This document shows, in pieces, positions 1-64,000 of a stretch of 64,000 nucleotides of DNA. A model generated the notes under the pieces. That model saw only the letters and a list, made by a program, of their open reading frames with translations, did not search any database and was not told the DNA's origin. The DNA is from Paracoccaceae bacterium. Lineage in GTDB: Bacteria > Pseudomonadota > Alphaproteobacteria > Rhodobacterales > Rhodobacteraceae. A program made the translations under genes and the position numbers. The stretch is from the NCBI GenBank assembly GCA_020446815.1, contig JAGRDY010000008.1:62001-126000 (forward strand). The letters are read 5' to 3'. Numbering within the stretch: position 1 is the first letter of the stretch; the number at the start of each line of letters is the position of its first letter.

Positions 1-1350
1 AGATTCCTCACCGATGTTGTCCGCATCTTCGCACTCACTCACCGGGTCCGGTTTAGACGGCCGGGAAATCTCGTATTTCTTGAGATCGAGCACACTGGAC
101 ATTTCAGCGCTTTCCTCGGCTCCCTCTTCCTCTTCAAAACAATCATCCTCGACCGAGGATGCCATGTCGATAATCTGCTGCGCGGGCGTTGCCGCGACGG
201 CGCGGCCTGAGGCAGATTTCTGTTCTTCCAACGTTTCAGCGGATTCGCCGGTATTCTCTTCAGCGTCATCACTCAATGCAGCTGTCAATGCGTCCTCATA
301 TTCGGCGTCAGACTCCACCGGATCAGCCTCGCCGGCCATGTCTTGACCCAACCCGCCACTTTCGCCGGCCTCAGTCGCCACGACATCATCACCGGATAGC
401 GCTGCGACACGGGTTTCGGTCGGTTCAGTGTTCGCGTCCTCGGTTGCGGTAACCATATCGGGGCCAGCGCGCCCCGGGCGGCGGCTTTGTGCAGGTTCGA
501 CCCTGGCTGGTCTTACCGGCGAAACCCGGGCAGGTTGAACCGCGGGTTGGGCAACTGCATCTTCACAGGGCGGAGCCTCCGGATTTGGCAGGGACAGCCC
601 CGATTTGCCAGATGCCTGGGCGACCTCTGATGCTATGGTCTGTAGCGTTTCGATCAGGGCCTCACCGCCGCTGCTGGCCATCAGTTCGTCTTCATCTTCC
701 GCCTGACAGGCGCGTATGGCGTCGGTTGCAGAGAACATGATGATCGAGCGGAACTTGTCGCCGGTTTCGCGTTCCAGACGCTGCCTGACGCGGCCGCGAT
801 CGCGTTCGCCCAATTTGTCCGAGCGGGTGGCCAGCAGGATGCTGTTTGCCTGCAAATGCCCGGGTATCGTGGCCCAGACACTGCGTTCGCTTTCGCGCCA
901 GGCCTGGGTCGCATGGGTACACCAGATCACACCGTCAACATATTCAACGACAGCGGAGCGGTAATGATCGGGGATATTGGGATCGGAAATACCGGGTGTG
1001 TCGATCAGATCCATTTCCAACAGCACGTCGGCGTCGCAAAACAGCTTGATATATCGAACACCATCGACGGGAACCGAATGAAGGTTATCAATATCAAGAT
1101 CATGCTGGTTCCCCTCCAGGTCCACATAATGGGCCGCGCGTTCGCCAAAACTCATCCACACCGGGGGAAGCTGCGTCGCGGTGACCCTGGTCGGAAGAAG
1201 ATCTTCGCCAAGCAGGAAATTGATCAGCGTCGTTTTACCCGCACTGAATTCTCCCATTAGGGCGATGCAGGGCAGACGGGGCTGTTCCACCGCGCCAGTG
1301 ATCAGAGCGGAATCCTGAATCGTCCGAGGTTCAAAGCTCAAGTCATCCAT
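1..1350 (-). CDS. Dynamin-family GTPase A (C-terminus cut by window edge)
   Basis: The reading frame starts at ATG 1350 and stays open for 450 codons to the left edge, so the C-terminus is missing. Visible GTPase motifs are a P-loop GEFSAGKT at residues 33-40, a DTPG switch-II motif at 117-120 and TRSD (G4-like) at 175-178. The GEFSxGKT form is typical of bacterial dynamin-like proteins. After about residue 270 the sequence becomes low-complexity, rich in Glu, Asp, Ser, Thr and Ala, and looks disordered. AAGGAA lies about 8 nt before the start. The gene follows the second GTPase gene with an 11-nt gap, so the two are probably cotranscribed. Bacterial dynamins remodel or bind membranes, and tandem pairs are known to work together. 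The specific role here is unknown. Confidence 0.8.
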   Translation of the reverse strand, partial: MDDLSFEPRTIQDSALITGAVEQPRLPCIALMGEFSAGKTTLINFLLGEDLLPTRVTATQLPPVWMSFGERAAHYVDLEGNQHDLDIDNLHSVPVDGVRYIKLFCDADVLLEMDLIDTPGISDPNIPDHYRSAVVEYVDGVIWCTHATQAWRESERSVWATIPGHLQANSILLATRSDKLGERDRGRVRQRLERETGDKFRSIIMFSATDAIRACQAEDEDELMASSGGEALIETLQTIASEVAQASGKSGLSLPNPEAPPCEDAVAQPAVQPARVSPVRPARVEPAQSRRPGRAGPDMVTATEDANTEPTETRVAALSGDDVVATEAGESGGLGQDMAGEADPVESDAEYEDALTAALSDDAEENTGESAETLEEQKSASGRAVAATPAQQIIDMASSVEDDCFEEEEGAEESAEMSSVLDLKKYEISRPSKPDPVSECEDADNIGEES

Positions 1351-1361
1351 CTGTTCGTTCC

Positions 1362-3386
1362 TTATGCTGCCTCGTCTTCGAGATCCCGAAGGATTTCGCC
1401 GAAAATCGATTGTGCGTCTGTGGATTGCACCGCCGCCAAAGTGTCGATTGCTTGCGCTCTTCCCTGCTCGGCATCGTTTTGAAGCCGGCGGATGGTTTCC
1501 TGATGCTCGCCCATGAACGCCTTGAAAGTCGACCGGATACTTTCCAGAACGGCTGCCGCCTGAACATCTTCCAGATCCTGCGCGATCGAGGCTGCCTCAG
1601 CACGGATAAGATGCGCATAATCATTGGCGAAGGCTTCGAAACCGCGACGCTTTTGCCACCATGTACGCCACCAGCTGCTTTGCAGATCGAGGGCGATGGT
1701 CTTACCCAGGCCAACAGGCGGCGGGACAACCGGTGGATGGGGGGCTTCAATCTGGAAATCCGGCAGATTATCGCCCAGAACCGCACGATAGACCGCCTCG
1801 ACGCTATTGGCGGCTTCGTCATATAATTTCGTTGTCCTCGAGCGAACCGCCCTGGAAAAATTGGAATAAGCGGCGCGCTGCAAGACCCGCAACCCGGCGG
1901 GATCGTAGTTCCAGGTGCCCTGCTCGCCGAATTTTTCCAGATAGGCGATCAGTGAATCGGTGGCGCGTTTCACAAACCCGGACTGCGCGGTATCCAACCT
2001 TGCGCGAAGATCGCTGCGCAGGCCCTTGGTCAGTTCGTCAATCTGCTGCGAAAACCGTTTGGTGATGTCATCAATGGCTTGCACAGGGTCATCGCCAGGA
2101 ATGTCGGCTTTGCACGATTCGGCCGACCGCCGGGAAACGATCGTCGCGCGTGCTTCGTTGGTGAGGTTGCGCGCACTTCGGCATACGCGCGAGTAAAGCC
2201 GCTGCGCGCTGCCTTCGCAGATTCGTTCGCCTATCGACTGCAAGAGCGCGGGTAAGCCCGAAGCAGCCCAGGTGGCATCGACGATATCCATTTGCGCCAG
2301 GTCGGGCTGGCTGTCGATATAGGTATCCAGGCAGGCTTTCGAATCGGCCGATACATTGTCGAATTCACCTGTCAGCGCCGCTTCGGCCCAGATGGCGCTA
2401 CCGAATATGACTGAAACATCGGAATCGATACGGTTCGCCTTAAGCGTAGCGAGAATGCCGTCACGAATTTCGGGAATCTGTTCGACCGGCGCGCTCAGTT
2501 CATCGACCCGGTTGACGAAGATGATCGTCTGGCGCTTGTCGAGTGTCGAAATGATGCGCATCAACGCCATGTCCGTCGTCGTCAGCGCCTGGTGAGCAGA
2601 CAACACGACCACGCAAATCTCCGACCCGCGCAGACTGCGGATGGTGATCTGTTCGCGCATCATGAATGTATCGTTGACGCCGGGCGTGTCGCATAATTGC
2701 AATGGCATCGCATAGGCCGGAATATCCAGATATAGATCCGCCGATTTGGTGATGTCGGCAAACCGCCCGGTCTTGGCGTTCACATCCCCCATGTCCGGGT
2801 CATCGCCCAGGCAGACATACCGCTCCATCAGCTCTGTATCGACATAGCCGTAGGAATGGCTCTGCCCCAAGAGCAGCTCAAAATGCTTGCCCAGGCGCTT
2901 TTCCGTTGCCCTGCGCATTGCCTCGACCTGTTTCTGGATGCCCTGCATTTCCTCCGGGGCGCCGGCGCGCTCGGCCAACTCACCCAGGCGCCCGCCGCCG
3001 ACGACGAGGTTGGACCATTCATTCTTGTCGAAAAAGGTGAACTGGGCCTTCGTCGCTTCCGGTGCGGAGTTGTCTGCCGACGCCTTCGTGTTGATCATCG
3101 CGGTGGTCACCACCGATGTCCACGGGTTCACATCAGACGGCAACAAACCGGGAGAGCCGATCAAAACATTGGTCAATGCGGATTTGCCAGCCTTCACCTG
3201 ACCGACCAGAGTGACCTTGGCGGCGAATTCCTTCAATTTTCCACGCAATGCCGCGGCGCGTGCCGCAGTTCGCTGATCCGACAGCGATTCCAGCTGTTCG
3301 AGCCGACGCGACAGCTTGGCGAATGATTCGGTTGCCTTGGCTGTGGCCTCGTTCCCGGCCGACAAAAGATGTGCGTTCTTTACCAT
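1362..3386 (-). CDS. Dynamin-family GTPase B
   Basis: This 674-residue protein has a dynamin-type GTPase domain: P-loop GQVKAGKS at residues 62-69, DTPGVND at 233-239 and NRVD (G4) at 292-295. The remaining C-terminal half, about 350 residues, is probably mostly helical, as expected of a dynamin stalk, with a Trp/Arg-rich stretch (SSWWRTWW) that could contact membrane. The start is ATG 3386, preceded by GGGGTGA. It sits between a small unknown gene and GTPase A on the same strand, all reading away from the kinase/FHA/phosphatase genes. By analogy with paired bacterial dynamins, A and B may form a hetero-oligomer. That is inference. Confidence 0.85.
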   Translation of the reverse strand: MVKNAHLLSAGNEATAKATESFAKLSRRLEQLESLSDQRTAARAAALRGKLKEFAAKVTLVGQVKAGKSALTNVLIGSPGLLPSDVNPWTSVVTTAMINTKASADNSAPEATKAQFTFFDKNEWSNLVVGGGRLGELAERAGAPEEMQGIQKQVEAMRRATEKRLGKHFELLLGQSHSYGYVDTELMERYVCLGDDPDMGDVNAKTGRFADITKSADLYLDIPAYAMPLQLCDTPGVNDTFMMREQITIRSLRGSEICVVVLSAHQALTTTDMALMRIISTLDKRQTIIFVNRVDELSAPVEQIPEIRDGILATLKANRIDSDVSVIFGSAIWAEAALTGEFDNVSADSKACLDTYIDSQPDLAQMDIVDATWAASGLPALLQSIGERICEGSAQRLYSRVCRSARNLTNEARATIVSRRSAESCKADIPGDDPVQAIDDITKRFSQQIDELTKGLRSDLRARLDTAQSGFVKRATDSLIAYLEKFGEQGTWNYDPAGLRVLQRAAYSNFSRAVRSRTTKLYDEAANSVEAVYRAVLGDNLPDFQIEAPHPPVVPPPVGLGKTIALDLQSSWWRTWWQKRRGFEAFANDYAHLIRAEAASIAQDLEDVQAAAVLESIRSTFKAFMGEHQETIRRLQNDAEQGRAQAIDTLAAVQSTDAQSIFGEILRDLEDEAA

Positions 3387-3442
3387 AATTTCAATTCACC
3401 CCAATTTTCGCACCCAAACACACGGGCGCGGACATGACGGCA

Positions 3443-3826
3443 TCAAGCCGCCATTCGAGCGGCCCCCTTCAATTCCAGGCGTTCAGTCGTATTGATTGCC
3501 GCCTTGGCCAGATCAATGCGTTCGGCCCATGCGGCATCGTTCGAAAACCCTTTGACAACAAAGCGGATGCTTCTGAACACAGCCCCGTTCTCCAGGCACA
3601 GGATTGTCTCACTTCCTTGAAAATCCGGTGTTTTTGCGCCTTCAGGTATCGGCATTTTCTTGTTTGCGAACAGATAGCTTTTTCCACCATATTGCTTAAA
3701 GACGAAGGCCATGCCGATGCCCGGAAACAGGTTTTCGAGTTTCACGAATTCAGCAGCCAATGCCGAATGAAGGCACCGCATGTTTATGTTCTGGCGCCCG
3801 TCAACGAGGCACTTGTCAGTATCCAT
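3443..3826 (-). CDS. Small protein of unknown function upstream of the dynamin pair
   Basis: This 127-residue reading frame starts at ATG 3826 and ends 56 nt before the GTPase B start. I do not recognise the family. The protein is soluble, with no signal peptide or membrane segment. It contains three cysteines (CLVDG, RCLH, ILCLE) and a central part that reads like a small beta-rich domain (AFVFKQYGG, SYLFANKKMP). It is the first gene of the probable small-protein/GTPase B/GTPase A operon. The ribosome-binding site is weak. It could be a partner of the GTPases. Coding status rests on its operon position and natural composition. Confidence 0.55.
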   Translation of the reverse strand: MDTDKCLVDGRQNINMRCLHSALAAEFVKLENLFPGIGMAFVFKQYGGKSYLFANKKMPIPEGAKTPDFQGSETILCLENGAVFRSIRFVVKGFSNDAAWAERIDLAKAAINTTERLELKGAARMAA

Positions 3827-4492
3827 TTCGGTCTCTTTATGTGCTACTTAGGAACCAGTGTCCTCGCTCAGCCAATATCGTCATCGGAATCGCTACGCTG
3901 AGAATGTGGCGACATCGCGTCGTGAAAGTGACCCAGTGGGTTCTTTTTAGCGTAAACAATGACTTCGGTTCGCGGCATCGGTGCGGCTCCTGGCCCGGCC
4001 CGGCACGCTGGGGCCGATGGCGGCCCCCCGCCACAGGCGAAGCGAAAGGCAAGCCCGGCTGACTTTCATGACGTTTTGGGGAAATGATGCGCCTCTTGCC
4101 GCATCGGGCCGTGACTTTGCCGTCGGCAGTACGGGTGAGATAACCCCGCGCAAGTTTTATTGTGAACGATCTGCCCTGGCCCCGAATTGCCGACAACCAT
4201 CCCCGACGCTCGCGGCACCGAATTGAAGACGTTTCGGCTTTTGTCGCCTTAAGTATCGAAATCGGAAACAAAAACCCCAAAGAAGGGAATTGTCACACTT
4301 GTCCGTTATTAAGTCACGTCCCTGCCCAATTTTCGCCGGGTTCAACAATAATTGTGCGGCTGAGGAATTGCTTCGTGATCATGAACGAAGGCGGCTTGGC
4401 ACTCGGAATGCGGGGTATTTCTGACCGCGGAATGCCAAGAAACTTTTGGGCGGGGCGATCGAAATAGGCATTGAGGCCGAAGGGATTTGAGT
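3827..4492. promoter_or_regulatory. Divergent intergenic region between the GTPase and kinase operons
   Basis: This 666-bp region should hold the promoters of both divergent operons. Frames crossing it have implausible composition and I see no gene. Two inverted repeats stand out: a perfect 7-bp stem with a 4-nt loop (GGGGCCG/CGGCCCC, 4010-4027), not followed by a T-tract on either strand, and arms CTTGGCA/TGCCAAG (4395-4401 and 4433-4439) 54-98 bp before the kinase start, which could be an operator. No sigma-factor box was assigned. Confidence 0.4.
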
Positions 4493-6913
4493 ATGGGACA
4501 GGAGAAACTCGCCGCAGCAGAGTTGCCTCTGGACGGTTTTGTGGACGAGCTCGATCCCGGCACGAAGTTGATGAACGGCCAGTATACCATTACCCGCTTT
4601 CTGAATAATGGCGGCTTTGGCATCACCTACCTGGCCAAAGACAGTCTCGATCGCGACGTGGTCATCAAGGAATGTTTTCCAAATGCGTTTTGCCGACGTA
4701 GCCAGACATTGGTGGCTGCGCGTTCGCGTGCCCATCAAGGCGAACTTCGCGCGGTTGTGAAGCTGTTCGTTCAGGAAGCCCGGAATCTGTCAAAACTTAT
4801 CCACCCCAATATCGTCGGTGTGCACCAGGTCTTTGAAGACAATGGCACTGCCTATATGGCCATCGACTATATCAAAGGGCGCGACCTGCTCCAGCTGATC
4901 GAGGATGACAACGTAACGCTGCATCCCGAGCATATCGTGCAAATGGCCAGAAAGATGATTTCGGCCGTTGGCTTTGTCCACGATCACAGCGTCCTGCATC
5001 GCGATATCTCGCCGGACAATATTCTACTGACCGATACGGGCGAACCGATCTTGATCGATTTCGGAGCCGCGCGCGAACAGGCCTCGAAGAAAAGTCGTGC
5101 CCTGACAGCACTTCGCGTCGTGAAGGATGGCTATTCACCCCAGGAATTCTACATCGCCGGCAGCGAGCAAGGCCCCTGGAGCGATCTCTATGCACTCGCG
5201 GCGACCTTCTACCACCTCATCAGCCGTGAAACGCCTGTCAATGGGCAACTGCGGCTTTCGGCGCTGGCGCAGGGCAAACCTGACCCCTATGTGCCGCTGG
5301 CAGGCAGGGTTGCGGGCTACCCGGACGGCTTCCTAGAAGCGATCGACAAGGCAATGCAAACCCTGCCACGCAATCGGGTGCAAACCGCCCATGAATGGCT
5401 GCAAATACTTGATAATCCGCCGGATGCGCCCGTAGTTTCGGCTATACCCGTTGGGCCGGACGCGCCTGCGTCGGTCGATGGTGAACCCGAAGTCGCTATC
5501 GCCCGCATGATCGCCCAGGCCGATGACATACCGACCCCAGAGGTCGTTGAAGCGCCTGCCGACACAAGTGAAACCGTTGAGGAAACACCAGCAACCAGGC
5601 CCATCATAAATCCCGAAATCGCCCACCGCTTTGCGGAGCTGACGGTTCCACTGGACCCCGAACCAGAAGATGACCCGGACGAAATCGACCCGGATATGGA
5701 TGAGGTACCGGATTCCGATACGATGATCGCGGTGCAATCGCCACCGGCCCCGGAAGAAAAGATCGTTCCCCAGCGTCCGAAGCGGCCGACATCCGTCAGA
5801 AGGCCGGCACTCGATCTCGCGCGGCCCGCTCCGGCCCGTCCCGCCCCGCTTTGCCCGGTAAAACCGGCCCGCTCGCGCGGCTATCTGTCGACTGCGACGG
5901 CGATACTGGTGACGATCTCTGCCGGGCTCGTCGCATTTACCTATTTGGGGTTGCCAGAACCCACGGCAGCCGTGCCGACAGATCAGACAGCCCCTGCCAA
6001 AGCGCCCCTGGCCAAAACGACTCCGGTAGAACCGACAACCTCGGCCGGGCTATCGGCACCTGAACCGTTTTCCGAAACCAAAGCGCCCGGCGAGGATGTT
6101 GCCAACCCCGTCGCGGCGGAGGTCAGAACATCGACGAAGGTCACGGTTTCACCCTTGCCGCAGGCCAAACCCGTCTTCGCACAGCAAGAGCCTGCACCAG
6201 AGCCAGTGGCAGTCGCGAAAATCGTGTCAGAGGTTCTGCACGAAACGACCCCGGCCACCGAAGCGAAAGCGCTACCGGAAAAAGTGGTCGAATCGCCCGC
6301 ACCGGTGGCGGTTGCCGAAATCCAGATCAGTTTCGCCAAATGGGATGTGAAACTTCCTTTCGAGGAACGACCTGCCATACGCAATGGCGAACAGGTGGCC
6401 GTCGTCACCCGTGTTCTTCCCCAAGCCAATTCGAGCGGTGCCGAGGCATGGCTTAGGCCAGCAACGACAATCATTGCAGTCAATGGCAACGAACTGCCAA
6501 TGGGTGCGTCCGCCGCATCGGCAGCGCCGACCGATCTGACCATCGACTATGACGGATCGGCGCGTGTGACATTCCAGTACCTGAATCCGGGCGAGGAAAA
6601 GCCTGCGAAGGGATCTGTCTCGGTGCCTGCCATCCGCCGTGTCGGCCTGATCGATGGGACCGATTTCGCCATCAAGGTCATTGAGGGCAAATGGCAGACG
6701 ATCGTGACCTCAACGCCAGAAGGTGTGACCGGAGGCCTGCGCCCCGGCGACATCCTTGTTCGCGAACTGGGGCAGGACATGCCGGTCAATGCCCCGGACT
6801 CATTTGAAAAGATTATCGCCATCGCCGCTGGCAACAAGACGCCGGAAATCGAGTTCAACCTGTTTCGCAACAAGACAATGACAACGGTCTGGATGCCATT
6901 GGCGTCCGAATAA
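4493..6913 (+). CDS. Membrane-anchored Ser/Thr protein kinase with extracytoplasmic PDZ-like tail
   Basis: An 806-residue eukaryotic-type kinase. The N-terminal kinase domain (about 25-300) has a glycine loop NNGGFG, catalytic Lys59 in VVIKE, a Glu near 95, HRD at 169-171 with Asn176 and DFG at 189-191, so it should be active. A Pro/Glu-rich linker follows, then one membrane segment at about 463-483. Residues after about 620 are predicted to be periplasmic; two stretches resemble PDZ folds (VVTRVLPQANS; GGLRPGDILV). ATG 4493 is preferred over TTG 4487 because AAGGG lies 8 nt upstream. It heads a kinase/FHA/PP2C set, a complete phosphosignalling circuit. The same trio regulates type VI secretion in other bacteria (PpkA/Fha/PppA), but no secretion gene is seen here. 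Confidence 0.9.
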   Translation: MGQEKLAAAELPLDGFVDELDPGTKLMNGQYTITRFLNNGGFGITYLAKDSLDRDVVIKECFPNAFCRRSQTLVAARSRAHQGELRAVVKLFVQEARNLSKLIHPNIVGVHQVFEDNGTAYMAIDYIKGRDLLQLIEDDNVTLHPEHIVQMARKMISAVGFVHDHSVLHRDISPDNILLTDTGEPILIDFGAAREQASKKSRALTALRVVKDGYSPQEFYIAGSEQGPWSDLYALAATFYHLISRETPVNGQLRLSALAQGKPDPYVPLAGRVAGYPDGFLEAIDKAMQTLPRNRVQTAHEWLQILDNPPDAPVVSAIPVGPDAPASVDGEPEVAIARMIAQADDIPTPEVVEAPADTSETVEETPATRPIINPEIAHRFAELTVPLDPEPEDDPDEIDPDMDEVPDSDTMIAVQSPPAPEEKIVPQRPKRPTSVRRPALDLARPAPARPAPLCPVKPARSRGYLSTATAILVTISAGLVAFTYLGLPEPTAAVPTDQTAPAKAPLAKTTPVEPTTSAGLSAPEPFSETKAPGEDVANPVAAEVRTSTKVTVSPLPQAKPVFAQQEPAPEPVAVAKIVSEVLHETTPATEAKALPEKVVESPAPVAVAEIQISFAKWDVKLPFEERPAIRNGEQVAVVTRVLPQANSSGAEAWLRPATTIIAVNGNELPMGASAASAAPTDLTIDYDGSARVTFQYLNPGEEKPAKGSVSVPAIRRVGLIDGTDFAIKVIEGKWQTIVTSTPEGVTGGLRPGDILVRELGQDMPVNAPDSFEKIIAIAAGNKTPEIEFNLFRNKTMTTVWMPLASE

Positions 6914-7024
6914 CGAGTGAGTGACAGTACAGAAAACCACCAATAGGCCTGATGGGCTCTGAATGAAATGTGACAACGCCTGAAAAATGCGAAAGCGACA
7001 GGCAGCAAAGCAAAAGGTGAAACC

Positions 7025-8092
7025 GTGACAAATCACAATAGCCCCTTGGCGCGTTGGACCGCCAGCAAGCATTCAACGGATTCCGCAAGCAATCCGGTCG
7101 AGCAAACGCCTGGCAAGCGCAAGTTCATTTCGCCGCTCAATCTTTTTGCCAGACCGCCGCAGGCGATACCGCCCGCCGCCCAGACATCTGGCCTGGATGA
7201 AAACGACACCGTCGATATCCGTGATGACGAACCCTCGCTTTCGGATCTCATGTCACAGATCAATCCGCCCGAAACACCTGCCGATACTCCTGCGTCGGAC
7301 GCTGGCGACGACACGGTTGATCTCGCATCGGACTTGCAATTCGTCGAACTGGACGACGACTTGGAAATGCATCCGGTTGACGCGGATGTATTGGCCAATG
7401 TTACGGAACAGGCTGAGAAAACCATCGCCGCCGAGGAAGAATCATGGACTTCAGGCTCCGATGAGGATGCCACTCCAGAAGAACCCTCCGGTCTGGCCGA
7501 TGCTGTGGCTCCGGCGGCCAAAGCCGAGAGTGCGCCCGCGGTCGAGGCAGTTGTGCCTGCAACACCCGCCGTTACGCCAGAAATCGAGACAACCCAGGAC
7601 GTTCCCGCGCCAGTGGCGGCGACGCCCCCGCGTGCGCGCAGCAGTAGCCGCGTCAAGACGACTTTCCTTGGCTTCGAGCATTCGGATGGACGCATCGAGG
7701 ATGTTTTTGACCGGGCGCGCGAATCCGTTTCCGCCGAACGCGTCAAGTTCCCGGTGGGCTGGATGGTTATTGTTGACGGGCCGGGCCGCGGCACCAGTTT
7801 CACGTTGCTGACAGGGGTTTCCCAGATTGGCCGGGGCGACGATCAGGCCGTGCAACTCGACTTCGGCGACAATGGCATTTCGCGCAGCAATCATGCGGCG
7901 GTCGCCTATGATGACGAAGAACGCAAATTCTATCTTGGCCACGGAGGCAAGTCGAATATTGTCCGGCTAAACGGCAAACCCGTGCTGAGCACCGAACCCT
8001 TGGAAGATGGCGATCAAATCCGCATCGGTGAAACCACGCTGAACTTTGTCGCCTTCTGCGGGACGCATTTCACCTGGTCAGCCAAGAATTGA
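7025..8092 (+). CDS. FHA-domain protein with acidic disordered N-terminus
   Basis: This 355-residue protein has a long acidic, probably disordered N-terminal region and a C-terminal FHA phosphothreonine-binding domain at about 246-345. FHA hallmarks are IGRG, ISRSNHA, and NGKP ahead of a GDQIRIG strand. The disordered part carries two near-identical DTVD(I/L) motifs centred on Thr62 and Thr97, which have Ile or Leu at +3 and therefore look like possible FHA ligands once phosphorylated. The start is GTG 7025 with AAGGTG upstream. The gene lies 111 nt after the kinase and overlaps the region just before the phosphatase start. It probably reads or relays the kinase signal, possibly as substrate and sensor in one. 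No membrane segment is visible. Confidence 0.85.
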   Translation: MTNHNSPLARWTASKHSTDSASNPVEQTPGKRKFISPLNLFARPPQAIPPAAQTSGLDENDTVDIRDDEPSLSDLMSQINPPETPADTPASDAGDDTVDLASDLQFVELDDDLEMHPVDADVLANVTEQAEKTIAAEEESWTSGSDEDATPEEPSGLADAVAPAAKAESAPAVEAVVPATPAVTPEIETTQDVPAPVAATPPRARSSSRVKTTFLGFEHSDGRIEDVFDRARESVSAERVKFPVGWMVIVDGPGRGTSFTLLTGVSQIGRGDDQAVQLDFGDNGISRSNHAAVAYDDEERKFYLGHGGKSNIVRLNGKPVLSTEPLEDGDQIRIGETTLNFVAFCGTHFTWSAKN

Positions 8093-8103
8093 AAGAGGGG
8101 CGG

Positions 8104-8871
8104 ATGATGTACGATATTGCCGCCGCCGCCAGCAAGGGTCGGCGCGACTATCAGGAAGATGCCGTTGCGATCGACTTTCAGGAACATGACGGCCCCGGAT
8201 TTGTCGTGTTGGCCGATGGCATGGGCGGGCACGAGGCAGGCGATGTCGCCAGCAGGATCGTGGTTTCCGAATTCGCCGACATCCTCAAGGAACGGCTTTA
8301 TGACGAACCCTGCGAGGTTTCGAGCATCCCCGAAATTCTCAAACAAGCGACCATCGCGGCCAATGCATCCATTGCATCCTATGTCGCGCGCAATCGTGAC
8401 GTGGCGGGAATGGGGACCACGCTTTTGGCGCCGGTTCTGGCCAATGGGCATCTCTACTGGGTATCGGTGGGTGATTCGCCCCTGTTTCTGTTCGACGGCG
8501 AAAATCTGCGTCAGGTCAACGAGGATCATTCGCTGGCGCCACAAATCGACCTGATGGTCAAATCCGGCATGCTCGATGCCGAAACCGCGCGTCACCATCC
8601 TGACCGGAATTGCCTGACATCGGTGCTGATGGGAAGGGAAATCGCCAAGATGGATTGTAACAAACCCCCGCTCGAACTGCGGCCCGGCAATATCGTTATC
8701 GTGTCAAGCGATGGCTTGCAGTTCCTCAGCAATCAAGAGATTCAGGACATTGTCAAGAAACACCGTGATTGCAGAAGCAGCGAACTGGTTGATGCCTTGA
8801 TGCAGGCGGTCGAGGATCTCGGCGATCCGGATCAGGACAATATTTCCTTTGCGGTGATCAAGGTCAAATAG
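8104..8871 (+). CDS. PP2C-family Ser/Thr protein phosphatase
   Basis: A 255-residue PPM/PP2C phosphatase that should remove phosphates placed by the neighbouring kinase. The metal-binding motifs are all present: DYQEDA near the N-terminus, ADGMGGHEAGD, GMGTTL, VGDSPLF, SSDGL and DQDN near the C-terminus. The length matches a stand-alone bacterial catalytic domain (about 240-260). AGAGG precedes two adjacent ATG codons at 8104 and 8107; a TTG at 8089 is less likely. The gene begins 11 nt after the FHA stop, so it belongs to the same operon. It is the last gene of the kinase set; a 7-bp stem follows its stop. Confidence 0.9.
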   Translation: MMYDIAAAASKGRRDYQEDAVAIDFQEHDGPGFVVLADGMGGHEAGDVASRIVVSEFADILKERLYDEPCEVSSIPEILKQATIAANASIASYVARNRDVAGMGTTLLAPVLANGHLYWVSVGDSPLFLFDGENLRQVNEDHSLAPQIDLMVKSGMLDAETARHHPDRNCLTSVLMGREIAKMDCNKPPLELRPGNIVIVSSDGLQFLSNQEIQDIVKKHRDCRSSELVDALMQAVEDLGDPDQDNISFAVIKVK

Positions 8872-9358
8872 CGGGCTGTGATCGCCGGCACAGCCTGTCA
8901 GCCCGATACCCCCTGACGGAACCTACCCACCCCGAACCGCCCCGTCTTTGGCGTTGCGGATCCAGAGCCGCAAAAGCCTTTCCATCTGGCAGTTGCCGCA
9001 TCCGACAGCCAGCCAGGCGCGTCGCGCCACAGATTCAAGGCGTTTTGTCTCGGCAGATGGCTGAAGCCTGACCATATCGCGGCGGCGCCGGGTTTTCGGG
9101 GGCAGTCACACGGCTGATCTGAACCGGGCGATTTACCGGTGGGCCTTGGCTGAAAGGCAGGCAGGAACTGTGGCACCTTTTCCACAATAGTGCTGTCGAG
9201 GTGCGGGGTTGGCTGAGAGGCTGGCGGATAGCGCCCCTTTCGTTCCGGGTCATGCAACGGAAAGCCGGGCGCGCGGCTTCATTCCTTGCGCTCATCTCTT
9301 GCCTTGATGCAGGCTTTCGACCAAGGTTCGGTCAAGACCTGACAAGGAGGATTAGCCG
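8872..9358. other. Intergenic region between the phosphatase and adh genes
   Basis: No convincing gene is seen in these 487 bp. Directly after the phosphatase stop there is a hairpin, GGCTGTG (8874-8880) and CACAGCC (8889-8895), without a T-tract, so it is at best a weak or Rho-dependent termination signal. The right part must carry the adh promoter; its Shine-Dalgarno sequence AAGGAGG lies about 8 nt before ATG 9359. Confidence 0.4.
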
Positions 9359-10486
9359 ATGAAAACCCGTGCCGCCGTGGCGCTTGCAGCCGGCAAGCCG
9401 CTGGAAATCATGGAAGTGAACCTCGATGGCCCCAAAGCGGGGGAGGTTCTGGTGGAAATCAAGGCCACCGGCATTTGCCATACCGATGAATTCACCCTGT
9501 CTGGCGCGGATCCGGAAGGGTTGTTTCCGGCAATCCTTGGCCATGAAGGCGCGGGCGTGGTGGTCGATGTCGGCCCCGGTGTCGGCAGCCTGAAAAAGGG
9601 CGACCATGTCATTCCGCTTTACACGCCGGAATGCCGGGCCTGCCCGTCCTGCCTGAGCCAGAAAACCAACCTTTGCACCTCGATCCGGGCAACGCAAGGT
9701 CAGGGGGTCATGCCCGACGGAACCAGCCGGTTTTCGACCCTCGATGGCGACCCGATCCTGCATTACATGGGATGTTCGACCTTTTCCAACTACACCGTAT
9801 TGCCGGAAATTGCGGTCGCGAAGGTGCGCGAAGACGCCCCCTTCGACAAGATCTGCTATATCGGCTGCGGCGTTACCACCGGGGTCGGCGCCGTGATCAA
9901 CACGGCAAAGGTGGAAATCGGGGCCAAGGCGGTGGTCTTCGGCTTGGGCGGCATCGGGCTCAACGTGATCCAGGGGCTGCGGCTGGCCGGGGCCGACATG
10001 ATCATCGGCGTCGATCTCAACAATGAAAAAAAGGCCTGGGGTGAAAAATTCGGCATGACGCATTTCGTCAATCCGACGGATTGCGAAAATGTCGTGCGGG
10101 AAATCGTCAACATGACGAAAACCCCCTTCGATCAGATCGGCGGGGCGGATTATTCGTTCGACTGCACCGGAAATGTGAAGGTGATGCGCGACGCGCTGGA
10201 ATGTACCCATCGCGGCTGGGGGCAGTCGATCATCATCGGCGTTGCCCCCTCTGGCGCGGTGATAGAAACCCGGCCCTTCCAGCTTGTCACCGGGCGGGTC
10301 TGGAAAGGCACGGCTTTCGGCGGCGCGCGGGGACGCACGGATGTGCCCAAGATCGTCGATTGGTATATGGAAGGAAAAATCCAGATCGACCCGATGATCA
10401 CCCATAGGCTTAAGCTCGATGAGATCAACAAGGGGTTCGATCTGATGCACGCCGGGGAATCGATCCGTTCGGTCGTACTTTACTGA
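9359..10486 (+). CDS. adhI: S-(hydroxymethyl)glutathione dehydrogenase / class III alcohol dehydrogenase
   Basis: A 375-residue zinc-dependent dehydrogenase that oxidises the formaldehyde-glutathione adduct to S-formylglutathione with NAD. The catalytic zinc site is visible as GICHTDE with GHEGAG, the structural zinc cysteines in the ECRACPSCLSQKTNLC region, and the NAD fold as GLGGIGLNV. Length and sequence match GSH-FDH enzymes such as Paracoccus/Rhodobacter AdhI (FlhA). The start is supported by AAGGAGG about 8 nt upstream. The gene stands alone; the partner S-formylglutathione hydrolase is not in the window. Its product leads towards formate, the substrate of the two dehydrogenases encoded at 22-46 kb, a functional rather than operon link. 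It could also act on S-nitrosoglutathione. Confidence 0.93.
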   Translation: MKTRAAVALAAGKPLEIMEVNLDGPKAGEVLVEIKATGICHTDEFTLSGADPEGLFPAILGHEGAGVVVDVGPGVGSLKKGDHVIPLYTPECRACPSCLSQKTNLCTSIRATQGQGVMPDGTSRFSTLDGDPILHYMGCSTFSNYTVLPEIAVAKVREDAPFDKICYIGCGVTTGVGAVINTAKVEIGAKAVVFGLGGIGLNVIQGLRLAGADMIIGVDLNNEKKAWGEKFGMTHFVNPTDCENVVREIVNMTKTPFDQIGGADYSFDCTGNVKVMRDALECTHRGWGQSIIIGVAPSGAVIETRPFQLVTGRVWKGTAFGGARGRTDVPKIVDWYMEGKIQIDPMITHRLKLDEINKGFDLMHAGESIRSVVLY

Positions 10487-10672
10487 GATGTTTGGCCGAT
10501 TACCGGTGAACTTGACCTTGAATCGCGTGTTCGCTGCCTCTCACTTCGGTCGAATGCGAAAAGCGATGCCTGATGCCTCACGTTGAAGCCGAAACGCCAA
10601 ATCACCTGGTCAGCGGCATCAAAAGCGCAGGATTCAAGGCATGATCTGTCACCGCCAGAGGCTCTTGGCGAT

Positions 10673-12289
10673 TCAGGATTTTCCCGAAACGCCATTGCCG
10701 ATCTCAAAGCTTAGCGGGCGCACCTGCCGGAATTTGCCGGTGGCTCTCAGTTCCTGCACGACACTTTGCGGGACCGGTTCATCCAGATAGAGAATTGCGA
10801 TGGCATCCGATCCGATACTGGTGCGGCCAAGAGTAAAGTTGGCGATGTTGACATCATTGTCACCAAGGACCGTGCCAAGCGTGCCAATGATGCCGGGCAC
10901 ATCCTCATTGGTTGTGTAAAGCATGTGCTCTCCGATCTCGGCGTCGATATTGATGCCCTTGATCTGGATGAACCTCGGCTTGCCATCCGAAAACACCGTC
11001 CCGGCAATCGACCTTTCGCGACGGTCGGTCACGACAGTCAGCTTCATGTAGCCATCAAACACACCGGCCTTTTCCTGCCGCGTCGTGGCGATCTTCACGC
11101 CGCGTTCCTTGGCGACGATAGGGGCGGAAACCATGTTCACGTCCGGATTGGCGGCCTTCATGATCCCGGCAATGGCCGCACAATTCAGCGCCTCCATGTT
11201 CATTTGGCTGACAGTCCCGTCATAAAGGATGTTGATCGCCTTGATCGGCTCTTCGGTCATCTGCCCGCAAAACGCGCCAAGATGCTGGGCGAGCTTCAGC
11301 CACGGCCCCATCACACTGGCCTCTTCCGCTGTCACCGACGGCATGTTGAGCGCATTCTGAACCGCACCCGTCAGCAGATAATCCGCCATTTGTTCGGCCA
11401 CCTGCAAGGCGACGTTTTCCTGCGCCTCGGTCGTTGCCGCGCCAAGATGCGGGGTGACGACCACGTTCGGCAGATGGAACAATGGGCTATCGGTGGCCGG
11501 CTCCACCTCGAACACATCGAACGCCGCGCCCGCGACATGGCCCGACTTCAGCGCTTCGGCCAAGGCATGTTCATCGACCAGCCCGCCGCGCGCGCAATTT
11601 ATGATGCGCACGCCCTTCTTGGTCTTGGCTATCGCCGCGCCCGACAGGATATTGCGGGTCTTGTCGGTCAGCGGCACATGCAGCGTGATGAAATCGGCGC
11701 GGGCCAGCAACTCGTCCAGTTCCACCTTGGTCACGCCAAGGCTTTTGGCACGCTCTTCGCTCAGGAACGGATCATAGGCCACAACCTTCATCTGCAAGCC
11801 CAGAGCACGGTTGCAGACTATGGTACCGATATTGCCCGCTCCGATCACGCCTAGGGTCTTGTTGAACAGCTCCACCCCCATGAACCTGTTCTTTTCCCAC
11901 TTTCCTTCATGGGTCGAGGTGCTGGCCTCGGGCAATTGCCGTGCAACCGCGAACATCATTGCTATGGCGTGTTCGGCAGTGGTGACGGAATTGCCAAACG
12001 GTGTGTTCATCACGATCACACCCTTTTTCGAAGCTTCCGGAACGTCGACATTGTCGACGCCGATGCCGGCACGGCCAATGACCTTGAGGTTGGTCGCCGA
12101 GGCGAGCAGCTTGGCCGTGACCTTGGTGGCCGAGCGGATGGCGAGGCCGTCGTATTGGCCAATGACCGCAAGCAGTTGATCCTTGTCCTTGCCCAGATCG
12201 GGCAGATAATCCACTTCTACCCCGCGGTCGCGGAAAACCTGGACGGCTGTTTCGGACAGCTTGTCGGATACGAGTACCTTGGGTGCCAT
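10673..12289 (-). CDS. serA: D-3-phosphoglycerate dehydrogenase
   Basis: SerA catalyses the first step of serine synthesis, oxidation of 3-phosphoglycerate by NAD. The 538-residue protein has the long-form architecture: split catalytic domain, NAD-binding fold (GVIGAGNIG), the Arg/Glu/His catalytic set (NCARGG; PHLGAATTEAQ), an intervening domain and a C-terminal ACT domain (around VPGIIGTLG). ATG 12289 is chosen over the longer frame because AGGAG lies about 7 nt upstream and MAPKVLVSDKL is the usual N-terminus. It follows serC on the same strand with a 107-bp gap holding a palindromic repeat. A hairpin (10653-10670) lies just after the stop but lacks a T-tract. Confidence 0.95.
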   Translation of the reverse strand: MAPKVLVSDKLSETAVQVFRDRGVEVDYLPDLGKDKDQLLAVIGQYDGLAIRSATKVTAKLLASATNLKVIGRAGIGVDNVDVPEASKKGVIVMNTPFGNSVTTAEHAIAMMFAVARQLPEASTSTHEGKWEKNRFMGVELFNKTLGVIGAGNIGTIVCNRALGLQMKVVAYDPFLSEERAKSLGVTKVELDELLARADFITLHVPLTDKTRNILSGAAIAKTKKGVRIINCARGGLVDEHALAEALKSGHVAGAAFDVFEVEPATDSPLFHLPNVVVTPHLGAATTEAQENVALQVAEQMADYLLTGAVQNALNMPSVTAEEASVMGPWLKLAQHLGAFCGQMTEEPIKAINILYDGTVSQMNMEALNCAAIAGIMKAANPDVNMVSAPIVAKERGVKIATTRQEKAGVFDGYMKLTVVTDRRERSIAGTVFSDGKPRFIQIKGINIDAEIGEHMLYTTNEDVPGIIGTLGTVLGDNDVNIANFTLGRTSIGSDAIAILYLDEPVPQSVVQELRATGKFRQVRPLSFEIGNGVSGKS

Positions 12290-12322
12290 GATAGGCTCCT
12301 GCATATGAGATTTGCGAAACGC

Positions 12323-12345
12323 GGTCCCGGACCTGATCCGGGACC
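12323..12345. repeat. Perfect 9-bp inverted repeat between serC and serA
   Basis: GGTCCCGGA (12323-12331) and TCCGGGACC (12337-12345) form a perfect palindrome with a 5-nt spacer in the serC-serA gap. More GGGACC/GGGCCC-rich sequence follows to about 12395. It resembles the short dispersed palindromes common in alphaproteobacterial intergenic DNA. A hairpin here could trim or stabilise the serC-serA message. Confidence 0.6.
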
Positions 12346-12396
12346 TTGGCGTCAATGTCGTGGCGGGCCCAGGATCGGGACCGGGGCCGCGGAGTG

Positions 12397-13554
12397 TCAG
12401 GCGGCATCTTTCTGCGTCTCGATCTCGCAGGCATAGGCCCATTCGATCCAGGGCATCAATGCCGCGATATCCGAAGTCTCCACCGTCGAGCCGCACCAGA
12501 TGCGCAACCCCGGCGGCGCGTCGCGATAAGCGCCGATGTCGAACGCCACGCCTTCCGACTCCAGCCGTCTGGCCACGGCCTTGGCGAATCCTGCCGGGTC
12601 GACAATGCGCGGGTCGGTGAATTTCAGGCAGACCGAGGTGGTTGACGCAGTCGTCGGCTCAACGGCCAGATCGACGATCCAGTCCTTGCCTGCGACGAAG
12701 TCGCGTACCGTGCCCGCATTGGCATTCGCCCGCGCGATCAGCGCCGCCAGACCGCCGATGCCTTTCGCCCATTTCAGCGCAACAAGATAGTCCTCGACCG
12801 CCAGCATCGAGGGTGTGTTGATCGTCTCGCCCCGGAAAATCCCTTCGATCAACTTGCCACCCTTGGTCAGCCGGAAGATCTTTGGCAAGGGCCAGGCCGG
12901 GCTCGCACTTTCCAGCCGCTCAACCGCGCGCGGCGACAGGATCAGCATCCCATGCCCCCCCTCGCCGCCCAGCGCCTTCTGCCAGCTGAACGTGACGACA
13001 TCGAGCTTGGCCCAGGGCAGATCCATCGCAAAGGCCGCCGAGGTTGCATCACAAATCGTCAGGCCGGCGCGGCCAGCAGGTATTGCATCGCCATTGGGCA
13101 ACCGCACCCCCGATGTCGTACCGTTCCAGGTGAAGACCACATCCTTGTCGAAATCCACCTGCGCGAAATCGACAATCTCGCCATAGGGCGCCCTGCGCAC
13201 CGTGGCGTCCAGCTTCAACTGCTTGACCACATCCGTCACCCAGCCTTCGCCAAAGCTTTCCCAGGCCAGCATCTCGACCCCGCGCACGCCCAGAAGCGAC
13301 CAGAGCACCATTTCCATCGCCCCGGTATCCGAAGCCGGTACGATGCCGATGCGATAGCCATCTGGTACGCCCAACACTTCGCGGGTCAGCTCGATGGCTT
13401 CGGCAAGTTTGGTTTTCCCTACACCGGCCCGGTGCGACCGGCCCAAAGGGGCAGCTGACAGCATGTCTAGCGAATAAGCGGGAATTTTGGCACATGGGCC
13501 AGACGAAAAACGCGGATTAACCGGCCGCGCGGCCGGGGTCTTCAATGCAGTCAT
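12397..13554 (-). CDS. serC: Phosphoserine aminotransferase
   Basis: SerC transfers an amino group from glutamate to 3-phosphohydroxypyruvate, the second step of serine synthesis. The 385-residue sequence is a PLP-dependent class V aminotransferase of the form found in alphaproteobacteria and Methanosarcina. The PLP lysine is in [11 protein letters not shown], the N-terminus has the typical RFSSGPCAK, and ICDATSA lies ahead of the lysine. It is the first gene of a serC-serA operon. Upstream on the same strand are a pair of hairpins matching the alphaproteobacterial serC RNA element and, further up, a tRNA gene. Confidence 0.95.
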
Positions 13555-13563
13555 CCTATCCTT

Positions 13564-13620
13564 CCAGATATCTGCCCTTCGTTGGGGAAGGGTGGCCCAA
13601 GACGGGCCTACGAGATCCCT
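13564..13620 (-). promoter_or_regulatory. Candidate serC-type RNA leader element
   Basis: Read on the minus strand, this leader has two consecutive stems ahead of serC: GGCCC-GTCTT-GGGCC (13608 to 13594) and CCCTTC-CCCAAC-GAAGGG (13592 to 13575), preceded by GGGATCTCGTA. Position, strand, taxon and the paired compact hairpins fit the serC RNA motif described upstream of serC in alphaproteobacteria, proposed to be cis-regulatory. The identification is from memory of the motif; no covariance model was run. Confidence 0.55.
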
Positions 13621-13731
13621 GAAAAAACGTCAAGTATCTATGTGGCTTGCCATGCCGATTACAACGGCACCCCGCAACCTGGCAATCCGGTCACGGGTCC
13701 AGGATGGCATCGGATATTCTAAATTTAAAAG

Positions 13732-13809
13732 TGGTGGCGAGGGGGGGACTCGAACCCCCGACCTCGCGATTATGAGTCGCGCGCTCTAAACCAGCTGAGC
13801 TACCTAGCC
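13732..13809 (-). tRNA. tRNA with CAT anticodon (probably elongator tRNA-Met)
   Basis: The minus strand folds as a full tRNA: acceptor GGCTAGG / CCTCGCC, D stem GCTC/GAGC, anticodon stem CGCGA/TCGCG with loop CTCATAA, T stem GGGGG/CCCCC with loop TTCGAGT, and an encoded CCA. The anticodon is CAT. The overall form resembles alphaproteobacterial elongator tRNA-Met; a lysidine-modified tRNA-Ile cannot be excluded without a model. Two oddities are a T-C mismatch at position 4-69 of the acceptor stem and one extra T in the D loop. Confidence 0.85.
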
Positions 13810-13867
13810 ACACAGCCCGGGTAGCTAAGCCAGCCCCCATGCGTCGTCAAGGGCGAATTTCCGGGAC

Positions 13868-14881
13868 CTACAGTCGATAATAGTCGCGGTACCAGGAGAC
13901 GAAATGAGCCATTCCGGTACGGATGTCCGTCTGGGGGGAATAGCCGGTCAGGCGACGCAAGAGGCTGTTGTCGGCCCAGGTGGCGCGGACATCGCCTTTT
14001 TGCATCTCCATCAGGTTGCGCCTGGCCGTCTTTCCGGTCGCCGCTTCGATGGCCGCGATGAAATCACCCAGCGCCACCTTGTCCCCGTTGCCGACATTGA
14101 CCACCCGCCAGGGGGCGACCGGCGACAGGCTGTCACCTTCGGCAATATCGCCCGCGTCCGGTGGACGCGCGGGGGCCGCGTCGATCAAGAGCCGGATGGC
14201 ACGGACAAGATCGCTGACATAGGTGAAATCGCGGAACATGTTGCCCTGGCCGTAGACGTCGATGGTTTGCCCCGCCAGAATCGCCTTGGTGAATTTGAAA
14301 GGGGCCATGTCGGGCCGCCCCCAGGGTCCATAAACCGTAAAGAACCGAAACGCCGTTGTGGGGATGCCCCACAGATGGGCATAGGAATGGCTAAGCGCTT
14401 CGGTCGCCTTTTTGGTCGCGGCATAAAGTGAAACCTGGGTGTCGGCCTTGTGGGTTTCGCGGTAGGGCATTTCGGCATTGGCGCCGAACACCGATGACGT
14501 TGACGCAAGAAGCAGATGTTTGACCGCCAGTTCGCGGGCTGCCTCCAGGACATTGAAGGTGCCCTCTATATTGGCCGAAATGTAGCTGCGCGGAGCTTCG
14601 AGGCTGTATCTGACGCCGGCTTGCGCGGCAAGATGCACGATGGCATCGGGGCGAAACGCAGAGATATCGGCGAAAAGTGCCGCGTTGTCTTCGAGCATAC
14701 ATTCGGTAAAGCCGAAACCCGAATTTTGTTTCAGCCCGGCAAGCCGCCGCTGCTTGAGCGTCACGTCGTAATATTCTGTCATCCCGTCCATGCCGTGGAC
14801 GACAAACCCCTCGTCCAGCAATAACTTGGCCAGATGAAACCCGATGAACCCGGCCACTCCGGTGATATAGACGCGACGCAT
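13868..14881 (-). CDS. NAD-dependent epimerase, UDP-glucuronate 4-epimerase-like
   Basis: A 337-residue extended short-chain dehydrogenase/reductase. The Rossmann motif is GVAGFIGFH, and the catalytic triad is seen as STSSVFG and Tyr-Lys in YAATKKATE. The family of UDP-glucuronate epimerases (LspL/CapI/WcvA) has this length and the RFFTVYGPWGRPDMA signature, so the likely reaction is interconversion of UDP-glucuronate and UDP-galacturonate for surface polysaccharide. ATG 14881 is preferred over 14890 because AAGGA is then correctly spaced. It diverges from the selD fusion across a 123-bp gap. No other polysaccharide genes are nearby. Confidence 0.85.
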   Translation of the reverse strand: MRRVYITGVAGFIGFHLAKLLLDEGFVVHGMDGMTEYYDVTLKQRRLAGLKQNSGFGFTECMLEDNAALFADISAFRPDAIVHLAAQAGVRYSLEAPRSYISANIEGTFNVLEAARELAVKHLLLASTSSVFGANAEMPYRETHKADTQVSLYAATKKATEALSHSYAHLWGIPTTAFRFFTVYGPWGRPDMAPFKFTKAILAGQTIDVYGQGNMFRDFTYVSDLVRAIRLLIDAAPARPPDAGDIAEGDSLSPVAPWRVVNVGNGDKVALGDFIAAIEAATGKTARRNLMEMQKGDVRATWADNSLLRRLTGYSPQTDIRTGMAHFVSWYRDYYRL

Positions 14882-15004
14882 AGGTTTCATTCCTTCCCGA
14901 GACTTGCCGAAGTCTTTACCGTCCCGGCATGAACACATCCAACCCTGACCATCGCCAAGGGCCGCAAGTCAAGGTAGGAAATCCGCAAAAAGGAGACTTG
15001 GGCA

Positions 15005-17185
15005 ATGCGATCACAGATTCCCCTGACCCGCGATCTCGTCCTGGTCGGGGGCGGCCACACTCATGCCCTGGTACTGCGCATGTGGGGCATGAGCCCGCTT
15101 CCGGGGGTCCGGTTGACATTGATCAGCCCAGGCCCGACAGCGGCCTATTCGGGCATGTTGCCGGGCCATGTCGCCGGGCATTATTGCCGCGAAGCGCTTC
15201 AGATCGACCTTGTGAAGCTTGCACGGCATGCCGGTGCCAGGCTGATCCTGGGCTGCGCGACGGAAATCGACCGATCCGCACAGCGCGTAACGGTTCCGGG
15301 CCGAGCACCCGTTGCCTATGACGTTTTGTCGCTGGATATCGGCATCACTTCGGATATGCCCAGCCTGCCGGGATTTGCCGAACATGCGGTTCCTGCCAAA
15401 CCGCTGGATGTCTTCGCGGACCGTTGGCAGGCTTATGTTGAAGCCGCACGCACAGGGAATTCCGGCACGAATGTTGCGGTAATCGGAGGTGGCATAGCCG
15501 GTGTGGAACTGGCACTGGCGGCAAGGCATCGGCTTGGTGACGACGCCAGGGTGACGGTCATTGAAGCCGCCGACGCCTTGACCGCGTTGGGCCGTGGTGC
15601 GCGCAAGGCGCTGCTGGCCCATCTGGAAAATGCCGGCATTCGCCTGCTCACCCACACCCCTGTCATCGGGATTGACAGCGGAAGGGTTCGCCTGTGCGAC
15701 GGGCGGTCCATCGCTTCGGATTTCACCATCGGCGCGGCAGGTGCACGCGCGGCGCGTTGGCTTGCGTCAAGCGGACTCGCATCAAGAGACGGGTTCATCA
15801 CGGTCGATGAAACGCTGCGTTCGACAAGCGATCCGGCGATCTTTGCCGCCGGTGACATCGCCGATCTGGCCCATGCACCGCGACCCAAGGCCGGCGTTTA
15901 CGCCGTACGCCAGATGCCCGTGCTGCGCCACAATCTGACCGTGTCGCTGACCGGGCAGGGCCGGATGCGGGCGTTCAAACCACAATCGGATTATCTCAAG
16001 CTGATCTCGACCGGTGGCAAGGGGGCGGTTGCCGACAAATGGGGGCTGCCACTGAATGGCCGCTGGCTATGGCGCTTGAAGGACCGGATCGACCGGAAAT
16101 TCATGCGCAAGTTCACCGAACTGCCGGTAATGCCCTTGCCCGGGTTGCCAAAGGTCGTTGCGCAAGGGGTACGCGAGGAACTGGGCGACGGAAAGCCGCT
16201 TTGCGGGGGGTGTGGTGCCAAGGTCGGGCTGGCCGGCCTGAAAGCCGCCATTGCCGGGCTGCCGGCGCCGCGACGTTGCGACGTGCTTTCCGGCCCGGGC
16301 GACGATGCCGCGGTTCTCGTCTGCGGCAAGGGTTATCAGGTGATCACCACCGATCATGTGCGGGCCTTCAGCCTGGACCCCTGGCTTTTCGCGAAGATCA
16401 CCGCAATTCATGCAATGGGCGATGTCTGGGCAATGGGTGCGCGCCCGCAATCGGCGCTAGCACAGGTCATCCTGCCGCGCATGTCCGCGCGCCTGCAAAG
16501 CGAAACCCTGCGCGAGATCATGGCCGCCGCATCCGGGGTTTTCGCGGCCGCGGGGGCTGATGTTGTCGGCGGCCACTCCAGCCTGGGAAGCGAATTGACC
16601 GTCGGGTTCACGGTCACCGGTCTATGTGAAAAAATGCCAATCGGGCAATCCGGCGCATTGCCGGGCGATGTGCTGATCCTGACCAAGGCGATCGGTACGG
16701 GCGTCATTCTGGCCGCCGAAATGGCGCGTGCCGCACCGGGGCGGGCCGTCGCCGCCGCCATCGCCTCTATGGGGCGGCCGCTGATGACATCAAGCGCCAT
16801 TCTTGCACCCCTGGCTCACGCCATGACCGATGTCACGGGCTTCGGGCTGGCCGGGCATCTTTTGGGGATGCTGGAGGCATCCGGCGTAGCCGCCACCATC
16901 GATCTGGATGCGATACCGGTTCTGCAAGGCGCCGAAACGCTCGCGGCGGCGGGCCACGGATCGACATTGCTGCCCGCCAACCGCCTTGCCGCGGCAAGAA
17001 TGACGCTGACCGCAAGCCCGCGCAGCGATCTGCTGTTCGATCCGCAGACCGCGGGTGGATTGCTGGCCTGCGTCCCTTTGGAAAGCCTCGATGCCGTAAG
17101 CCGACGCATGGCCGAGGCGGATGAGGCTTTCGCCGTCATCGGCAAGATCACGAAGGGTACACCTTTCCTGACTGTGATCGGCTGA
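15005..17185 (+). CDS. selD: Fusion of pyridine nucleotide-disulfide oxidoreductase and selenide, water dikinase
   Basis: A 726-residue two-domain protein. Residues 1 to about 375 form an NDH-2-like flavoprotein with two dinucleotide-binding motifs (GGGHTH near 15; GGGIAGVE near 162) and an FAD-binding AAGD. The rest is SelD, which makes selenophosphate from selenide and ATP. The SelD active-site segment is CGGCGAKVG with Cys400 and Cys403; the SelD ATP and metal residues are in GPGDDAAV and TTDHVRAF. Such fusions are known in several proteobacteria, where the flavoprotein may supply reduced selenium. AAGGAG supports the start. The 3' end overlaps selU by 38 bp, tail to tail, linking it to tRNA selenation. 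Confidence 0.9.
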   Translation: MRSQIPLTRDLVLVGGGHTHALVLRMWGMSPLPGVRLTLISPGPTAAYSGMLPGHVAGHYCREALQIDLVKLARHAGARLILGCATEIDRSAQRVTVPGRAPVAYDVLSLDIGITSDMPSLPGFAEHAVPAKPLDVFADRWQAYVEAARTGNSGTNVAVIGGGIAGVELALAARHRLGDDARVTVIEAADALTALGRGARKALLAHLENAGIRLLTHTPVIGIDSGRVRLCDGRSIASDFTIGAAGARAARWLASSGLASRDGFITVDETLRSTSDPAIFAAGDIADLAHAPRPKAGVYAVRQMPVLRHNLTVSLTGQGRMRAFKPQSDYLKLISTGGKGAVADKWGLPLNGRWLWRLKDRIDRKFMRKFTELPVMPLPGLPKVVAQGVREELGDGKPLCGGCGAKVGLAGLKAAIAGLPAPRRCDVLSGPGDDAAVLVCGKGYQVITTDHVRAFSLDPWLFAKITAIHAMGDVWAMGARPQSALAQVILPRMSARLQSETLREIMAAASGVFAAAGADVVGGHSSLGSELTVGFTVTGLCEKMPIGQSGALPGDVLILTKAIGTGVILAAEMARAAPGRAVAAAIASMGRPLMTSSAILAPLAHAMTDVTGFGLAGHLLGMLEASGVAATIDLDAIPVLQGAETLAAAGHGSTLLPANRLAAARMTLTASPRSDLLFDPQTAGGLLACVPLESLDAVSRRMAEADEAFAVIGKITKGTPFLTVIG

Positions 17186-18236
17186 AATCACGTTCGAGTT
17201 TCCCGACGACGACATCGGCCAGCGATTCCAGGGCGTCCGGGGTCAAGGCGGGCCAATCCACAACCGTCTTTGTCTGGCCCTCGACCCGGACGCGGTGTTT
17301 TTCATAGCGTGGATCATAGTGGCGCTGCATAAGCTCCTGAGCCAATGGAACGAACCGGCCGGTTGCCGCCATGGCCAGCCAACCGTCAATGACGCTGGCG
17401 GCATGAAAGGGGCGCAGTTTTTCTATCACACCAACGACGCGTGCCTGATCCATCGTCACATCACCGTAAGCGCGCACCAGATATTCGGCACGCGCCGTCA
17501 GCGGAGCAGTGATGCGGATACGCGGGGCAGCACGCATGGCCGCCCAAAGCTGCTTCGGGATCACAAGTTTGCCGATTTTGGAACTTTCCGCCTCGATCAA
17601 TACGGGGCGTTCGGGGTCCAGCCCGGACAATATCATCGCCAAACGCCCCTCAAAGGCCTTTTGGCTGGGTTGTCCGCCCGGCATGTTTCCAAACAGGGAT
17701 CCCCGGTGATTGGCCAGGCCTTCAAGATCGATCACCTGAATGCCCCGCACCGCCAACAGGGCCAGAATATCGGTCTTGGCCGTGCCGGTATTGCCATCCA
17801 GAACCACGACCGGCGCTGGCACCGGCCTGTCCTGAACCTCGGCGACCACCAGTTTGCGCCAGGCCTGATAGCCGCCGTCAATCAGCTCTACGCGCCATCC
17901 GACCTGCGCCAGAATAGCGGCGAACGAGCCCGAACGTTGCCCGCCGCGCCAGCAATAGATCAGCGGCCGCCATCCACCGGGTTTTTCGGCAAGCGGCCCT
18001 TCGAGATGCGCCGCGGCATTGCGCGCCACCAGCGCCGCGCCAAGTTTGCGCGCCAGAAATGGCGATCGTTGTTTATAGATCGTGCCGATCCTCGCCCGTT
18101 CGGCATCATCAAGAACCGGCAGGTTGACGGCGCCCGGCAGGTGATCTTCGGCATATTCCGATGGCGATCGCACGTCGATCACATCATCGATGTTCATTGC
18201 CGGTATCTGGCCAAGTGAGGAAAGGATCAACGCCAT
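17148..18236 (-). CDS. selU: tRNA 2-selenouridine synthase
   Basis: SelU (MnmH, YbbB) replaces sulfur by selenium in 2-thiouridine at the wobble position of Lys, Glu and Gln tRNAs, using selenophosphate from SelD. The 362-residue sequence has an N-terminal rhodanese domain with active-site Cys95 in YCWRGGQRS and a P-loop domain with GNTGTAKT at 148-155, the normal layout. It converges on selD with a 38-bp overlap. Upstream lies the histidine kinase gene on the same strand, 160 bp away. No selA, selB or selC gene is seen, and both formate dehydrogenases here use Cys, so selenium probably serves tRNA modification in this locus. Confidence 0.93.
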   Translation of the reverse strand: MALILSSLGQIPAMNIDDVIDVRSPSEYAEDHLPGAVNLPVLDDAERARIGTIYKQRSPFLARKLGAALVARNAAAHLEGPLAEKPGGWRPLIYCWRGGQRSGSFAAILAQVGWRVELIDGGYQAWRKLVVAEVQDRPVPAPVVVLDGNTGTAKTDILALLAVRGIQVIDLEGLANHRGSLFGNMPGGQPSQKAFEGRLAMILSGLDPERPVLIEAESSKIGKLVIPKQLWAAMRAAPRIRITAPLTARAEYLVRAYGDVTMDQARVVGVIEKLRPFHAASVIDGWLAMAATGRFVPLAQELMQRHYDPRYEKHRVRVEGQTKTVVDWPALTPDALESLADVVVGKLERDFSRSQSGKVYPS

Positions 18237-18396
18237 GGTCTGCTTCTAGCGCCAGGCGCGAAGCGCCGGAAGGGGGTGGGCGAAACTATCGGCTCGGCTC
18301 CAGACACGCTGGAATGTACCTCACGGCAATTCGGGTATATCCTGACCCGCCAAAAACCGGTCAGGCAGTCCGGCCGGGTCTTGGCGGCATCGTGCT

Positions 18397-20427
18397 TCAA
18401 AGAGACCCCTGATCGGGAACCTTCACCGCCACGGCTGGCACCCAGACATCGAACGTTGCGCCCTCCCCCGGTTCGCTGGAGACAAGAATTTCACCACCGC
18501 TGCGAGAGATCAGGTTCCGGCTGATTGACAGGCCAAGCCCGGTTCCCGCGCCATGCTTCATGGTAAAAAACGGATCGAAAATGCGCCTTTTCACATCCTC
18601 TTCCATACCGACTCCGGTATCCTGAACCCTGATCCGAACCATTGGCTTGCCACCGCGTTCCCTGATCCGACTGCCAATCGTCAAACGGCCACCTTGCGGC
18701 ATGGCTTGAATGGCATTGATCATGAGGTTCACCAGAACCTGTTGCAACTCGGTCTGGTTGATGCCGACGTTCGCCCCTGCGGCCAGATCCAGATCAACGG
18801 TGATTTTTGCCTTTGTCAGCAAATGCTGGACCAGTGGCAGGGTATCCCGGATGACCTCATCCGGGCTGTGGCCCATTCCACTCTGCGCAAACTCCTCGGG
18901 CCGGGCGAACTGCAACAATTTGCTCACCAGTATGTTTATCGCCTGGATCTGTTCGACGATCAGCGTGAATTCGGTTTTCAAAGTTTCGGCGCGCGGACCG
19001 AGATCATCATGGATCACGTCGATATTGCCCTGAATGACCGCCAGAGGGTTATTGATTTCATGCGCCACACCGGCGGTAATTTCGCCGATCGCGGCCAGTT
19101 TTTCCGAGACAATCAACTGGCGCGTTGTCATTTCAAGCTGGTGGTTGGCTTGCTCAAGCTCGCTGGTGCGATCAGCCACACGGCTTTCCAGCTCGTCCGC
19201 CCAGCCGCGTAACGATTGGTCGCGTTCCTGAAGCTCGTCCAGCAAATGATCCAGATGCCCCGCCACCCGGTCGATTTCGTCACCGTTGCCCTGCGCGCCG
19301 GTTCGCGCACCAAGATCGCCGGCCTGAACTTGCCGGATCGTCGCATTCATCTGTTCGAGCGGCCGGAAGATACCGCGCGCCCAGCGCAGGAGCATTGGGA
19401 TGCTGAGCAGAAGGATCGCCACAAAACCAAGCCCGATCTGGCGCAAGGTTCGCCAGCGGGCCTCGGCGAACGGGGCCTCGAGAAATCCGACGTAGAGCAT
19501 TCCGACACGCTGGCCAAAACTGTCAACGATGGGTTCATAGGCCGAGACGTACCAATCGTTCACAACGAATGCGCGGTCGAGCCAGACCCGTCCCTCATCC
19601 AGAACCCGTGATCGAACGGCAGCCGAGACACGGGTGCCAAGTGCGCGCACATCTTCGAAAAGCCGGACATTGGTCGATATCCGGACATCCTCGAGAAAAA
19701 GCGTGGCCGTGCCGATACTTCCTTCGGTCAGGCTCGCGGCAGGATACACCAGATCGTTGATCTGATCGATGAAGCCAAGATTGCGGTTCAAAAGCATCCC
19801 CCCGACAAGCACACCCCCAGGCGCCGGGGCGGCGGCATGCACCATCATGCCGCGCGTTTCCTGCCGGCGTTCGGTTGGAACCGCCTCAGATGTTGGAATC
19901 AACGGAATGCGCGCCCGTTCAACCAAGGCGGGGCCGAACCGTGCAAGATCTGCCGGGTCGAACAAATCTATGACCGCCCCCTGAGCGCCGGACAGGGCGG
20001 CCTCGACGACTGGCCATTCGCGATTGTTCTTGCTGCCGACAACCGGCGGCGAAGCGACGATTTCGCCATCATTCACGTCAAGGTAAAGGAAATCCAGCCC
20101 GAGCCCTTGCCGTGAAGCATTCAGCAAATCCTCCGTTGCAGACCGGTCGCCGCGCGCTATCGTGCGGGCCAGCAAGGCCGACTGGCCGAGGGCGGCGATG
20201 GCCGCGCCACGGTTTTCCAAAAGGCCGGCAAGATGCTGGTGCGCGATAGTCAATTCGCCATTGACCTTGGCGATCAGCACCTCGTCAAACCGCCGTGACC
20301 AGTTGGCCACCGTCAGACCCAGCAAGAGCGGCAGGATCAATAGCATCGGCAAGAGCGTAATCAGCAACAGCCGCGCGCGGACAGAGCGGTGGAACGCCAG
20401 TGGTGGGGTCGGCGCCGGTTCAGCCAT
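18397..20427 (-). CDS. Membrane sensor histidine kinase
   Basis: A 676-residue sensor. It has an N-terminal membrane segment (about 18-42), a large periplasmic cache-like sensing region (about 43-325), a second membrane segment (about 335-355), a HAMP linker, a coiled coil, a HisKA domain with the phosphoacceptor in GVAHEINNPL, and an ATPase domain with the N box (NLMINAIQAM), G1 (DTGVGM) and G2 (GTGLGLSI). The start overlaps the response regulator stop by 8 nt, so the two form an operon. They lie downstream of and in line with the membrane formate dehydrogenase genes, suggesting control of that system. The ligand is unknown; a small periplasmic carboxylate such as formate is a guess. Confidence 0.9.
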   Translation of the reverse strand: MAEPAPTPPLAFHRSVRARLLLITLLPMLLILPLLLGLTVANWSRRFDEVLIAKVNGELTIAHQHLAGLLENRGAAIAALGQSALLARTIARGDRSATEDLLNASRQGLGLDFLYLDVNDGEIVASPPVVGSKNNREWPVVEAALSGAQGAVIDLFDPADLARFGPALVERARIPLIPTSEAVPTERRQETRGMMVHAAAPAPGGVLVGGMLLNRNLGFIDQINDLVYPAASLTEGSIGTATLFLEDVRISTNVRLFEDVRALGTRVSAAVRSRVLDEGRVWLDRAFVVNDWYVSAYEPIVDSFGQRVGMLYVGFLEAPFAEARWRTLRQIGLGFVAILLLSIPMLLRWARGIFRPLEQMNATIRQVQAGDLGARTGAQGNGDEIDRVAGHLDHLLDELQERDQSLRGWADELESRVADRTSELEQANHQLEMTTRQLIVSEKLAAIGEITAGVAHEINNPLAVIQGNIDVIHDDLGPRAETLKTEFTLIVEQIQAINILVSKLLQFARPEEFAQSGMGHSPDEVIRDTLPLVQHLLTKAKITVDLDLAAGANVGINQTELQQVLVNLMINAIQAMPQGGRLTIGSRIRERGGKPMVRIRVQDTGVGMEEDVKRRIFDPFFTMKHGAGTGLGLSISRNLISRSGGEILVSSEPGEGATFDVWVPAVAVKVPDQGSL

Positions 20428-21811
20428 TCCACATGGCGCATTTGCGGTCTATCGTCTTGCGCGAAATCCCCAGACGGCGCGCCGCCTCGGCGCGGTTCCC
20501 GCCCGATGCTTCCAGTATCGCCAGGATATGACGCTTTTCCATTGCATGCAGAGACTCAATCGGCTCTTCCTCCAGACTTTCCCCGTCGTCGGCGAACTCC
20601 GGTGGAAATTCACCTAGGATGAGCGAGCGTTCGATGAGATTGCGCAATTCCCGTACATTTCCCGGCCATGTGTAACGCGCAAGCTTGAGGGTGACGGCAT
20701 CTGTCAGTGACAACCGCTTGACGCCCAGTTCCCGCGACAGGCCGTCCATGAAAAGCTCGGCCAGATCGGCTATGTCGCCCACCCTTTCGCGCAGGGCCGG
20801 CATGTGCAAACCCATGACATTGATCCGGTGATAGAGATCCTTGCGGAATCGACCCTCGGCCACCGCCTTTTCAAGATCTGCGTTGGTCGCGCAGATGACC
20901 CGCAGGTTCAGCGGCACTTCCCGGTCGGACCCGATCGGGCGAATGCGGTTGTCTTCGATCACCCGAAGCAATGCCGCCTGAACCGGCAATGGAAGCTCTG
21001 CCACTTCGTCCAGAAACAGCGTACCACCACTGGCCAACAGCAAAAGGCCGTCTTTGCGCCCTGCGCCCTGGTCGATATCGCCAAAAAGTTCCGATGCCAC
21101 GCCTTCGGCAGAAATGCCGGCGCAGTTGACCGGAACGAAGGGTTTGCCGGCGCGGTCGGACATGGCGTGCAATGTGCGCGCGGCGATTTCCTTTCCAGTA
21201 CCGCTTTCACCGGTCAGCAACACCGGTGTCGGCAAACGCGCCACCTTTTTCAACGCGCTCCTGACTGCCTCGATCCGTGGCGAACGCCCCAGCAACCTGC
21301 CCCGCGCGGTCTTGTTGTCAAGGCTCAGTTCATGTTTGAGCAAGGTGTTTTCGCGGCGCAGAAACCGATGATCGATCGAACGTCGGACCGCATTCAATAT
21401 CTGGTTTGACCGGAAAGGTTTCAGCACCAGATCCGTTGCACCGACCCGTAGCGCATGAATGGCTGTATCGAGGTCGGCATAGGCCGTCATCAAGATCGCT
21501 TCCGAAAAGAAACCGACCCGGCGTTGTTCGGCCAGCCAGTCGAGACCAGACTGGCCCGGCATGACATTATCAAGGATCACCAGATCGAAATGCTGGGCAT
21601 CCAGAAGCTTTGATGCCGCCGCGGTATCTGCCGCCTCCTCGATGCGCTTGCAACGCGGACCAAGCGTGCGCACCAGGAAATTGCGCATCCCCGGTTCATC
21701 GTCGACAACCAGAACAGAGACTTGACGCAATGCCGCGTCCTGTTGGGTATCCGCAGCATTTTCCGATGTGCGCGAGCGTCCGGTTACGGCGGTCATTGGC
21801 ATGTTCGGCAT
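20420..21811 (-). CDS. NtrC-family response regulator lacking the GAFTGA loop
   Basis: A 463-residue regulator: receiver domain (about 31-145) with phosphoacceptor Asp81, AAA+ domain (about 172-400) with Walker A GESGTGKE at 201-208 and Walker B GGTLFLDEV, and a Fis-type helix-turn-helix at the C-terminus (NRAEAARRLGISRKTI). The loop that normally reads GAFTGA and contacts sigma-54 is missing: ELFGDIDQGA runs directly into GRKDG, about 5 residues short. As in Rhodobacter capsulatus NtrC, it probably acts with a sigma-70-type polymerase. It lies between the histidine kinase and the formate dehydrogenase genes on one strand. Palindromic GGAC-N5-GTCC sites at the two promoter regions of the island are candidate targets. 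Confidence 0.92.
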   Translation of the reverse strand: MPNMPMTAVTGRSRTSENAADTQQDAALRQVSVLVVDDEPGMRNFLVRTLGPRCKRIEEAADTAAASKLLDAQHFDLVILDNVMPGQSGLDWLAEQRRVGFFSEAILMTAYADLDTAIHALRVGATDLVLKPFRSNQILNAVRRSIDHRFLRRENTLLKHELSLDNKTARGRLLGRSPRIEAVRSALKKVARLPTPVLLTGESGTGKEIAARTLHAMSDRAGKPFVPVNCAGISAEGVASELFGDIDQGAGRKDGLLLLASGGTLFLDEVAELPLPVQAALLRVIEDNRIRPIGSDREVPLNLRVICATNADLEKAVAEGRFRKDLYHRINVMGLHMPALRERVGDIADLAELFMDGLSRELGVKRLSLTDAVTLKLARYTWPGNVRELRNLIERSLILGEFPPEFADDGESLEEEPIESLHAMEKRHILAILEASGGNRAEAARRLGISRKTIDRKCAMWNG

Positions 21812-21823
21812 CCGCCTTTCGGA

Positions 21824-21949
21824 TCAATCCAGGCGGACGTCCGCACTGATGCTTGAGTCCCGCGTGGAAAACCCTGCCCGGGCGAGCGCCAGATCAGCAA
21901 CGACCGCGATAACCGCAATAGCCAGAAAAGCCAGAACCATGCTTTTCAA
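21824..21949 (-). CDS. Predicted 41-residue single-pass membrane protein
   Basis: This short frame follows fdhC by 58 nt on the same strand. From TTG 21949, with GGGGG 6 nt upstream, it codes for 41 residues; an in-frame ATG lies at 21940. Residues 5-22 are strongly hydrophobic (VLAFLAIAVIAVV), followed by a polar tail ending ADVRLD. It sits between fdhC and the response regulator and could be a small subunit or stabiliser of the membrane enzyme. I do not recognise the family, and a chance frame is possible. Confidence 0.45.
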   Translation of the reverse strand: MKSMVLAFLAIAVIAVVADLALARAGFSTRDSSISADVRLD

Positions 21950-22007
21950 ATTCGTCCCCCTTGCGCGTCCCGGCCCGGCCGCTGCCGCCTATGCCGGTTC
22001 GAGGCAC

Positions 22008-23219
22008 TCATTCGGCTGGCGTTCGGGTACTTGCCGGGTTCGCGTCTTCTTGCATCACCTCATCATACCACAGCCCATGGTGTTCCTTTGCCCATTGCAC
22101 GTCAACAGTGCCATTTCCCATGGCATCGAACGCCCCCTGCATTCCCACCGTGCCAAGGTAGATATGAGCAAGGATGATGGCCATGAAAAGAAAGGCGACG
22201 ATGCTGTGCCACGCCTGCGCCAGCTGCATTTCCTGATAGGGGCCAAGCGTGCCGGGCAATTCGCCGAACCCGAACATTTGCGGCAACCCAAGCGCATTCA
22301 ACTTGGTGAAGGTCGCGGCGAACATCGGTAATTCAAACGGAAACAGCAAAGACAGGCCGGTGGCGGAAATCGAGATGCCGAAGATCAGAACGGACCAGAA
22401 AATGATCTTTTGGCCGGCATTGAATTTTCTTGCCGGCGGATGGACACCCCTGACAAACAGCCCGCCCCCGAGAGCCAGCCATTTCAGATCGTGACGGTTG
22501 GGCAGGTTCTGGGCGATCCAGAGTATCGTCACCATGACAAGTCCCATCATGAACGCCCAGGCAACATTGTTGTGCAGCCATTTTCCGGCGATCGCGATGG
22601 GTGCAAACGCGTCCTTGCCTATCAGCGGAATGATTGCCACGCGTCCGAACAGCGTCAGCAGGCCCGTCACGCCCAGCAGGACGAATGAACCGGCCAGTAA
22701 CCAGTGGGCAAATCGCTCTACCGCACTGAAGCGCAGGATGGTCTGTCCTGCCGGTTGACCATCGAGTCGAATTTTGCCGCGCAAGGCGTAGAACAGGGCG
22801 AGAACCCCCAGCATCCCCAACAGCAGATAGCCACCCCAATGCGCCAGCGGACCCTTGCGGAACTTCAACCAGGCCATGCCGCTGTCTTGAATCACCACAT
22901 CTGTGGCCGGGCCGCGGGATGTTGCCGTGACCCTGGCCGATCCAAAGCGCAGCGCGCGCCACAATTCGGGGTCTGACGCCCCGCCGAGGGTACCCAGTTG
23001 TTGGCTGATATCCGCGGCGGCTGCATCCGAACCCGTTGCATTGCGACGAAAAGCATCATCGATTTTTTCGCCTCGCTGACGGGCGAGAATGTCCTCCAGC
23101 GTTTGCGCACCACCCGTCGCGGCGCGGCTGTCGGTTGGCGTTTGAGCCAGACCGCCGGCTGGTTGCATGACAACCGACATCAATGCCAATACGGCAACGG
23201 CTATCTTAAACAGGGTCAT
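22008..23219 (-). CDS. Formate dehydrogenase cytochrome b subunit (gamma)
   Basis: This is the membrane anchor that passes electrons from the periplasmic formate dehydrogenase to quinone through b-type hemes. ATG 23219 is chosen because it gives a proper signal peptide (MTLFKIAVAVLALMSVV...) followed by a periplasmic region of about 120 residues; longer frames overlap fdhB and read unnaturally. The core has the formate dehydrogenase gamma-subunit layout with four further membrane segments and conserved histidines: one in ERFAHWLLA, one in KWLHNNVAW and others near AQAWHSIVAF and LAHIYLG. It follows fdhB in the operon fdhA-fdhB-fdhC. The N-terminal periplasmic extension is typical of the alphaproteobacterial form. 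Confidence 0.9.
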   Translation of the reverse strand: MTLFKIAVAVLALMSVVMQPAGGLAQTPTDSRAATGGAQTLEDILARQRGEKIDDAFRRNATGSDAAAADISQQLGTLGGASDPELWRALRFGSARVTATSRGPATDVVIQDSGMAWLKFRKGPLAHWGGYLLLGMLGVLALFYALRGKIRLDGQPAGQTILRFSAVERFAHWLLAGSFVLLGVTGLLTLFGRVAIIPLIGKDAFAPIAIAGKWLHNNVAWAFMMGLVMVTILWIAQNLPNRHDLKWLALGGGLFVRGVHPPARKFNAGQKIIFWSVLIFGISISATGLSLLFPFELPMFAATFTKLNALGLPQMFGFGELPGTLGPYQEMQLAQAWHSIVAFLFMAIILAHIYLGTVGMQGAFDAMGNGTVDVQWAKEHHGLWYDEVMQEDANPASTRTPAE

Positions 23220-23341
23220 GCACCGATCCCGATCTGTCACTGACTGTCGTTCCTCTTCGCGCCACCTGTCGGCGCCCTGCCTGGTATTGACCAAACAGCG
23301 CCGCGCATTGCGCAGCACTGTTTTATTGCACCGTCCGGGCG

Positions 23342-23938
23342 TCAATTGCCGGCTTTTTCCTGATAGGCGGTCCCCCAACCCCAGGCGCCCGAGCCAAATC
23401 CACGGGCAACGACCCGTTCGCGGTAGATGGTCGCGACAACGTCGCCGTCACCGGCCAGCAAGGCCTTGGTCGAACACATTTCGGCACAGATCGGCAGTTT
23501 TCCTTCGGCGATACGGTTGCGTCCGTATTTCTGGAACTCGACAGTGGAATTGTCCTTTTCGGGGCCGCCTGCGCAGAAGGTGCATTTGTCCATCTTCCCA
23601 CGCGACCCGAAATTGCCTGCCTGCGGATATTGCGGTGCGCCAAACGGGCAGGCGTAGAAACAATACCCGCAACCGATGCACAGATCCTTCGAGTGCAGGA
23701 CGATTCCGTCGGCCGTCTGATAAAAGCAATCCACAGGGCAAACGGCCATGCAGGGCGCATCCGAACAATGCATGCAGGCAACCGAGATCGACCGTTCGCC
23801 GGGCGAGCCGTCATTGATGGTAACGACCCGGCGGCGGTTGATACCCCAAGGGATCTCGTGTTCGTTCTTGCAGGCGGTAACGCAGGCGTTGCATTCGATG
23901 CAGCGTTCAGCGTCGCAGAGGAATTTTACGCGTGCCAT
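23342..23938 (-). CDS. fdh3B: Formate dehydrogenase iron-sulfur subunit (beta, FDH3 type)
   Basis: A 198-residue ferredoxin-like subunit that relays electrons from the catalytic subunit to the cytochrome b. Cysteine groups for four [4Fe-4S] clusters are visible: CIECNACVTAC, CMHCSDAPCMAVC, CIGCGYCFYAC, and CTFC with a later CAEMC. There is no Tat signal, so it is probably exported with the catalytic subunit. The length matches the short FDH3-type beta subunit, which lacks the C-terminal membrane helix of the E. coli FdnH type. It starts 12 nt after the catalytic subunit stop. Confidence 0.93.
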   Translation of the reverse strand: MARVKFLCDAERCIECNACVTACKNEHEIPWGINRRRVVTINDGSPGERSISVACMHCSDAPCMAVCPVDCFYQTADGIVLHSKDLCIGCGYCFYACPFGAPQYPQAGNFGSRGKMDKCTFCAGGPEKDNSTVEFQKYGRNRIAEGKLPICAEMCSTKALLAGDGDVVATIYRERVVARGFGSGAWGWGTAYQEKAGN

Positions 23939-23950
23939 GTCTCGTGCTCC

Positions 23951-26866
23951 TTATGCTGCGCTGATCTTGCAGAGGGTGGCCTTGGTTTCCTGCATCAAGG
24001 TGACGCTGTCATAACCATAGGTCTGCGCGGTGTTGGACGAATCACCCAGAACATAGGGATCGGCCCCCTCGGGGTATTTGTCCCGCAAATCCTTGCCCTG
24101 GAAATGCCCGCCGAAGTGGAAGGGCATGAAGGCAACACCTGCCCCGACACGTTCGGTGATCATTGCCATGACCTTCACCGCCGAGCCTTCCGCGCCCTCG
24201 ACCCAAACCTGGGTGCGATCGCGAATGCCAAGATTGTTGGCGTCGCGCGGATTGATTTCGACGAACATGTTCTGCTGCAATTCCGCAAGCCAGGGATTTG
24301 ACCGGCTTTCTTCGCCGCCCCCCTCATATTCGACCAAACGGCCCGAAGTCAGGATGATAGGATAATCCTTGGAGAAATCCTTTTTCTGGATCGAGGCATA
24401 CAGGGTCGGCAGACGGTAAAGCCGCCGGTCCTCGTAGGTGGGATAGTCCGCCACCAGATCGCGTCGGCTCGTGTAAAGCGGTTCGCGGTGCAGCGGCACC
24501 GGATCGGGGAAGGTCCAGACCACCGCGCGGGCCTTGGCATTGCCGAAAGGTGCGCATTCGTGCTTGATCGCCACGCGCTGTATGCCGCCGGAAAGGTCCA
24601 CTTTCCAGTTGGTCTTCGGCCCCCCGATGGCGTCGATCACCTTGCGTTCGTCATCGGTCAGATCGCCATCCCATCCCAGATCCATCAGCATCTGCATGGT
24701 GAATTCCGGGTATCCGTCCTGGATTTCCGAGCCCGCCGAATAAACGCCTTCGGCCAGAAGATTGTCACCATCGCGTTCCACCCCGAACCGGGCGCGGAAG
24801 GTCAGCCCGCCTTTGGAAACCGGTAGCGACATATTGTAGAGGATGGCCGTGCCCGGATGATTCATCTCGGGCGTGCCCCAACAAGGCCATGGCAGACCGT
24901 AAAAATCACCGTCGGCGGGGCCGCCATTGGCGCGCAACGTGGTCTTGTCGAACGTGTGCTGGTTGGCCATGTGCATCTTGAGCCGTTCGGGGGACTGGCC
25001 GGTATAGCCTACGGTCCACATACCGCGGTTGAATTCGCGGGTTATATCTTCGACCACCGGCTCGCCGTCACGGATCTCGATATTGCGGAACAACCGGTCC
25101 GCGAAACCGAACTTAGTGGCGAACTTGGCCATGATGGTCTGGTCCGGCAGGCTTTCGAATACCGGCGCGATGACCCGATCACGCCACTGAAGCGAGCGGT
25201 TGGAAGCCGTGACCGAACCCGATGTTTCGAACTGCGTCGACGCCGGCAGCAGATAAACCCCCTCTGTCCGGTCATGCAGAACCGCCGACACTGTTGGATA
25301 GGGATCGACGACAACCAGCAGATCCAGCTTTTCCATGGCGGTTTTCATTTCCGCGCCACGGGTCTGCGAATTCGGCGCGTGGCCCCAAAGCACCATGGCG
25401 CGCACATTGTCGTTCTGGTCGATGTTCGCCTTGTCTTCCAGAACGCCGTCGATCCAGCGACTGACCGGAATACCATTGGTATTCATCAGGCTGATCGGAT
25501 TGCCATCCGTGTCCTTGGCGTCATTGCCGTCGGCATCCTTGAGATTGACGAACCGCCCCTTGAGCCAGTCGAGATCCTCTTCCCAGACGCGGGCCCAATG
25601 CGCCCAGGCGCCGGGCGCCAGGCCGTAATAGCCAGGCAGATCATGGCTCAGAACGCCAAGATCGGTGGCGCCTTGCACGTTGTCATGGCCGCGGAAAATG
25701 TTAGTGCCGCCGCCGGGGACACCCATATTGCCCAAGGCGAGCTGCAACACGCAATAGGCGCGGGTGTTGTTGTTGCCGTTAGAGTGCTGGGTGCCCCCCA
25801 TGCACCAGATAACCGTTCCGGGGCGGTTATTGGCAAGCGTGCGCGCCACGCGCTCCATCTGGCTTGGTGGAATGCCGGTAACGCGCTCGGTTTCCGCCGG
25901 TGTCCATTTTTTGACTTCGTCGCGGATCTGATCCATGCCCCAGGCACGGGTGCGGATGAATTCCTTGTCTTCCCAGCCATTCTCGAAGATATGCCACAAA
26001 AGACCCCAGATGATCGCCACATCCGTTCCAGGGCGCATCCGCATATATTCATCGGCATGGGCCGCTGTCCGGGTGAAACGCGGATCGCATACGATCAGCG
26101 GCGCATTGTTTTCTTCCTTGGCCTTGAGCAGATGCAGCAGCGATACCGGATGTGCCTCAGCCGGATTGCCGCCGATCAGAAAAATGGCCTGGGAATTATG
26201 GATGTCGTTATAGCTGTTGGTCATGGCGCCATAACCCCAGGTATTCGCGACACCCGCGACTGTCGTCGAATGGCAGATACGAGCCTGGTGATCGACGTTG
26301 TTGCTGCCCCAATAAGCGGCAAACTTGCGGAAAAGATAGGCCTGTTCGTTCGAATGCTTGGCCGATCCCAGCCAGTAAACGCTGTCGGGTCCGCTTTCAT
26401 CGCGGATCGCCAGCATCTTGTCGCCGATCTCGGAAATGGCGTCGTCCCAGCTCATTCGCTTCCAGGCGCCGCCTTCCTTTTTCATCGGGTATTTCAGACG
26501 GCGTTCGCCGTGGGCGTGCTCGCGCACTGCGGCGCCCTTGGCACAATAGCCGCCAAGGTTGAACGGGCTGTCATAGCCCGGCTCCTGGCCGATCCAGACG
26601 CCGTTGTCGACCTCCGCGATGATCGTGCATCCGACCGAACAATGGGTACAGACAGACTTGATCGTCTCGACCGCGCTATTGGCAGCGGTCTGCGCCGTGG
26701 CGCGGCTCACGCTGCCGCCGGTGGCACCCAAAGCCGCCAGACCACCGATCGCCAGGCCAGAGCCGCGCAGAAACGCGCGCCGGTCAACGGATTTGGCGCC
26801 TATCGGGGCGGTAAAGCTGGCGGATTGCGAACTGCGCGCCACGCCGCTGGTCTTTTTCCTCAGCAT
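23951..26866 (-). CDS. fdhA: Formate dehydrogenase catalytic subunit, Tat-exported, Cys type
   Basis: A 971-residue molybdenum or tungsten bis-MGD enzyme oxidising formate in the periplasm. A twin-arginine signal (DRRAFLRGSG, residues 28-37) is followed by a [4Fe-4S] site Cys73/76/80/108 and the molybdopterin oxidoreductase domains ending in the dinucleotide-binding fold. The metal ligand is Cys198, followed by His199 (RICHSTT), where selenoenzymes have selenocysteine. The start has GGGAGAAG upstream. It heads the structural trio fdhA-fdhB-fdhC and follows a small Tat peptide, a TorD chaperone and DUF3306/DUF3305 genes. A tungstate transporter in the island suggests the metal may be tungsten. 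A 700-codon open frame on the opposite strand is a composition artefact. Confidence 0.95.
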   Translation of the reverse strand: MLRKKTSGVARSSQSASFTAPIGAKSVDRRAFLRGSGLAIGGLAALGATGGSVSRATAQTAANSAVETIKSVCTHCSVGCTIIAEVDNGVWIGQEPGYDSPFNLGGYCAKGAAVREHAHGERRLKYPMKKEGGAWKRMSWDDAISEIGDKMLAIRDESGPDSVYWLGSAKHSNEQAYLFRKFAAYWGSNNVDHQARICHSTTVAGVANTWGYGAMTNSYNDIHNSQAIFLIGGNPAEAHPVSLLHLLKAKEENNAPLIVCDPRFTRTAAHADEYMRMRPGTDVAIIWGLLWHIFENGWEDKEFIRTRAWGMDQIRDEVKKWTPAETERVTGIPPSQMERVARTLANNRPGTVIWCMGGTQHSNGNNNTRAYCVLQLALGNMGVPGGGTNIFRGHDNVQGATDLGVLSHDLPGYYGLAPGAWAHWARVWEEDLDWLKGRFVNLKDADGNDAKDTDGNPISLMNTNGIPVSRWIDGVLEDKANIDQNDNVRAMVLWGHAPNSQTRGAEMKTAMEKLDLLVVVDPYPTVSAVLHDRTEGVYLLPASTQFETSGSVTASNRSLQWRDRVIAPVFESLPDQTIMAKFATKFGFADRLFRNIEIRDGEPVVEDITREFNRGMWTVGYTGQSPERLKMHMANQHTFDKTTLRANGGPADGDFYGLPWPCWGTPEMNHPGTAILYNMSLPVSKGGLTFRARFGVERDGDNLLAEGVYSAGSEIQDGYPEFTMQMLMDLGWDGDLTDDERKVIDAIGGPKTNWKVDLSGGIQRVAIKHECAPFGNAKARAVVWTFPDPVPLHREPLYTSRRDLVADYPTYEDRRLYRLPTLYASIQKKDFSKDYPIILTSGRLVEYEGGGEESRSNPWLAELQQNMFVEINPRDANNLGIRDRTQVWVEGAEGSAVKVMAMITERVGAGVAFMPFHFGGHFQGKDLRDKYPEGADPYVLGDSSNTAQTYGYDSVTLMQETKATLCKISAA

Positions 26867-26964
26867 CGTCTTCTCCCTTGCTGGACCGGTCCGATGTACC
26901 GGTGGGCTGGGTTGTGTGCCGCCGGGCCGTCACGCAACATCGCGGCCCCGCAGTCATGAGATCA

Positions 26965-27159
26965 CTAGAAGCGTGCGCTTTCGAAATAGGCACGCGTATG
27001 GGCGGTATCCTGAAGGCCGGAACCTTCCTTTCTGGTTTCCACGGCCTCTGCCTCGGTTCCGCCCAGCGCCACAGCCGCAACTGCCGCGGGCGCGGAAACG
27101 GAAGCCAGTTTCAGAAAGTCGCGGCGGCTGCCCGCTGACTTGCCGGTTGCCTTGCTCAT
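26965..27159 (-). CDS. Small twin-arginine signal protein of formate dehydrogenase operons
   Basis: A 64-residue protein consisting of a Tat signal (SRRDFLKLAS, residues 11-20), a hydrophobic Ala/Val stretch and a short polar tail with HTRAYFESARF. It matches the small 'formate dehydrogenase region Tat target' family found next to alphaproteobacterial fdhA genes. Its function is unknown; it may escort the enzyme or be a small subunit. ATG 27159 is supported by AAGGAGG about 7 nt upstream; longer frames are unlikely. It lies between the TorD-like chaperone and fdhA. Confidence 0.85.
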   Translation of the reverse strand: MSKATGKSAGSRRDFLKLASVSAPAAVAAVALGGTEAEAVETRKEGSGLQDTAHTRAYFESARF

Positions 27160-27249
27160 CTGATGACCTCCTTCGTCATTTCGTTGTGGCGGAACCATCC
27201 GCCGGTATTGTCCGGGCCCGCCAGGAGACCGGTAATCTGGAACCCACAA

Positions 27250-27861
27250 TCACCCGCCGGTCAGGCGGAACGCCTCACGTTCGATTTCCATGAAATGCCG
27301 CCCGGCCGCGCCGACGGGCGCGAAGAGAACCGACCCTTTCGCGCCTTCCAGATCGGTGAAAAAATGCGGCGCCCAGGGGGCGATATGTCTGTTGAAGAAC
27401 TCTTTTTGACGGGCCAGTGATGCCGGATCGCCAAACCGGCCGGCAATCAGGCCGGCCATGATTTCCATCAGGCTGGCGATATTGTCCTCCGGCTCAAAGA
27501 CATTGGCGGCGCGGCTGATCCCGAGCCCGGCCATGTCCTTGCGCAAAAGCGCCAAAGGTTTTTCGTTCAAAAAGCCGGTCATGTAATAGCTGGCATAAGG
27601 CAGCAATTCACCACGCCCGAGCCCTATGAAGAGGGCGTTGAATTCACGCTCGGCCGCATCCGGGCCGCATTGTCCTGCCAGTTTGGCCAGTGCGGCAATC
27701 GACCGGCCAAGCGGTGTTTCGTCGCCTTCCAGCAACGCCGTGCGCGCCAGCAGTTCCTTGTCTGGCGGGGCCGCCAGGAGGGCCGACAAAAATCCGTAGA
27801 GATCGGCGCGCAACCGATCTTCCTCGGCGATTTTCCAGCTTGTTGCGGCAGCATTTTGCAT
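27250..27861 (-). CDS. TorD/DmsD-family redox-enzyme maturation chaperone
   Basis: A 203-residue helical protein of the TorD family, which binds the Tat signal and apo-form of molybdoenzymes until cofactor loading is complete. Family features are the N-terminal helix region (LRADLYGFLSALL), the EFNALFIGLGRGELLPYASYY core and the C-terminal FFNRHIAPWAPHFFTDLE segment. Its client is presumably the formate dehydrogenase encoded downstream. The start lies 2 nt from the DUF3306 stop, so translation is probably coupled. Confidence 0.88.
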   Translation of the reverse strand: MQNAAATSWKIAEEDRLRADLYGFLSALLAAPPDKELLARTALLEGDETPLGRSIAALAKLAGQCGPDAAEREFNALFIGLGRGELLPYASYYMTGFLNEKPLALLRKDMAGLGISRAANVFEPEDNIASLMEIMAGLIAGRFGDPASLARQKEFFNRHIAPWAPHFFTDLEGAKGSVLFAPVGAAGRHFMEIEREAFRLTGG

Positions 27862-27863
27862 GA

Positions 27864-28514
27864 TCAGTCTTCCCTGCCTGAATCGTCGCCAAAGGCAAAA
27901 CGCATATGGCGACGCCGCGGTGCAACCGGGTCGGGCGCGGCCTCGATTTCCATTTCGGGGGCGGTGTCGTCGGTTTCGGCGGGTTCGACCGAAACCTTCG
28001 CCACGGGGTCGCTCGCGCCACTGTTCCCGCCGATCACAGGGCCTTCGTCGTCGGCCGCGGCATCCGCCGCGCCGGCGGGTTCATCTGCCTGACGGGCCAT
28101 TTCCCGCAGGTGCCGAAGCGTACCCTTGCCGACCTGATAGGCGGTTTTCAGACCGGGCACGACTGTTGCCGCATCGCTGAAATCATCGCCATGATCGAGC
28201 AATCCGTCAAGATTTGCCAGAACCGGGTTTGACCGCCACAGTACCCGCAGCGCGCGCCGACGCAGGCGTTCGGGCACAGCCGACCGCATGAAGGCGGCAA
28301 AATCGTCGCCTGCGACCAATTCATCGGGGTCTTTCAACCCGAGTTCCTGAAGTATTTCGGCATCGGTCCGTAAGGCCTGTGCGCTGTCGTTTGCGCGCAG
28401 TTCCTGGGCGCTTCTTTCGGCCTGGCTGGCGGCTAATTCGGCGGCAGCCTCGGCCTCGACCGCTGCCCGGCGGCGCGACCAGAAATCGCCAGGGGTCTGC
28501 GCATGATCCATCAC
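27864..28514 (-). CDS. DUF3306 family protein
   Basis: A 216-residue soluble protein recognised as DUF3306, always found near formate dehydrogenase genes; its biochemical role is unknown. The N-terminal part is charged and helical (FWSRRRAAVEAEAAAELAAS), the central part has the conserved FMRSAVPERLRRRALRVLWRSNP region, and the C-terminal third is acidic and probably disordered. The start overlaps the DUF3305 stop by 4 nt, and the stop is 2 nt from the TorD gene. A maturation or assembly role is likely from context only. Confidence 0.8.
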   Translation of the reverse strand: MMDHAQTPGDFWSRRRAAVEAEAAAELAASQAERSAQELRANDSAQALRTDAEILQELGLKDPDELVAGDDFAAFMRSAVPERLRRRALRVLWRSNPVLANLDGLLDHGDDFSDAATVVPGLKTAYQVGKGTLRHLREMARQADEPAGAADAAADDEGPVIGGNSGASDPVAKVSVEPAETDDTAPEMEIEAAPDPVAPRRRHMRFAFGDDSGRED

Positions 28515-29074
28515 GCATTCCCTACATTGGCCGGGCGCGGGGCGCGGTAGACATCCGAAGCCTGGAGGACACGGGCATCTCCCTTGCCATCTTCGACCAG
28601 ATCGACGCGCTTGCGATCCCTCTGGCGCTTGACGAACGGCGTATCAACATGGTGGGCATCGATGAAATCCCGAATCCAGGCGACAAGCCCGTCGGGCATC
28701 GGCACCAGTTCGATCAGGCCGTCACCGCTATCCATGTAATCCTGACCTTCAAAGGCAGACGCCGTAACCAGAACCGGTTCGAAAGGTTTGTCCGATCCGG
28801 GATCGGCGTTGTCGCGCAGCACAACCGCGATTCCGGGGCGCCTGGCGGCAAGTGTCACGCGGTAACTTTCCGTATCTGTGGAAAACAGCACCAGTTCCAG
28901 CGTGCCAGCGTGATAGTCGACCGCATCTGCTTCGCGGCGCAATTCGCGCCACCGGGCAGGCCCGGCACCCGGCAACACGGCAACAACTTTCCATGCCCAG
29001 GGCGCCCAGCGGGTTACGCCCGGCGATTTGCGAACGACTATTCCCAACGGCAACGATGCACGGACAAGTGCCAT
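28511..29074 (-). CDS. DUF3305 family protein
   Basis: A 187-residue protein recognised as DUF3305, the usual partner of DUF3306 at the head of alphaproteobacterial formate dehydrogenase operons. It begins SLPLGIVVRKSPGVTRWAPWAWK and has the ELVLFSTDTESYRVTL segment typical of the family; function unknown. ATG 29074 is preferred to ATG 29146 because GGGAG lies just upstream and the family starts here. It is the first gene of the operon DUF3305-DUF3306-torD-Tat peptide-fdhABC and diverges from the polyferredoxin gene across a region with two GGAC-N5-GTCC palindromes. Confidence 0.8.
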   Translation of the reverse strand: MALVRASLPLGIVVRKSPGVTRWAPWAWKVVAVLPGAGPARWRELRREADAVDYHAGTLELVLFSTDTESYRVTLAARRPGIAVVLRDNADPGSDKPFEPVLVTASAFEGQDYMDSGDGLIELVPMPDGLVAWIRDFIDAHHVDTPFVKRQRDRKRVDLVEDGKGDARVLQASDVYRAPRPANVGNA

Positions 29075-29194
29075 GGCTTCTCCCTTGCGGGCCGTCTTGG
29101 CGCGGCCTGCCGGGGCAAGTTTGCACCCGGCCGGGGGCATGGCCAAACAGTTTTTCTCGAATCAGTCGATTTCTTCTGCTTGGCAGACAGGTAA

Positions 29195-29249
29195 GGACAA
29201 AATGTCCACATCGTGGAAGTTGGCGGCCCACCTGATGGACTTACTGTCC
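29195..29249. promoter_or_regulatory. Pair of GGAC-N5-GTCC palindromes in the fdh divergent promoter
   Basis: Two inverted repeats with identical layout lie between DUF3305 (minus) and the polyferredoxin gene (plus): GGAC-AAAAT-GTCC at 29195-29207 and GGAC-TTACT-GTCC at 29237-29249. Their centres are 42 bp apart, about four helical turns, as expected for cooperative binding on one DNA face. The same palindrome recurs at 37363-37375 between tupB and fdhD. They are probably operators; the neighbouring NtrC-type regulator is a candidate binder. Confidence 0.6.
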
Positions 29250-29350
29250 TTTTCACTCAATCCCAGAATTTTGGTCAGGTAATTTGACCGCTCAAAACCG
29301 CGAATCAACGCCGATCGGTCGGATTCGCGCTTTACGCCGTGGCCCCTTTC

Positions 29351-31372
29351 ATGCGTAGCTTTGCCGGGTACGCTTTGCCGAACACCAGGAAAACCGCCAT
29401 CGCGCCAGAGGGAAAATTGGCCAAGCATCTGATTTTATGTGATTGCCTGGGAACCCAGAAGATCGATGCGGCGGGGCTGTCGCGCGCAACGGGGCTGAAA
29501 TGTTCCAAGATCCACACAGCCCTCTGCACGCGCGAGACATCTGTGGCGGCGGCGGCGATTTCGGCGGGTGACGCGGTGATTGCGTGCCGCCAGGAACAGC
29601 AGCGCTTCGAGGAAATCGCCAGCGATCTGAAGGCGCCTCGCCCGGTCTTTGTCGATATCCGCGACCGCGCCGGCTGGGCGGATGACGCGCAGATAACGCC
29701 GAAAATGGCCGCCCTGGTTGCCGAGGCGCTTGTGCAGGCGCCGGCCTTCAAGACAGTCGACGTCACTTCCGAAGGGGTGTGCCTGATCATCGGCGCTGCC
29801 GCCGTGGCGCTGCCTGCCGCCGAGCAATTGGCAGATGTGCTGTCCGTAACCGTCTTGATGACCGACACAGGCGATCTGCCATTGTCCCGCAAGTTCGAGA
29901 TCATCCGCGGCCGGAATCTTTTCGTCGCGGGAAGCTTGGGCAATTTCAGGATTCAGCTTGATGCGCTCGAACAGCTCGACCCGGGTGGCCGGGGGGACAG
30001 GGCCATGACCGCCCCCCGCGATGGGGCCGAAACCCGCTGCGATGTGATCGTCGATCTGGCCGGCGGCACACCACTGTTCCCGGCCCCGCATAAACGCGAT
30101 GGATACCTGCGCGCCGACCCCGGCAACCCGGCGCTTGTCGCCCGCGCGGTATTCGAGGCGGCTCAGCTCGTGGCAACATTCGAAAAGCCACTCTATCTCA
30201 GCATGGAGAACAGCCTTTGCGCCCATTCGAGAGCGGGCCAAACGGGTTGCACCCGCTGTCTTGATATCTGCCCCACGGGTGCGATCATGCCGGATGGCGA
30301 TCAAGTCGTCATCGACGCGAATATCTGTGCCGGTTGTGGAGCCTGTTCGGCGCTTTGCCCTTCGGGCGCGATCACATACGATGCGCCGCCGGTGTCGCAT
30401 CTTTACCGGCGCATTCAGACCCTGGCCGAGACCTTTCTGGGCGCCGGTGGCGTCAATCCGCGCCTGCTGGTCCATGATGCAGATCACGGCATGGAAATGA
30501 TCAGCCTTGCCGCGCGGTACGGGCGCGGGCTGCCTGCCGACATGATTCCCCTGGAGGTCACGGCCCTGGCAGGTTTTGGCCATGCAGAAATGCTGGCTGC
30601 AATGGCGATGGGGTTTTGTCATGTCGATATCCTGCTGGCCCCGCAGACCGAGCGCGAGGTGCTGGAGCGCGAATGCGCGCTGGCCGTGGCCATGGGGGGA
30701 CGCGACCGCGTTCGCCTGCTGGACATGAGCGACCCGGAATGCCTATCCGCCACGCTTTATGCGCATGAAGCCGAACCGCTTGCCATCGCCACGATATTGC
30801 CGATGGGCAACCGTCGGCAGATCGCACGACTGGCCGGAAAGGCTCTGAACCCCAAGGCGGCCGCACCTTTGCCCTTGCCTGATGGCGCACCCTACGGCGC
30901 CGTGATTGTTGACCGCGATGCCTGCACGCTATGTCTTTCCTGCGCCTCGCTTTGCCCGTCCGGGGCGCTTCTGGACAACCCCGACAAGCCGCAGCTACGG
31001 TTCCAGGAAGACGCCTGCCTGCAATGCGGCATCTGCGCGACCGTCTGCCCTGAAAGCGCCATCACGCTTGCGCCGCGCTTTGACCCGAACGATACCGCCC
31101 TTGGCCAACAGATACTGAACGAGGAAGAGCCCTTTTGCTGCATCGAATGCGGCAAGCCGTTCGGGGTGAAATCCACGGTCGAAAAGATCATGGCAAAACT
31201 TGCGGGCAAACATTCGATGTTTAGCGACAGCGGTACGGGACGCCTGATCCAGATGTGCGACGATTGCCGCATTCGGACCCGCTATCACGGCAACGACAAC
31301 CCTATGCAGTCGAATGACCGGCCCAGAATGCGCACGACCGACGATTATCTTGACTACCGCCGGGACCACTGA
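29351..31372 (+). CDS. Multi-cluster 4Fe-4S ferredoxin-type protein of formate dehydrogenase loci
   Basis: A cytoplasmic protein of about 670 residues. Four ferredoxin-type cysteine motifs are visible: CTRCLDICPTG and CAGCGACSALC in the middle, CTLCLSCASLC and CLQCGICATVC towards the end. Further cysteines (LILCDCLGTQ; CCIECGKPFG; MCDDC) may bind more metal. This protein family is regularly found divergent from DUF3305/DUF3306 fdh operons; it may move electrons to or from formate dehydrogenase, but the partner is unknown. Start choice is uncertain: GTG 29339, ATG 29351, or TTG 29417, which has GAGGG just upstream and gives the usual MAKHLILCDCLG-type N-terminus. The 3' end converges on the cytochrome gene with an 8-bp gap. 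Confidence 0.85.
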   Translation: MRSFAGYALPNTRKTAIAPEGKLAKHLILCDCLGTQKIDAAGLSRATGLKCSKIHTALCTRETSVAAAAISAGDAVIACRQEQQRFEEIASDLKAPRPVFVDIRDRAGWADDAQITPKMAALVAEALVQAPAFKTVDVTSEGVCLIIGAAAVALPAAEQLADVLSVTVLMTDTGDLPLSRKFEIIRGRNLFVAGSLGNFRIQLDALEQLDPGGRGDRAMTAPRDGAETRCDVIVDLAGGTPLFPAPHKRDGYLRADPGNPALVARAVFEAAQLVATFEKPLYLSMENSLCAHSRAGQTGCTRCLDICPTGAIMPDGDQVVIDANICAGCGACSALCPSGAITYDAPPVSHLYRRIQTLAETFLGAGGVNPRLLVHDADHGMEMISLAARYGRGLPADMIPLEVTALAGFGHAEMLAAMAMGFCHVDILLAPQTEREVLERECALAVAMGGRDRVRLLDMSDPECLSATLYAHEAEPLAIATILPMGNRRQIARLAGKALNPKAAAPLPLPDGAPYGAVIVDRDACTLCLSCASLCPSGALLDNPDKPQLRFQEDACLQCGICATVCPESAITLAPRFDPNDTALGQQILNEEEPFCCIECGKPFGVKSTVEKIMAKLAGKHSMFSDSGTGRLIQMCDDCRIRTRYHGNDNPMQSNDRPRMRTTDDYLDYRRDH

Positions 31373-31380
31373 TGCGCGCG

Positions 31381-32163
31381 TCAATGAGCGGCAACCGGCG
31401 CGCCCAGGTCGGCAGGCTCCAGCCCGGCCGCATAGGCCTGGATTGCTTCCACCTCGGCCTGACTCAACTCGACCGGATGGATAGTCGGCGGGAACGCCGG
31501 ATCGAAGGGTGGGCTGATACCTGCGACACGCAGAAATGCCGGATGCGGATTAAGCGCGTAAAAGGTCAGGAATCTTTGCCGCCAGTCGCCAAGCGCGCGC
31601 AGCGCACGGAAGGATGGCGTCGACCCGATACCCACCCCGGCCCGGTCGGCACGGACCCGGTGGCAGCGCCCGCAGTGTTTTCCGGCCAGGGATTCGCCAA
31701 GCCGGGCATCACCCTCGAAGGTGATTTCCGCTGTAATCACCTCTTGCCGCACGCCGGTGAACCGCGGCCCGCCAGCCGGCGCGAAGGCCGCAATCGCCGT
31801 TTGCCCGATATCGGATCTCAGCCATTGCGCAAATCGGCCTGCCGCCGGATTGGCCGTCATCGGGACAAGTGCAAAAACCCGGCCCGCCCGCGCCAGAACG
31901 GCCTTGCCGGCTTGGGCTGTCTTCACGATCTTCAGGTCGGGGCTATCGTTCGTCAGCTTCGCCCGCCGCCCGGTTTTAAGCGCAAAGCGCGGCAAAAGAT
32001 ATGCCATCAGTCCCGATACCACCAGTTCGTCATCGACCTGAAGGCGAAATTCGCGGACCTCTTGCGTCAGCGCCGCCGGGGTGACGGCAAGAAATGCGCA
32101 GAACATGGCCACGAGTCTTCCGATCACACCGGCCCCCTTGCCGGCAAGGTTAGCGATGCCCAT
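31381..32163 (-). CDS. Exported cytochrome c with a TupA-like N-terminal segment
   Basis: A 260-residue protein with a signal peptide (about 1-33), a middle region and a C-terminal cytochrome c domain with heme motif CGRCH (Cys164, Cys167, His168). No Met follows the heme motif, so the distal ligand is not the usual Met; His in NPHPAF or TIHPVE could serve. Residues 107-127 closely resemble residues 232-252 of TupA encoded at 35 kb (shared AA..R/K, WL.SD and a spaced Ile), suggesting a shortened substrate-binding-protein domain fused to the cytochrome. It converges on the polyferredoxin gene and diverges from DUF6494 with 40 bp between. A periplasmic electron carrier for formate oxidation is plausible. 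Confidence 0.8.
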   Translation of the reverse strand: MGIANLAGKGAGVIGRLVAMFCAFLAVTPAALTQEVREFRLQVDDELVVSGLMAYLLPRFALKTGRRAKLTNDSPDLKIVKTAQAGKAVLARAGRVFALVPMTANPAAGRFAQWLRSDIGQTAIAAFAPAGGPRFTGVRQEVITAEITFEGDARLGESLAGKHCGRCHRVRADRAGVGIGSTPSFRALRALGDWRQRFLTFYALNPHPAFLRVAGISPPFDPAFPPTIHPVELSQAEVEAIQAYAAGLEPADLGAPVAAH

Positions 32164-32203
32164 ACATTAAGGTCAATCGAAACCCCAAATCCACGAGGCT
32201 CTG

Positions 32204-32401
32204 ATGAATGACGAATTCAACATGTCGATGCGCAAGTTTCTCAAGCAGGTCGGCGTAACGTCGCAACAGGCGATCGAGGCCGCAATGCGCGACGTCGAGA
32301 GTGCGGCAGGCAAGACCTTCAAGGCCCGGATGGAACTGAAGATCGAAGGGCTGAACCTGACCCATGTTGTCGAAGGCGAAATCAAGGCCCCTGCCGAATG
32401 A
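32204..32401 (+). CDS. DUF6494 family protein
   Basis: A 65-residue helical protein recognised as DUF6494 (FNMSMRKFLKQVGVTSQQAIE is the family-type N-terminus). Function unknown. Its stop overlaps the Mrp start (ATGA), so the two are translationally coupled. It heads the set DUF6494-mrp-DUF4444 protein-DUF6505, which recurs in Rhodobacterales near formate dehydrogenase genes. No signal peptide or metal motif is visible. Confidence 0.8.
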   Translation: MNDEFNMSMRKFLKQVGVTSQQAIEAAMRDVESAAGKTFKARMELKIEGLNLTHVVEGEIKAPAE

Positions 32402-33462
32402 GCGTTACACGCGACGAAATACTGGTCACCCTTCGCGGCGTCACCGACCCGATCGGCGGGCAGGATATCGTCACTGCCGGGCTTGTCCGTGCGCTGACGG
32501 TCGACGGCGGCACAGTCCGCTTCGTGATGGAAATCGATCCTGCCCGCGCCAAGACGATGGAACCGGTCCGCGCGCAGGCAGAGGCGAGGCTCAGGGCGCT
32601 TTCGGGCGTGCAGTCGGTTTCCATTGTCATGACTGCACATGCCGCCGCCAGTGCGCCCCCTGACCTGAAGATGAAACCGGCGACGCCACAGGGGCCAGAA
32701 AAAATTGCCGGTGTCGACCGCATTTTGGCGATTGCCTCGGGCAAGGGCGGGGTGGGGAAATCCACCGTTGCGGCCAATCTCGCCACAGCCCTGGCGGCTG
32801 AAGGGCGGCGCGTCGGGCTGTTGGACGCGGATGTCTACGGCCCGTCGCAGCCGCGCATGCTGGGTGTTTCGGGCAGGCCTGCCTCGCCGGACGGCAAGAC
32901 CATCCTGCCGCTCCGGAACCACGGTGTCACGCTGATGTCGCTCGGCTTGATGACCCAGGAAAACGAAGCCGTGGTCTGGCGCGGCCCGATGCTGATGGGG
33001 GCCTTGCAGCAGATGCTTTTTCAGGTGCAGTGGGGTGCGCTGGATGTGCTGATCGTCGACCTGCCCCCCGGCACCGGTGACGTGCAGATGACCTTGACCC
33101 AGAAGGCCAACGTCGACGGCGCCATCATTGTCTCGACCCCGCAGGACATCGCGCTTCTGGACGCGCGCAAGGGGATCGACATGTTCAACAAGATGGGCAC
33201 GCCGATCATCGGGATGATCGAAAACATGGCCGTGCATGTGTGTTCCAGATGCGGGCATGAAGAGCACATATTCGGCCAGGGCGGCGTCAGGGCCGAAGCG
33301 GAAAAGCTCGGCGCGCCGTTGCTTGCGGAAATCCCGCTGCACTTCGATATTCGTACTGCCTCGGACGGCGGCGCCCCGATCGTGGTGTCGAAAAGTGCCT
33401 CACCCCAGGCGCAGGCGTTCCGCAATCTGGCGCGCAAGCTTATCGAAACCGGTCAAGCATGA
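32398..33462 (+). CDS. mrp: Mrp/NBP35 (ApbC) family iron-sulfur carrier ATPase
   Basis: A 354-residue P-loop ATPase that binds and transfers [4Fe-4S] clusters to apoproteins. There is an N-terminal MIP18/DUF59-like domain (about 1-85), then the deviant Walker A motif GKGGVGKS, the switch DADVYGPSQPRM and DLPPGTGDVQ, and the cluster-binding pair CSRC in MAVHVCSRCGHEE. Length and layout are standard for bacterial ApbC. Cluster assembly for the several Fe-S-rich formate dehydrogenase proteins encoded around it is a sensible role here, though Mrp may be general. Start and stop overlap both neighbours by 4 nt. Confidence 0.93.
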   Translation: MSVTRDEILVTLRGVTDPIGGQDIVTAGLVRALTVDGGTVRFVMEIDPARAKTMEPVRAQAEARLRALSGVQSVSIVMTAHAAASAPPDLKMKPATPQGPEKIAGVDRILAIASGKGGVGKSTVAANLATALAAEGRRVGLLDADVYGPSQPRMLGVSGRPASPDGKTILPLRNHGVTLMSLGLMTQENEAVVWRGPMLMGALQQMLFQVQWGALDVLIVDLPPGTGDVQMTLTQKANVDGAIIVSTPQDIALLDARKGIDMFNKMGTPIIGMIENMAVHVCSRCGHEEHIFGQGGVRAEAEKLGAPLLAEIPLHFDIRTASDGGAPIVVSKSASPQAQAFRNLARKLIETGQA

Positions 33463-34184
33463 CACTGATACCCACCTTTCCGCCGCTGCTTACAGGTCTG
33501 GCGGCAGGCCCGGCCAACCCTTTTTCGATAGCCATCGATCAGGCGCGTCGCGGGGTGGATTCGGGGCTTCTCACCTGGTCGATCGGCCCCGAACGGCTCA
33601 GGGCGGCGTTGGTGCTGGCCCCGGAAATCGCACTGGAACCGGCGCTGGCGGCGTTTTGTGCGGTAGCGGTCGGATTTCAGAATGCGCTTGGCGTATTGGC
33701 ACCGCCTGAAACAGCGGTCTATCTGGAATGGTCCGGGGGTATCCGCATCAATGGCGGGCATTGCGGCGGGTTTCACATGGCCGCCAGCACGCGCAATCCC
33801 GCGGCCATCCCCGATTGGCTGGTCGTGGGCCTTGATCTCACTCTGTCTCACGCGGCGGAATGGGAACCAGGCGAAACGCCCGACTGGACCGCACTCGATC
33901 AGGAAGGTTGCGGCGACGTGGTGCCGATTGAACTGCTTGAAGCCTGGTCGCGCCATTCGCTGATCTGGTTGAACGAACTGGACGAGCCTGGCGGCCGCGC
34001 CCGATTGCACCGGGAATGGAGCGGGCTGGCCTGGAAACAGGGCGAGACGGTCAGCCTGCCAATCGGGCGCCCGCGCGCCGAAGGCGTCTTTCTGGGCGTT
34101 GACGAAAACTTCGGCATGATCCTGAAAGCCACCGATGGCGACACGCGGCTGATCGCGCTGTCGTCGATTCTTGAAGAGGCCTAA
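33459..34184 (+). CDS. Biotin/lipoate ligase-like protein with DUF4444 domain
   Basis: A 241-residue protein with a biotin/lipoate A/B ligase-type N-terminal domain (about 1-170) and a C-terminal DUF4444/SH3-like domain (about 180-241, GLAWKQGETVSLP...GVFLGVDENFGMIL). In true ligases the segment after the substrate loop carries a catalytic Lys; here it reads INGGHCGGFHM, so ligase activity is doubtful. It begins at the mrp stop (4-nt overlap) and is followed 4 nt later by DUF6505. The position next to formate dehydrogenase genes suggests a specialised, non-canonical role. Confidence 0.75.
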   Translation: MTLIPTFPPLLTGLAAGPANPFSIAIDQARRGVDSGLLTWSIGPERLRAALVLAPEIALEPALAAFCAVAVGFQNALGVLAPPETAVYLEWSGGIRINGGHCGGFHMAASTRNPAAIPDWLVVGLDLTLSHAAEWEPGETPDWTALDQEGCGDVVPIELLEAWSRHSLIWLNELDEPGGRARLHREWSGLAWKQGETVSLPIGRPRAEGVFLGVDENFGMILKATDGDTRLIALSSILEEA

Positions 34185-34188
34185 CCCG

Positions 34189-34668
34189 ATGCTGCTGGCC
34201 CGTGCCATTCATTTCGACGAAAGCGACCGCAACGTCTTTCACAGGCCCGCCAGGACAGGCGAGTGGGCGATCAGCGGAGGGTTCGAGTTTTCCAACTGGT
34301 CCGAAGTTGATTTGACGGGCAAGGCGCGTCAGGCATTCGCCAATGGCTGGCTGGGGGTGGAAACTTTCGGCCGGGTGACTTTCGTCGCGGTAACGCGGAT
34401 CGAACCAGCCGAGTATGAGATGCTCGTCGAGCGACTCGCACAACATTTCGTCGATGTCTACGGCGCGCCCGACATCGCAACCGCACGACCCACAGCCATC
34501 GAGGAACTGGCACAGATGGCCGATCTTTGCGCCGATCACGCACCGAACACCGTGTTGACAGTGATACGTGAACTGACCGATGCCGGGGTGCGTGAACAGT
34601 TCCGTTTCATCGCGGCCAACGAGGCCGGCCTGGATCAGTTCGCCATACACGCCACGCTGGACGAGTAA
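34189..34668 (+). CDS. DUF6505 family protein
   Basis: A 159-residue soluble protein recognised as DUF6505 (begins MLLARAIHFDESDRNVF; has GEWAISGGFEFSNW). Function unknown. ATG 34189 is chosen; the longer frame from 34171 overlaps the DUF4444 gene and lacks a better ribosome-binding site. It is the last gene of the DUF6494-mrp-DUF4444-DUF6505 operon. No cofactor motif or membrane segment is visible. Confidence 0.75.
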   Translation: MLLARAIHFDESDRNVFHRPARTGEWAISGGFEFSNWSEVDLTGKARQAFANGWLGVETFGRVTFVAVTRIEPAEYEMLVERLAQHFVDVYGAPDIATARPTAIEELAQMADLCADHAPNTVLTVIRELTDAGVREQFRFIAANEAGLDQFAIHATLDE

Positions 34669-35037
34669 GCGGGCGGCCGTATCGACTGACCGGCTCAAGT
34701 TTGATCACCGGATCTGGAAACCCACCCGGAACCGTCAATTCGCCTGTATCGCGTTTGGTCCGCGCGATTGCCGGCGCGCGCGGAGGCGATCCTGACCTAT
34801 GGGGCGCGGGCTTTATGAGGCAATTTCCGCCAAAGATTCAGTGCGTTGCGAAAACGGTGCCAAATCGCCGCCGCGTGGGGGCGCGTCACGACAGGGGCAT
34901 GCGTTCCGCATGACGATCGCGCGGCGGGCAGCGCCCTTGTCTCCGCGCGAAGGTGCTTTGTTCGGGCGGCCGTCACATGCCGCTGTCGCCTTCCGTCGAC
35001 CGCCGCCGGAAGCGGTCAATCGTCGGAGCCTTTGGAA
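34669..35037. other. Convergent intergenic region between DUF6505 and tupA
   Basis: These 369 bp separate two gene sets that point at each other. The open frames inside are short and have unnatural, Arg/Pro/Ser-rich composition. No T-tract terminator, tRNA or repeat was recognised. Confidence 0.4.
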
Positions 35038-35841
35038 TTACTGGGCGACCGCATTGAAGGTAAACAGCTGCTGGCCGTCGAGTTTGTAACCCTCGATCAG
35101 TTCCCTGGCCCTATCACTGGTCAGCCAGTCTTCCAGCTTGCGGGCGGCTTCGGCCTTTACATGCGGCTGCTTTTGCGGGTTGATCGGCAGATAGGCATAT
35201 TGGTTGAACAGCGCGGGATCCCCCTCGAAGATCAGCACCAGATCACCCTTGTTGGCGAAATTGAGCCAGCTTGCCCGGTCCGAAAGGATATAGGCGTCAA
35301 GGCCGGCAGCCGTGTTCAGCGCGGCACCCATTCCGGCGCCAACCGCCTTGTACCAGGCACCCGCGGGGACGATGCCCGCCGCTTTCCAAAGCGCCAGTTC
35401 CGCCTTGTGGGTGCCGCTGTCATCACCGCGGCTGACAAACGGGGCCTTTGCGGTTGCGATTGCCGTCAGTGCTTCTGTTGCCTTGTGGGCCGCGCCCGCG
35501 CCTGCCGGATCGCCGGAGGGGCCGACGATGATGAAATCGTTATACATGATCTCGCGCCGGTGTGTCGCATTCCCGGCGGCGACAAAGGCATCTTCGGCAG
35601 CGCGGGCGTGGACCAGAACCGCATCGACATCGCCCGCCTCGCCAAGCTTGAGCGCCTGCCCGGTGCCGACGATCAGAAGTTGAACATTGATCCCGGTGTC
35701 GGCTTCGATCTGCGGCAGCAGAATCTCGGCCAGGCCGGAATTGGCGAAAGATGTGGTCACCGCCATTTTCAGGTCTTCGGCACTGGCGGCAATGGCAAAG
35801 AAAAGTGCTGACAGGCTCAGAACCAGCGTTTTCAGTCTCAT
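35038..35841 (-). CDS. tupA: Tungstate ABC transporter substrate-binding protein
   Basis: A 267-residue periplasmic binding protein with a signal peptide (about 1-21, cleavage after ASA). Mature residues begin EDLKMAVTTSFANSG, the TupA family signature, with the oxyanion-binding region DDSGTHKAE further on. TupA is highly selective for tungstate over molybdate in characterised systems. It is the last gene of tupB-tupC-tupA, overlapping tupC by 4 nt. Its place among formate dehydrogenase genes implies that one or both enzymes use tungsten, or can. A molybdate role is less likely from the sequence type. Confidence 0.87.
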   Translation of the reverse strand: MRLKTLVLSLSALFFAIAASAEDLKMAVTTSFANSGLAEILLPQIEADTGINVQLLIVGTGQALKLGEAGDVDAVLVHARAAEDAFVAAGNATHRREIMYNDFIIVGPSGDPAGAGAAHKATEALTAIATAKAPFVSRGDDSGTHKAELALWKAAGIVPAGAWYKAVGAGMGAALNTAAGLDAYILSDRASWLNFANKGDLVLIFEGDPALFNQYAYLPINPQKQPHVKAEAARKLEDWLTSDRARELIEGYKLDGQQLFTFNAVAQ

Positions 35842-36554
35842 GGTAAAAGATCTCCGTTGATATGAGCTTTGGCTTCGTTTGTCTTCGGGGTGTCGAAGAA
35901 TTCCGCACGGGAGCCGGTTTCATGCAGGCGACCGTGCCAAAGGAACAGGATGTCATCGGCCAGACGGCGCGCCTGTCCGATATTATGGGTGGACATGACC
36001 ATTCGTGTGCCCGCATTTCGGGCACCGATCAGAATTGTCTCGATCTCGGCCATGGACTTGGTGTCAAGGCTGGCGCAGGGCTCATCCAGAAACAGCACTT
36101 CGGGCTCACGGATCAGCGCGCGCGCCAGTGCGAGTTTTTGCTTTTCGCCGCCCGACAGCACCAGTGCGGGCAGATCAAGCATTGCTCCGAGCCCGACATT
36201 TTCGGCCTGCGCGGCTGCGGCAACGCGCGCCTTGGCCTTGCTCACACCGTCGAGAAAAAGCGGATAGGCTATGCAATCGACCACCGAACGGCGCATCAGG
36301 ATCGGGGTTTGAAAGACAAAGGCCTGGCGGGCACGCGCGGTTTGCTGGCCGGTATGCCAGCGGATCGACCCGCGCCGGATGCGCTCGATCCCGTGCATGG
36401 CCCGCAACAGCGAGGTCTTGCCCGCCCCGTTGGGCCCCAGGATGATGGTGATCCCGCGGCCCGCCAGCGTCAGGCTGATCGGTCCGAGAATACGCCGGCC
36501 GTTTCGCCGCAGTTCTACGCCATCAAGGCACAGGGGCAGAATTGACGTCACCAC
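35838..36554 (-). CDS. tupC: Tungstate ABC transporter ATP-binding protein
   Basis: A 238-residue ABC ATPase. Walker A is GPNGAGKTS, the signature LSGGEKQKLALARAL, Walker B VLFLDEP, and the H-loop MSTHNIGQ. It energises uptake by TupB. It overlaps both tupB (7 nt) and tupA (4 nt), so the three are one operon. The gene order permease-ATPase-binding protein differs from the common tupA-B-C order. Confidence 0.9.
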   Translation of the reverse strand: MVTSILPLCLDGVELRRNGRRILGPISLTLAGRGITIILGPNGAGKTSLLRAMHGIERIRRGSIRWHTGQQTARARQAFVFQTPILMRRSVVDCIAYPLFLDGVSKAKARVAAAAQAENVGLGAMLDLPALVLSGGEKQKLALARALIREPEVLFLDEPCASLDTKSMAEIETILIGARNAGTRMVMSTHNIGQARRLADDILFLWHGRLHETGSRAEFFDTPKTNEAKAHINGDLLP

Positions 36555-37252
36555 CGGCTTTCCCTTTCGGTACGGGTCAGCATGTGCAGCGTCAGGTTGA
36601 CCGTGATGGCCAGCGCGATCAGCACGAAACCCAGTGCGAGCGCCAGTGCGAAATCCCCCTTGCCGGTTTCCAGCGTGATCGCCGTGGTCAGAACCCGCGT
36701 CGCATGGTCGATATTGCCGCCCACGATAATGATCGCGCCTACTTCACCGATGGCGCGCCCGAAGCCCGCCAGCGAAGCGGTCAGCAGCGCCCGCCTTCCG
36801 TCCCAGAGCAGCGCCTTGATCCGTTGCAGCCGCGTGGCGTTGAGCGAAATCAACAGGTCGTGGTAATCGGCCCAAAGTTCCCGGATGGCCTGATGCGAAA
36901 TCGACGCGATGATCGGCGTGATGATGATCACCTGCGCGATCACCATTACGGTCGGCGTGAAGAGCAATCCGAAAACACCGAGCGGGCCGGCGCGTGAAAA
37001 CAGCACATAGACGATCAACCCCACGACCACCGGCGGCAGGCCCATCAGCGCATTCAGGAGCGCAATGACAATCCGCCGCATCTTGAACCGATTCACCGCG
37101 AGCCACGCCCCGAAGGGCAGGCCGATCGCCGAAGCGACAACCGTCGCACCCAAGGAAACCTCGAGCGATCTGGCGGTTATCTCGACGAGATCGGCATCGA
37201 ACGAGGCCACGAGTCGGGCAGCCTCCCTGAGCCCTTTCAAGATGTCATTCAT
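36548..37252 (-). CDS. tupB: Tungstate ABC transporter permease
   Basis: A 234-residue inner-membrane permease with about five or six membrane segments and the binding-protein-dependent permease EAA-type loop in RRALLTASLAGFGRAIGEVGAIIIVGGNI. The length and the N-terminal EVSLGATVVASAIGLPFG segment match TupB. It is the first gene of tupBCA and diverges from fdhD. The 258-bp gap upstream holds the GGAC-N5-GTCC palindrome found also at the fdh promoter, so tungstate uptake and formate dehydrogenase may be co-regulated. Confidence 0.88.
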   Translation of the reverse strand: MNDILKGLREAARLVASFDADLVEITARSLEVSLGATVVASAIGLPFGAWLAVNRFKMRRIVIALLNALMGLPPVVVGLIVYVLFSRAGPLGVFGLLFTPTVMVIAQVIIITPIIASISHQAIRELWADYHDLLISLNATRLQRIKALLWDGRRALLTASLAGFGRAIGEVGAIIIVGGNIDHATRVLTTAITLETGKGDFALALALGFVLIALAITVNLTLHMLTRTERESRW

Positions 37253-37330
37253 TCAATAACTTTCACGGCGGGGGCAAGGCGTTTTCCCCTGGCTCAGGAT
37301 TAACTAGCGGGGCAGAAATGGGGCAAAAAG

Positions 37331-37375
37331 GGACAAATTGGGGGTAGCGCCTAATTCATACTGGACAATTTGTCC
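37331..37375. promoter_or_regulatory. GGAC-N5-GTCC operator between tupB and fdhD
   Basis: TGGACAA-T-TTGTCCA at 37362-37376 is a perfect palindrome containing GGAC-AATTT-GTCC (37363-37375). A half-conserved copy, GGACAAATT then GGGG, lies at 37331-37343, its centre 32 bp away (about three helical turns). The arms GGACAAATTG and CAATTTGTCC of the two copies are also exact complements. The site lies between divergent tupB and fdhD and matches the pair at 29195-29249. Confidence 0.65.
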
Positions 37376-37510
37376 ATGTCGGCATTTATCCCAAAACACC
37401 GGCCCTGGCACCCCGGAATCCGGCCTGGCAGGGGCTCTTTTTGCGCCCCGCCGCCCCTTGAAACTGCCGGTTCCGCCCTCCAAGATGCAGGTTGGACAGG
37501 AAAGCCCCGG

Positions 37511-38383
37511 ATGACGATCAAATTCCCCATAATGCCACGGCCGGACGATCCGCATCTGACACGGCGGGTTTCGGGTACCGATCATTCCGGCGCGGTGACA
37601 GAGATTTCGGTTGTGGAAGAAAGGCCGCTGACCATCTTTCTCAACAGTCAGGAAATCGTCACTGCAATGACCATCGGCGACTACCCCGAATATCTTGCTC
37701 TGGGGTTCTTGCGCAATCAGGGGATGCTCCGGGCCGATGACGTGATAACCGGCATCGATTTCGATGCCGAAATAGAGACGGTGGTCGTGCGGACCCGTCG
37801 CAAGACCTCCTATGAGGAGAAGGTCAGGAAAAAGACCCGCACCTCCGGCTGTGCGGTCGGCACCGTATTCGGCGACATGATGGAAGGGCTGGAAGGGCTG
37901 GTATTGCCCCGGGCAGAGCTGCGGACAAGCTGGCTTTATGCGCTGGCCCGGGAAATCAACACCACCCCCTCGCTTTACCTTGAAGCCGGCGCCATTCATG
38001 GCACCGTTTTGTGCCAGGCGGACAAACCTCTTGTCTATATGGAGGATGTCGGACGTCATAATGCCGTCGACAAGATTGCGGGCTTCTTGTTCCAGAACTC
38101 GGTGTCGGCCGGTGACAAGATTCTTTACACAACGGGGCGGTTGACCTCTGAAATGGTGATCAAGACCGCTTTGATGGGTATTCCGATCCTCGTCTCGCGC
38201 TCCGGTTTCACCGGCTGGGGGGTCGAGATCGCGCGCCAGGTCGGACTGACCCTGATCGGCCGGATGCGCGGGCGGCGTTTTGTCTGTCTGAGCGGGGAGG
38301 AGCGGCTGCTCAGGGACGCCGATCCCGGCAACATCGACGATGAGGCGCCAAAACACCGGCGCAAGGGTGCCGCAGATGGCTGA
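37511..38383 (+). CDS. fdhD: Formate dehydrogenase sulfurtransferase FdhD (FdsC-like)
   Basis: A 290-residue FdhD protein, which passes sulfur to the bis-MGD cofactor of formate dehydrogenase before insertion. Family segments are VEERPLTIFLN, EYLALGFL, MEDVGRHNAVDK, and TTGRLTSEMV. E. coli FdhD has a CxxC pair; here only Cys114 is present in RTSGCAVGT, as in the FdsC type of Rhodobacter capsulatus. ATG 37511 has AGGAAAG upstream; the longer frame from 37370 crosses the operator and is rejected. Its stop overlaps mobA by 8 nt, starting an fdhD-mobA-mobB-moeA operon. Confidence 0.92.
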   Translation: MTIKFPIMPRPDDPHLTRRVSGTDHSGAVTEISVVEERPLTIFLNSQEIVTAMTIGDYPEYLALGFLRNQGMLRADDVITGIDFDAEIETVVVRTRRKTSYEEKVRKKTRTSGCAVGTVFGDMMEGLEGLVLPRAELRTSWLYALAREINTTPSLYLEAGAIHGTVLCQADKPLVYMEDVGRHNAVDKIAGFLFQNSVSAGDKILYTTGRLTSEMVIKTALMGIPILVSRSGFTGWGVEIARQVGLTLIGRMRGRRFVCLSGEERLLRDADPGNIDDEAPKHRRKGAADG

Positions 38384-38990
38384 AATTCCCGGCATCATTC
38401 TTGCCGGCGGTCGCGCGACCCGAATGGGCGGCGGCGACAAGGGGCTGAAGCTGGTCGGCGGCAGGCGGCTGATCGACCATGTGATCGCGCGTCTTGCCCC
38501 CCAATGCGGGCCGCTTGCGCTTAATGCCAATGGCGATCCGGCGCGGTTCATTGATCTCGGGCTGCCGGTATTGCCGGACAGCCTGCCGGATCACCCGGGA
38601 CCGTTGGCCGGGGTTCTCGCAGGGCTTGACTGGGCATGCGAACAGGGAGGCGAGGCCATCGTGACCGCCGCCGCCGACACGCCGTTCTTTCCCACCGATC
38701 TTGTTGCGCGGTTGCGCGCGGCCGCCGGGCCATCCGGTCTGGCGCTGGCGGCAACACGGGACGCGGCGGGCAAGTCGAGACGGCAGCCGACATTCGGCCT
38801 TTGGCCGGCGGCCCTGCGCCATGACCTGCGCGCCGCGTTGAAAGGGGGCCTGCGCAAGATCGTTCATTGGACGGATCAACACGAGGCGGGCACCGCCGCC
38901 TTCGCCGACACGCCCTTTGATCCGTTCTTCAACGTCAACACGCCCGAGGATATCATCGAGGCGGAAAACCTGCTCGAGTCGCTGGCATGA
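38376..38990 (+). CDS. mobA: Molybdenum cofactor guanylyltransferase
   Basis: MobA attaches GMP to molybdopterin to make MGD, the cofactor form needed by both formate dehydrogenases here. The 204-residue sequence has the nucleotidyltransferase motif LAGGRATRMGGGDKGL at the N-terminus, the metal-binding AAADTPFFP and the FNVNTPED segment near the end. ATG 38376 follows normal family length. It overlaps fdhD upstream and mobB downstream. Confidence 0.93.
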   Translation: MAEIPGIILAGGRATRMGGGDKGLKLVGGRRLIDHVIARLAPQCGPLALNANGDPARFIDLGLPVLPDSLPDHPGPLAGVLAGLDWACEQGGEAIVTAAADTPFFPTDLVARLRAAAGPSGLALAATRDAAGKSRRQPTFGLWPAALRHDLRAALKGGLRKIVHWTDQHEAGTAAFADTPFDPFFNVNTPEDIIEAENLLESLA

Positions 38991-39487
38991 AAGTATATGG
39001 TGTCACTGGCTGGAAAAATTCGGGCAAGACCGGGCTGATGGAGCGCCTGGTGGCCGAAATCACCGGGCGGGGCTTGCGTGTGTCGACCATCAAGCACGCC
39101 CATCACTCCATCGATGTCGATCAGCCGGGACGTGACAGTTTTCGGCACCGCGCCGCGGGTGCACATGAGGTCATTCTCGCCTCGCCCCGCCGCTGGGCCT
39201 TGATGCATGAATTGCGCGGCGCCGACGAGCCGCCGCTTGCCGCGCTGCTGGAGCGACTCGCCCAGGTCGATCTGGTGCTGGTCGAAGGCTATAAATCCGG
39301 CCCCCACCCAAAGATCGAAACCCACCGCGGCGCAAACCCCCAGCCACTGCTGGCACGAAAAAACCCCACGATCCGGGCCGTGGCCTCGGACACACCGATG
39401 GACGATCTCCACCTTCCGGTGTTCGATCTGGACGATACCGTAGCTATCGCAGATTTTGTCCTGACCGAGGCGGGGTTGACGGAATGA
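38987..39487 (+). CDS. mobB: Molybdopterin-guanine dinucleotide biosynthesis protein MobB
   Basis: A 166-residue GTP-binding protein that assists MGD formation. The P-loop is GWKNSGKTGL near the N-terminus, and the family segments IKHAHHSIDVDQPGRDSFRH and LVEGYK are present. Overlaps of 4 nt with mobA and moeA indicate one transcript. Confidence 0.93.
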   Translation: MKVYGVTGWKNSGKTGLMERLVAEITGRGLRVSTIKHAHHSIDVDQPGRDSFRHRAAGAHEVILASPRRWALMHELRGADEPPLAALLERLAQVDLVLVEGYKSGPHPKIETHRGANPQPLLARKNPTIRAVASDTPMDDLHLPVFDLDDTVAIADFVLTEAGLTE

Positions 39488-40758
39488 CTGGCACCCCCCT
39501 TGTGCCACCCCGCCTGCGCGACGATTGCTTTGCCATGCCGCAGGGCGTTTCCTGGGTGCCGGTGGATACCGCCCTGGCCCGGCTCAGGGCTGTCCTGACG
39601 CCCATGACGGGCGTGGAATCGGTCACGGCCATTGACGCCTCGGGGCGGGTTCTGGCCGCCGATTGCATCGCCCGCCGGTCGAACCCGCCCCGGCCCAATT
39701 CCGCCGTTGACGGTTATGGTTTTGCCCATTCCGCGACCGGCAGGGGTGTGCAGCGCCTGCCGCTGGTTGCGGGGCGTGCGGCGGCGGGACAACCCTTTGA
39801 CGGTGCCGTTCCGGCCGGATCGGCGATCCGCATCCTGACTGGCGCGATACTGCCCGACGGGGTGGATACCGTGGTTCTGGAAGAAGACTGCGCAAGCGAT
39901 GGCAGGATTGTCGTCTTCGACGGGCCGGTCAAACCCCGCGCCAACACGCGAACCGCCGGCGAAGATGTCAAACAAGGGGAAATTGCCCTGACTTCGGGTC
40001 ATCGGCTTCGCCCCCCCGATCTTGCGCTGCTATCGGCGCTGGGCATTGCCGCCGTCACGGTCTTTCGCCCGCTTCGCGTCGGCGTGCTGTCCACCGGAGA
40101 CGAGATCATCGGTGATCCATCGCAGGATGCGGCCCCGCATCAGATTTTCGACGCGAACCGGCCGATGCTTCTTGCCCTGGCCCAAAGCTTGGGCTGCACG
40201 CCTATCGATCTGGGCCATGTCCGCGACGACCCGGCTCTGATCAGGGACAGGCTGAACCAGGGCGCCACCCTGGCCGATGTGATTCTCACATCCGGGGGCG
40301 CATCCGCCGGGGACGAAGATCACATCTCGTCTCTCTTGCGCAACGAAGGCACGCTGTCGAGCTGGCGCATCGCGATGAAGCCGGGCCGGCCCCTGGCGCT
40401 CGCCCTTTGGCAAGGCATTCCGGTTTTCGGCCTGCCGGGCAATCCGGTTGCCGCGCTTGTCTGCGCGCTCATCTTCGCGCGCCCGGCGTTGTCGTTGATG
40501 GCGGGCGCGGGTTGGCCGAAACCACAGGGCTTCGCGGTGCCCGCGGCGTTCAGCAAATCCAAGAAGGCGGGCCGGCGGGAATACTTGCGGGCGCGGATCG
40601 ATGCCGATGGGCATGCGGAGGTTTTCGCCTCGGAAGGGTCGGGCAGGATCAGCGGATTGTCGTGGGCGACCGGCCTGGTCGAACTGCCGGACGCGGCGCT
40701 GGAGGTTCGGCCCGGAACACCGGTCTGCTTCCTGCCTTATGGCAGCTTCGGGATGTGA
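39484..40758 (+). CDS. moeA: Molybdopterin molybdenumtransferase
   Basis: A 424-residue MoeA that inserts the metal oxyanion into adenylylated molybdopterin. Domain motifs include RPNSAVDGYGFA (usual form SAMDGYA), ILTGAILPDGVDTVV, VGVLSTGDEI and GGASAGDEDH with a later KPGRPLALA. It is the last gene of fdhD-mobA-mobB-moeA and converges on the TusA-like gene with 24 bp between. With tupBCA next door it completes uptake and insertion of tungsten or molybdenum for the formate dehydrogenases. Confidence 0.93.
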   Translation: MTGTPLVPPRLRDDCFAMPQGVSWVPVDTALARLRAVLTPMTGVESVTAIDASGRVLAADCIARRSNPPRPNSAVDGYGFAHSATGRGVQRLPLVAGRAAAGQPFDGAVPAGSAIRILTGAILPDGVDTVVLEEDCASDGRIVVFDGPVKPRANTRTAGEDVKQGEIALTSGHRLRPPDLALLSALGIAAVTVFRPLRVGVLSTGDEIIGDPSQDAAPHQIFDANRPMLLALAQSLGCTPIDLGHVRDDPALIRDRLNQGATLADVILTSGGASAGDEDHISSLLRNEGTLSSWRIAMKPGRPLALALWQGIPVFGLPGNPVAALVCALIFARPALSLMAGAGWPKPQGFAVPAAFSKSKKAGRREYLRARIDADGHAEVFASEGSGRISGLSWATGLVELPDAALEVRPGTPVCFLPYGSFGM

Positions 40759-40782
40759 CCGCGTTGCGGGTCTGTGAAGGGT

Positions 40783-41010
40783 TCAGCCCCGGCGGATCAG
40801 ATAGAGCTGCACCGGTCCTTCCTCTCGGCTCTCCAGCAGTTCATGACCCGCCTCGGTGCAGAAATGCGGGACATCCACAACCGCAGCCGGGTCAGTGGTA
40901 ATCAGGCGCAGAATCTTTCCCGCGCCCATGCTTTTCAGGCGCTTGCGCGCCTTGAGTATTGGCAAGGGGCATAAAAGCCCGGTTGCATCGATTTCCTGAT
41001 CCCAGGTCAT
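40783..41010 (-). CDS. TusA-like sulfur carrier protein
   Basis: A 75-residue TusA/SirA-family protein with the active-site Cys14 in LLCPLPILKARKRL. Such proteins carry persulfide sulfur from cysteine desulfurases to tRNA thiolation or molybdenum cofactor sulfuration. ATG 41010 gives the normal family length; TTG 41040 is an alternative. It lies divergent from the NAD-dependent formate dehydrogenase and convergent with moeA, so delivery of sulfur to FdhD is plausible. The central DPAAVVDVPHFC segment is typical. Confidence 0.85.
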   Translation of the reverse strand: MTWDQEIDATGLLCPLPILKARKRLKSMGAGKILRLITTDPAAVVDVPHFCTEAGHELLESREEGPVQLYLIRRG

Positions 41011-41095
41011 CAGGCAGGAAATAGGCGCTTTGCCAATCAATGTCTATTGACACCACGCCGCCCATGACAAGTAATGCCTCTGGAAATGCCAATAT

Positions 41096-41116
41096 TTGAT
41101 AGGTATAGCCTATCAA
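41096..41116. promoter_or_regulatory. 21-bp palindrome TTGATAGG-N5-CCTATCAA upstream of fdsGB
   Basis: A perfect 8-bp inverted repeat (41096-41103 and 41109-41116) lies 99 bp before the fdsGB start and 85 bp before the TusA-like start on the other strand. The form (T-N11-A with GATAG arms) is typical of LysR-type regulator sites, and FdsR/OxyR-like proteins are known to bind such sequences. No LysR gene is present in the window. Confidence 0.55.
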
Positions 41117-41215
41117 CCGACGAGATACCGGCATTGATTGCTATGTTCGGGTTTGCCACAAGCTCGGACGAAAAGCAGTGCGCCCGAACGGCGACAACAG
41201 ACAGATAGGCTTGAC

Positions 41216-42901
41216 ATGGCATTGGACGACAAGGATGGCGTTTGGAAATCGGGCAAGGGCCGGGGGCGCAAGACGCCCAAGGGAAGGCAACTGGACGATG
41301 CCGCCCTGGCCCGAGTTCGGGAACTGCTGGGAGAGCGCCCCCGCCGGCGTGATCTGCTCATCGAATTTCTGCACCTCATTCAGGACAAATACGGGCATCT
41401 TTCGGCGGCTCATCTGCGTGCGCTGGCCGAAGAAATGCGCCTGTCCATGGCCGAGGTATGGGAGGTAGCGACCTTTTACGCCCATTTCGACCCGATCCGC
41501 GAAAATGAAGCCCCACCACCCGATCTGACCATTCGGGTCTGCGATTCACTGTCATGCGAACTGGCCGGGTCGGATGCGCTCGTCGCGGCGCTCGAGGCCG
41601 GGCACGACCCCGCCAAAATCCGCGTGCTGCGCGCACCCTGCATGGGGCGCTGCGATACGGCGCCGGTGCTGGAAATTGGTCATCTACATATCGATCATGC
41701 CACCCCGGCCAAGGTTGGCGCCGCCATCGCCAAGGCCGATTTTCACGCCGAAATCCCTGATTACGAAGATCTGGCGGCGTATCAGGCGGCGGGCGGATAT
41801 GCCAGGCTGGCCGAACTGCGCAAATCGGGGGATTGGGAAAAGGTCCAGGACACCGTGCTCGCCTCGGGGCTGCGGGGCCTCGGGGGCGCCGGTTTTCCGT
41901 CGGGCAGGAAATGGGGCTTTGTGCGTGCCAATCCCGGCCCGCGCTATCTGGCCGTCAATGGCGACGAAGGCGAACCGGGCACCTTCAAGGATCGCTACTA
42001 CCTCGAACGCACGCCGCATCTGATGCTCGAAGGCATGTTGATCGCCGCCTGGGCGGTCGAGGCCGAACGCTGCTATGTCTACATGCGCGACGAATATCCG
42101 GCTGTTTTGCATATCCTTGCAACGGAAATCGCGGCGCTCGAAAAGGCCGGGATCGTCAAGCCCGGCTTTATCGAGCTTCGTCGCGGCGCCGGCGCCTATA
42201 TCTGCGGCGAGGAATCCGCGATGATCGAATCGATCGAGGGCAAGCGCGGCATGCCGCGTCATCGCCCCCCCTATGTGGCGCAGGTGGGTATCTTCGACCG
42301 CCCGACGCTGGTTCACAATGTCGAAACCCTGCACTGGATCACGCGCGTCCTGCGTGAAGGGCCAGAGATCCTTTCGTCGGTGGAAAAGAACGGCCGAAAG
42401 GGGCTGCGCAGCTATTCCGTTTCGGGGCGGGTGAAGAACCCCGGCGTGTACCTGTTACCTGCGGGGTCCACGATTGTCGACGTGATCGAGGCATCGGGCG
42501 GCATGGCCGACGGACACAAATTCAAGGCCTATCAGCCGGGGGGGCCGTCCTCGGGCCTGCTTCCCGCGTCGATGAACGATATCCCGCTCGATTTCGACAC
42601 GCTGCAACCTCATGGCACCTTTATTGGCTCTGCCGCCGTTGTGGTTCTGTCCGACAAGGACAGTGCCCGTGACGCCGCGCTGAACATGCTGCGGTTTTTC
42701 GAAGCTGAATCATGCGGACAATGCACGCCGTGCCGGGTCGGCTGCGAAAAGGCGGTCAAGCTGATGCGCGCCCCGAAATGGGATCAGGATCTGCTCGAGG
42801 ATCTCTGTACGGTGATGGGCGATGCTTCCATCTGCGGTTTGGGCCAGGCCGCACCGAACCCGATTCGCCTGACCATGAAACATTTCCCGGAGGAGCTCTG
42901 A
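41216..42901 (+). CDS. fdsGB: NAD-dependent formate dehydrogenase, fused gamma and beta subunits
   Basis: A 561-residue fusion. Residues to about 165 are a NuoE/FdsG thioredoxin-like [2Fe-2S] domain with Cys109, Cys114, Cys142 and Cys146. The rest is NuoF/FdsB, with the NADH/FMN-binding glycine-rich GLRGLGGAGFPSG and GDEGEPGTFKD, and the C-terminal [4Fe-4S] motif CGQCTPCRVGC. It carries electrons from FdsA to NAD. In Rhodobacter capsulatus and Cupriavidus these are separate genes. ATG 41216 is chosen; the longer frame from 41138 is unlikely. FdsA follows after 1 nt. Confidence 0.93.
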   Translation: MALDDKDGVWKSGKGRGRKTPKGRQLDDAALARVRELLGERPRRRDLLIEFLHLIQDKYGHLSAAHLRALAEEMRLSMAEVWEVATFYAHFDPIRENEAPPPDLTIRVCDSLSCELAGSDALVAALEAGHDPAKIRVLRAPCMGRCDTAPVLEIGHLHIDHATPAKVGAAIAKADFHAEIPDYEDLAAYQAAGGYARLAELRKSGDWEKVQDTVLASGLRGLGGAGFPSGRKWGFVRANPGPRYLAVNGDEGEPGTFKDRYYLERTPHLMLEGMLIAAWAVEAERCYVYMRDEYPAVLHILATEIAALEKAGIVKPGFIELRRGAGAYICGEESAMIESIEGKRGMPRHRPPYVAQVGIFDRPTLVHNVETLHWITRVLREGPEILSSVEKNGRKGLRSYSVSGRVKNPGVYLLPAGSTIVDVIEASGGMADGHKFKAYQPGGPSSGLLPASMNDIPLDFDTLQPHGTFIGSAAVVVLSDKDSARDAALNMLRFFEAESCGQCTPCRVGCEKAVKLMRAPKWDQDLLEDLCTVMGDASICGLGQAAPNPIRLTMKHFPEEL

Positions 42902-42902
42902 C

Positions 42903-45677
42903 ATGCCTGACGGAAACCGCCCCGAGACGATCACATTCACCCTCGATGGCCGCGAAGTCGTGGCCTCGCCTCATGAAAGCATCTGGGAAGTCGCCAAGCG
43001 CGAAGGCACGTTGATCCCGCATCTGTGCCACAAGGATCAGACCGGCTACCGGCCCGATGGCAATTGCCGCGCCTGCATGGTCGAGATTGAAGGCGAACGG
43101 GTGCTGGCCGCCTCGTGCTGCCGCAACCCCTCAAACGGCATGGTGGTGAAAACCGATACCGCGCGCGCCGAAAAGTCGCGCAAGCTGGTGATGGAACTGC
43201 TGCTGGCCGACCAACCGGAACAATCCCAGGCGCATGACCGTTCATCGCATTTCTGGGATATGGCCGAGGCGACCGACATTCACGATAGCCGGTTTCCCAA
43301 GCTGGAACCGGCCCGCATTCCGCTGCTTGACGACAGCCATGTCGCCATGCGCGTCAACCTCGATGCCTGCATCCAGTGCGGGCTTTGCGTGCGTGCCTGC
43401 CGCGAAGTACAGGTCAACGATGTGTTCGGTATGGGCGGGCGCGGGCATGACGCCTGGCCGATGCTGGATTTCGCCGACCCGATGGGGCAATCGACCTGTG
43501 TGGCCTGCGGCGAATGTGTTCAGGCCTGCCCGACGGGCGCGCTGATGCCAGCAACGGTTCTTGATGCCACCGAACAGGGCGACAGCAGGGATTTCGATGA
43601 AGAGGTGAAATCGGTCTGTCCGTTCTGCGGCGTCGGTTGTCAGGTCAGCCTCAAGGTCAAGGACGGCAAGGTCAAATATGTCGAAGGCATCAACGGCCCC
43701 GCAAACGAGGGCCGCCTTTGTGTCAAGGGGCGCTTTGGTTTCGACTACATCCAGCACCCGCACCGCCTGACCAAACCCCTGATCCGGCGCAAGGACGCGC
43801 CGCAAAAGGGGCTGAACGTCGATCCCGCCAACTGGCAAAAACATTTCCGCGAGGCAAGCTGGGAAGAGGCGCTTGACGCCGCGGCGAACGGCTGGAAAGC
43901 GCTGACGGCAAAGACCGGCGGCCAGGCGATCGCCGGGTTCGGATCGGCGAAATGCACCAATGAAGAGGCCTATCTCTTCCAGAAACTCATCCGCCAGGGC
44001 TTCGGCCACAACAATGTCGATCACTGCACCCGGCTTTGCCATGCCTCATCGGTCGCTGCCTTGCTGGAAAACGTAGGTTCGGGCGCGGTCACGGCCACAT
44101 TCAACGAAATCGAGAACGCCGACGTCGCCATTGCGATCGGCTGCAACCCGATCGAGAATCACCCGGTTGCCGCGACCTATTTCAAACAGTTCACCAAACG
44201 CGGCGGAAAGCTGATCGTGATGGACCCGCGCGGCGTCGGCCTGCGCCGGTTCGCCACTCATATGTTGCAGTTCCGCCCCGGCGCGGATGTCGCAATGCTG
44301 AACGCGATCATGCATGTGATCGTGGAAGAAGAGCTTTATGATCGCCAGTATATCGAGGCCTTTACCGAAAACTGGGAGGCCGAAAAGGCACATCTGGCAG
44401 GTTATGCCCCTGAAAAGATGGAGCCGATCTGCGGCATTCCGGCCCAGACACTGCGCCAGGTCGCGCGCGAATTCGCCACGGCGAAATCGGCAATGATCTT
44501 CTGGGGCATGGGCGTATCGCAGCATATCCACGGCACCGATAATTCACGCTGTCTGATCTCGCTGGCGCTGATGTGTGGCCAGGTCGGGCGACCGGGCACC
44601 GGGCTGCACCCGCTGCGCGGCCAGAACAATGTGCAGGGCGCCTCGGATGCCGGGCTGATCCCGATGTTCCTTCCCGACTATCAGGACGTGACCAGCGACA
44701 AGATCCGCAACCATTTCACCAAGATCTGGGGTTCGGATGACTTTTCCAACGAAAAGGGCCTTACAGTAACCGAGATCCTTGACGCAGTGCATGCCGGGAC
44801 GGTCAAGGGCATGTATATTCTTGGCGAAAATCCGGCCATGTCGGACCCGGATCTCAACCACGCGCGCGAGGCACTGGCATCGCTGGAACATCTTGTGGTG
44901 CAGGATATCTTCCTGACCGAAACCGCCAACTATGCAGACGTGATCCTGCCTGCGGCGGCCTTTTATGAAAAGAACGGAACGGTGACCAATACGAATCGGC
45001 AGGTGCAGATGGGCCGTGCCGCGACAACGCCGCCGGGCGAGGCACGCGAGGATTGGTCGATCACCACCGATCTGGCCAACCGGTTGGGGCTGGGCTGGAC
45101 CTACACCCACCCAAGTCAGGTTTTCGCCGAGATGAAACTGGGGATGCCGTCGCTCGACAACATCACCTGGGACCGTCTCGAATCCGAAGGCGCCGTCACC
45201 TACCCCAGCCTGTCGCCAGAAGACCCCGGACAGGCCATCGTTTTCGGCGACGGGTTCCCACGGGCAGGCGGACGGGCCAAATTCACCCCCGCCAGCGTTA
45301 TCCAGCCCGCCGAGGCGCCGGACGCAGACTATCCGATGATCATGACGACGGGGCGGCAGCTGGAACACTGGCATACCGGCTCGATGACCCGGCGATCCAA
45401 GGTGCTCGATACGGTGGAGCCCGAGGCGAACTGCTCGCTCAACCCCAAGACCCTGCGCAAGCTGGGAATAGAGCCGGGCGCACGGGTGAAATTGCAGACC
45501 CGGCGGGGCGAGATCGAGATCATGGCCAGGGCCGACCGCGGCGTGGCCGAAGACATGGTGTTTGTCCCCTTTGCCTATGTCGAAGCAGCGGCCAACGTGC
45601 TGACCAACCCGGCGCTCGATCCCTATGGCAAGATCCCCGAGTTCAAATTCGCGGCGGTTCGGGTAACGCCAGCCTGA
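42903..45677 (+). CDS. fdsA: NAD-dependent formate dehydrogenase catalytic (alpha) subunit
   Basis: A 924-residue cytoplasmic enzyme (no Tat signal) oxidising formate to CO2. The N-terminus is NuoG-like: [2Fe-2S] cysteines 42, 55, 58 and 72, two [4Fe-4S] sites (156/159/162/166 and 199/202/205/209), then the catalytic-domain cluster at 239/242/246/273. The metal ligand is Cys379 with His380 (RLCHASS), so it is a Cys enzyme, equivalent to Cys386 of R. capsulatus FdsA. It pairs with FdsGB. The small subunit FdsD usually encoded downstream is absent; the fdsC-like fdhD is at 37.5 kb. A terminator follows 34 bp after the stop. Confidence 0.95.
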   Translation: MPDGNRPETITFTLDGREVVASPHESIWEVAKREGTLIPHLCHKDQTGYRPDGNCRACMVEIEGERVLAASCCRNPSNGMVVKTDTARAEKSRKLVMELLLADQPEQSQAHDRSSHFWDMAEATDIHDSRFPKLEPARIPLLDDSHVAMRVNLDACIQCGLCVRACREVQVNDVFGMGGRGHDAWPMLDFADPMGQSTCVACGECVQACPTGALMPATVLDATEQGDSRDFDEEVKSVCPFCGVGCQVSLKVKDGKVKYVEGINGPANEGRLCVKGRFGFDYIQHPHRLTKPLIRRKDAPQKGLNVDPANWQKHFREASWEEALDAAANGWKALTAKTGGQAIAGFGSAKCTNEEAYLFQKLIRQGFGHNNVDHCTRLCHASSVAALLENVGSGAVTATFNEIENADVAIAIGCNPIENHPVAATYFKQFTKRGGKLIVMDPRGVGLRRFATHMLQFRPGADVAMLNAIMHVIVEEELYDRQYIEAFTENWEAEKAHLAGYAPEKMEPICGIPAQTLRQVAREFATAKSAMIFWGMGVSQHIHGTDNSRCLISLALMCGQVGRPGTGLHPLRGQNNVQGASDAGLIPMFLPDYQDVTSDKIRNHFTKIWGSDDFSNEKGLTVTEILDAVHAGTVKGMYILGENPAMSDPDLNHAREALASLEHLVVQDIFLTETANYADVILPAAAFYEKNGTVTNTNRQVQMGRAATTPPGEAREDWSITTDLANRLGLGWTYTHPSQVFAEMKLGMPSLDNITWDRLESEGAVTYPSLSPEDPGQAIVFGDGFPRAGGRAKFTPASVIQPAEAPDADYPMIMTTGRQLEHWHTGSMTRRSKVLDTVEPEANCSLNPKTLRKLGIEPGARVKLQTRRGEIEIMARADRGVAEDMVFVPFAYVEAAANVLTNPALDPYGKIPEFKFAAVRVTPA

Positions 45678-45711
45678 GAGGTGCCAACCCTCTGAACTCT
45701 CTCGACGGATT

Positions 45712-45744
45712 GGGAAACCGGGGCCGCCCCCGATTTCCCTTTTT
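45712..45744 (+). terminator. Rho-independent terminator after fdsA
   Basis: GGGAAA (45712-45717), one C-A mismatch, then CGGGG (45719-45723) pair with CCCCG (45728-45732) and TTTCCC (45734-45739) around a CCGC loop, followed directly by TTTTT. It lies 34 bp after the fdsA stop and closes the formate dehydrogenase island before the LacI gene. Confidence 0.85.
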
Positions 45745-45892
45745 CCGTGCGCGCACGCGACGAAGGCCGACGATACCCGGTGATCGCCAGGAGAGGGATG
45801 CCATCGCGAACCCGGACGCGGGTCTTTGCTTGGACAATACCCGCCTTTGGGACTAATCAGGAATCAAGAGCCAACCGAAAAGGGTTTTCTTC

Positions 45893-46930
45893 GTGAGCAG
45901 CACCGTTAGACCCGACCCGCGCCGCCCATTGACGTTGCGCGATGTGTCCGAAGCCTCGGGCGTTTCGGAAATGACCGTCAGCCGGGTTCTGCGCAATCGC
46001 GGCGATGTGTCGGATGTGACCCGCGAAAAGGTACTTGAGGCAGCCAAACGGCTCGGCTACGTTCCCAACAAGATCGCCGGGGCGCTAGCCTCGCAGCGGG
46101 TAAACCTCGTGGCGGTCATCGTCCCATCGCTTTCCAACCTGGTCTTCCCCGAAGTACTCAGCGGGATATCGGAGGAACTGGAAGACAGCGGTTTGCAGCC
46201 GGTGTTCGGCGTCACCAACTATCTTGCCGAGCGTGAAGAAGCCGTGCTTTATGAAATGCTGTCGTGGCGGCCCTCGGGCGTGATCATTGCCGGGCTTGAA
46301 CATACTGACACCGCCCGCGCCATGCTGGCGAATGCAGGCATCCCGATTGTTGAAATCATGGATGTCGACGGCAAGGCAATCGATTCCGTGGTGGGCATTT
46401 CACATCGCCGGGCCGGCCTGGAAACGGCTCGTGCCATCATCCGCGCAGGTTACCGCCGCATCGGCTTTCTGGGCACCAAGATGCCGCATGACCACCGCGC
46501 CCGCAAACGCATGGAAGGGTTCGAGGCGGGTCTTGCCGAGGCGGGCGTGGAGCTTGCCGACCGCGAATTCTATTCGGGCGGATCCGCTCTCCTGAAAGGT
46601 CGCGAGATGACCGAAGCGATCCTGAAGCGCGCACCTGATCTCGATTTCATCTACTACTCGAATGACATGATCGGCGCGGGAGGGCTGCTTTATTGCCTCG
46701 ACAAGGGAATCGATGTGCCGGGGAAACTGGGGCTTGCCGGTTTCAACGGCGTCGACCTTCTTGACGGTCTGCCGCGGCGTCTGGCGACGATGGATGCCTG
46801 CCGGCATGAAATCGGCCAACGCGCGGCGGCCATCATCGCCGGGCGCAGCGATTCCGGCCTTATCGGCGGCGAACATGTCGAACTGACGCCGGTGCTGCAA
46901 CTGGGGGATACGATCCGGCGGAAGCAGTGA
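45893..46930 (+). CDS. LacI-family transcriptional regulator
   Basis: A 345-residue LacI/GalR-type repressor. The N-terminal helix-turn-helix is LTLRDVSEASGVSEMTVSRVLRN, with the hinge helix around AGALASQRVN, followed by a periplasmic-binding-protein-like sensor domain. The closest recognisable subfamily is the gluconate-type repressor (GntR of the LacI family). The start is GTG 45893 with AAAGGG upstream. It has no sugar transport or catabolic genes beside it, so its targets are probably elsewhere. A terminator separates it from fdsA. Confidence 0.88.
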   Translation: MSSTVRPDPRRPLTLRDVSEASGVSEMTVSRVLRNRGDVSDVTREKVLEAAKRLGYVPNKIAGALASQRVNLVAVIVPSLSNLVFPEVLSGISEELEDSGLQPVFGVTNYLAEREEAVLYEMLSWRPSGVIIAGLEHTDTARAMLANAGIPIVEIMDVDGKAIDSVVGISHRRAGLETARAIIRAGYRRIGFLGTKMPHDHRARKRMEGFEAGLAEAGVELADREFYSGGSALLKGREMTEAILKRAPDLDFIYYSNDMIGAGGLLYCLDKGIDVPGKLGLAGFNGVDLLDGLPRRLATMDACRHEIGQRAAAIIAGRSDSGLIGGEHVELTPVLQLGDTIRRKQ

Positions 46931-47063
46931 CGAAGTTGGGGGCAAGGCGTTGCGTGTGCTCAATGCCGCCCTTGGGCCTCGGCCCGGGGGGCCTGCCCGC
47001 CCGCATGAAGGCCCGCTTGGGTGGCCGCCGCTCCATCCGCCTCAGCTTGAATGGCCAATCGCT

Positions 47064-47828
47064 TCAAGGCCCGGCAGACCTGCGCCGCAGGATGTAGATA
47101 TCCATGATCCAGCCGTGCCGCTGCCTGGCCTCGGCCCGGGTCTTGATGATCTGGTCCGACACCTGTGACAATGGCCCGGACAGCACGATCTCTTCGGCCA
47201 TACCGACATAGGCGCCCCACCAGATGGTCACGCCCGAAGGATCGATCGTTTGAAACGCGCAATCGCCATCCAGCATGATTGCCAGCGTGTCCACCCCCGC
47301 CGGCCAACCCTTGTCACGCAATTGCCGGCCTGTTGTAACCGTGAATGGCGCACCAATTTCATTCAATGGTGCGGCATGTGCGGCGGTAAGCGCCTGCAAT
47401 GACGTAATCCCCGGGATGACAGATATTGTCATGGGCAGGGTGCGACCGACCCTCTCGGCGATCCTGAGGGAACTGTCATAAAGCGAGGGATCCCCCCAGA
47501 TCAGCAGCGCGACACGGCCAGTGGCGCCGATTTCCGCCAGAATAGTGTCTTTCCAGCGCTTGGCGATGGCATCGTGCCAGGCATCGACCCGGTGGCGGTA
47601 ATCGGGGTCGCCTGCATCACGCACCGGCAGGGCAAACCCGGCCATCCGCGTGGCCGGGTTGGTCAGCACCCGCGCACAAATGTCGCGCCGCAATTCCGCC
47701 AGATCGGCCTTGTTCGCCCCCTTGTCGGGGATCAGCACCAGATCAACCGAATTCAGCGCCTTGACCGCCTGCATGGTCAGATGGTCCGGGTTGCCGGTTC
47801 CGATGCCGATCAGATAAAGTTCGATCAT
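47064..47828 (-). CDS. cobF: Precorrin-6A synthase (deacetylating)
   Basis: A 254-residue SAM-dependent methyltransferase of the aerobic cobalamin pathway; CobF methylates C1 and removes acetate from precorrin-5. The N-terminus ELYLIGIGTGNPDHLTMQA, the RVALLIWGDPSLYDS loop and VIPGITSLQ are CobF-like. It is the last gene on the transcript led by the 49-kb riboswitch (cbtB-cbtA-cobF), separated from cbtA by 96 bp, and away from the main cob operon. Confidence 0.92.
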   Translation of the reverse strand: MIELYLIGIGTGNPDHLTMQAVKALNSVDLVLIPDKGANKADLAELRRDICARVLTNPATRMAGFALPVRDAGDPDYRHRVDAWHDAIAKRWKDTILAEIGATGRVALLIWGDPSLYDSSLRIAERVGRTLPMTISVIPGITSLQALTAAHAAPLNEIGAPFTVTTGRQLRDKGWPAGVDTLAIMLDGDCAFQTIDPSGVTIWWGAYVGMAEEIVLSGPLSQVSDQIIKTRAEARQRHGWIMDIYILRRRSAGP

Positions 47829-47924
47829 TTTCGTGCCCTGCCAGGACGCCTAAATACGTTAGATGGCAAATGGCCCCAGGCATGTCCATGCCCAAGGCCA
47901 TTACACCGCACATCCTTCAGCGCG

Positions 47925-48656
47925 TTATTCGGCCTTTTTATTCCACAACGTCGCGGCAACCCAACCCAGCACCGCCCAGGCGGCAAGGCCGACGCCCAGT
48001 GCCCGCGCGGCAAACGCAGCACCGATTTCCGGCGGAGCGACACCCCAGAACGCATCCGGTTGCGGTGCCCCGATGACATGCGGCGCAGCCAGCAACGCCC
48101 CGGCCAAAAGCGCGGACAGCACGCCGCGCCCATATGACAGCAAAGCAAGCCCGGCCGCGGTCGCCACGACGGTTCCGAGCCACCAACTCTGACGCGCGCC
48201 GAGCTCCGCGGCGATGGTGCCGGGAAGCTCGGGCGGCAGCCCCATCGCCGGCGCAAGCTGAAACGTCACGAAACCCGCAACACCCCACAAGAGCCCGCTT
48301 TGCGCGTCAATTTTGTGGCCGAAATGTTCTGCCAGCGCAAAGCCTGCCACCAGAACCAGGCCGTAGCCGGCGTAAATCAGCGTGGTAAAGAGGACAGTCA
48401 GCGCATTCCGCGAAATCGCGGACCCTTCGCTGTCATTCTTGCCGTGGCCATCCGCAGGCCCGGCGTCGCCCGCGCCATGGTCATGTCCCTTGGCTTCGGG
48501 CATTTCACCCGACCCGGCAAAATGCACGAGCGCACCCGTTTCATATTGTTCGCCCAGAAGGATCAGTTTCTGAACAAAAGCGAAATGCAGCAGCGCCGCG
48601 AACAGCCCCGCTGCAAAGCCGGCGATCAGCCCGCCGGCCAGCATACGTTGGATCAT
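47925..48656 (-). CDS. cbtA: CbtA family cobalt transporter
   Basis: A 243-residue membrane protein of the CbtA family, the larger part of a two-protein cobalt uptake system. Several hydrophobic segments are visible, beginning with MLAGGLIAGFAAGLFAALLHF, and a His/Asp/Gly-rich loop (KGHDHGAGDAGPADGHG, about 55-71) that could bind cobalt. It follows cbtB by 20 nt under the cobalamin riboswitch, so it is expected to be made only when cobalamin is scarce. Confidence 0.9.
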   Translation of the reverse strand: MIQRMLAGGLIAGFAAGLFAALLHFAFVQKLILLGEQYETGALVHFAGSGEMPEAKGHDHGAGDAGPADGHGKNDSEGSAISRNALTVLFTTLIYAGYGLVLVAGFALAEHFGHKIDAQSGLLWGVAGFVTFQLAPAMGLPPELPGTIAAELGARQSWWLGTVVATAAGLALLSYGRGVLSALLAGALLAAPHVIGAPQPDAFWGVAPPEIGAAFAARALGVGLAAWAVLGWVAATLWNKKAE

Positions 48657-48676
48657 TGTTGAACCGGCTGCCCGCC

Positions 48677-48847
48677 TTAGTGGCAGGGGAATCCGGTTGC
48701 GTGACGCATGTCATGCGCCGCATCATGCAGCGTCGAAGACTGGGCATGGCCCGCTACGAACAGCACCGTCGCACCGACAAGAGCCACGAAGACAATCGAC
48801 ATCAGGCTTGTCGATGTCCTGGCGGCGGAATGATTGATCGCTTTCAT
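48677..48847 (-). CDS. cbtB: CbtB family cobalt transporter subunit
   Basis: A 56-residue protein with one membrane segment (about 15-34, MSIVFVALVGATVLFVAGH) and a His-rich C-terminus (HDAAHDMRHATGFPCH) suited to metal capture. CbtB is normally this short and encoded directly before cbtA. ATG 48847 has AAGGAG upstream. It is the first gene after the cobalamin riboswitch at 48895-49085; the longer frame across the riboswitch is not real. Confidence 0.88.
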   Translation of the reverse strand: MKAINHSAARTSTSLMSIVFVALVGATVLFVAGHAQSSTLHDAAHDMRHATGFPCH

Positions 48848-48894
48848 CTCTTTCTCCTTGCCGTCACACCCGACGGCTTTCGCGTTACCTTCAT

Positions 48895-49085
48895 GCATGG
48901 CCGGTCTCCTGACTTGCGGGTCGACGCGGGCCTTCCGCCTTCCCGGGGCGTGCCCCAGTGGCTGTTGGAAAGCCGCTCTCCGCTCACAGTCGCGGGGGCG
49001 GTTGGGGCTTTGGGTGCCGTGTTCGGTCCACCTTTCCCCATTCCCGTTTGATTCCTGGCGCTTTGCGCCGTCTGGAAACCATGCG
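48895..49085 (-). promoter_or_regulatory. Cobalamin riboswitch upstream of cbtB-cbtA
   Basis: On the minus strand the core elements appear in order: GGAATCAAACGGGAA, CCGCCCCCGCGACTGTGAGCGG, GCCACTGG, CGGGAAGGCGG and the B12 box AGTCAGGAGACCGGCC (48914 to 48899). This is the conserved adenosylcobalamin riboswitch layout. It sits about 50 nt before cbtB and should repress cobalt uptake when cobalamin is sufficient. Confidence 0.93.
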
Positions 49086-49155
49086 AGCGACATCTGACAG
49101 TATCCGGGCGGTTCGGTCAAGGCGGAAGACGGCTCTGAAAGGCTGGAAAACGACG

Positions 49156-49482
49156 CTAGCCGGGAATACGCGCGATGGCTTTTTCACGCAGCACCCCCAG
49201 CGGACGCGCGTCAGCAAGGTTTCCGTCGGGGCTTTGCAGATAGAGGCGGGCAAAGACCAGAATCCCCGGCAGATCACCATCGCCGATATCACCGAACAGA
49301 TAGGCGGTCTTGCCCGGCGCCCGGAACGCCAGCGTCGTGGGCCGACTACAGCCCGACATGCAGTCGATGTCACGCACGTCTAACGCCAGTCCCGCCGATG
49401 CGACGGCGTGCCGCAGGCGATCGGCAAAACCCGCCTGCCCCGCCGCGCATGACCGGCAGACCGTGGCAACGGTGCCGCTCAT
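49156..49482 (-). CDS. DUF1636 family metal-binding protein (copy A)
   Basis: A 108-residue thioredoxin-like [2Fe-2S]-type protein of DUF1636, common in cobalamin clusters, function unknown. Cysteines are CRSC near the N-terminus and CMSGCSRP in the middle. It is the last gene of the main cob operon, overlapping cobA by 4 nt. A second member, longer and clearly diverged, is encoded at 62.2-62.5 kb at the other end of the operon. Possible roles are cobalt delivery or a redox step. Confidence 0.83.
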   Translation of the reverse strand: MSGTVATVCRSCAAGQAGFADRLRHAVASAGLALDVRDIDCMSGCSRPTTLAFRAPGKTAYLFGDIGDGDLPGILVFARLYLQSPDGNLADARPLGVLREKAIARIPG

Positions 49483-50201
49483 GACCCCTCCGCCAGCGGC
49501 CCGATCAGGATCAGCGCCGGGCCGTCCGCCGCCTCGGTCGAAATCAGATCCGTCATTGTCGCCAATGTGCCGCGTACCAGCTTTTGCGCCGGTGTAGAGA
49601 CGCTTTCCGCCAAAAGAGAGGGTGTTTCGGGCGGCAGCCCTGCCCTCTGCAAACGCCCCGCGAGTTCCGCGAACGTCCGCTTGCCCATGAAGACGACGGT
49701 TGTCGCCGCCGGATCCGCCAGAGCGGCCAGATTCAGATCCTCGGGCAACGCCCCTGTTACGTCATGGCCGGTCACGAACTGCACCCTGCGCGCCGTCAGC
49801 CGGCGGGTCAGAGGAATGCCAGCGGCGGCCGCCGCCGCCATGGCCGAGGTCACGCCGGGGATTATTTCATAGTTGATCCCGGCGGCCCGCAAGGCGGCGA
49901 TCTCTTCTTCGAGCCGCCCGAAAAGCCCGCAATCCCCGGATTTGAGCCGCACGACCCTTGCGCCGGATCGGGCATAATCCACCAGAAGCCGGCTGACATG
50001 ATCCTGCCGGGGCGAGGCGCGGCCAGCGCGCTTGCCAACACCAACCATATCGGCGCCGTCGCGCGCATGGGCAAGGATGGGGCCGGAGGCAAGATCATCA
50101 AACAACACCGCGTCGGCCTGCTCAAGGCGGTTCACCGCCTTCAATGTCAGCAACTCCGGGTCGCCGGGCCCGGACGAGACAAAACTGACAAAGCCGCTCA
50201 T
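49479..50201 (-). CDS. cobA: Uroporphyrinogen-III C-methyltransferase
   Basis: A 240-residue SAM-dependent methyltransferase that makes precorrin-2, the entry step into cobalamin. The N-terminal GPGDPELLTLKAVNRLEQAD and VGKRAG segments are typical. The loop usually written VRLKGGDPFIFGRG reads VRLKSGDCGLFGRLEEE here, a variant form that may mark a cobalamin-dedicated paralogue distinct from a siroheme enzyme. It overlaps cobB and the DUF1636 gene by 4 nt each. Confidence 0.9.
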   Translation of the reverse strand: MSGFVSFVSSGPGDPELLTLKAVNRLEQADAVLFDDLASGPILAHARDGADMVGVGKRAGRASPRQDHVSRLLVDYARSGARVVRLKSGDCGLFGRLEEEIAALRAAGINYEIIPGVTSAMAAAAAAGIPLTRRLTARRVQFVTGHDVTGALPEDLNLAALADPAATTVVFMGKRTFAELAGRLQRAGLPPETPSLLAESVSTPAQKLVRGTLATMTDLISTEAADGPALILIGPLAEGS

Positions 50202-51511
50202 GTCGCCTCCGCGATCAGGTGAAAGAAGGTTCCCGTCGCCAAACCGCGGCGCGATCCGGTTTCCGCAACCGTGTCTCCATTTGCATCGACGACCCGCGCG
50301 AGAGGGGTATCAGGTTGATCCACGATCGTCGAATAATGGAATTCATGCCCGCGCTGCCGGCTGCCGGCAGCGTGGCCCGGTATCGGCGCCAGGAGTTCGG
50401 CCAACCGGTACCCCAGATGCATCTTGCGCCTTTCGTATGAGGTGACCAACCCGAGAACGCCCGCCATTTCGTGGCGCTCGCCGTCCTTGTCGATCAGCCC
50501 CGCCCCCATGGCCATATATCCCCCGCATTCGCCATGTACCGGCCGCGTCGCCGAAAACAGTCTCAAACCTTGCCGAAAGCGATCCGCCGCGGCGATCTGA
50601 GCTCCATGCAGCTCCGGGTAGCCGCCAGGCAACCAACAGCAATCGGCGCGTGGGTCGGGTGCCTCATCCGCCAGTGGCGAAAACGGCAAAATCTCTGCCC
50701 CTGCCGCGCGCCAGCCATCCAGAAGATGCGGATAAACGAATGAAAATGCCGCATCGCGCGCCAGGGCGATACGCTGGCCGGGCGGCGTTGCCGGCATGGG
50801 CCGCACCCCGGCATCGACCCGCGTGGCCCCGGCGGCACGGCGAAGGGCCGCCAGATCGACGTGAGCCGCGACAAATTCGGTGGCTTCGGCGATGATCTGC
50901 CCCAGTTGCGGGGTTTCCTCGGCCTGTACCAGCCCAAGATGACGCTCGGGCATCTCGATGCTCGCGCGCCGTGGCAAGGCCCCCAGAACCGGAATACCGA
51001 CGGCTTCCATTCCGGCCCGCACCAGCACCTCGTGGCGCGGGCTTGCCACGCGGTTGAGGATCACACCTGCCAGCGCCACATCCGGGCGCATCTGGGTAAA
51101 GCCCTTTGCCACCGCCGCCGCCGATTGCGCCTGCCCCGACACATCGAGGATCAGCACCACAGGCCAGCCAGTCATCGCGGAAATGTCCGCGCTGGCCCCG
51201 GTTCCGGTTTCCCCTGGTCGCGCCACGCCATCGAAAAGCCCCATCGACCCTTCGGCAACGGCAAGATCGGCGCCCTCGGCGGCACGGATCAACCGGGCGA
51301 TCCTGTCCGCACCCATCGCCCAGCTGTCCAGATTGTACGACTTGCGCCCCGACGCCGCACAATGAAAGGCCGGGTCGATATAATCCGGCCCGCACTTGAA
51401 CGGTTGTACGGCCAGGCCTTCGGCCCGAAACGCCCCCAGCAACCCCAGCATCAGCGTGGTCTTGCCGGTCCCCGATGCGGGGGCCGAAATGATCAGGCCC
51501 GGCGCTGTCAT
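50198..51511 (-). CDS. cobB: Hydrogenobyrinic acid a,c-diamide synthase
   Basis: A 437-residue glutamine amidotransferase that amidates the a and c side chains of hydrogenobyrinate. The N-terminal ATPase domain has [17 protein letters not shown], and the C-terminal class I amidotransferase-like domain has the nucleophile Cys in [12 protein letters not shown] and the PGGYPEL oxyanion segment. It overlaps cobM and cobA by 4 nt. The ATP- and glutamine-dependent product is the substrate of CobN. Confidence 0.93.
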
Positions 51512-52290
51512 GAGGTTTCCGGAAAGCGCGGGTGGCTGCCCGTCGGGCGATAGCGGCGGTCATAATCGCCTGCATAGAGCCTGCTTTCGTCAAAATCCTC
51601 GGCGCCGATGGAGCGCCCGACAAAGATCAGGGCGGTTCGTTCCATTTCGGATCCGACTGTCGTGCGCAGGCTCGCCAGGGTCGCCCGCACGATACGTTGG
51701 TCGGGCCAGGAGGCACGCCAGATGACCGCAACCGGGCAATCGGCCCCGTAATGGGGGGTCAATTCGGCCACCACACGTTCCAGCATATGCACTGACAGAT
51801 GAATCGCCAGCACTGCCCCTGTGCGGGCGAAGTTATCCAGACTCTCGCCCGGAGGCATCGCCGTGGCCCGCCCTGACGTGCGGGTCAGCACAACCGACTG
51901 CACAATGCCGGGAAGGGTCAGTTCCGCCCCCAGCGCGGCGGCGGCGGCGGCAAAGGACGGCACCCCCGGCGTCACATCATATGGGATGCTCAGTTCGCGC
52001 AACCTGCGCAACTGTTCGCCCATTGCCGACCAGACCGACAGATCGCCCGAATGCAGCCGCGCCACATCCTGCCCGGCGGTATGCGCTGCCGCGATTTCGG
52101 CGATGATTTCATCAAGCGACAGCGGCGCCGTGTTGACGATCCTCGCACCCGCCGGGCAATGTGCAAGCACCGCTTCCGGTACCAGCGACCCGGCATAAAG
52201 ACAGACCGGCGCGGCGGCTATCAGATCACGGCCGCGTAGTGTAAGCAGATCGGCAGCCCCCGGCCCGGCCCCTATGAAATGTACCGTCAT
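51508..52290 (-). CDS. cobM: Precorrin-4 C11-methyltransferase
   Basis: A 260-residue SAM-dependent tetrapyrrole methylase. CobM-specific segments are [28 protein letters not shown] and [12 protein letters not shown]. It methylates C11 of precorrin-4. It overlaps cobE and cobB by 4 nt each within the operon. Confidence 0.95.
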
Positions 52291-52655
52291 CTCTCTCTCC
52301 CAATGGCGATGGCCGCAGTTGCCATCCCGTCACCCGAAACGGCCCTTGGCCCCAGCAATCGCGCGCCCGTCCCGGCGGCCGCCAATGCCGCGGCTTCGCA
52401 AAGCGATCCCGTACCGAACCGCTCGGCGACCCTTTCCGAATGGCTCAGCGTGTCTTGCCGCGCCAATTCTTGTCGCGCCAAGGCGCGCAATTCCAAACCC
52501 AGCATCGCCGCCAGTTCCTGCGCAACCGGCGCGCTGGCCTTTTTTTCCGCCGTGGCCAGCAAGTCAACCCTGCCACCCGTGCTGGCACGGGCCAGGGCGT
52601 CTTGCAATGAGGCAAGCGTTGCGGTGCTGCGAAATCCGATCCCTGCAACCCTCAT
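52287..52655 (-). CDS. cobE: CobE / CbiG C-terminal domain protein
   Basis: A 122-residue protein of the CobE family, equivalent to the C-terminal domain of CbiG; its exact role in the aerobic pathway is unsettled. It begins [17 protein letters not shown] and has the [15 protein letters not shown] segment. ATG 52655 is set by family length and by a 4-nt overlap with cobL; a longer in-frame reading to 53096 would run antiparallel-like through cobL and is rejected. Confidence 0.85.
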
Positions 52656-53839
52656 CGCACGATGCTCCATTGAGTCACCGGGCGCGCCCGGTCCCAACCG
52701 CGCATCCGGCCAAGCGGTGTGGCGCAAGACATTTCCATCCTGATCAATTCGCCACCCTTGTCCGCCTGCCAGGCAGCGAACAGTGCCTCGGATTCCAACG
52801 TCACCGCGTTGGCTACCAGCCGCGTTCCAGCCGGCATCGACACCCAGAGTTGGTCCAGTAGCGCCCCTGACGCACCCCCGCCGAGGAACACGGCATCCGG
52901 CGCAGGCAGTGCGGCCAAACCGCCCGGAGCGGCGGCTTCGGTCACACTCAATTGTCGCGATAGCCCGAATGCCGCCGCATTGGCACGGATATTGGCCGCC
53001 CGGTCGGCGCGGCGCTCCACCGCGACCGCACAAGCCTGCGGCGCTGCCAGGCACCATTCGACCGAGATCGATCCCGATCCGGCGCCGATATCCCAAAGCC
53101 GTTCTCCGGCGCGCGGGGCAAGCGCCGAAAGCGTCAGTGCCCGGATCGGGCGTTTGGTGATCTGGCCGTCATGGGCAAAGAGATCATCGGGCAGCCCCGA
53201 GGCGCGCGAAACGCCCAGCCCGCCCGCCGCTTCGATCGCCACGGCAACGGGATGGGCGATGTTCGTCAGGCAAAACCCTTCGGCCGGCGCCGCGCGTATC
53301 CGTTCCGAGGGCCCGCCAAGAGCTTCCAGCACATGCATCTGCGACGCCCCGAAGCCGCGGCCAGTCAGCCAATCGGCCAGCGACTGCACCGCTTGGCCGT
53401 CTCGCATCAGGCACAGGATGCGCACCCCCCGCGACAGAACCGGCAGCAGCCGTTCGAAAGGGGCAGCGTGAAGACCGAAAGAAAATGTGTCCTCGATCCG
53501 CCATCCGAGCCGGGCTGCTGCCAGCGAAAAGGTTGACGGCGCCGGATAGGCGACCCAATCTCCCGGCCCAAGATGCGCCGCCAAACTGCCGCCCGCACCG
53601 TGCCAGAATGGGTCGCCCGAAGCGAGCACCACGACCTTTCGGCCTTTTTCCGCCAGAACAGGCTCGATATTGAACGGCACCGGCCACTCGCGCCCCTTTT
53701 CGCCGACGCGCGCCAGGGCCAGATGCCGCGGACCGCCAATGACAATTTCTGCCGCAGCCAGCGCTTGCCTACTTGCCTCGGACAGCCCGGCAGGTCCATC
53801 CTCGCCCAGGCCGATGATGGTCAGCCAGGGATCAGCCAT
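52652..53839 (-). CDS. cobL: Precorrin-6Y C5,15-methyltransferase (decarboxylating)
   Basis: A 395-residue two-domain enzyme. The N-terminal half is a CbiE-like tetrapyrrole methylase (WLTIIGLGEDG; VLASGDPFWHG) and the C-terminal half a CbiT-like methyltransferase with LWDIGAGSGSISVEW. It methylates C5 and C15 and removes the C12 acetate carboxyl. ATG 53839 gives the family N-terminus MADPWLTIIG; AAGGA lies 8 nt upstream, inside cobK on the opposite strand. Its start codon overlaps that of divergent cobK within one CATG. Downstream it overlaps cobE by 4 nt. Confidence 0.93.
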   Translation of the reverse strand: MADPWLTIIGLGEDGPAGLSEASRQALAAAEIVIGGPRHLALARVGEKGREWPVPFNIEPVLAEKGRKVVVLASGDPFWHGAGGSLAAHLGPGDWVAYPAPSTFSLAAARLGWRIEDTFSFGLHAAPFERLLPVLSRGVRILCLMRDGQAVQSLADWLTGRGFGASQMHVLEALGGPSERIRAAPAEGFCLTNIAHPVAVAIEAAGGLGVSRASGLPDDLFAHDGQITKRPIRALTLSALAPRAGERLWDIGAGSGSISVEWCLAAPQACAVAVERRADRAANIRANAAAFGLSRQLSVTEAAAPGGLAALPAPDAVFLGGGASGALLDQLWVSMPAGTRLVANAVTLESEALFAAWQADKGGELIRMEMSCATPLGRMRGWDRARPVTQWSIVR

Positions 53840-54587
53840 GACACGAATCCTTCTTCTGGGCGGCACGACCGAAGCCTCGTCCCTGGCCCGCAAGCTGGCA
53901 GCCAAGGGGCTCGACGCGGTTTTTTCCTATGCCGGACGCACCGACGATCCGGTGCAACAACCCTTGCCGACGCGGATCGGCGGCTTTGGCGGCATTTCCG
54001 GGCTTGCCGATTATCTTCGCTTCGAAAACATCTCGCATCTGATCGACGCAACCCATCCCTTTGCCGCGGGAATGAGCCGTAATGCCATCGCCGCCGCCGA
54101 GCTGGCCAACATTCCGCTTTGCGCCCTTGAACGCGCGCCCTGGACGGCAAACGAGGCCGATGCCTGGACCCATGTCGCCAACATACCCGCCGCCGTTTCG
54201 GCGCTTCCCGAGGAGCCGACCCGCATCTTTCTGGCAATTGGACGGCAGAATCTGGCGCCCTTCGCCGCCAAGCCCTGGCATCAGTATCTGTTGCGGTTTG
54301 TCGATCCGCCGATCTGCCCGGTGCCCCTGGCGGGGGCCGAGCATGTCATCGCGCGCGGCCCCTTTACCGAGGCCGATGATCTGAAACTGCTGAAAACCCG
54401 TCGCATCAAGCTGATTGTCGCCAAGAACTCCGGCGGCAGCGGCGCGCGGGCCAAACTGGATGCCGCGCGGGTGCTCGGCCTGCCGGTCATCATGATCGAC
54501 CGTCCCGCCATGCCAACACGATTGGTTGTCCATGACGTGGCAGCGGTCTTGGCCTGGATCGGTCATAGTGACGTCCTCGGCGTATAG
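53838..54587 (+). CDS. cobK: Precorrin-6A reductase
   Basis: A 249-residue NADPH-dependent reductase of the aerobic pathway. It begins TRILLLGGTTEASSLA, has the DATHPFAAGMSRNA segment and ends with the PVIMIDRP region typical of CobK/CbiJ. It is the only plus-strand gene in the cob cluster, lying between cobJ (25-bp tail overlap) and cobL (start codons overlap). AGGGA lies 6 nt before ATG 53838. It must have its own promoter, inside cobL. The inversion is unusual for an otherwise strictly collinear operon. Confidence 0.92.
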   Translation: MTRILLLGGTTEASSLARKLAAKGLDAVFSYAGRTDDPVQQPLPTRIGGFGGISGLADYLRFENISHLIDATHPFAAGMSRNAIAAAELANIPLCALERAPWTANEADAWTHVANIPAAVSALPEEPTRIFLAIGRQNLAPFAAKPWHQYLLRFVDPPICPVPLAGAEHVIARGPFTEADDLKLLKTRRIKLIVAKNSGGSGARAKLDAARVLGLPVIMIDRPAMPTRLVVHDVAAVLAWIGHSDVLGV

Positions 54588-55297
54588 ACGAACCGGCCAA
54601 CCCGGCGTGTATCGGCATTGCCGACAATCACCATCGTGCGCATATCGGCCATTTCCGGGGTTGCTTCGGCCAGCGTGACGGTTTCGAGCGTTTCCTCGGC
54701 GGTCGAAACCGCGCGGGCAAAGGAAATCAGCCTTGCGCCGCCGCATTCCTCGCGCAGGACATCCAGAGCGCGGCCAAACTGATGCGGGCGGCTGCGCGAC
54801 CGGGGGTTATAGAAGGCCATGGCAAATCCCGCCCGGGCCGCGAGGCGCAGGCGATGTTCGACCAGTTCCCAGGGTTTCAGGTTGTCCGACAGGTTGATGG
54901 CGCAGAAATCATGGCCCAAAGGCGCCCCGAGCCTTGCGGCGGCGGCCAGCATGGCGGTGATGCCGGGCAGGATGCGGATGTCTGTCGCCAGATATTCCGG
55001 CGCCGATTCGATGGCTTCGAGAACGGCGGCGGCCATCGCGAAAACCCCCGGATCGCCCGAAGATACCACGACCACCCGGCCCCCCGCCGCCGCCAGTTCC
55101 AGCGCATGGCGGGCACGCATCAGCTCCACGCGGTTGTCGGATGGGTGGCGCGACAAACCGTCGCGCGGGGCAATGCGCGCGACATAAGGAACATAGCCGA
55201 TGACATCGGTCGCCTGTGCCAGTACCGCCGTCACTTCGGGGGTGATCAGCGCCTCATCGCCGGGGCCGAGGCCCGCTATCGCCAACCAGCCAGTCAT
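54563..55297 (-). CDS. cobJ: Precorrin-3B C17-methyltransferase
   Basis: A 244-residue SAM-dependent methylase that also drives ring contraction, turning precorrin-3B into precorrin-4. Signature segments are IAGLGPGDEALITPEV, DVIGYVPYV, VVSSGDPGVFAMA and ILPGITAMLAAAARLGAPLGHDFC. It overlaps cobI by 4 nt. The next sense gene, cobL, begins 723 bp further on, the space being filled by cobK on the other strand. Confidence 0.95.
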   Translation of the reverse strand: MTGWLAIAGLGPGDEALITPEVTAVLAQATDVIGYVPYVARIAPRDGLSRHPSDNRVELMRARHALELAAAGGRVVVVSSGDPGVFAMAAAVLEAIESAPEYLATDIRILPGITAMLAAAARLGAPLGHDFCAINLSDNLKPWELVEHRLRLAARAGFAMAFYNPRSRSRPHQFGRALDVLREECGGARLISFARAVSTAEETLETVTLAEATPEMADMRTMVIVGNADTRRVGRFVYTPRTSL

Positions 55298-56010
55298 GGG
55301 CGCCGCCCCTGGCCGTGCACGACGACAATCGCGAAATAGGGTGTGTTGTCGCTCGCATCCGCGAGCCTTTGAACCGTTTGCCCTGCCATCGTGCCCCGTT
55401 CGACCAACCAGGCGGCATCGAGCCTTCCGGCCGCCGCGAGCGCGCGGCGCAGCTTGGGCAGATTGCGCCCGATCTTCATCACCACCAGCGCATCGCTACC
55501 GCGCGCCCGCGCCTCAAGTTCCTTCTCGGGCAGGGTTGCCATCAGCACGGCAAGCGCATCGTCACCCCAGGTGATCGGTTGCCCGGTTGCCGTCCAGCAA
55601 CCCGACATGCCGGTGATCCCCGGCACCACCTCGACCTCGGCACGGCCCTTGAGCCGCCAGTGCAGATGCATGAACGAGCCGTAAAAGAACGGATCGCCCT
55701 CACAAAGAACGATCACATCGCAGGTCGCGGCGATTTCGATCAGACGTAACGCCCATGCGTCGTAGAAATCCGCCAGGGCGCGGTTGTATTCAGGGTCCGA
55801 GAAGTGAATTTCGGTCGTCATCGGATATTCCATCGGATATTCGCGCACATCCCTGGCCAGGATTCGTTCGACAATTTTTCGGGCCTGTCCGACGCGGCCC
55901 TTCTTGCGGAAATAGGCGACATGCGTCGCCTGGCGTACCAGCCGGTCGGCACGCACGCTCATCAACTCCGGGTCACCGGGGCCAAGGCCCACGCAAATCA
56001 CCTTGCCCAT
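55294..56010 (-). CDS. cobI: Precorrin-2 C20-methyltransferase
   Basis: A 238-residue SAM-dependent methylase making precorrin-3A. It has the N-terminal VICVGLGPGDPELMSVRADRL, VLCEGDPFFYGSF and VVPGITGMSG segments. ATG 56010 is chosen because AAGGA is spaced 6 nt from it; ATG 56016 is too close. It lies 2 nt after cobH and overlaps cobJ by 4 nt. Confidence 0.95.
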   Translation of the reverse strand: MGKVICVGLGPGDPELMSVRADRLVRQATHVAYFRKKGRVGQARKIVERILARDVREYPMEYPMTTEIHFSDPEYNRALADFYDAWALRLIEIAATCDVIVLCEGDPFFYGSFMHLHWRLKGRAEVEVVPGITGMSGCWTATGQPITWGDDALAVLMATLPEKELEARARGSDALVVMKIGRNLPKLRRALAAAGRLDAAWLVERGTMAGQTVQRLADASDNTPYFAIVVVHGQGRRP

Positions 56011-56012
56011 GG

Positions 56013-56642
56013 TCATTCCTTCCGGCTGGCGAGCGCGTTGACGGCGGCAACGGTAATGGCCGATCCGCCCAGCCTGCCCCTGACCGTCAATGACGGCGCC
56101 GGAAGATCGGCCATCAGTGCGGCTTTCGATTCCGCCGCACCGACGAATCCGACCGGGCAACCAATGATCGCTGCGGGGCGCGGGCAATCCGGATCCTCGA
56201 GCATGTTGAGAAGATGAAAGAGCGCGGTGGGCGCATTGCCGATCGCCACCAGGGCGCCGGCCAGATCGGGCCGCCACAGTTCCAGCGCCGCCGCAGAGCG
56301 GGTGTTGGCCATGCTTGCGGCCAAATCCGGCACCTTCGGGTCGTTCAGCGTACAGATCACCTCGTTGTCCGCAGGCAGGCGGTGCCGGGTGATACCTTCC
56401 GACACCATTCGTGCATCGCAAAGGATCGGCGCGCCCGCCTCCAGCGCCGCCCGCGCCGCGATGGCCATACCATCGGAAAAGCGGATATCATGCTCGAGCC
56501 CAACCATTCCGGCGGCGTGGATCATGCGTACCGCGACCACCTCTTCTTCGGGGGTAAAGCGCGACAGATCAGCCTCGGCCCGGATGGTCGCAAAGCTTTC
56601 AAGATAGATTGCCGCACCGTCGGTCTGATAACTATAGGGCAT
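56013..56642 (-). CDS. cobH: Precorrin-8X methylmutase
   Basis: A 209-residue isomerase that moves the C11 methyl to C12, giving hydrogenobyrinate. The catalytic His is in VRMIHAAGM; other family segments are [12 protein letters not shown] and [15 protein letters not shown]. It overlaps cobG by 11 nt. Confidence 0.95.
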
Positions 56643-57819
56643 TTTCGGCCTCGGTCAGTATTTCGGGGGCGGCAATCAGCGCGGCGCGCGTCAGCCCGGT
56701 GTGGGTTGGCGGATCCGATGCTCGCCCGTTGCGGATCAGGTCAAACAGGCCACCATCACATGCCCGCAGCGTCGCCGACGAGGCGATCGGGCGCGCACAG
56801 CCCTTGGCACAACCCGACACATGCAAATGCGCCCCGGCCGGCACCGCGCCGGCAAGCGCACGCGCCAGCGCACGGGTCTCGCCCTGCGCTTGCGGGCAGC
56901 CCGGAGCACCCGTACAGGCCGATACCCGCAGGCGCGGGTCGCCCGGGACGGTGATAAGGCCGGGGATATCGGGCACCGAAACCGCGCCCTCGACCAGGAG
57001 CATTCGCCAGGGTGTCACACGAATGGGGCCGGTTTGGGCCAGAACAGACAAGGTTTCTGGCGTTACCTGGCCAAATTCGAACCCGATCAGCACACCCAGA
57101 GCATGTGGCCCCGGGGCGGGGGCCGATGAGGGGGCCAGTGCGTGGAGGCGCGGCGCGACGGGCTGCGCAGCGAATGCTTCGGGCAAGGCAGCGCCACGCA
57201 ATAGATGCGCCGCCATGCGGCCGCGCCCGCCAATCGCCCCGCCGCTATGCAAATACCACCGGGCAAGCGTCACAGCCAGGTCTGCGGCGTTGGTCCAATC
57301 GGCATCCGCGCCATGATCAGAACCATCGGCTCTTACGATCAACCCATGCGGCCCCCGTTCGATGCGTATATCGGCGGATATATCGCGCAAGACCGGAACC
57401 AGCCCGGTATCGACGGCAAAACCGAATTTACCAGGCAGATCGGGTGCATCCGGCGCGGCAAGGGCACTGGCAATCTCGGCGGCCAGCTCGCGCGTTCCGT
57501 CACCACGCCGCCAGAAAGGCGTCACGACGATATTGCGCCGGGCCTCGATATTTGCCGTCGGATCAATCAGTCCCAGCGCAGAGAGCCCTTCGATCAACGG
57601 CGGATGGCGCGCCTCGCTCACCCCGCGCAACTGGATATTGGCGCGGGCGGTCAATTCGAGAATGCCGTTGCCATGGCATGCGGCCAGACGGGCGACACCT
57701 TGCGCCTGCCCTTGCGTCAAACACCCTCCTGCGGGCCGGACCCTGACCACCAGGCCGTCGCCTGACGGCATCGGGCGCAGCGCGCCGGGGCACCAGCCCT
57801 TGATTTGCGGCGCGCTCAT
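56632..57819 (-). CDS. cobG: Precorrin-3B synthase
   Basis: A 395-residue nitrite/sulfite reductase-like oxygen-dependent monooxygenase converting precorrin-3A to precorrin-3B; its presence marks the aerobic cobalamin route. The [4Fe-4S]/siroheme-type cysteines are seen as CTGAPGC and [12 protein letters not shown] in the C-terminal part, and an N-terminal ferredoxin-like half domain begins [15 protein letters not shown] 57819 is supported by a 4-nt overlap with cobN. The oxygen requirement fits an aerobic or facultative lifestyle. Confidence 0.93.
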
Positions 57820-60800
57820 TCGCCCGCCCTCAGTGTCGCGGCGATCGAATTGCGCCGCGTTATCCAAAGCCCCGCCTCGTCCAGGGCGGCAAACCGTTCG
57901 CGCAAGGCATCGAGGGCCGCCGGATTTTCGCGGGCCATGAATGCGACAACATCGGGCCTGCCCAATGTGGCTTCATGATAAAGGTCGAACAGATGCGGCG
58001 GCACGGCACGGGCAAGATGGGCAAAGGCGGCCAGATGATCCAGCGTCGCGGCAATCTCGGCCGCCCCACGAAAGCCGTGGCGCATCATGCCGTCGGCCCA
58101 GGCCGGGTTAGCTGCCCGCGCCCGCACCACGCGGCCGACCTCTTCGGTCAATGTCCGGGCGCGGGGGGTATCTGGGCGGGTCGCGTCCAGATGGTAAAGT
58201 GCCGGTGTCTTGCCGCCAAGCCGGGCGGCGGCGGCGGCATAACCGCCTTCATGCGCGGCATAGTCCGAGGCGAGCAGCAGATCTGTTTCCGCCAGATCCT
58301 GCACATGCACAAAGCCGTCGGCGCCCTTGACCTGCGTCTCCAGCGCGGCGCGCGCCGGGCGCGAGGTGCCAGCCGCGTCAATCGCCCATTCCGACCCTGC
58401 CAGCCACGCCTCGCCCGCCAAGGCCCTGCCATCGGCGCCATAATCCTCGATCGCCGTGGCCATGGCCAGGCCATAAAGCCCCGGTCTGGGGCCGAATACC
58501 CGGGGCGACGGGCGAAGATAGGGGTTATCTTCAACCGATTCCGCGCGCTCGGCAAGGGCTCCGGCGGCGGTTTCGAAAAGCTGTGCGAGCCCCGGAAAAA
58601 CGTCTCTGAACAGGCCCGAAACACGCAACGTCACGTCAATGCGCGGGCGGCGCAACAGGGCGAGCGGAATGATCTCGAACCCGGAAACACGTTCCGACCC
58701 CTCATCCCACTTCGGCGCGAGCCCCGCCAGATGCAGCGCCATGGCGAATTCCTCGCCCGCGGTGCGCATGGTGGCCGACCCCCAGAGATCGACGACCAGC
58801 GATTTAGGCCAGTCGCCATGGTCCTGCAGATGACGGCGCAGCAGTTCCTCGGCAAGTTTCACGCCCTGCGCCCGGGCCGCGCGCGACGGCACCGCACGCG
58901 GATCGGTGGTGTAAAGGTTGCGGCCCGTGGGCAAGACATCCGACCGGCCCCGATAGGGAGAACCGGAAGGCCCGCCGTCCAGCCGCTTGCCCGACAGCGC
59001 CGCCAAGAGCCCGGCGTTCTCTTCTTCGCCGCATTGACCGTGTCCGAATATGTGAAGCCCGTCGCCATACTGGCTTTCCTTGATGTCACAGACGAACCTG
59101 TCGATGCGGGTGATCGCCTCGGCGGGCGAAGCGTTTTCGGGAATGCCCAGATCATCCTCCAGCCCTTGTCCGCGCGCCTCGTCCCGGATCGCGCCGATCA
59201 ACCGGTCGCGCCGGGCGGGGTCAAGCCCGTCGGCGGTGGAGTATTCGTCCAGCAGGCGTTCCAGATGACCCAGATTGGCGGGCAGCGCGCTGTCGGTCAT
59301 TGGCGGCGGCAGGTGCCCGATGGTCACCGCGCCGATACGGCGCTTGGCCTGCGCCGCCTCGCCCGGATCGTTGACAACGAAGGGATAGATGACCGGCATG
59401 GGGCCGATCAGCGCCTCGGGCCAGCACTCTTTCGACAGGGCTACGGATTTGCCCGGCAACCATTCCAGTGTGCCGTGGGCCCCGATATGCACCAGCGCAT
59501 CCATGCCTTGTGTGCGCAGCCACAGATAAAACGCCACATAAGCATGGCGCGGGGTGCGCGACAGATCGTGATAATCGTCGCCACGCGTCGTCACTTCACC
59601 GCGCTCGGGTTGCAGGGCGATGATGGCATTACCCCGGCGGATGGCATCGAACCGGAAGGCGCCATCTATCACGGCTGGGTCATTTTCCGGCCCCCCCCAG
59701 GCAGAAAAAAGCGCGTCGCGAAGGCCGCAAGGAAGCGTTGAAAGCGTCTCTGAATAGGCCGAAACCGGCCATTCCAACCTTTCAACCATCAGCGCTTTGC
59801 CGAGATTTCCAGCGGTGCTTACCGCATGGCCCGCACTGGCAAGCGACCTCACTATCGCTTCGGCCGACGCCAGCGCATCGAGACCGACGGCATGGGCAAG
59901 TTGATGCGCCTTTCCGGGATAGGTGGACAGGACCAGCGCCAGTCTGCGATCGCTTGCCGGTGTGACCGCCAGCCGGTGCCAGCCCGTAACCCGGTCGGCG
60001 ATGGCGTCAATACGCCAGGTGTCGGCACGGTGGGCAAAGCGCGAATATTGCAGATCGGGATCTTTCACCGATGGTTGCTTGAAGCTCGCCACACCCGCAA
60101 AAATCCGGCCATCGACTTCGGGGAGCACCACATGCATGGCAAGATCGGCGGGCGACAGACCTCGGTCCGACGCGGCCCACTCGTGCTTGCGCGCGGTGGA
60201 CAGGGCAACCTGGAAAACCGGGCAGCCGGCACTGTCGAGGGGCGATGCCGCACCGTCCGATCCCCTGGCCGAAAAGGCGGTGGCATTGACGATTGCGGCC
60301 GGCTTCAAACGCTCCAGCTCGTCGCGCAGCCACTGGGCTGCCGCCTGGTCCTTGAGGGATGCGGCAAAAACCCCGAAGGCAGTAAAACCGCGCGTGCCCA
60401 ATGCGGCGATCAGCGCGTCAACCGGATCTGTGTCGGCCGAAGTGAGGTAGGAACGATAAAAGGTCACGACAGCGAGCGGAGATCGTGGTTGAGGATCAGG
60501 GCCAGGGCCAGAGTCAGAGCCAGGGACCGCACCTGGGCCCGCAACGACACCTTTATCGGGTAGATACCAGCCGAATTGCGGCACGGTCTTGTCGCCGGTC
60601 ACCGGCCCCGCATAAAGCCCCGCCGCAAGTGCCATCTGTTGCAGGGCGGCCTGGGCGGCCACCGCACCCCCGGCATCGCAAAGCGCCTGCAACCGCCGCA
60701 GCGTCGATCTGGGCAGCGTCGAGAGTTCGTCAAGCCGCGCATCCTCGCGCCCGTCGGCAGGCAGCACCGCCAGCGCGATACCGTTTCTTCTGGCCATGTC

Positions 60801-61103
60801 CTGAACCTGCGCCAGACCATAGGGCCAATAGCTTTCGCCGCCGATCAACCGGATCAGGATGCCCCTGGCCCCGACCAGGGTTTTTTCCGCGTAGGTATCG
60901 ACCGACAAGGGATGCCGCAATGCCACGAGGTTGGCGAGCCTCAGCGACGGCAAGCCGCCCCCTGCCCGGTGCCAGCCCGCCGCGAAAGCGCCCAGGTCGC
61001 TGTCTGAAAACGACAAGAACACCAACTCGGCCGGATCCTGGCCAAGATCGGTGGGCGTGTCGGTTTCTTCCAGCCCGTGGCTTTCGCGAAAGACGACGTG
61101 CAT
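57816..61103 (-). CDS. cobN: Cobaltochelatase large subunit
   Basis: A 1095-residue CobN, the large subunit of the ATP-dependent aerobic cobalt chelatase that acts on hydrogenobyrinate a,c-diamide with CobS and CobT (not in the window). Recognisable parts are [59 protein letters not shown] and [19 protein letters not shown]. It is slightly short for the family (often 1100-1270). A Gly/Pro/Ser/Asp-rich insert near residues 194-203 is encoded by hexanucleotide repeats (60495-60524). It lies 7 nt after cobW. Confidence 0.95.
60495..60524. repeat. Five imperfect tandem hexanucleotides inside cobN
   Basis: Five 6-bp units run in frame on the plus strand as ATCAGG, GCCAGG, GCCAGA, GTCAGA and GCCAGG. 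On the coding (minus) strand they give [10 protein letters not shown], a flexible insert of repeating (Pro/Ser)-(Gly/Asp) pairs. The length is a multiple of three, so copy-number change would not break cobN. Slippage may make this locus variable between strains. Confidence 0.7.
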
Positions 61104-61110
61104 CGCGGGG

Positions 61111-62160
61111 TCAGGCTCCTACTGCTTCGGGGGCCAGCACCGCACGGATGCCGGCGGCGTCGATATCGTCATGTTCGCCAATCACCACCAGCCGCGACTG
61201 GCGCGGGCTATCGCCCCAGGGCCGATCATATTGGGCACGGACCCGTTCGCCAACGGCCTGGACCAACATCCGCATCGGCTTGCCCGCGACGGCGACATAG
61301 CCCTTGACGCGCAGCACTTTCCGTTCCCGCGCCAACCGGACAATGGCATCGTGCAACGCCTGCGGCTCTGCTATTTCGGGCAGATCAATGACCACGGTTT
61401 CGAAATCGTCATGCTCATGGTCGTCAAGGCCATCGTGATGCGATGGGCGCGCCGCGATATCGTCCTCGGCGGCGGCATTCAGCCCCAGGATGAGGCGCGG
61501 GTCGATCCGGCCTTCCTCCATGGCGATGATCGGCAGTTTGCGCGGCGCTTCGGCCTCGATCACCGCGCGGGCGGCGGCCAGACCCGCCGCATCGGCCAGA
61601 TCGGCCTTCGACATAAGCACGATATCGGCGCAGGAAATCTGGTCCTCGAACACTTCGGAAAGCGGGGTTTCGTGATCGATGCTGTCATCGGCAAGACGCT
61701 GCGCGTCGACGGCCGCGACATCGGGGGCAAAGCGCCCTGCCGCGACGGCTTCGGCATCGGCCAGGGCGACAACCCCGTCAACCGTGATCCTGGACCGGAT
61801 CGCCGGCCAGTCGAAGGCCTTCAGGAGCGGCTTGGGCAACGCCAGCCCCGACGTTTCGATCAGAATATGGTCCGGGCGCACCGGCAGGGCCATCAACGCT
61901 TCGATCGTGGGGATGAAATCGTCGGCAACCGTGCAGCAGATGCAGCCATTGGCCAACTCGACAATATTCTCGGCCGGGCAGCTTTCATCGGCGCAGCTTT
62001 TCAGAATATCGCCATCAACCCCGACCGACCCGAATTCATTGACCAGAACCGCCAGCCTCTTGCCTTGAGGATGGGCCATGAGGTGGCGGATCAGCGTGGT
62101 TTTGCCGGACCCGAGAAACCCCGTGATGACGGTAACGGGAATTTTGGCAAGTTCAGACAT
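61111..62160 (-). CDS. cobW: CobW family GTP-binding metallochaperone
   Basis: A 349-residue COG0523 G3E GTPase. The P-loop is GFLGSGKTTL, the metal-binding motif GCICCT, and NKxD-like SKADL follows. A His/Asp-rich stretch (SHHDGLDDHEHDD) near residue 245 can bind metal. CobW is thought to deliver cobalt to the CobN chelatase, and it is encoded directly before cobN. ATG 62160 starts 1 nt after the stop of the DUF1636 gene. Confidence 0.93.
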   Translation of the reverse strand: MSELAKIPVTVITGFLGSGKTTLIRHLMAHPQGKRLAVLVNEFGSVGVDGDILKSCADESCPAENIVELANGCICCTVADDFIPTIEALMALPVRPDHILIETSGLALPKPLLKAFDWPAIRSRITVDGVVALADAEAVAAGRFAPDVAAVDAQRLADDSIDHETPLSEVFEDQISCADIVLMSKADLADAAGLAAARAVIEAEAPRKLPIIAMEEGRIDPRLILGLNAAAEDDIAARPSHHDGLDDHEHDDFETVVIDLPEIAEPQALHDAIVRLARERKVLRVKGYVAVAGKPMRMLVQAVGERVRAQYDRPWGDSPRQSRLVVIGEHDDIDAAGIRAVLAPEAVGA

Positions 62161-62161
62161 A

Positions 62162-62527
62162 TCAAATCTCCATCGGGGGAATACGGGCAAGGCTTTGCTT
62201 GCGGAAAACGACCGGCCGGTCTCGCCAGGGCACGATACCGTCGCTGGATGCGGCATAAGCGGCGGCGCCCGCGAGAATTTCGGCGACATGCAGGTCGGGA
62301 TCGAGGCCGCGATAGACATAGGACCAGCGGCCGGGGCCGGAAAGGGTGATGTTGCAGCCATGATCGCAAGCCGACAGGCATTCCACCGGCAGGATGCGCA
62401 CGCCTTCGGGCGCACCGGCACGTTCCAATGCCGCCAGCAACCTTGCGCCCGGACGGGTTTCATCATCCGCGATCGGCTGACCCATGCGGCAAGTGGTACA
62501 GACATGCAGGTTGACAGTCACCGGCAC
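62162..62527 (-). CDS. DUF1636 family metal-binding protein (copy B)
   Basis: A 121-residue DUF1636 protein with CTTCRMG near the N-terminus and CLSACDHGC in the middle, a thioredoxin-like [2Fe-2S] cysteine pattern. It is the first gene after the riboswitch at 62629-62828. The start is GTG 62527 with GGAGG 5 nt upstream, or GTG 62521. The long reading frame upstream crosses the riboswitch and is not coding. It is paralogous to copy A at 49.2 kb but longer and diverged, so the two may have different partners. Confidence 0.82.
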   Translation of the reverse strand: MPVTVNLHVCTTCRMGQPIADDETRPGARLLAALERAGAPEGVRILPVECLSACDHGCNITLSGPGRWSYVYRGLDPDLHVAEILAGAAAYAASSDGIVPWRDRPVVFRKQSLARIPPMEI

Positions 62528-62628
62528 CCGGTCCTCCAATTTGGCCGAAAGGGGCGGGCCTGCGGGGGTATCGTGAAAATACCCGAGCCGGTCGCGGAAC
62601 CCCCCGTCCGCCGTCACGTTCCGTCGCG

Positions 62629-62828
62629 CTGGCAGGTCTCCCGGCTTGCGGATCCGGGGGCCGTTGGATCGGCGTCCCCTTCGGCCCTTCCCCTTCCCGG
62701 CAGATGCCAGTGGCTTGGAAGGACCTCTCCGGTCACGGTCGCGGGGGCGGCTGCGCTTCGGCCCGCGACAAAAAGCGTCGCAAAGCCTGTCGCATTCCCT
62801 CTTCGCCTGCCATAAGACAGGCACCAGC
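62629..62828 (-). promoter_or_regulatory. Cobalamin riboswitch leading the main cob operon
   Basis: Minus-strand elements in order: GGTGCCTGTC, GAGGGAATGCGACAGGC, CCGCCCCCGCGACCGTGACCGG, GCCACTGGC, CGGGAAGGGG and the B12 box AGCCGGGAGACCTGCC (62646 to 62631). This is the standard cobalamin riboswitch. It lies about 100 nt before the DUF1636/cobW/cobN/cobG/cobH/cobI/cobJ genes and should shut them when cobalamin is present. Confidence 0.93.
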
Positions 62829-62858
62829 GCAGCCTCTCCTGCGGCAATCGTGATCCGT

Positions 62859-62873
62859 TTGTCAAGCGGACAA
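62859..62873. promoter_or_regulatory. Inverted repeat TTGTC-N5-GACAA before nnrS
   Basis: A perfect 5-bp inverted repeat with a 5-nt spacer lies 9 nt before the nnrS start and 31 bp beyond the riboswitch 5' end. Its position suits an operator for either divergent transcript, but arms of 5 bp could be chance. Confidence 0.25.
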
Positions 62874-62881
62874 GCCCGAAC

Positions 62882-64000
62882 ATGCACCATAGTGATCCCC
62901 CGACGCACAAGAACGACCCAAGCGGGACCGGCGGCGGCATTTTCGCCACCGCGCACCGGCCGATGTTTCTTGCCGCCGGATTCTGGGCCGTCGTGGCGAT
63001 CGTCTGGCGCTACTGGAGCGATTCGGGTGCCACTATGTCGGGGGCGCTCGGATCACCCGATGCCTGGCATGCCCATGAGATGCTGTTCGGTTTCGCAGGC
63101 GCGGCTTTCGCCGGCTACACCTTGACCGCCGCGTCGAGCTGGAGCGGCCGGGCGCCGCCATCGGGCGCGCCGATCATCATCCTGACGGCCCTCTGGCTAT
63201 GGTCTCGTGTTGCGATAGCAGGGTATCCCGAACTCCCGCGCCCGTGGGTTGCCGTGGTGGCGGCGGCCTTTTTCGCCTGGCTTGCGCTTTTGCTGCTCCG
63301 CGAGGCGATCCGCGGGCGCTCGATCAAGGGCGGGCTTCAAGCGGCGTTCGCCACCGCTCTTTGCGCCGCAGACAGCGGCAACGTTTTAGGGCGGGCCGAC
63401 AGTCATGTTGCAATCCTGCTTTTCGCACTGATCCTGTCGGTGGTTGGCGCCCCCATGGTGCGCGCCTTCACTGACAACCGCGGCGCGGCACAGAATGCCC
63501 TGCCTCTCCCTTCGGCCCCGCGGGCAGGGCGAACATCGGCTTTGGCCATTTTCGGCGGGCTGGGTTTGGCGATAACCGGATTCGAAGCATTGGCAGGCAT
63601 CCTGCTGCTGGTCGCCGCCGCCGCCGATGCGTGGCGGCTTGTCGTATGGCAAGCGCCGGTCGTTCGCCGCGACCCGCTTCTTGTGATGCTGCATCTGGGG
63701 CTTTTGTGGTTACCGATCGGTCTTCTATTGTCCGGGTTGGTGCGGCTCGATTTCCCGTCACTTGCCGATCCGGTGGCGCTGCACGCATTGACCAGTGGCG
63801 CGATGTCTTGTCTGATCTATGCCGTTGCCGTTCGCGCGGTTGCCCGGCGCGGAAGCGATCGCCTGGTGGCAACCCCGATCAGCATCGCCGGCTATGGTCT
63901 GGTGTGGGTCGCGGCCTGTCTGCGCATCGGACAGGGGATGTATCCCGACCTGATCCCGATCACACCATATTTCTGGGTCGCGGGATGGCTGCTGTTTCTG
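62882..64000 (+). CDS. nnrS: NnrS family heme/copper membrane protein (C-terminus cut by window edge)
   Basis: The frame runs from ATG 62882 to the right edge (373 codons) with no stop, so it is incomplete; NnrS proteins are about 390-400 residues. NnrS protects against nitric oxide and nitrosative stress in denitrifiers. The conserved metal-binding segment WHAHEMLFGFAGAAFAGY and the N-terminal HRPMFLAAGFW are present, with many membrane segments (about ten expected). It diverges from the cobalamin operon. No nir, nor or regulatory nnr gene is visible here. Confidence 0.9.
   Translation, partial: MHHSDPPTHKNDPSGTGGGIFATAHRPMFLAAGFWAVVAIVWRYWSDSGATMSGALGSPDAWHAHEMLFGFAGAAFAGYTLTAASSWSGRAPPSGAPIIILTALWLWSRVAIAGYPELPRPWVAVVAAAFFAWLALLLLREAIRGRSIKGGLQAAFATALCAADSGNVLGRADSHVAILLFALILSVVGAPMVRAFTDNRGAAQNALPLPSAPRAGRTSALAIFGGLGLAITGFEALAGILLLVAAAADAWRLVVWQAPVVRRDPLLVMLHLGLLWLPIGLLLSGLVRLDFPSLADPVALHALTSGAMSCLIYAVAVRAVARRGSDRLVATPISIAGYGLVWVAACLRIGQGMYPDLIPITPYFWVAGWLLFL

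Follow-up and report, generated by a model that had tools for sequence, protein, structure and literature searches.

Bacterial dynamins are widespread, and to our knowledge the control of their activity is poorly known; membrane remodelling regulated by phosphorylation and by GAPs has so far been known in eukaryotes. In the threonine phosphorylation pathway of type VI secretion systems (T6SS), the Ser/Thr kinase PpkA, the FHA protein Fha1, and the PP2C phosphatase PppA form a regulatory trio, and FHA domains in general read phosphothreonine together with the residue at +3. Roadblock proteins are known to us as companions of Ras-like or Rag GTPases, not of dynamins. Genes for bacterial dynamin-like proteins (DLPs) are mostly paired in operons (PMC6104087), and MglB is a GAP of MglA (PMC9481161). 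Kaur et al. (2020; PMC7159879) describe GAP1/DO-GTPase conflict systems, clusters built around a GTPase, some of which include genes for a kinase and a PP2C, and KKP is a prophage-borne phospho-switch of two Ser/Thr kinases and a phosphatase (PMC11341870). The original prediction for the locus described here knew of no system that joins dynamin-type GTPases to a kinase/FHA/PP2C trio, and this still stands: within the open-access literature, a scope that leaves most subscription papers outside, no paper was found that joins dynamins to such a trio or to roadblock proteins. We regard the cluster as a real and conserved system for which the searches made here brought up no earlier description.

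The window, i.e. the whole stretch of 64,000 nucleotides that was analysed (G000:C22:62001-126000), begins with two GTPase genes and a small gene that are divergent from the genes of a kinase, an FHA protein, and a PP2C phosphatase. All six genes have the positions and strands originally given, as has the 666-bp gap between the two halves (Table 1), and ATG at 4493 is a likelier kinase start than TTG at 4487. The stop codon of GTPase A is located 300 bases beyond the left edge, and the leftward extension that had been suggested adds RB, U, and GTPase C on the same strand. The left flank is more of the kinase/dynamin system and not an unrelated operon; beyond C, an opposite-strand run of acyltransferase-like (AAT), unassigned, and decarboxylase genes follows. 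Both members of the proposed GTPase pair are present, but the description as a pair was too narrow, as three dynamin-family GTPases are accompanied by roadblock-fold and roadblock-like proteins. As shown by relatives, the cluster consists of KIN, FHA, PP2C, C, B, A, RB, and U.

Table 1. Features of the cluster in the window and in its left flank (locus L002)
Feature	Position and length	Strand	Basis or remark
GTPase A	1-1350, N-terminal 450/549 aa	-	Dynamin_N; open at the window's left edge
GTPase A, remainder	L002:17701-18000, left of window	-	full length 549 aa, end at L002:17701
GTPase B	1362-3386, 674 aa	-	Dynamin_N
Small gene	3443-3826, 127 aa	-	directly upstream of B; conserved in relatives
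Divergent control region	3827-4492, 666 bp	.	sequence
Membrane-anchored Ser/Thr kinase	4493-6913, 806 aa	+	Pkinase
FHA protein	7025-8092	+	C-terminal FHA domain, about 7826-8029
KTTFLGF motif	7655-7675	+	ahead of FHA domain; Thr212, Leu at +3
PP2C phosphatase, Stp1/IreP-like	8089-8871	+	PP2C_2
RB	L002:17220-17612, 130 aa	- (past A, left of window)	roadblock fold in homologue's predicted model
U	L002:16347-17168, 273 aa	- (past A, left of window)	roadblock-like half in homologue's predicted model
GTPase C	L002:14961-16301, 446 aa	- (past A, left of window)	Dynamin_N

The small ORF beside the GTPases is, to judge by its conservation, a real gene, as originally noted: in L117, tblastn detects a copy that lies between the kinase gene and B and shows 57% identity over 127 aa, and in Ruegeria it detects copies directly upstream of B (28-35% over 62-100 aa). 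Pfam gives no match for it. Against L117, the 666-bp region aligns at 72% along its two ends, up to 3932 and again from 4260 on, and not in the middle; a promoter scan of this region found no sigma-70-like site. An alcohol dehydrogenase gene at 9359-10486 of the window recurs near the cluster in L117 (L117:1214-2338) and, upstream of B, in L069 (L069:1037-2161), with 91-96% identity. An empty-site comparison with two genomes of the same genus was uninformative, since the flank genes AAT and ADH are not adjacent there. The genome of the window also harbors a second kinase of the same family together with a PP2C gene and without B (L156:7020-10600; G000:C22 at about 221-225 kb).

The assignment of A and B to the dynamin-type GTPases is borne out by Pfam, with Dynamin_N scores of 41.2 and 40.2 bits, respectively, against a cut-off of 27. 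In A, the dynamin-family G domain is followed by a long, acidic, and poorly conserved tail; G1 and G3 are each present in 104/104 members and G4 in 98/104. B shows all three motifs in each of its 104 members, and close to the C-terminus its alignment reveals conservation of a stretch rich in Trp and Arg (WW..WW..RRG). The best solved structures for the B profile are 5owv (8.5e-10), which we take to be a Campylobacter DLP (cf. PMC6104087), and 2j68 (4.4e-9), the Nostoc BDLP, and a role of B at membranes would follow by analogy from what is known of the dynamin family. C likewise scores above the cut-off (29.4 bits), with G1 in 80 of 86 members and G3 in 47, G3 being missing in the other 39, so that many C proteins may hydrolyse GTP poorly. 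Numerous rows of the C alignment show G4 as T[HK]xD, and the copy from the genome of the window seems degenerate at this motif.

The identities given to the three proteins of the other half also hold, all of them scoring above the Pfam cut-offs; the catalytic motifs are intact. The kinase (Pkinase, 100.4 bits) retains the catalytic Lys, HRD..N, and DFG in 75/75 members, and the PP2C (PP2C_2, 52.3 bits) its motifs in 40, 42, and 42 of 42. With the more specific models, the window kinase reaches 125.2 bits for NF033483 (cut-off 450; kinase domain only) and the PP2C 163.5 bits for NF033484 (below the cut-off of 230). The FHA domain (33.8 bits in Pfam, residues 268-335) carries GR in 69/69 and SR..H in 67/69 proteins. 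Just ahead of it, T..[LI] is present in 68 of the 69 FHA proteins, the remaining one being gapped there, and Thr212 of KTTFLGF is a candidate phosphothreonine docking site.

In the window kinase, a hydrophobic segment precedes a tail of 319 aa that is probably periplasmic. This tail had been called PDZ-like and regarded as the sensor of an extracytoplasmic cue. The former has no backing from Pfam, which gives no match, and HtrA2 PDZ appears at E 0.87 only; the latter fails as a general rule, since a simple hydropathy scan of 79 scored kinases, duplicates included, separates 57 with a hydrophobic segment and a tail of about 270-530 residues from 22 with neither. Other sensor candidates are secreted LysM/SBP_bac_3-like (solute-binding-like) proteins. 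Their genes stand beside the trio in at least 11 loci with B and in one that has the kinase but no B, a lower bound as many loci end short of that place. The kinase is membrane-anchored in all seven of these loci in which it is complete and scored. In membrane-kinase loci, up to three such proteins stand in tandem by PP2C (L065:1793-4718, L066:16172-19721, L033:18506-19768); the single query used found no match of this kind in the window's genome.

For RB and U, sequence searches gave nothing useful, the roadblock family model of Pfam matching 0/15 members of either protein (at 0.5), and predicted models alone were informative; these were built for the proteins of L090 and not for those encoded in the genome of the window. 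The RB model (41-row alignment, pLDDT 90.3) displays roadblock topology, i.e. the alpha-beta-beta-alpha-beta-beta-beta-alpha order for which it was inspected, and its best Foldseek match is 3kye (roadblock/LC7; E 6.1e-8), with MglB at 2.5e-7. RB is hence predicted to be a roadblock-fold protein; the copy in the window's genome is 16-32% identical to 14 other aligned RBs. The U model (47 rows, pLDDT 87.7, pTM 0.57) comprises two domains, the second half showing the roadblock order of elements. Foldseek yielded no match for it at or under 0.001, the best being MglB 6h5b (E about 1e-3, with roughly 133 columns out of 290 residues covered; query-based TM about 0.28).

In a sample of Rhodobacterales genomes, the GTPase half and the kinase half mostly stay together, as the original prediction implied. 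Among 292 genomes of this order, 95 strong B loci (at least 812 bits, a cut chosen post hoc where the sorted scores show a break) occur in 91 genomes, and a kinase is located within 15 kb of at least 86 of the 95, by which a chance neighbourhood is ruled out. Addition of the 12 B places that follow in score (521-690 bits), none of which has a kinase within 15 kb among the kinase matches listed, gives at least 86/107; B places below that group were left out of this count. Kinase and B occur together in 90 genomes, B alone in one, and the kinase alone in six (Fisher p 8e-67, with phylogeny ignored and the kinase profile built from linked loci). Seven of the nine strong B loci lacking a kinase match were examined (those of G182 and G271 were left out). 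FHA and/or PP2C adjoin B in four of them (L158, L160, L161, L163), L158 having a partial kinase as well; L162 is B-A only, L157 reads C-B-A-RB-U with a 21-residue FHA remnant fused to a shortened C, and L159 is interrupted by the contig start. A sample of 120 genomes from the family to which the window belongs gave a B match in 29, a count that includes the genome of the window and a single very weak match. One locus (L168:9768-19200, G167:C6) combines KIN, FHA, C, RB, and U but gives no match for B, and in the same genome a strong B sits in a B-A pair on another contig. In L050:451-14800 (G058), a single KIN-FHA-PP2C-C set is flanked by two B-A pairs.

The halves are linked in four relative arrangements. 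Of 128 scanned loci, those in which B reaches at least 400 bits were kept (117, of which 113 are distinct); seven of the 117 had been chosen since the kinase seemed missing there. Counting a trio member as present from 40 bits, at least one of KIN, FHA, and PP2C accompanies B in 90 of the 117, 13 loci are cut by ends, and 14 have none nearby. The kinase comes first on the same strand in 39 loci, 27 of which have all eight genes in the order KIN-FHA-PP2C-C-B-A-RB-U, and last on the same strand in 43, of which 41, mostly from Ruegeria, have a second B; four loci are divergent like the window and four, from Defluviimonas, convergent. A FastTree phylogeny of B (116 rows, 89 arrangement-labelled; midpoint root, long branches perhaps misplaced) requires at least five changes of arrangement, and all four arrangements are found within the 12-row clade to which the window belongs. 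B-A-only clades lie outside the clade of linked loci, which indicates that B-A can exist without the trio and that a B-A pair may be the older element, to which the trio was added.

In the samples searched, the system hardly occurs outside a single family, Rhodobacteraceae. With just two or three candidates scored per genome in either draw, matches at 1e-20 were found in 2/385 genomes of a class-wide sample (that of the window and another from the same family) and in 9/398 of a phylum-wide sample, eight of them in the window's family (own included); the ninth, weaker match (G1075) is a locus showing B and A only. Titles of the best 80 of 498 confirmed relatives in a contig scan name Rhodobacteraceae, to which we take their genera to belong, and two name just an alphaproteobacterium.

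A natural fusion connects further components. In L055:5747-7594 (G116:C51), a single frame of 615 aa unites an A-type GTPase, which scores 43 bits for Dynamin_N, with RB, detected by the RB profile at 144.7 bits, and between the two lies a DSP-PTPase domain (76.9 bits). This is the sole such case in the 128 scanned loci and in a locus without the trio. It can be argued from this fusion that GTPase, phosphatase, and RB act together, and on the sequence level it ties a GTPase, a protein phosphatase, and RB to each other independently of the trio. In L034 (by Pfam) and L061 (read from sequence), a DSP-PTPase-type phosphatase has a gene of its own, which immediately precedes RB, raising the question whether trio-less DSP-PTPase loci constitute a second, phosphatase-based version of the regulator. 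RB adjoins an ABC-type ATPase gene in the trio-less loci L034:11407-16136, L061:5968-9303, and L055:4315-7594. Two further trio-less loci, from two genera, show B-A-RB-U directly followed by a motB-like gene and flagellar genes, the flagellar names being read from sequence (L111:13961-21213, L113:14032-21299).

The kinase/FHA/PP2C, dynamin, and roadblock genes very likely represent one functional unit. The best explanation is a bacterial dynamin machine that is controlled by phosphorylation and assisted by roadblock proteins, to which we assign a probability of roughly 0.58, because of the linkage, the at least five changes of arrangement, the L055 fusion, the RB and U models, the resemblance of B to 5owv and 2j68, the intact motifs, and the KTxxL/I motif. 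Against this explanation count the 14 loci with B but no trio nearby, the B-A-only clades, the weaker B places that have no kinase near among the matches listed, the single occurrence of the fusion, and that in a trio-less locus, the marginal fold match of U, and the circumstance that roadblock proteins are known to us with other GTPases than dynamins. Gene set, linkage, and motifs are consistent with phosphorylation control of the GTPases. We infer a physical complex, a membrane target, and a direction of control as follows. B would form a hetero-oligomer with A (and C) at the inner membrane, like paired bacterial dynamins, and RB and the roadblock-like U would bind the G domains, probably those of A, as GAP, GEF, or scaffold, comparable to MglB and MglA. 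The kinase would phosphorylate a threonine, for which KTxxL/I of the FHA protein is the best candidate, possibly along with the tail of A. The FHA domain would read the phosphothreonine, whereby the GTPase complex might be assembled or released, and PP2C would reset the phosphorylation state. The purpose would most likely be an answer to envelope or membrane stress. More tentative, with somewhat less than even odds, is the idea of a categorically new machine, in which the GTP cycle of a dynamin hetero-oligomer is set by a roadblock GAP/GEF and its assembly is gated by the Thr kinase/FHA/PP2C trio.

Anti-phage defence, in which a kinase/phosphatase switch as in KKP would free membrane-acting dynamins (cf. 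Leo, DynA) upon infection, appears unlikely. It would suit the patchy presence of the system (strong B in 91/292 genomes), the KKP precedent (PMC11341870), and the phage resistance conferred through DynA (PMC8844932). PADLOC also matches the kinase to the PD-T4-6 and mad6 kinases, yet these matches span just the kinase domain, which is common to many kinases. For B, PADLOC gives 39.7 bits with LeoA and 31.3 bits with LeoBC, but both matches are partial; A reaches 25.8 and 14.7 bits, respectively, and no cut-offs are given for these models. The neighbour genes read look metabolic, transport-related, or flagellar, and no phage-protein family matches the GTPases, RB, or U at 0.001. A polarity or motility module akin to MglA/MglB, with A as small switch GTPase, RB/U as GAP, B as effector at septum or pole, and phosphorylation as tuning, is more doubtful still: the RB model matches MglB and flagellar genes follow the cluster in L111 and L113, but flagellar neighbours occur in just 2/5 loci listed gene by gene, and Pfam places A in the dynamin family.

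The most improbable reading is that the trio is the T6SS threonine-phosphorylation pathway (PpkA/Fha/PppA) and merely adjoins dynamin genes. The three protein classes are the same, the window's genome has a VipB gene (G000:C10), and VipB is found in 32/91 genomes with the system vs 48/201 without it (Fisher p 0.049, phylogeny ignored). However, VipB is missing in 59/91 genomes with the system and lies on a different contig in the window's genome, on which grounds a T6SS regulator was rejected; in all 11 genomes (of the 32) whose positions were compared, it is at least 63 kb away, the FHA protein scores 15.6 bits for TagH (cut-off 120.25), and the trio persistently adjoins B.

The cluster makes dynamin control testable, e.g. 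in Ruegeria; if the proposed mechanism is true, it may show bacterial control of dynamin-like GTPases by protein phosphorylation, and, as far as the literature searched shows, roadblock proteins would here be connected with dynamins for the first time.

Compared with described systems, the cluster shares single traits with several. The PASTA kinase/Stp1 pair differs in that the window kinase has no PASTA match in Pfam. KKP is likewise a kinase/phosphatase phospho-switch but is prophage-borne with two kinases, and its abstract (PMC11341870) names neither dynamins nor roadblock proteins. The nearest precedent are the GAP1/DO-GTPase conflict systems (PMC7159879), GTPase-centred clusters like this one, in which, however, the DO-GTPases belong to another TRAFAC family and are partnered with GAP1 and FNIII or GASH; neither DO-GTPase nor GAP1 is among the Pfam matches of the cluster proteins, and the words 'dynamin' and 'roadblock' are absent from that text. 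As in the MglA/MglB polarity switch, a roadblock-fold protein (RB, by its predicted model) adjoins a GTPase gene, but the partner GTPases are of the dynamin family and RB is missed by the Pfam roadblock models. The T6SS threonine phosphorylation pathway employs the same three protein classes, whereas the trio described here is linked to dynamins instead of T6SS genes. Paired bacterial DLPs (Cj-DLP1/2, Nostoc BDLP, LeoA/B/C) resemble the cluster in their adjacent dynamin genes, one of them large; beyond such a pair, the cluster includes another GTPase of the dynamin family, the roadblock proteins, and the kinase/FHA/PP2C trio.
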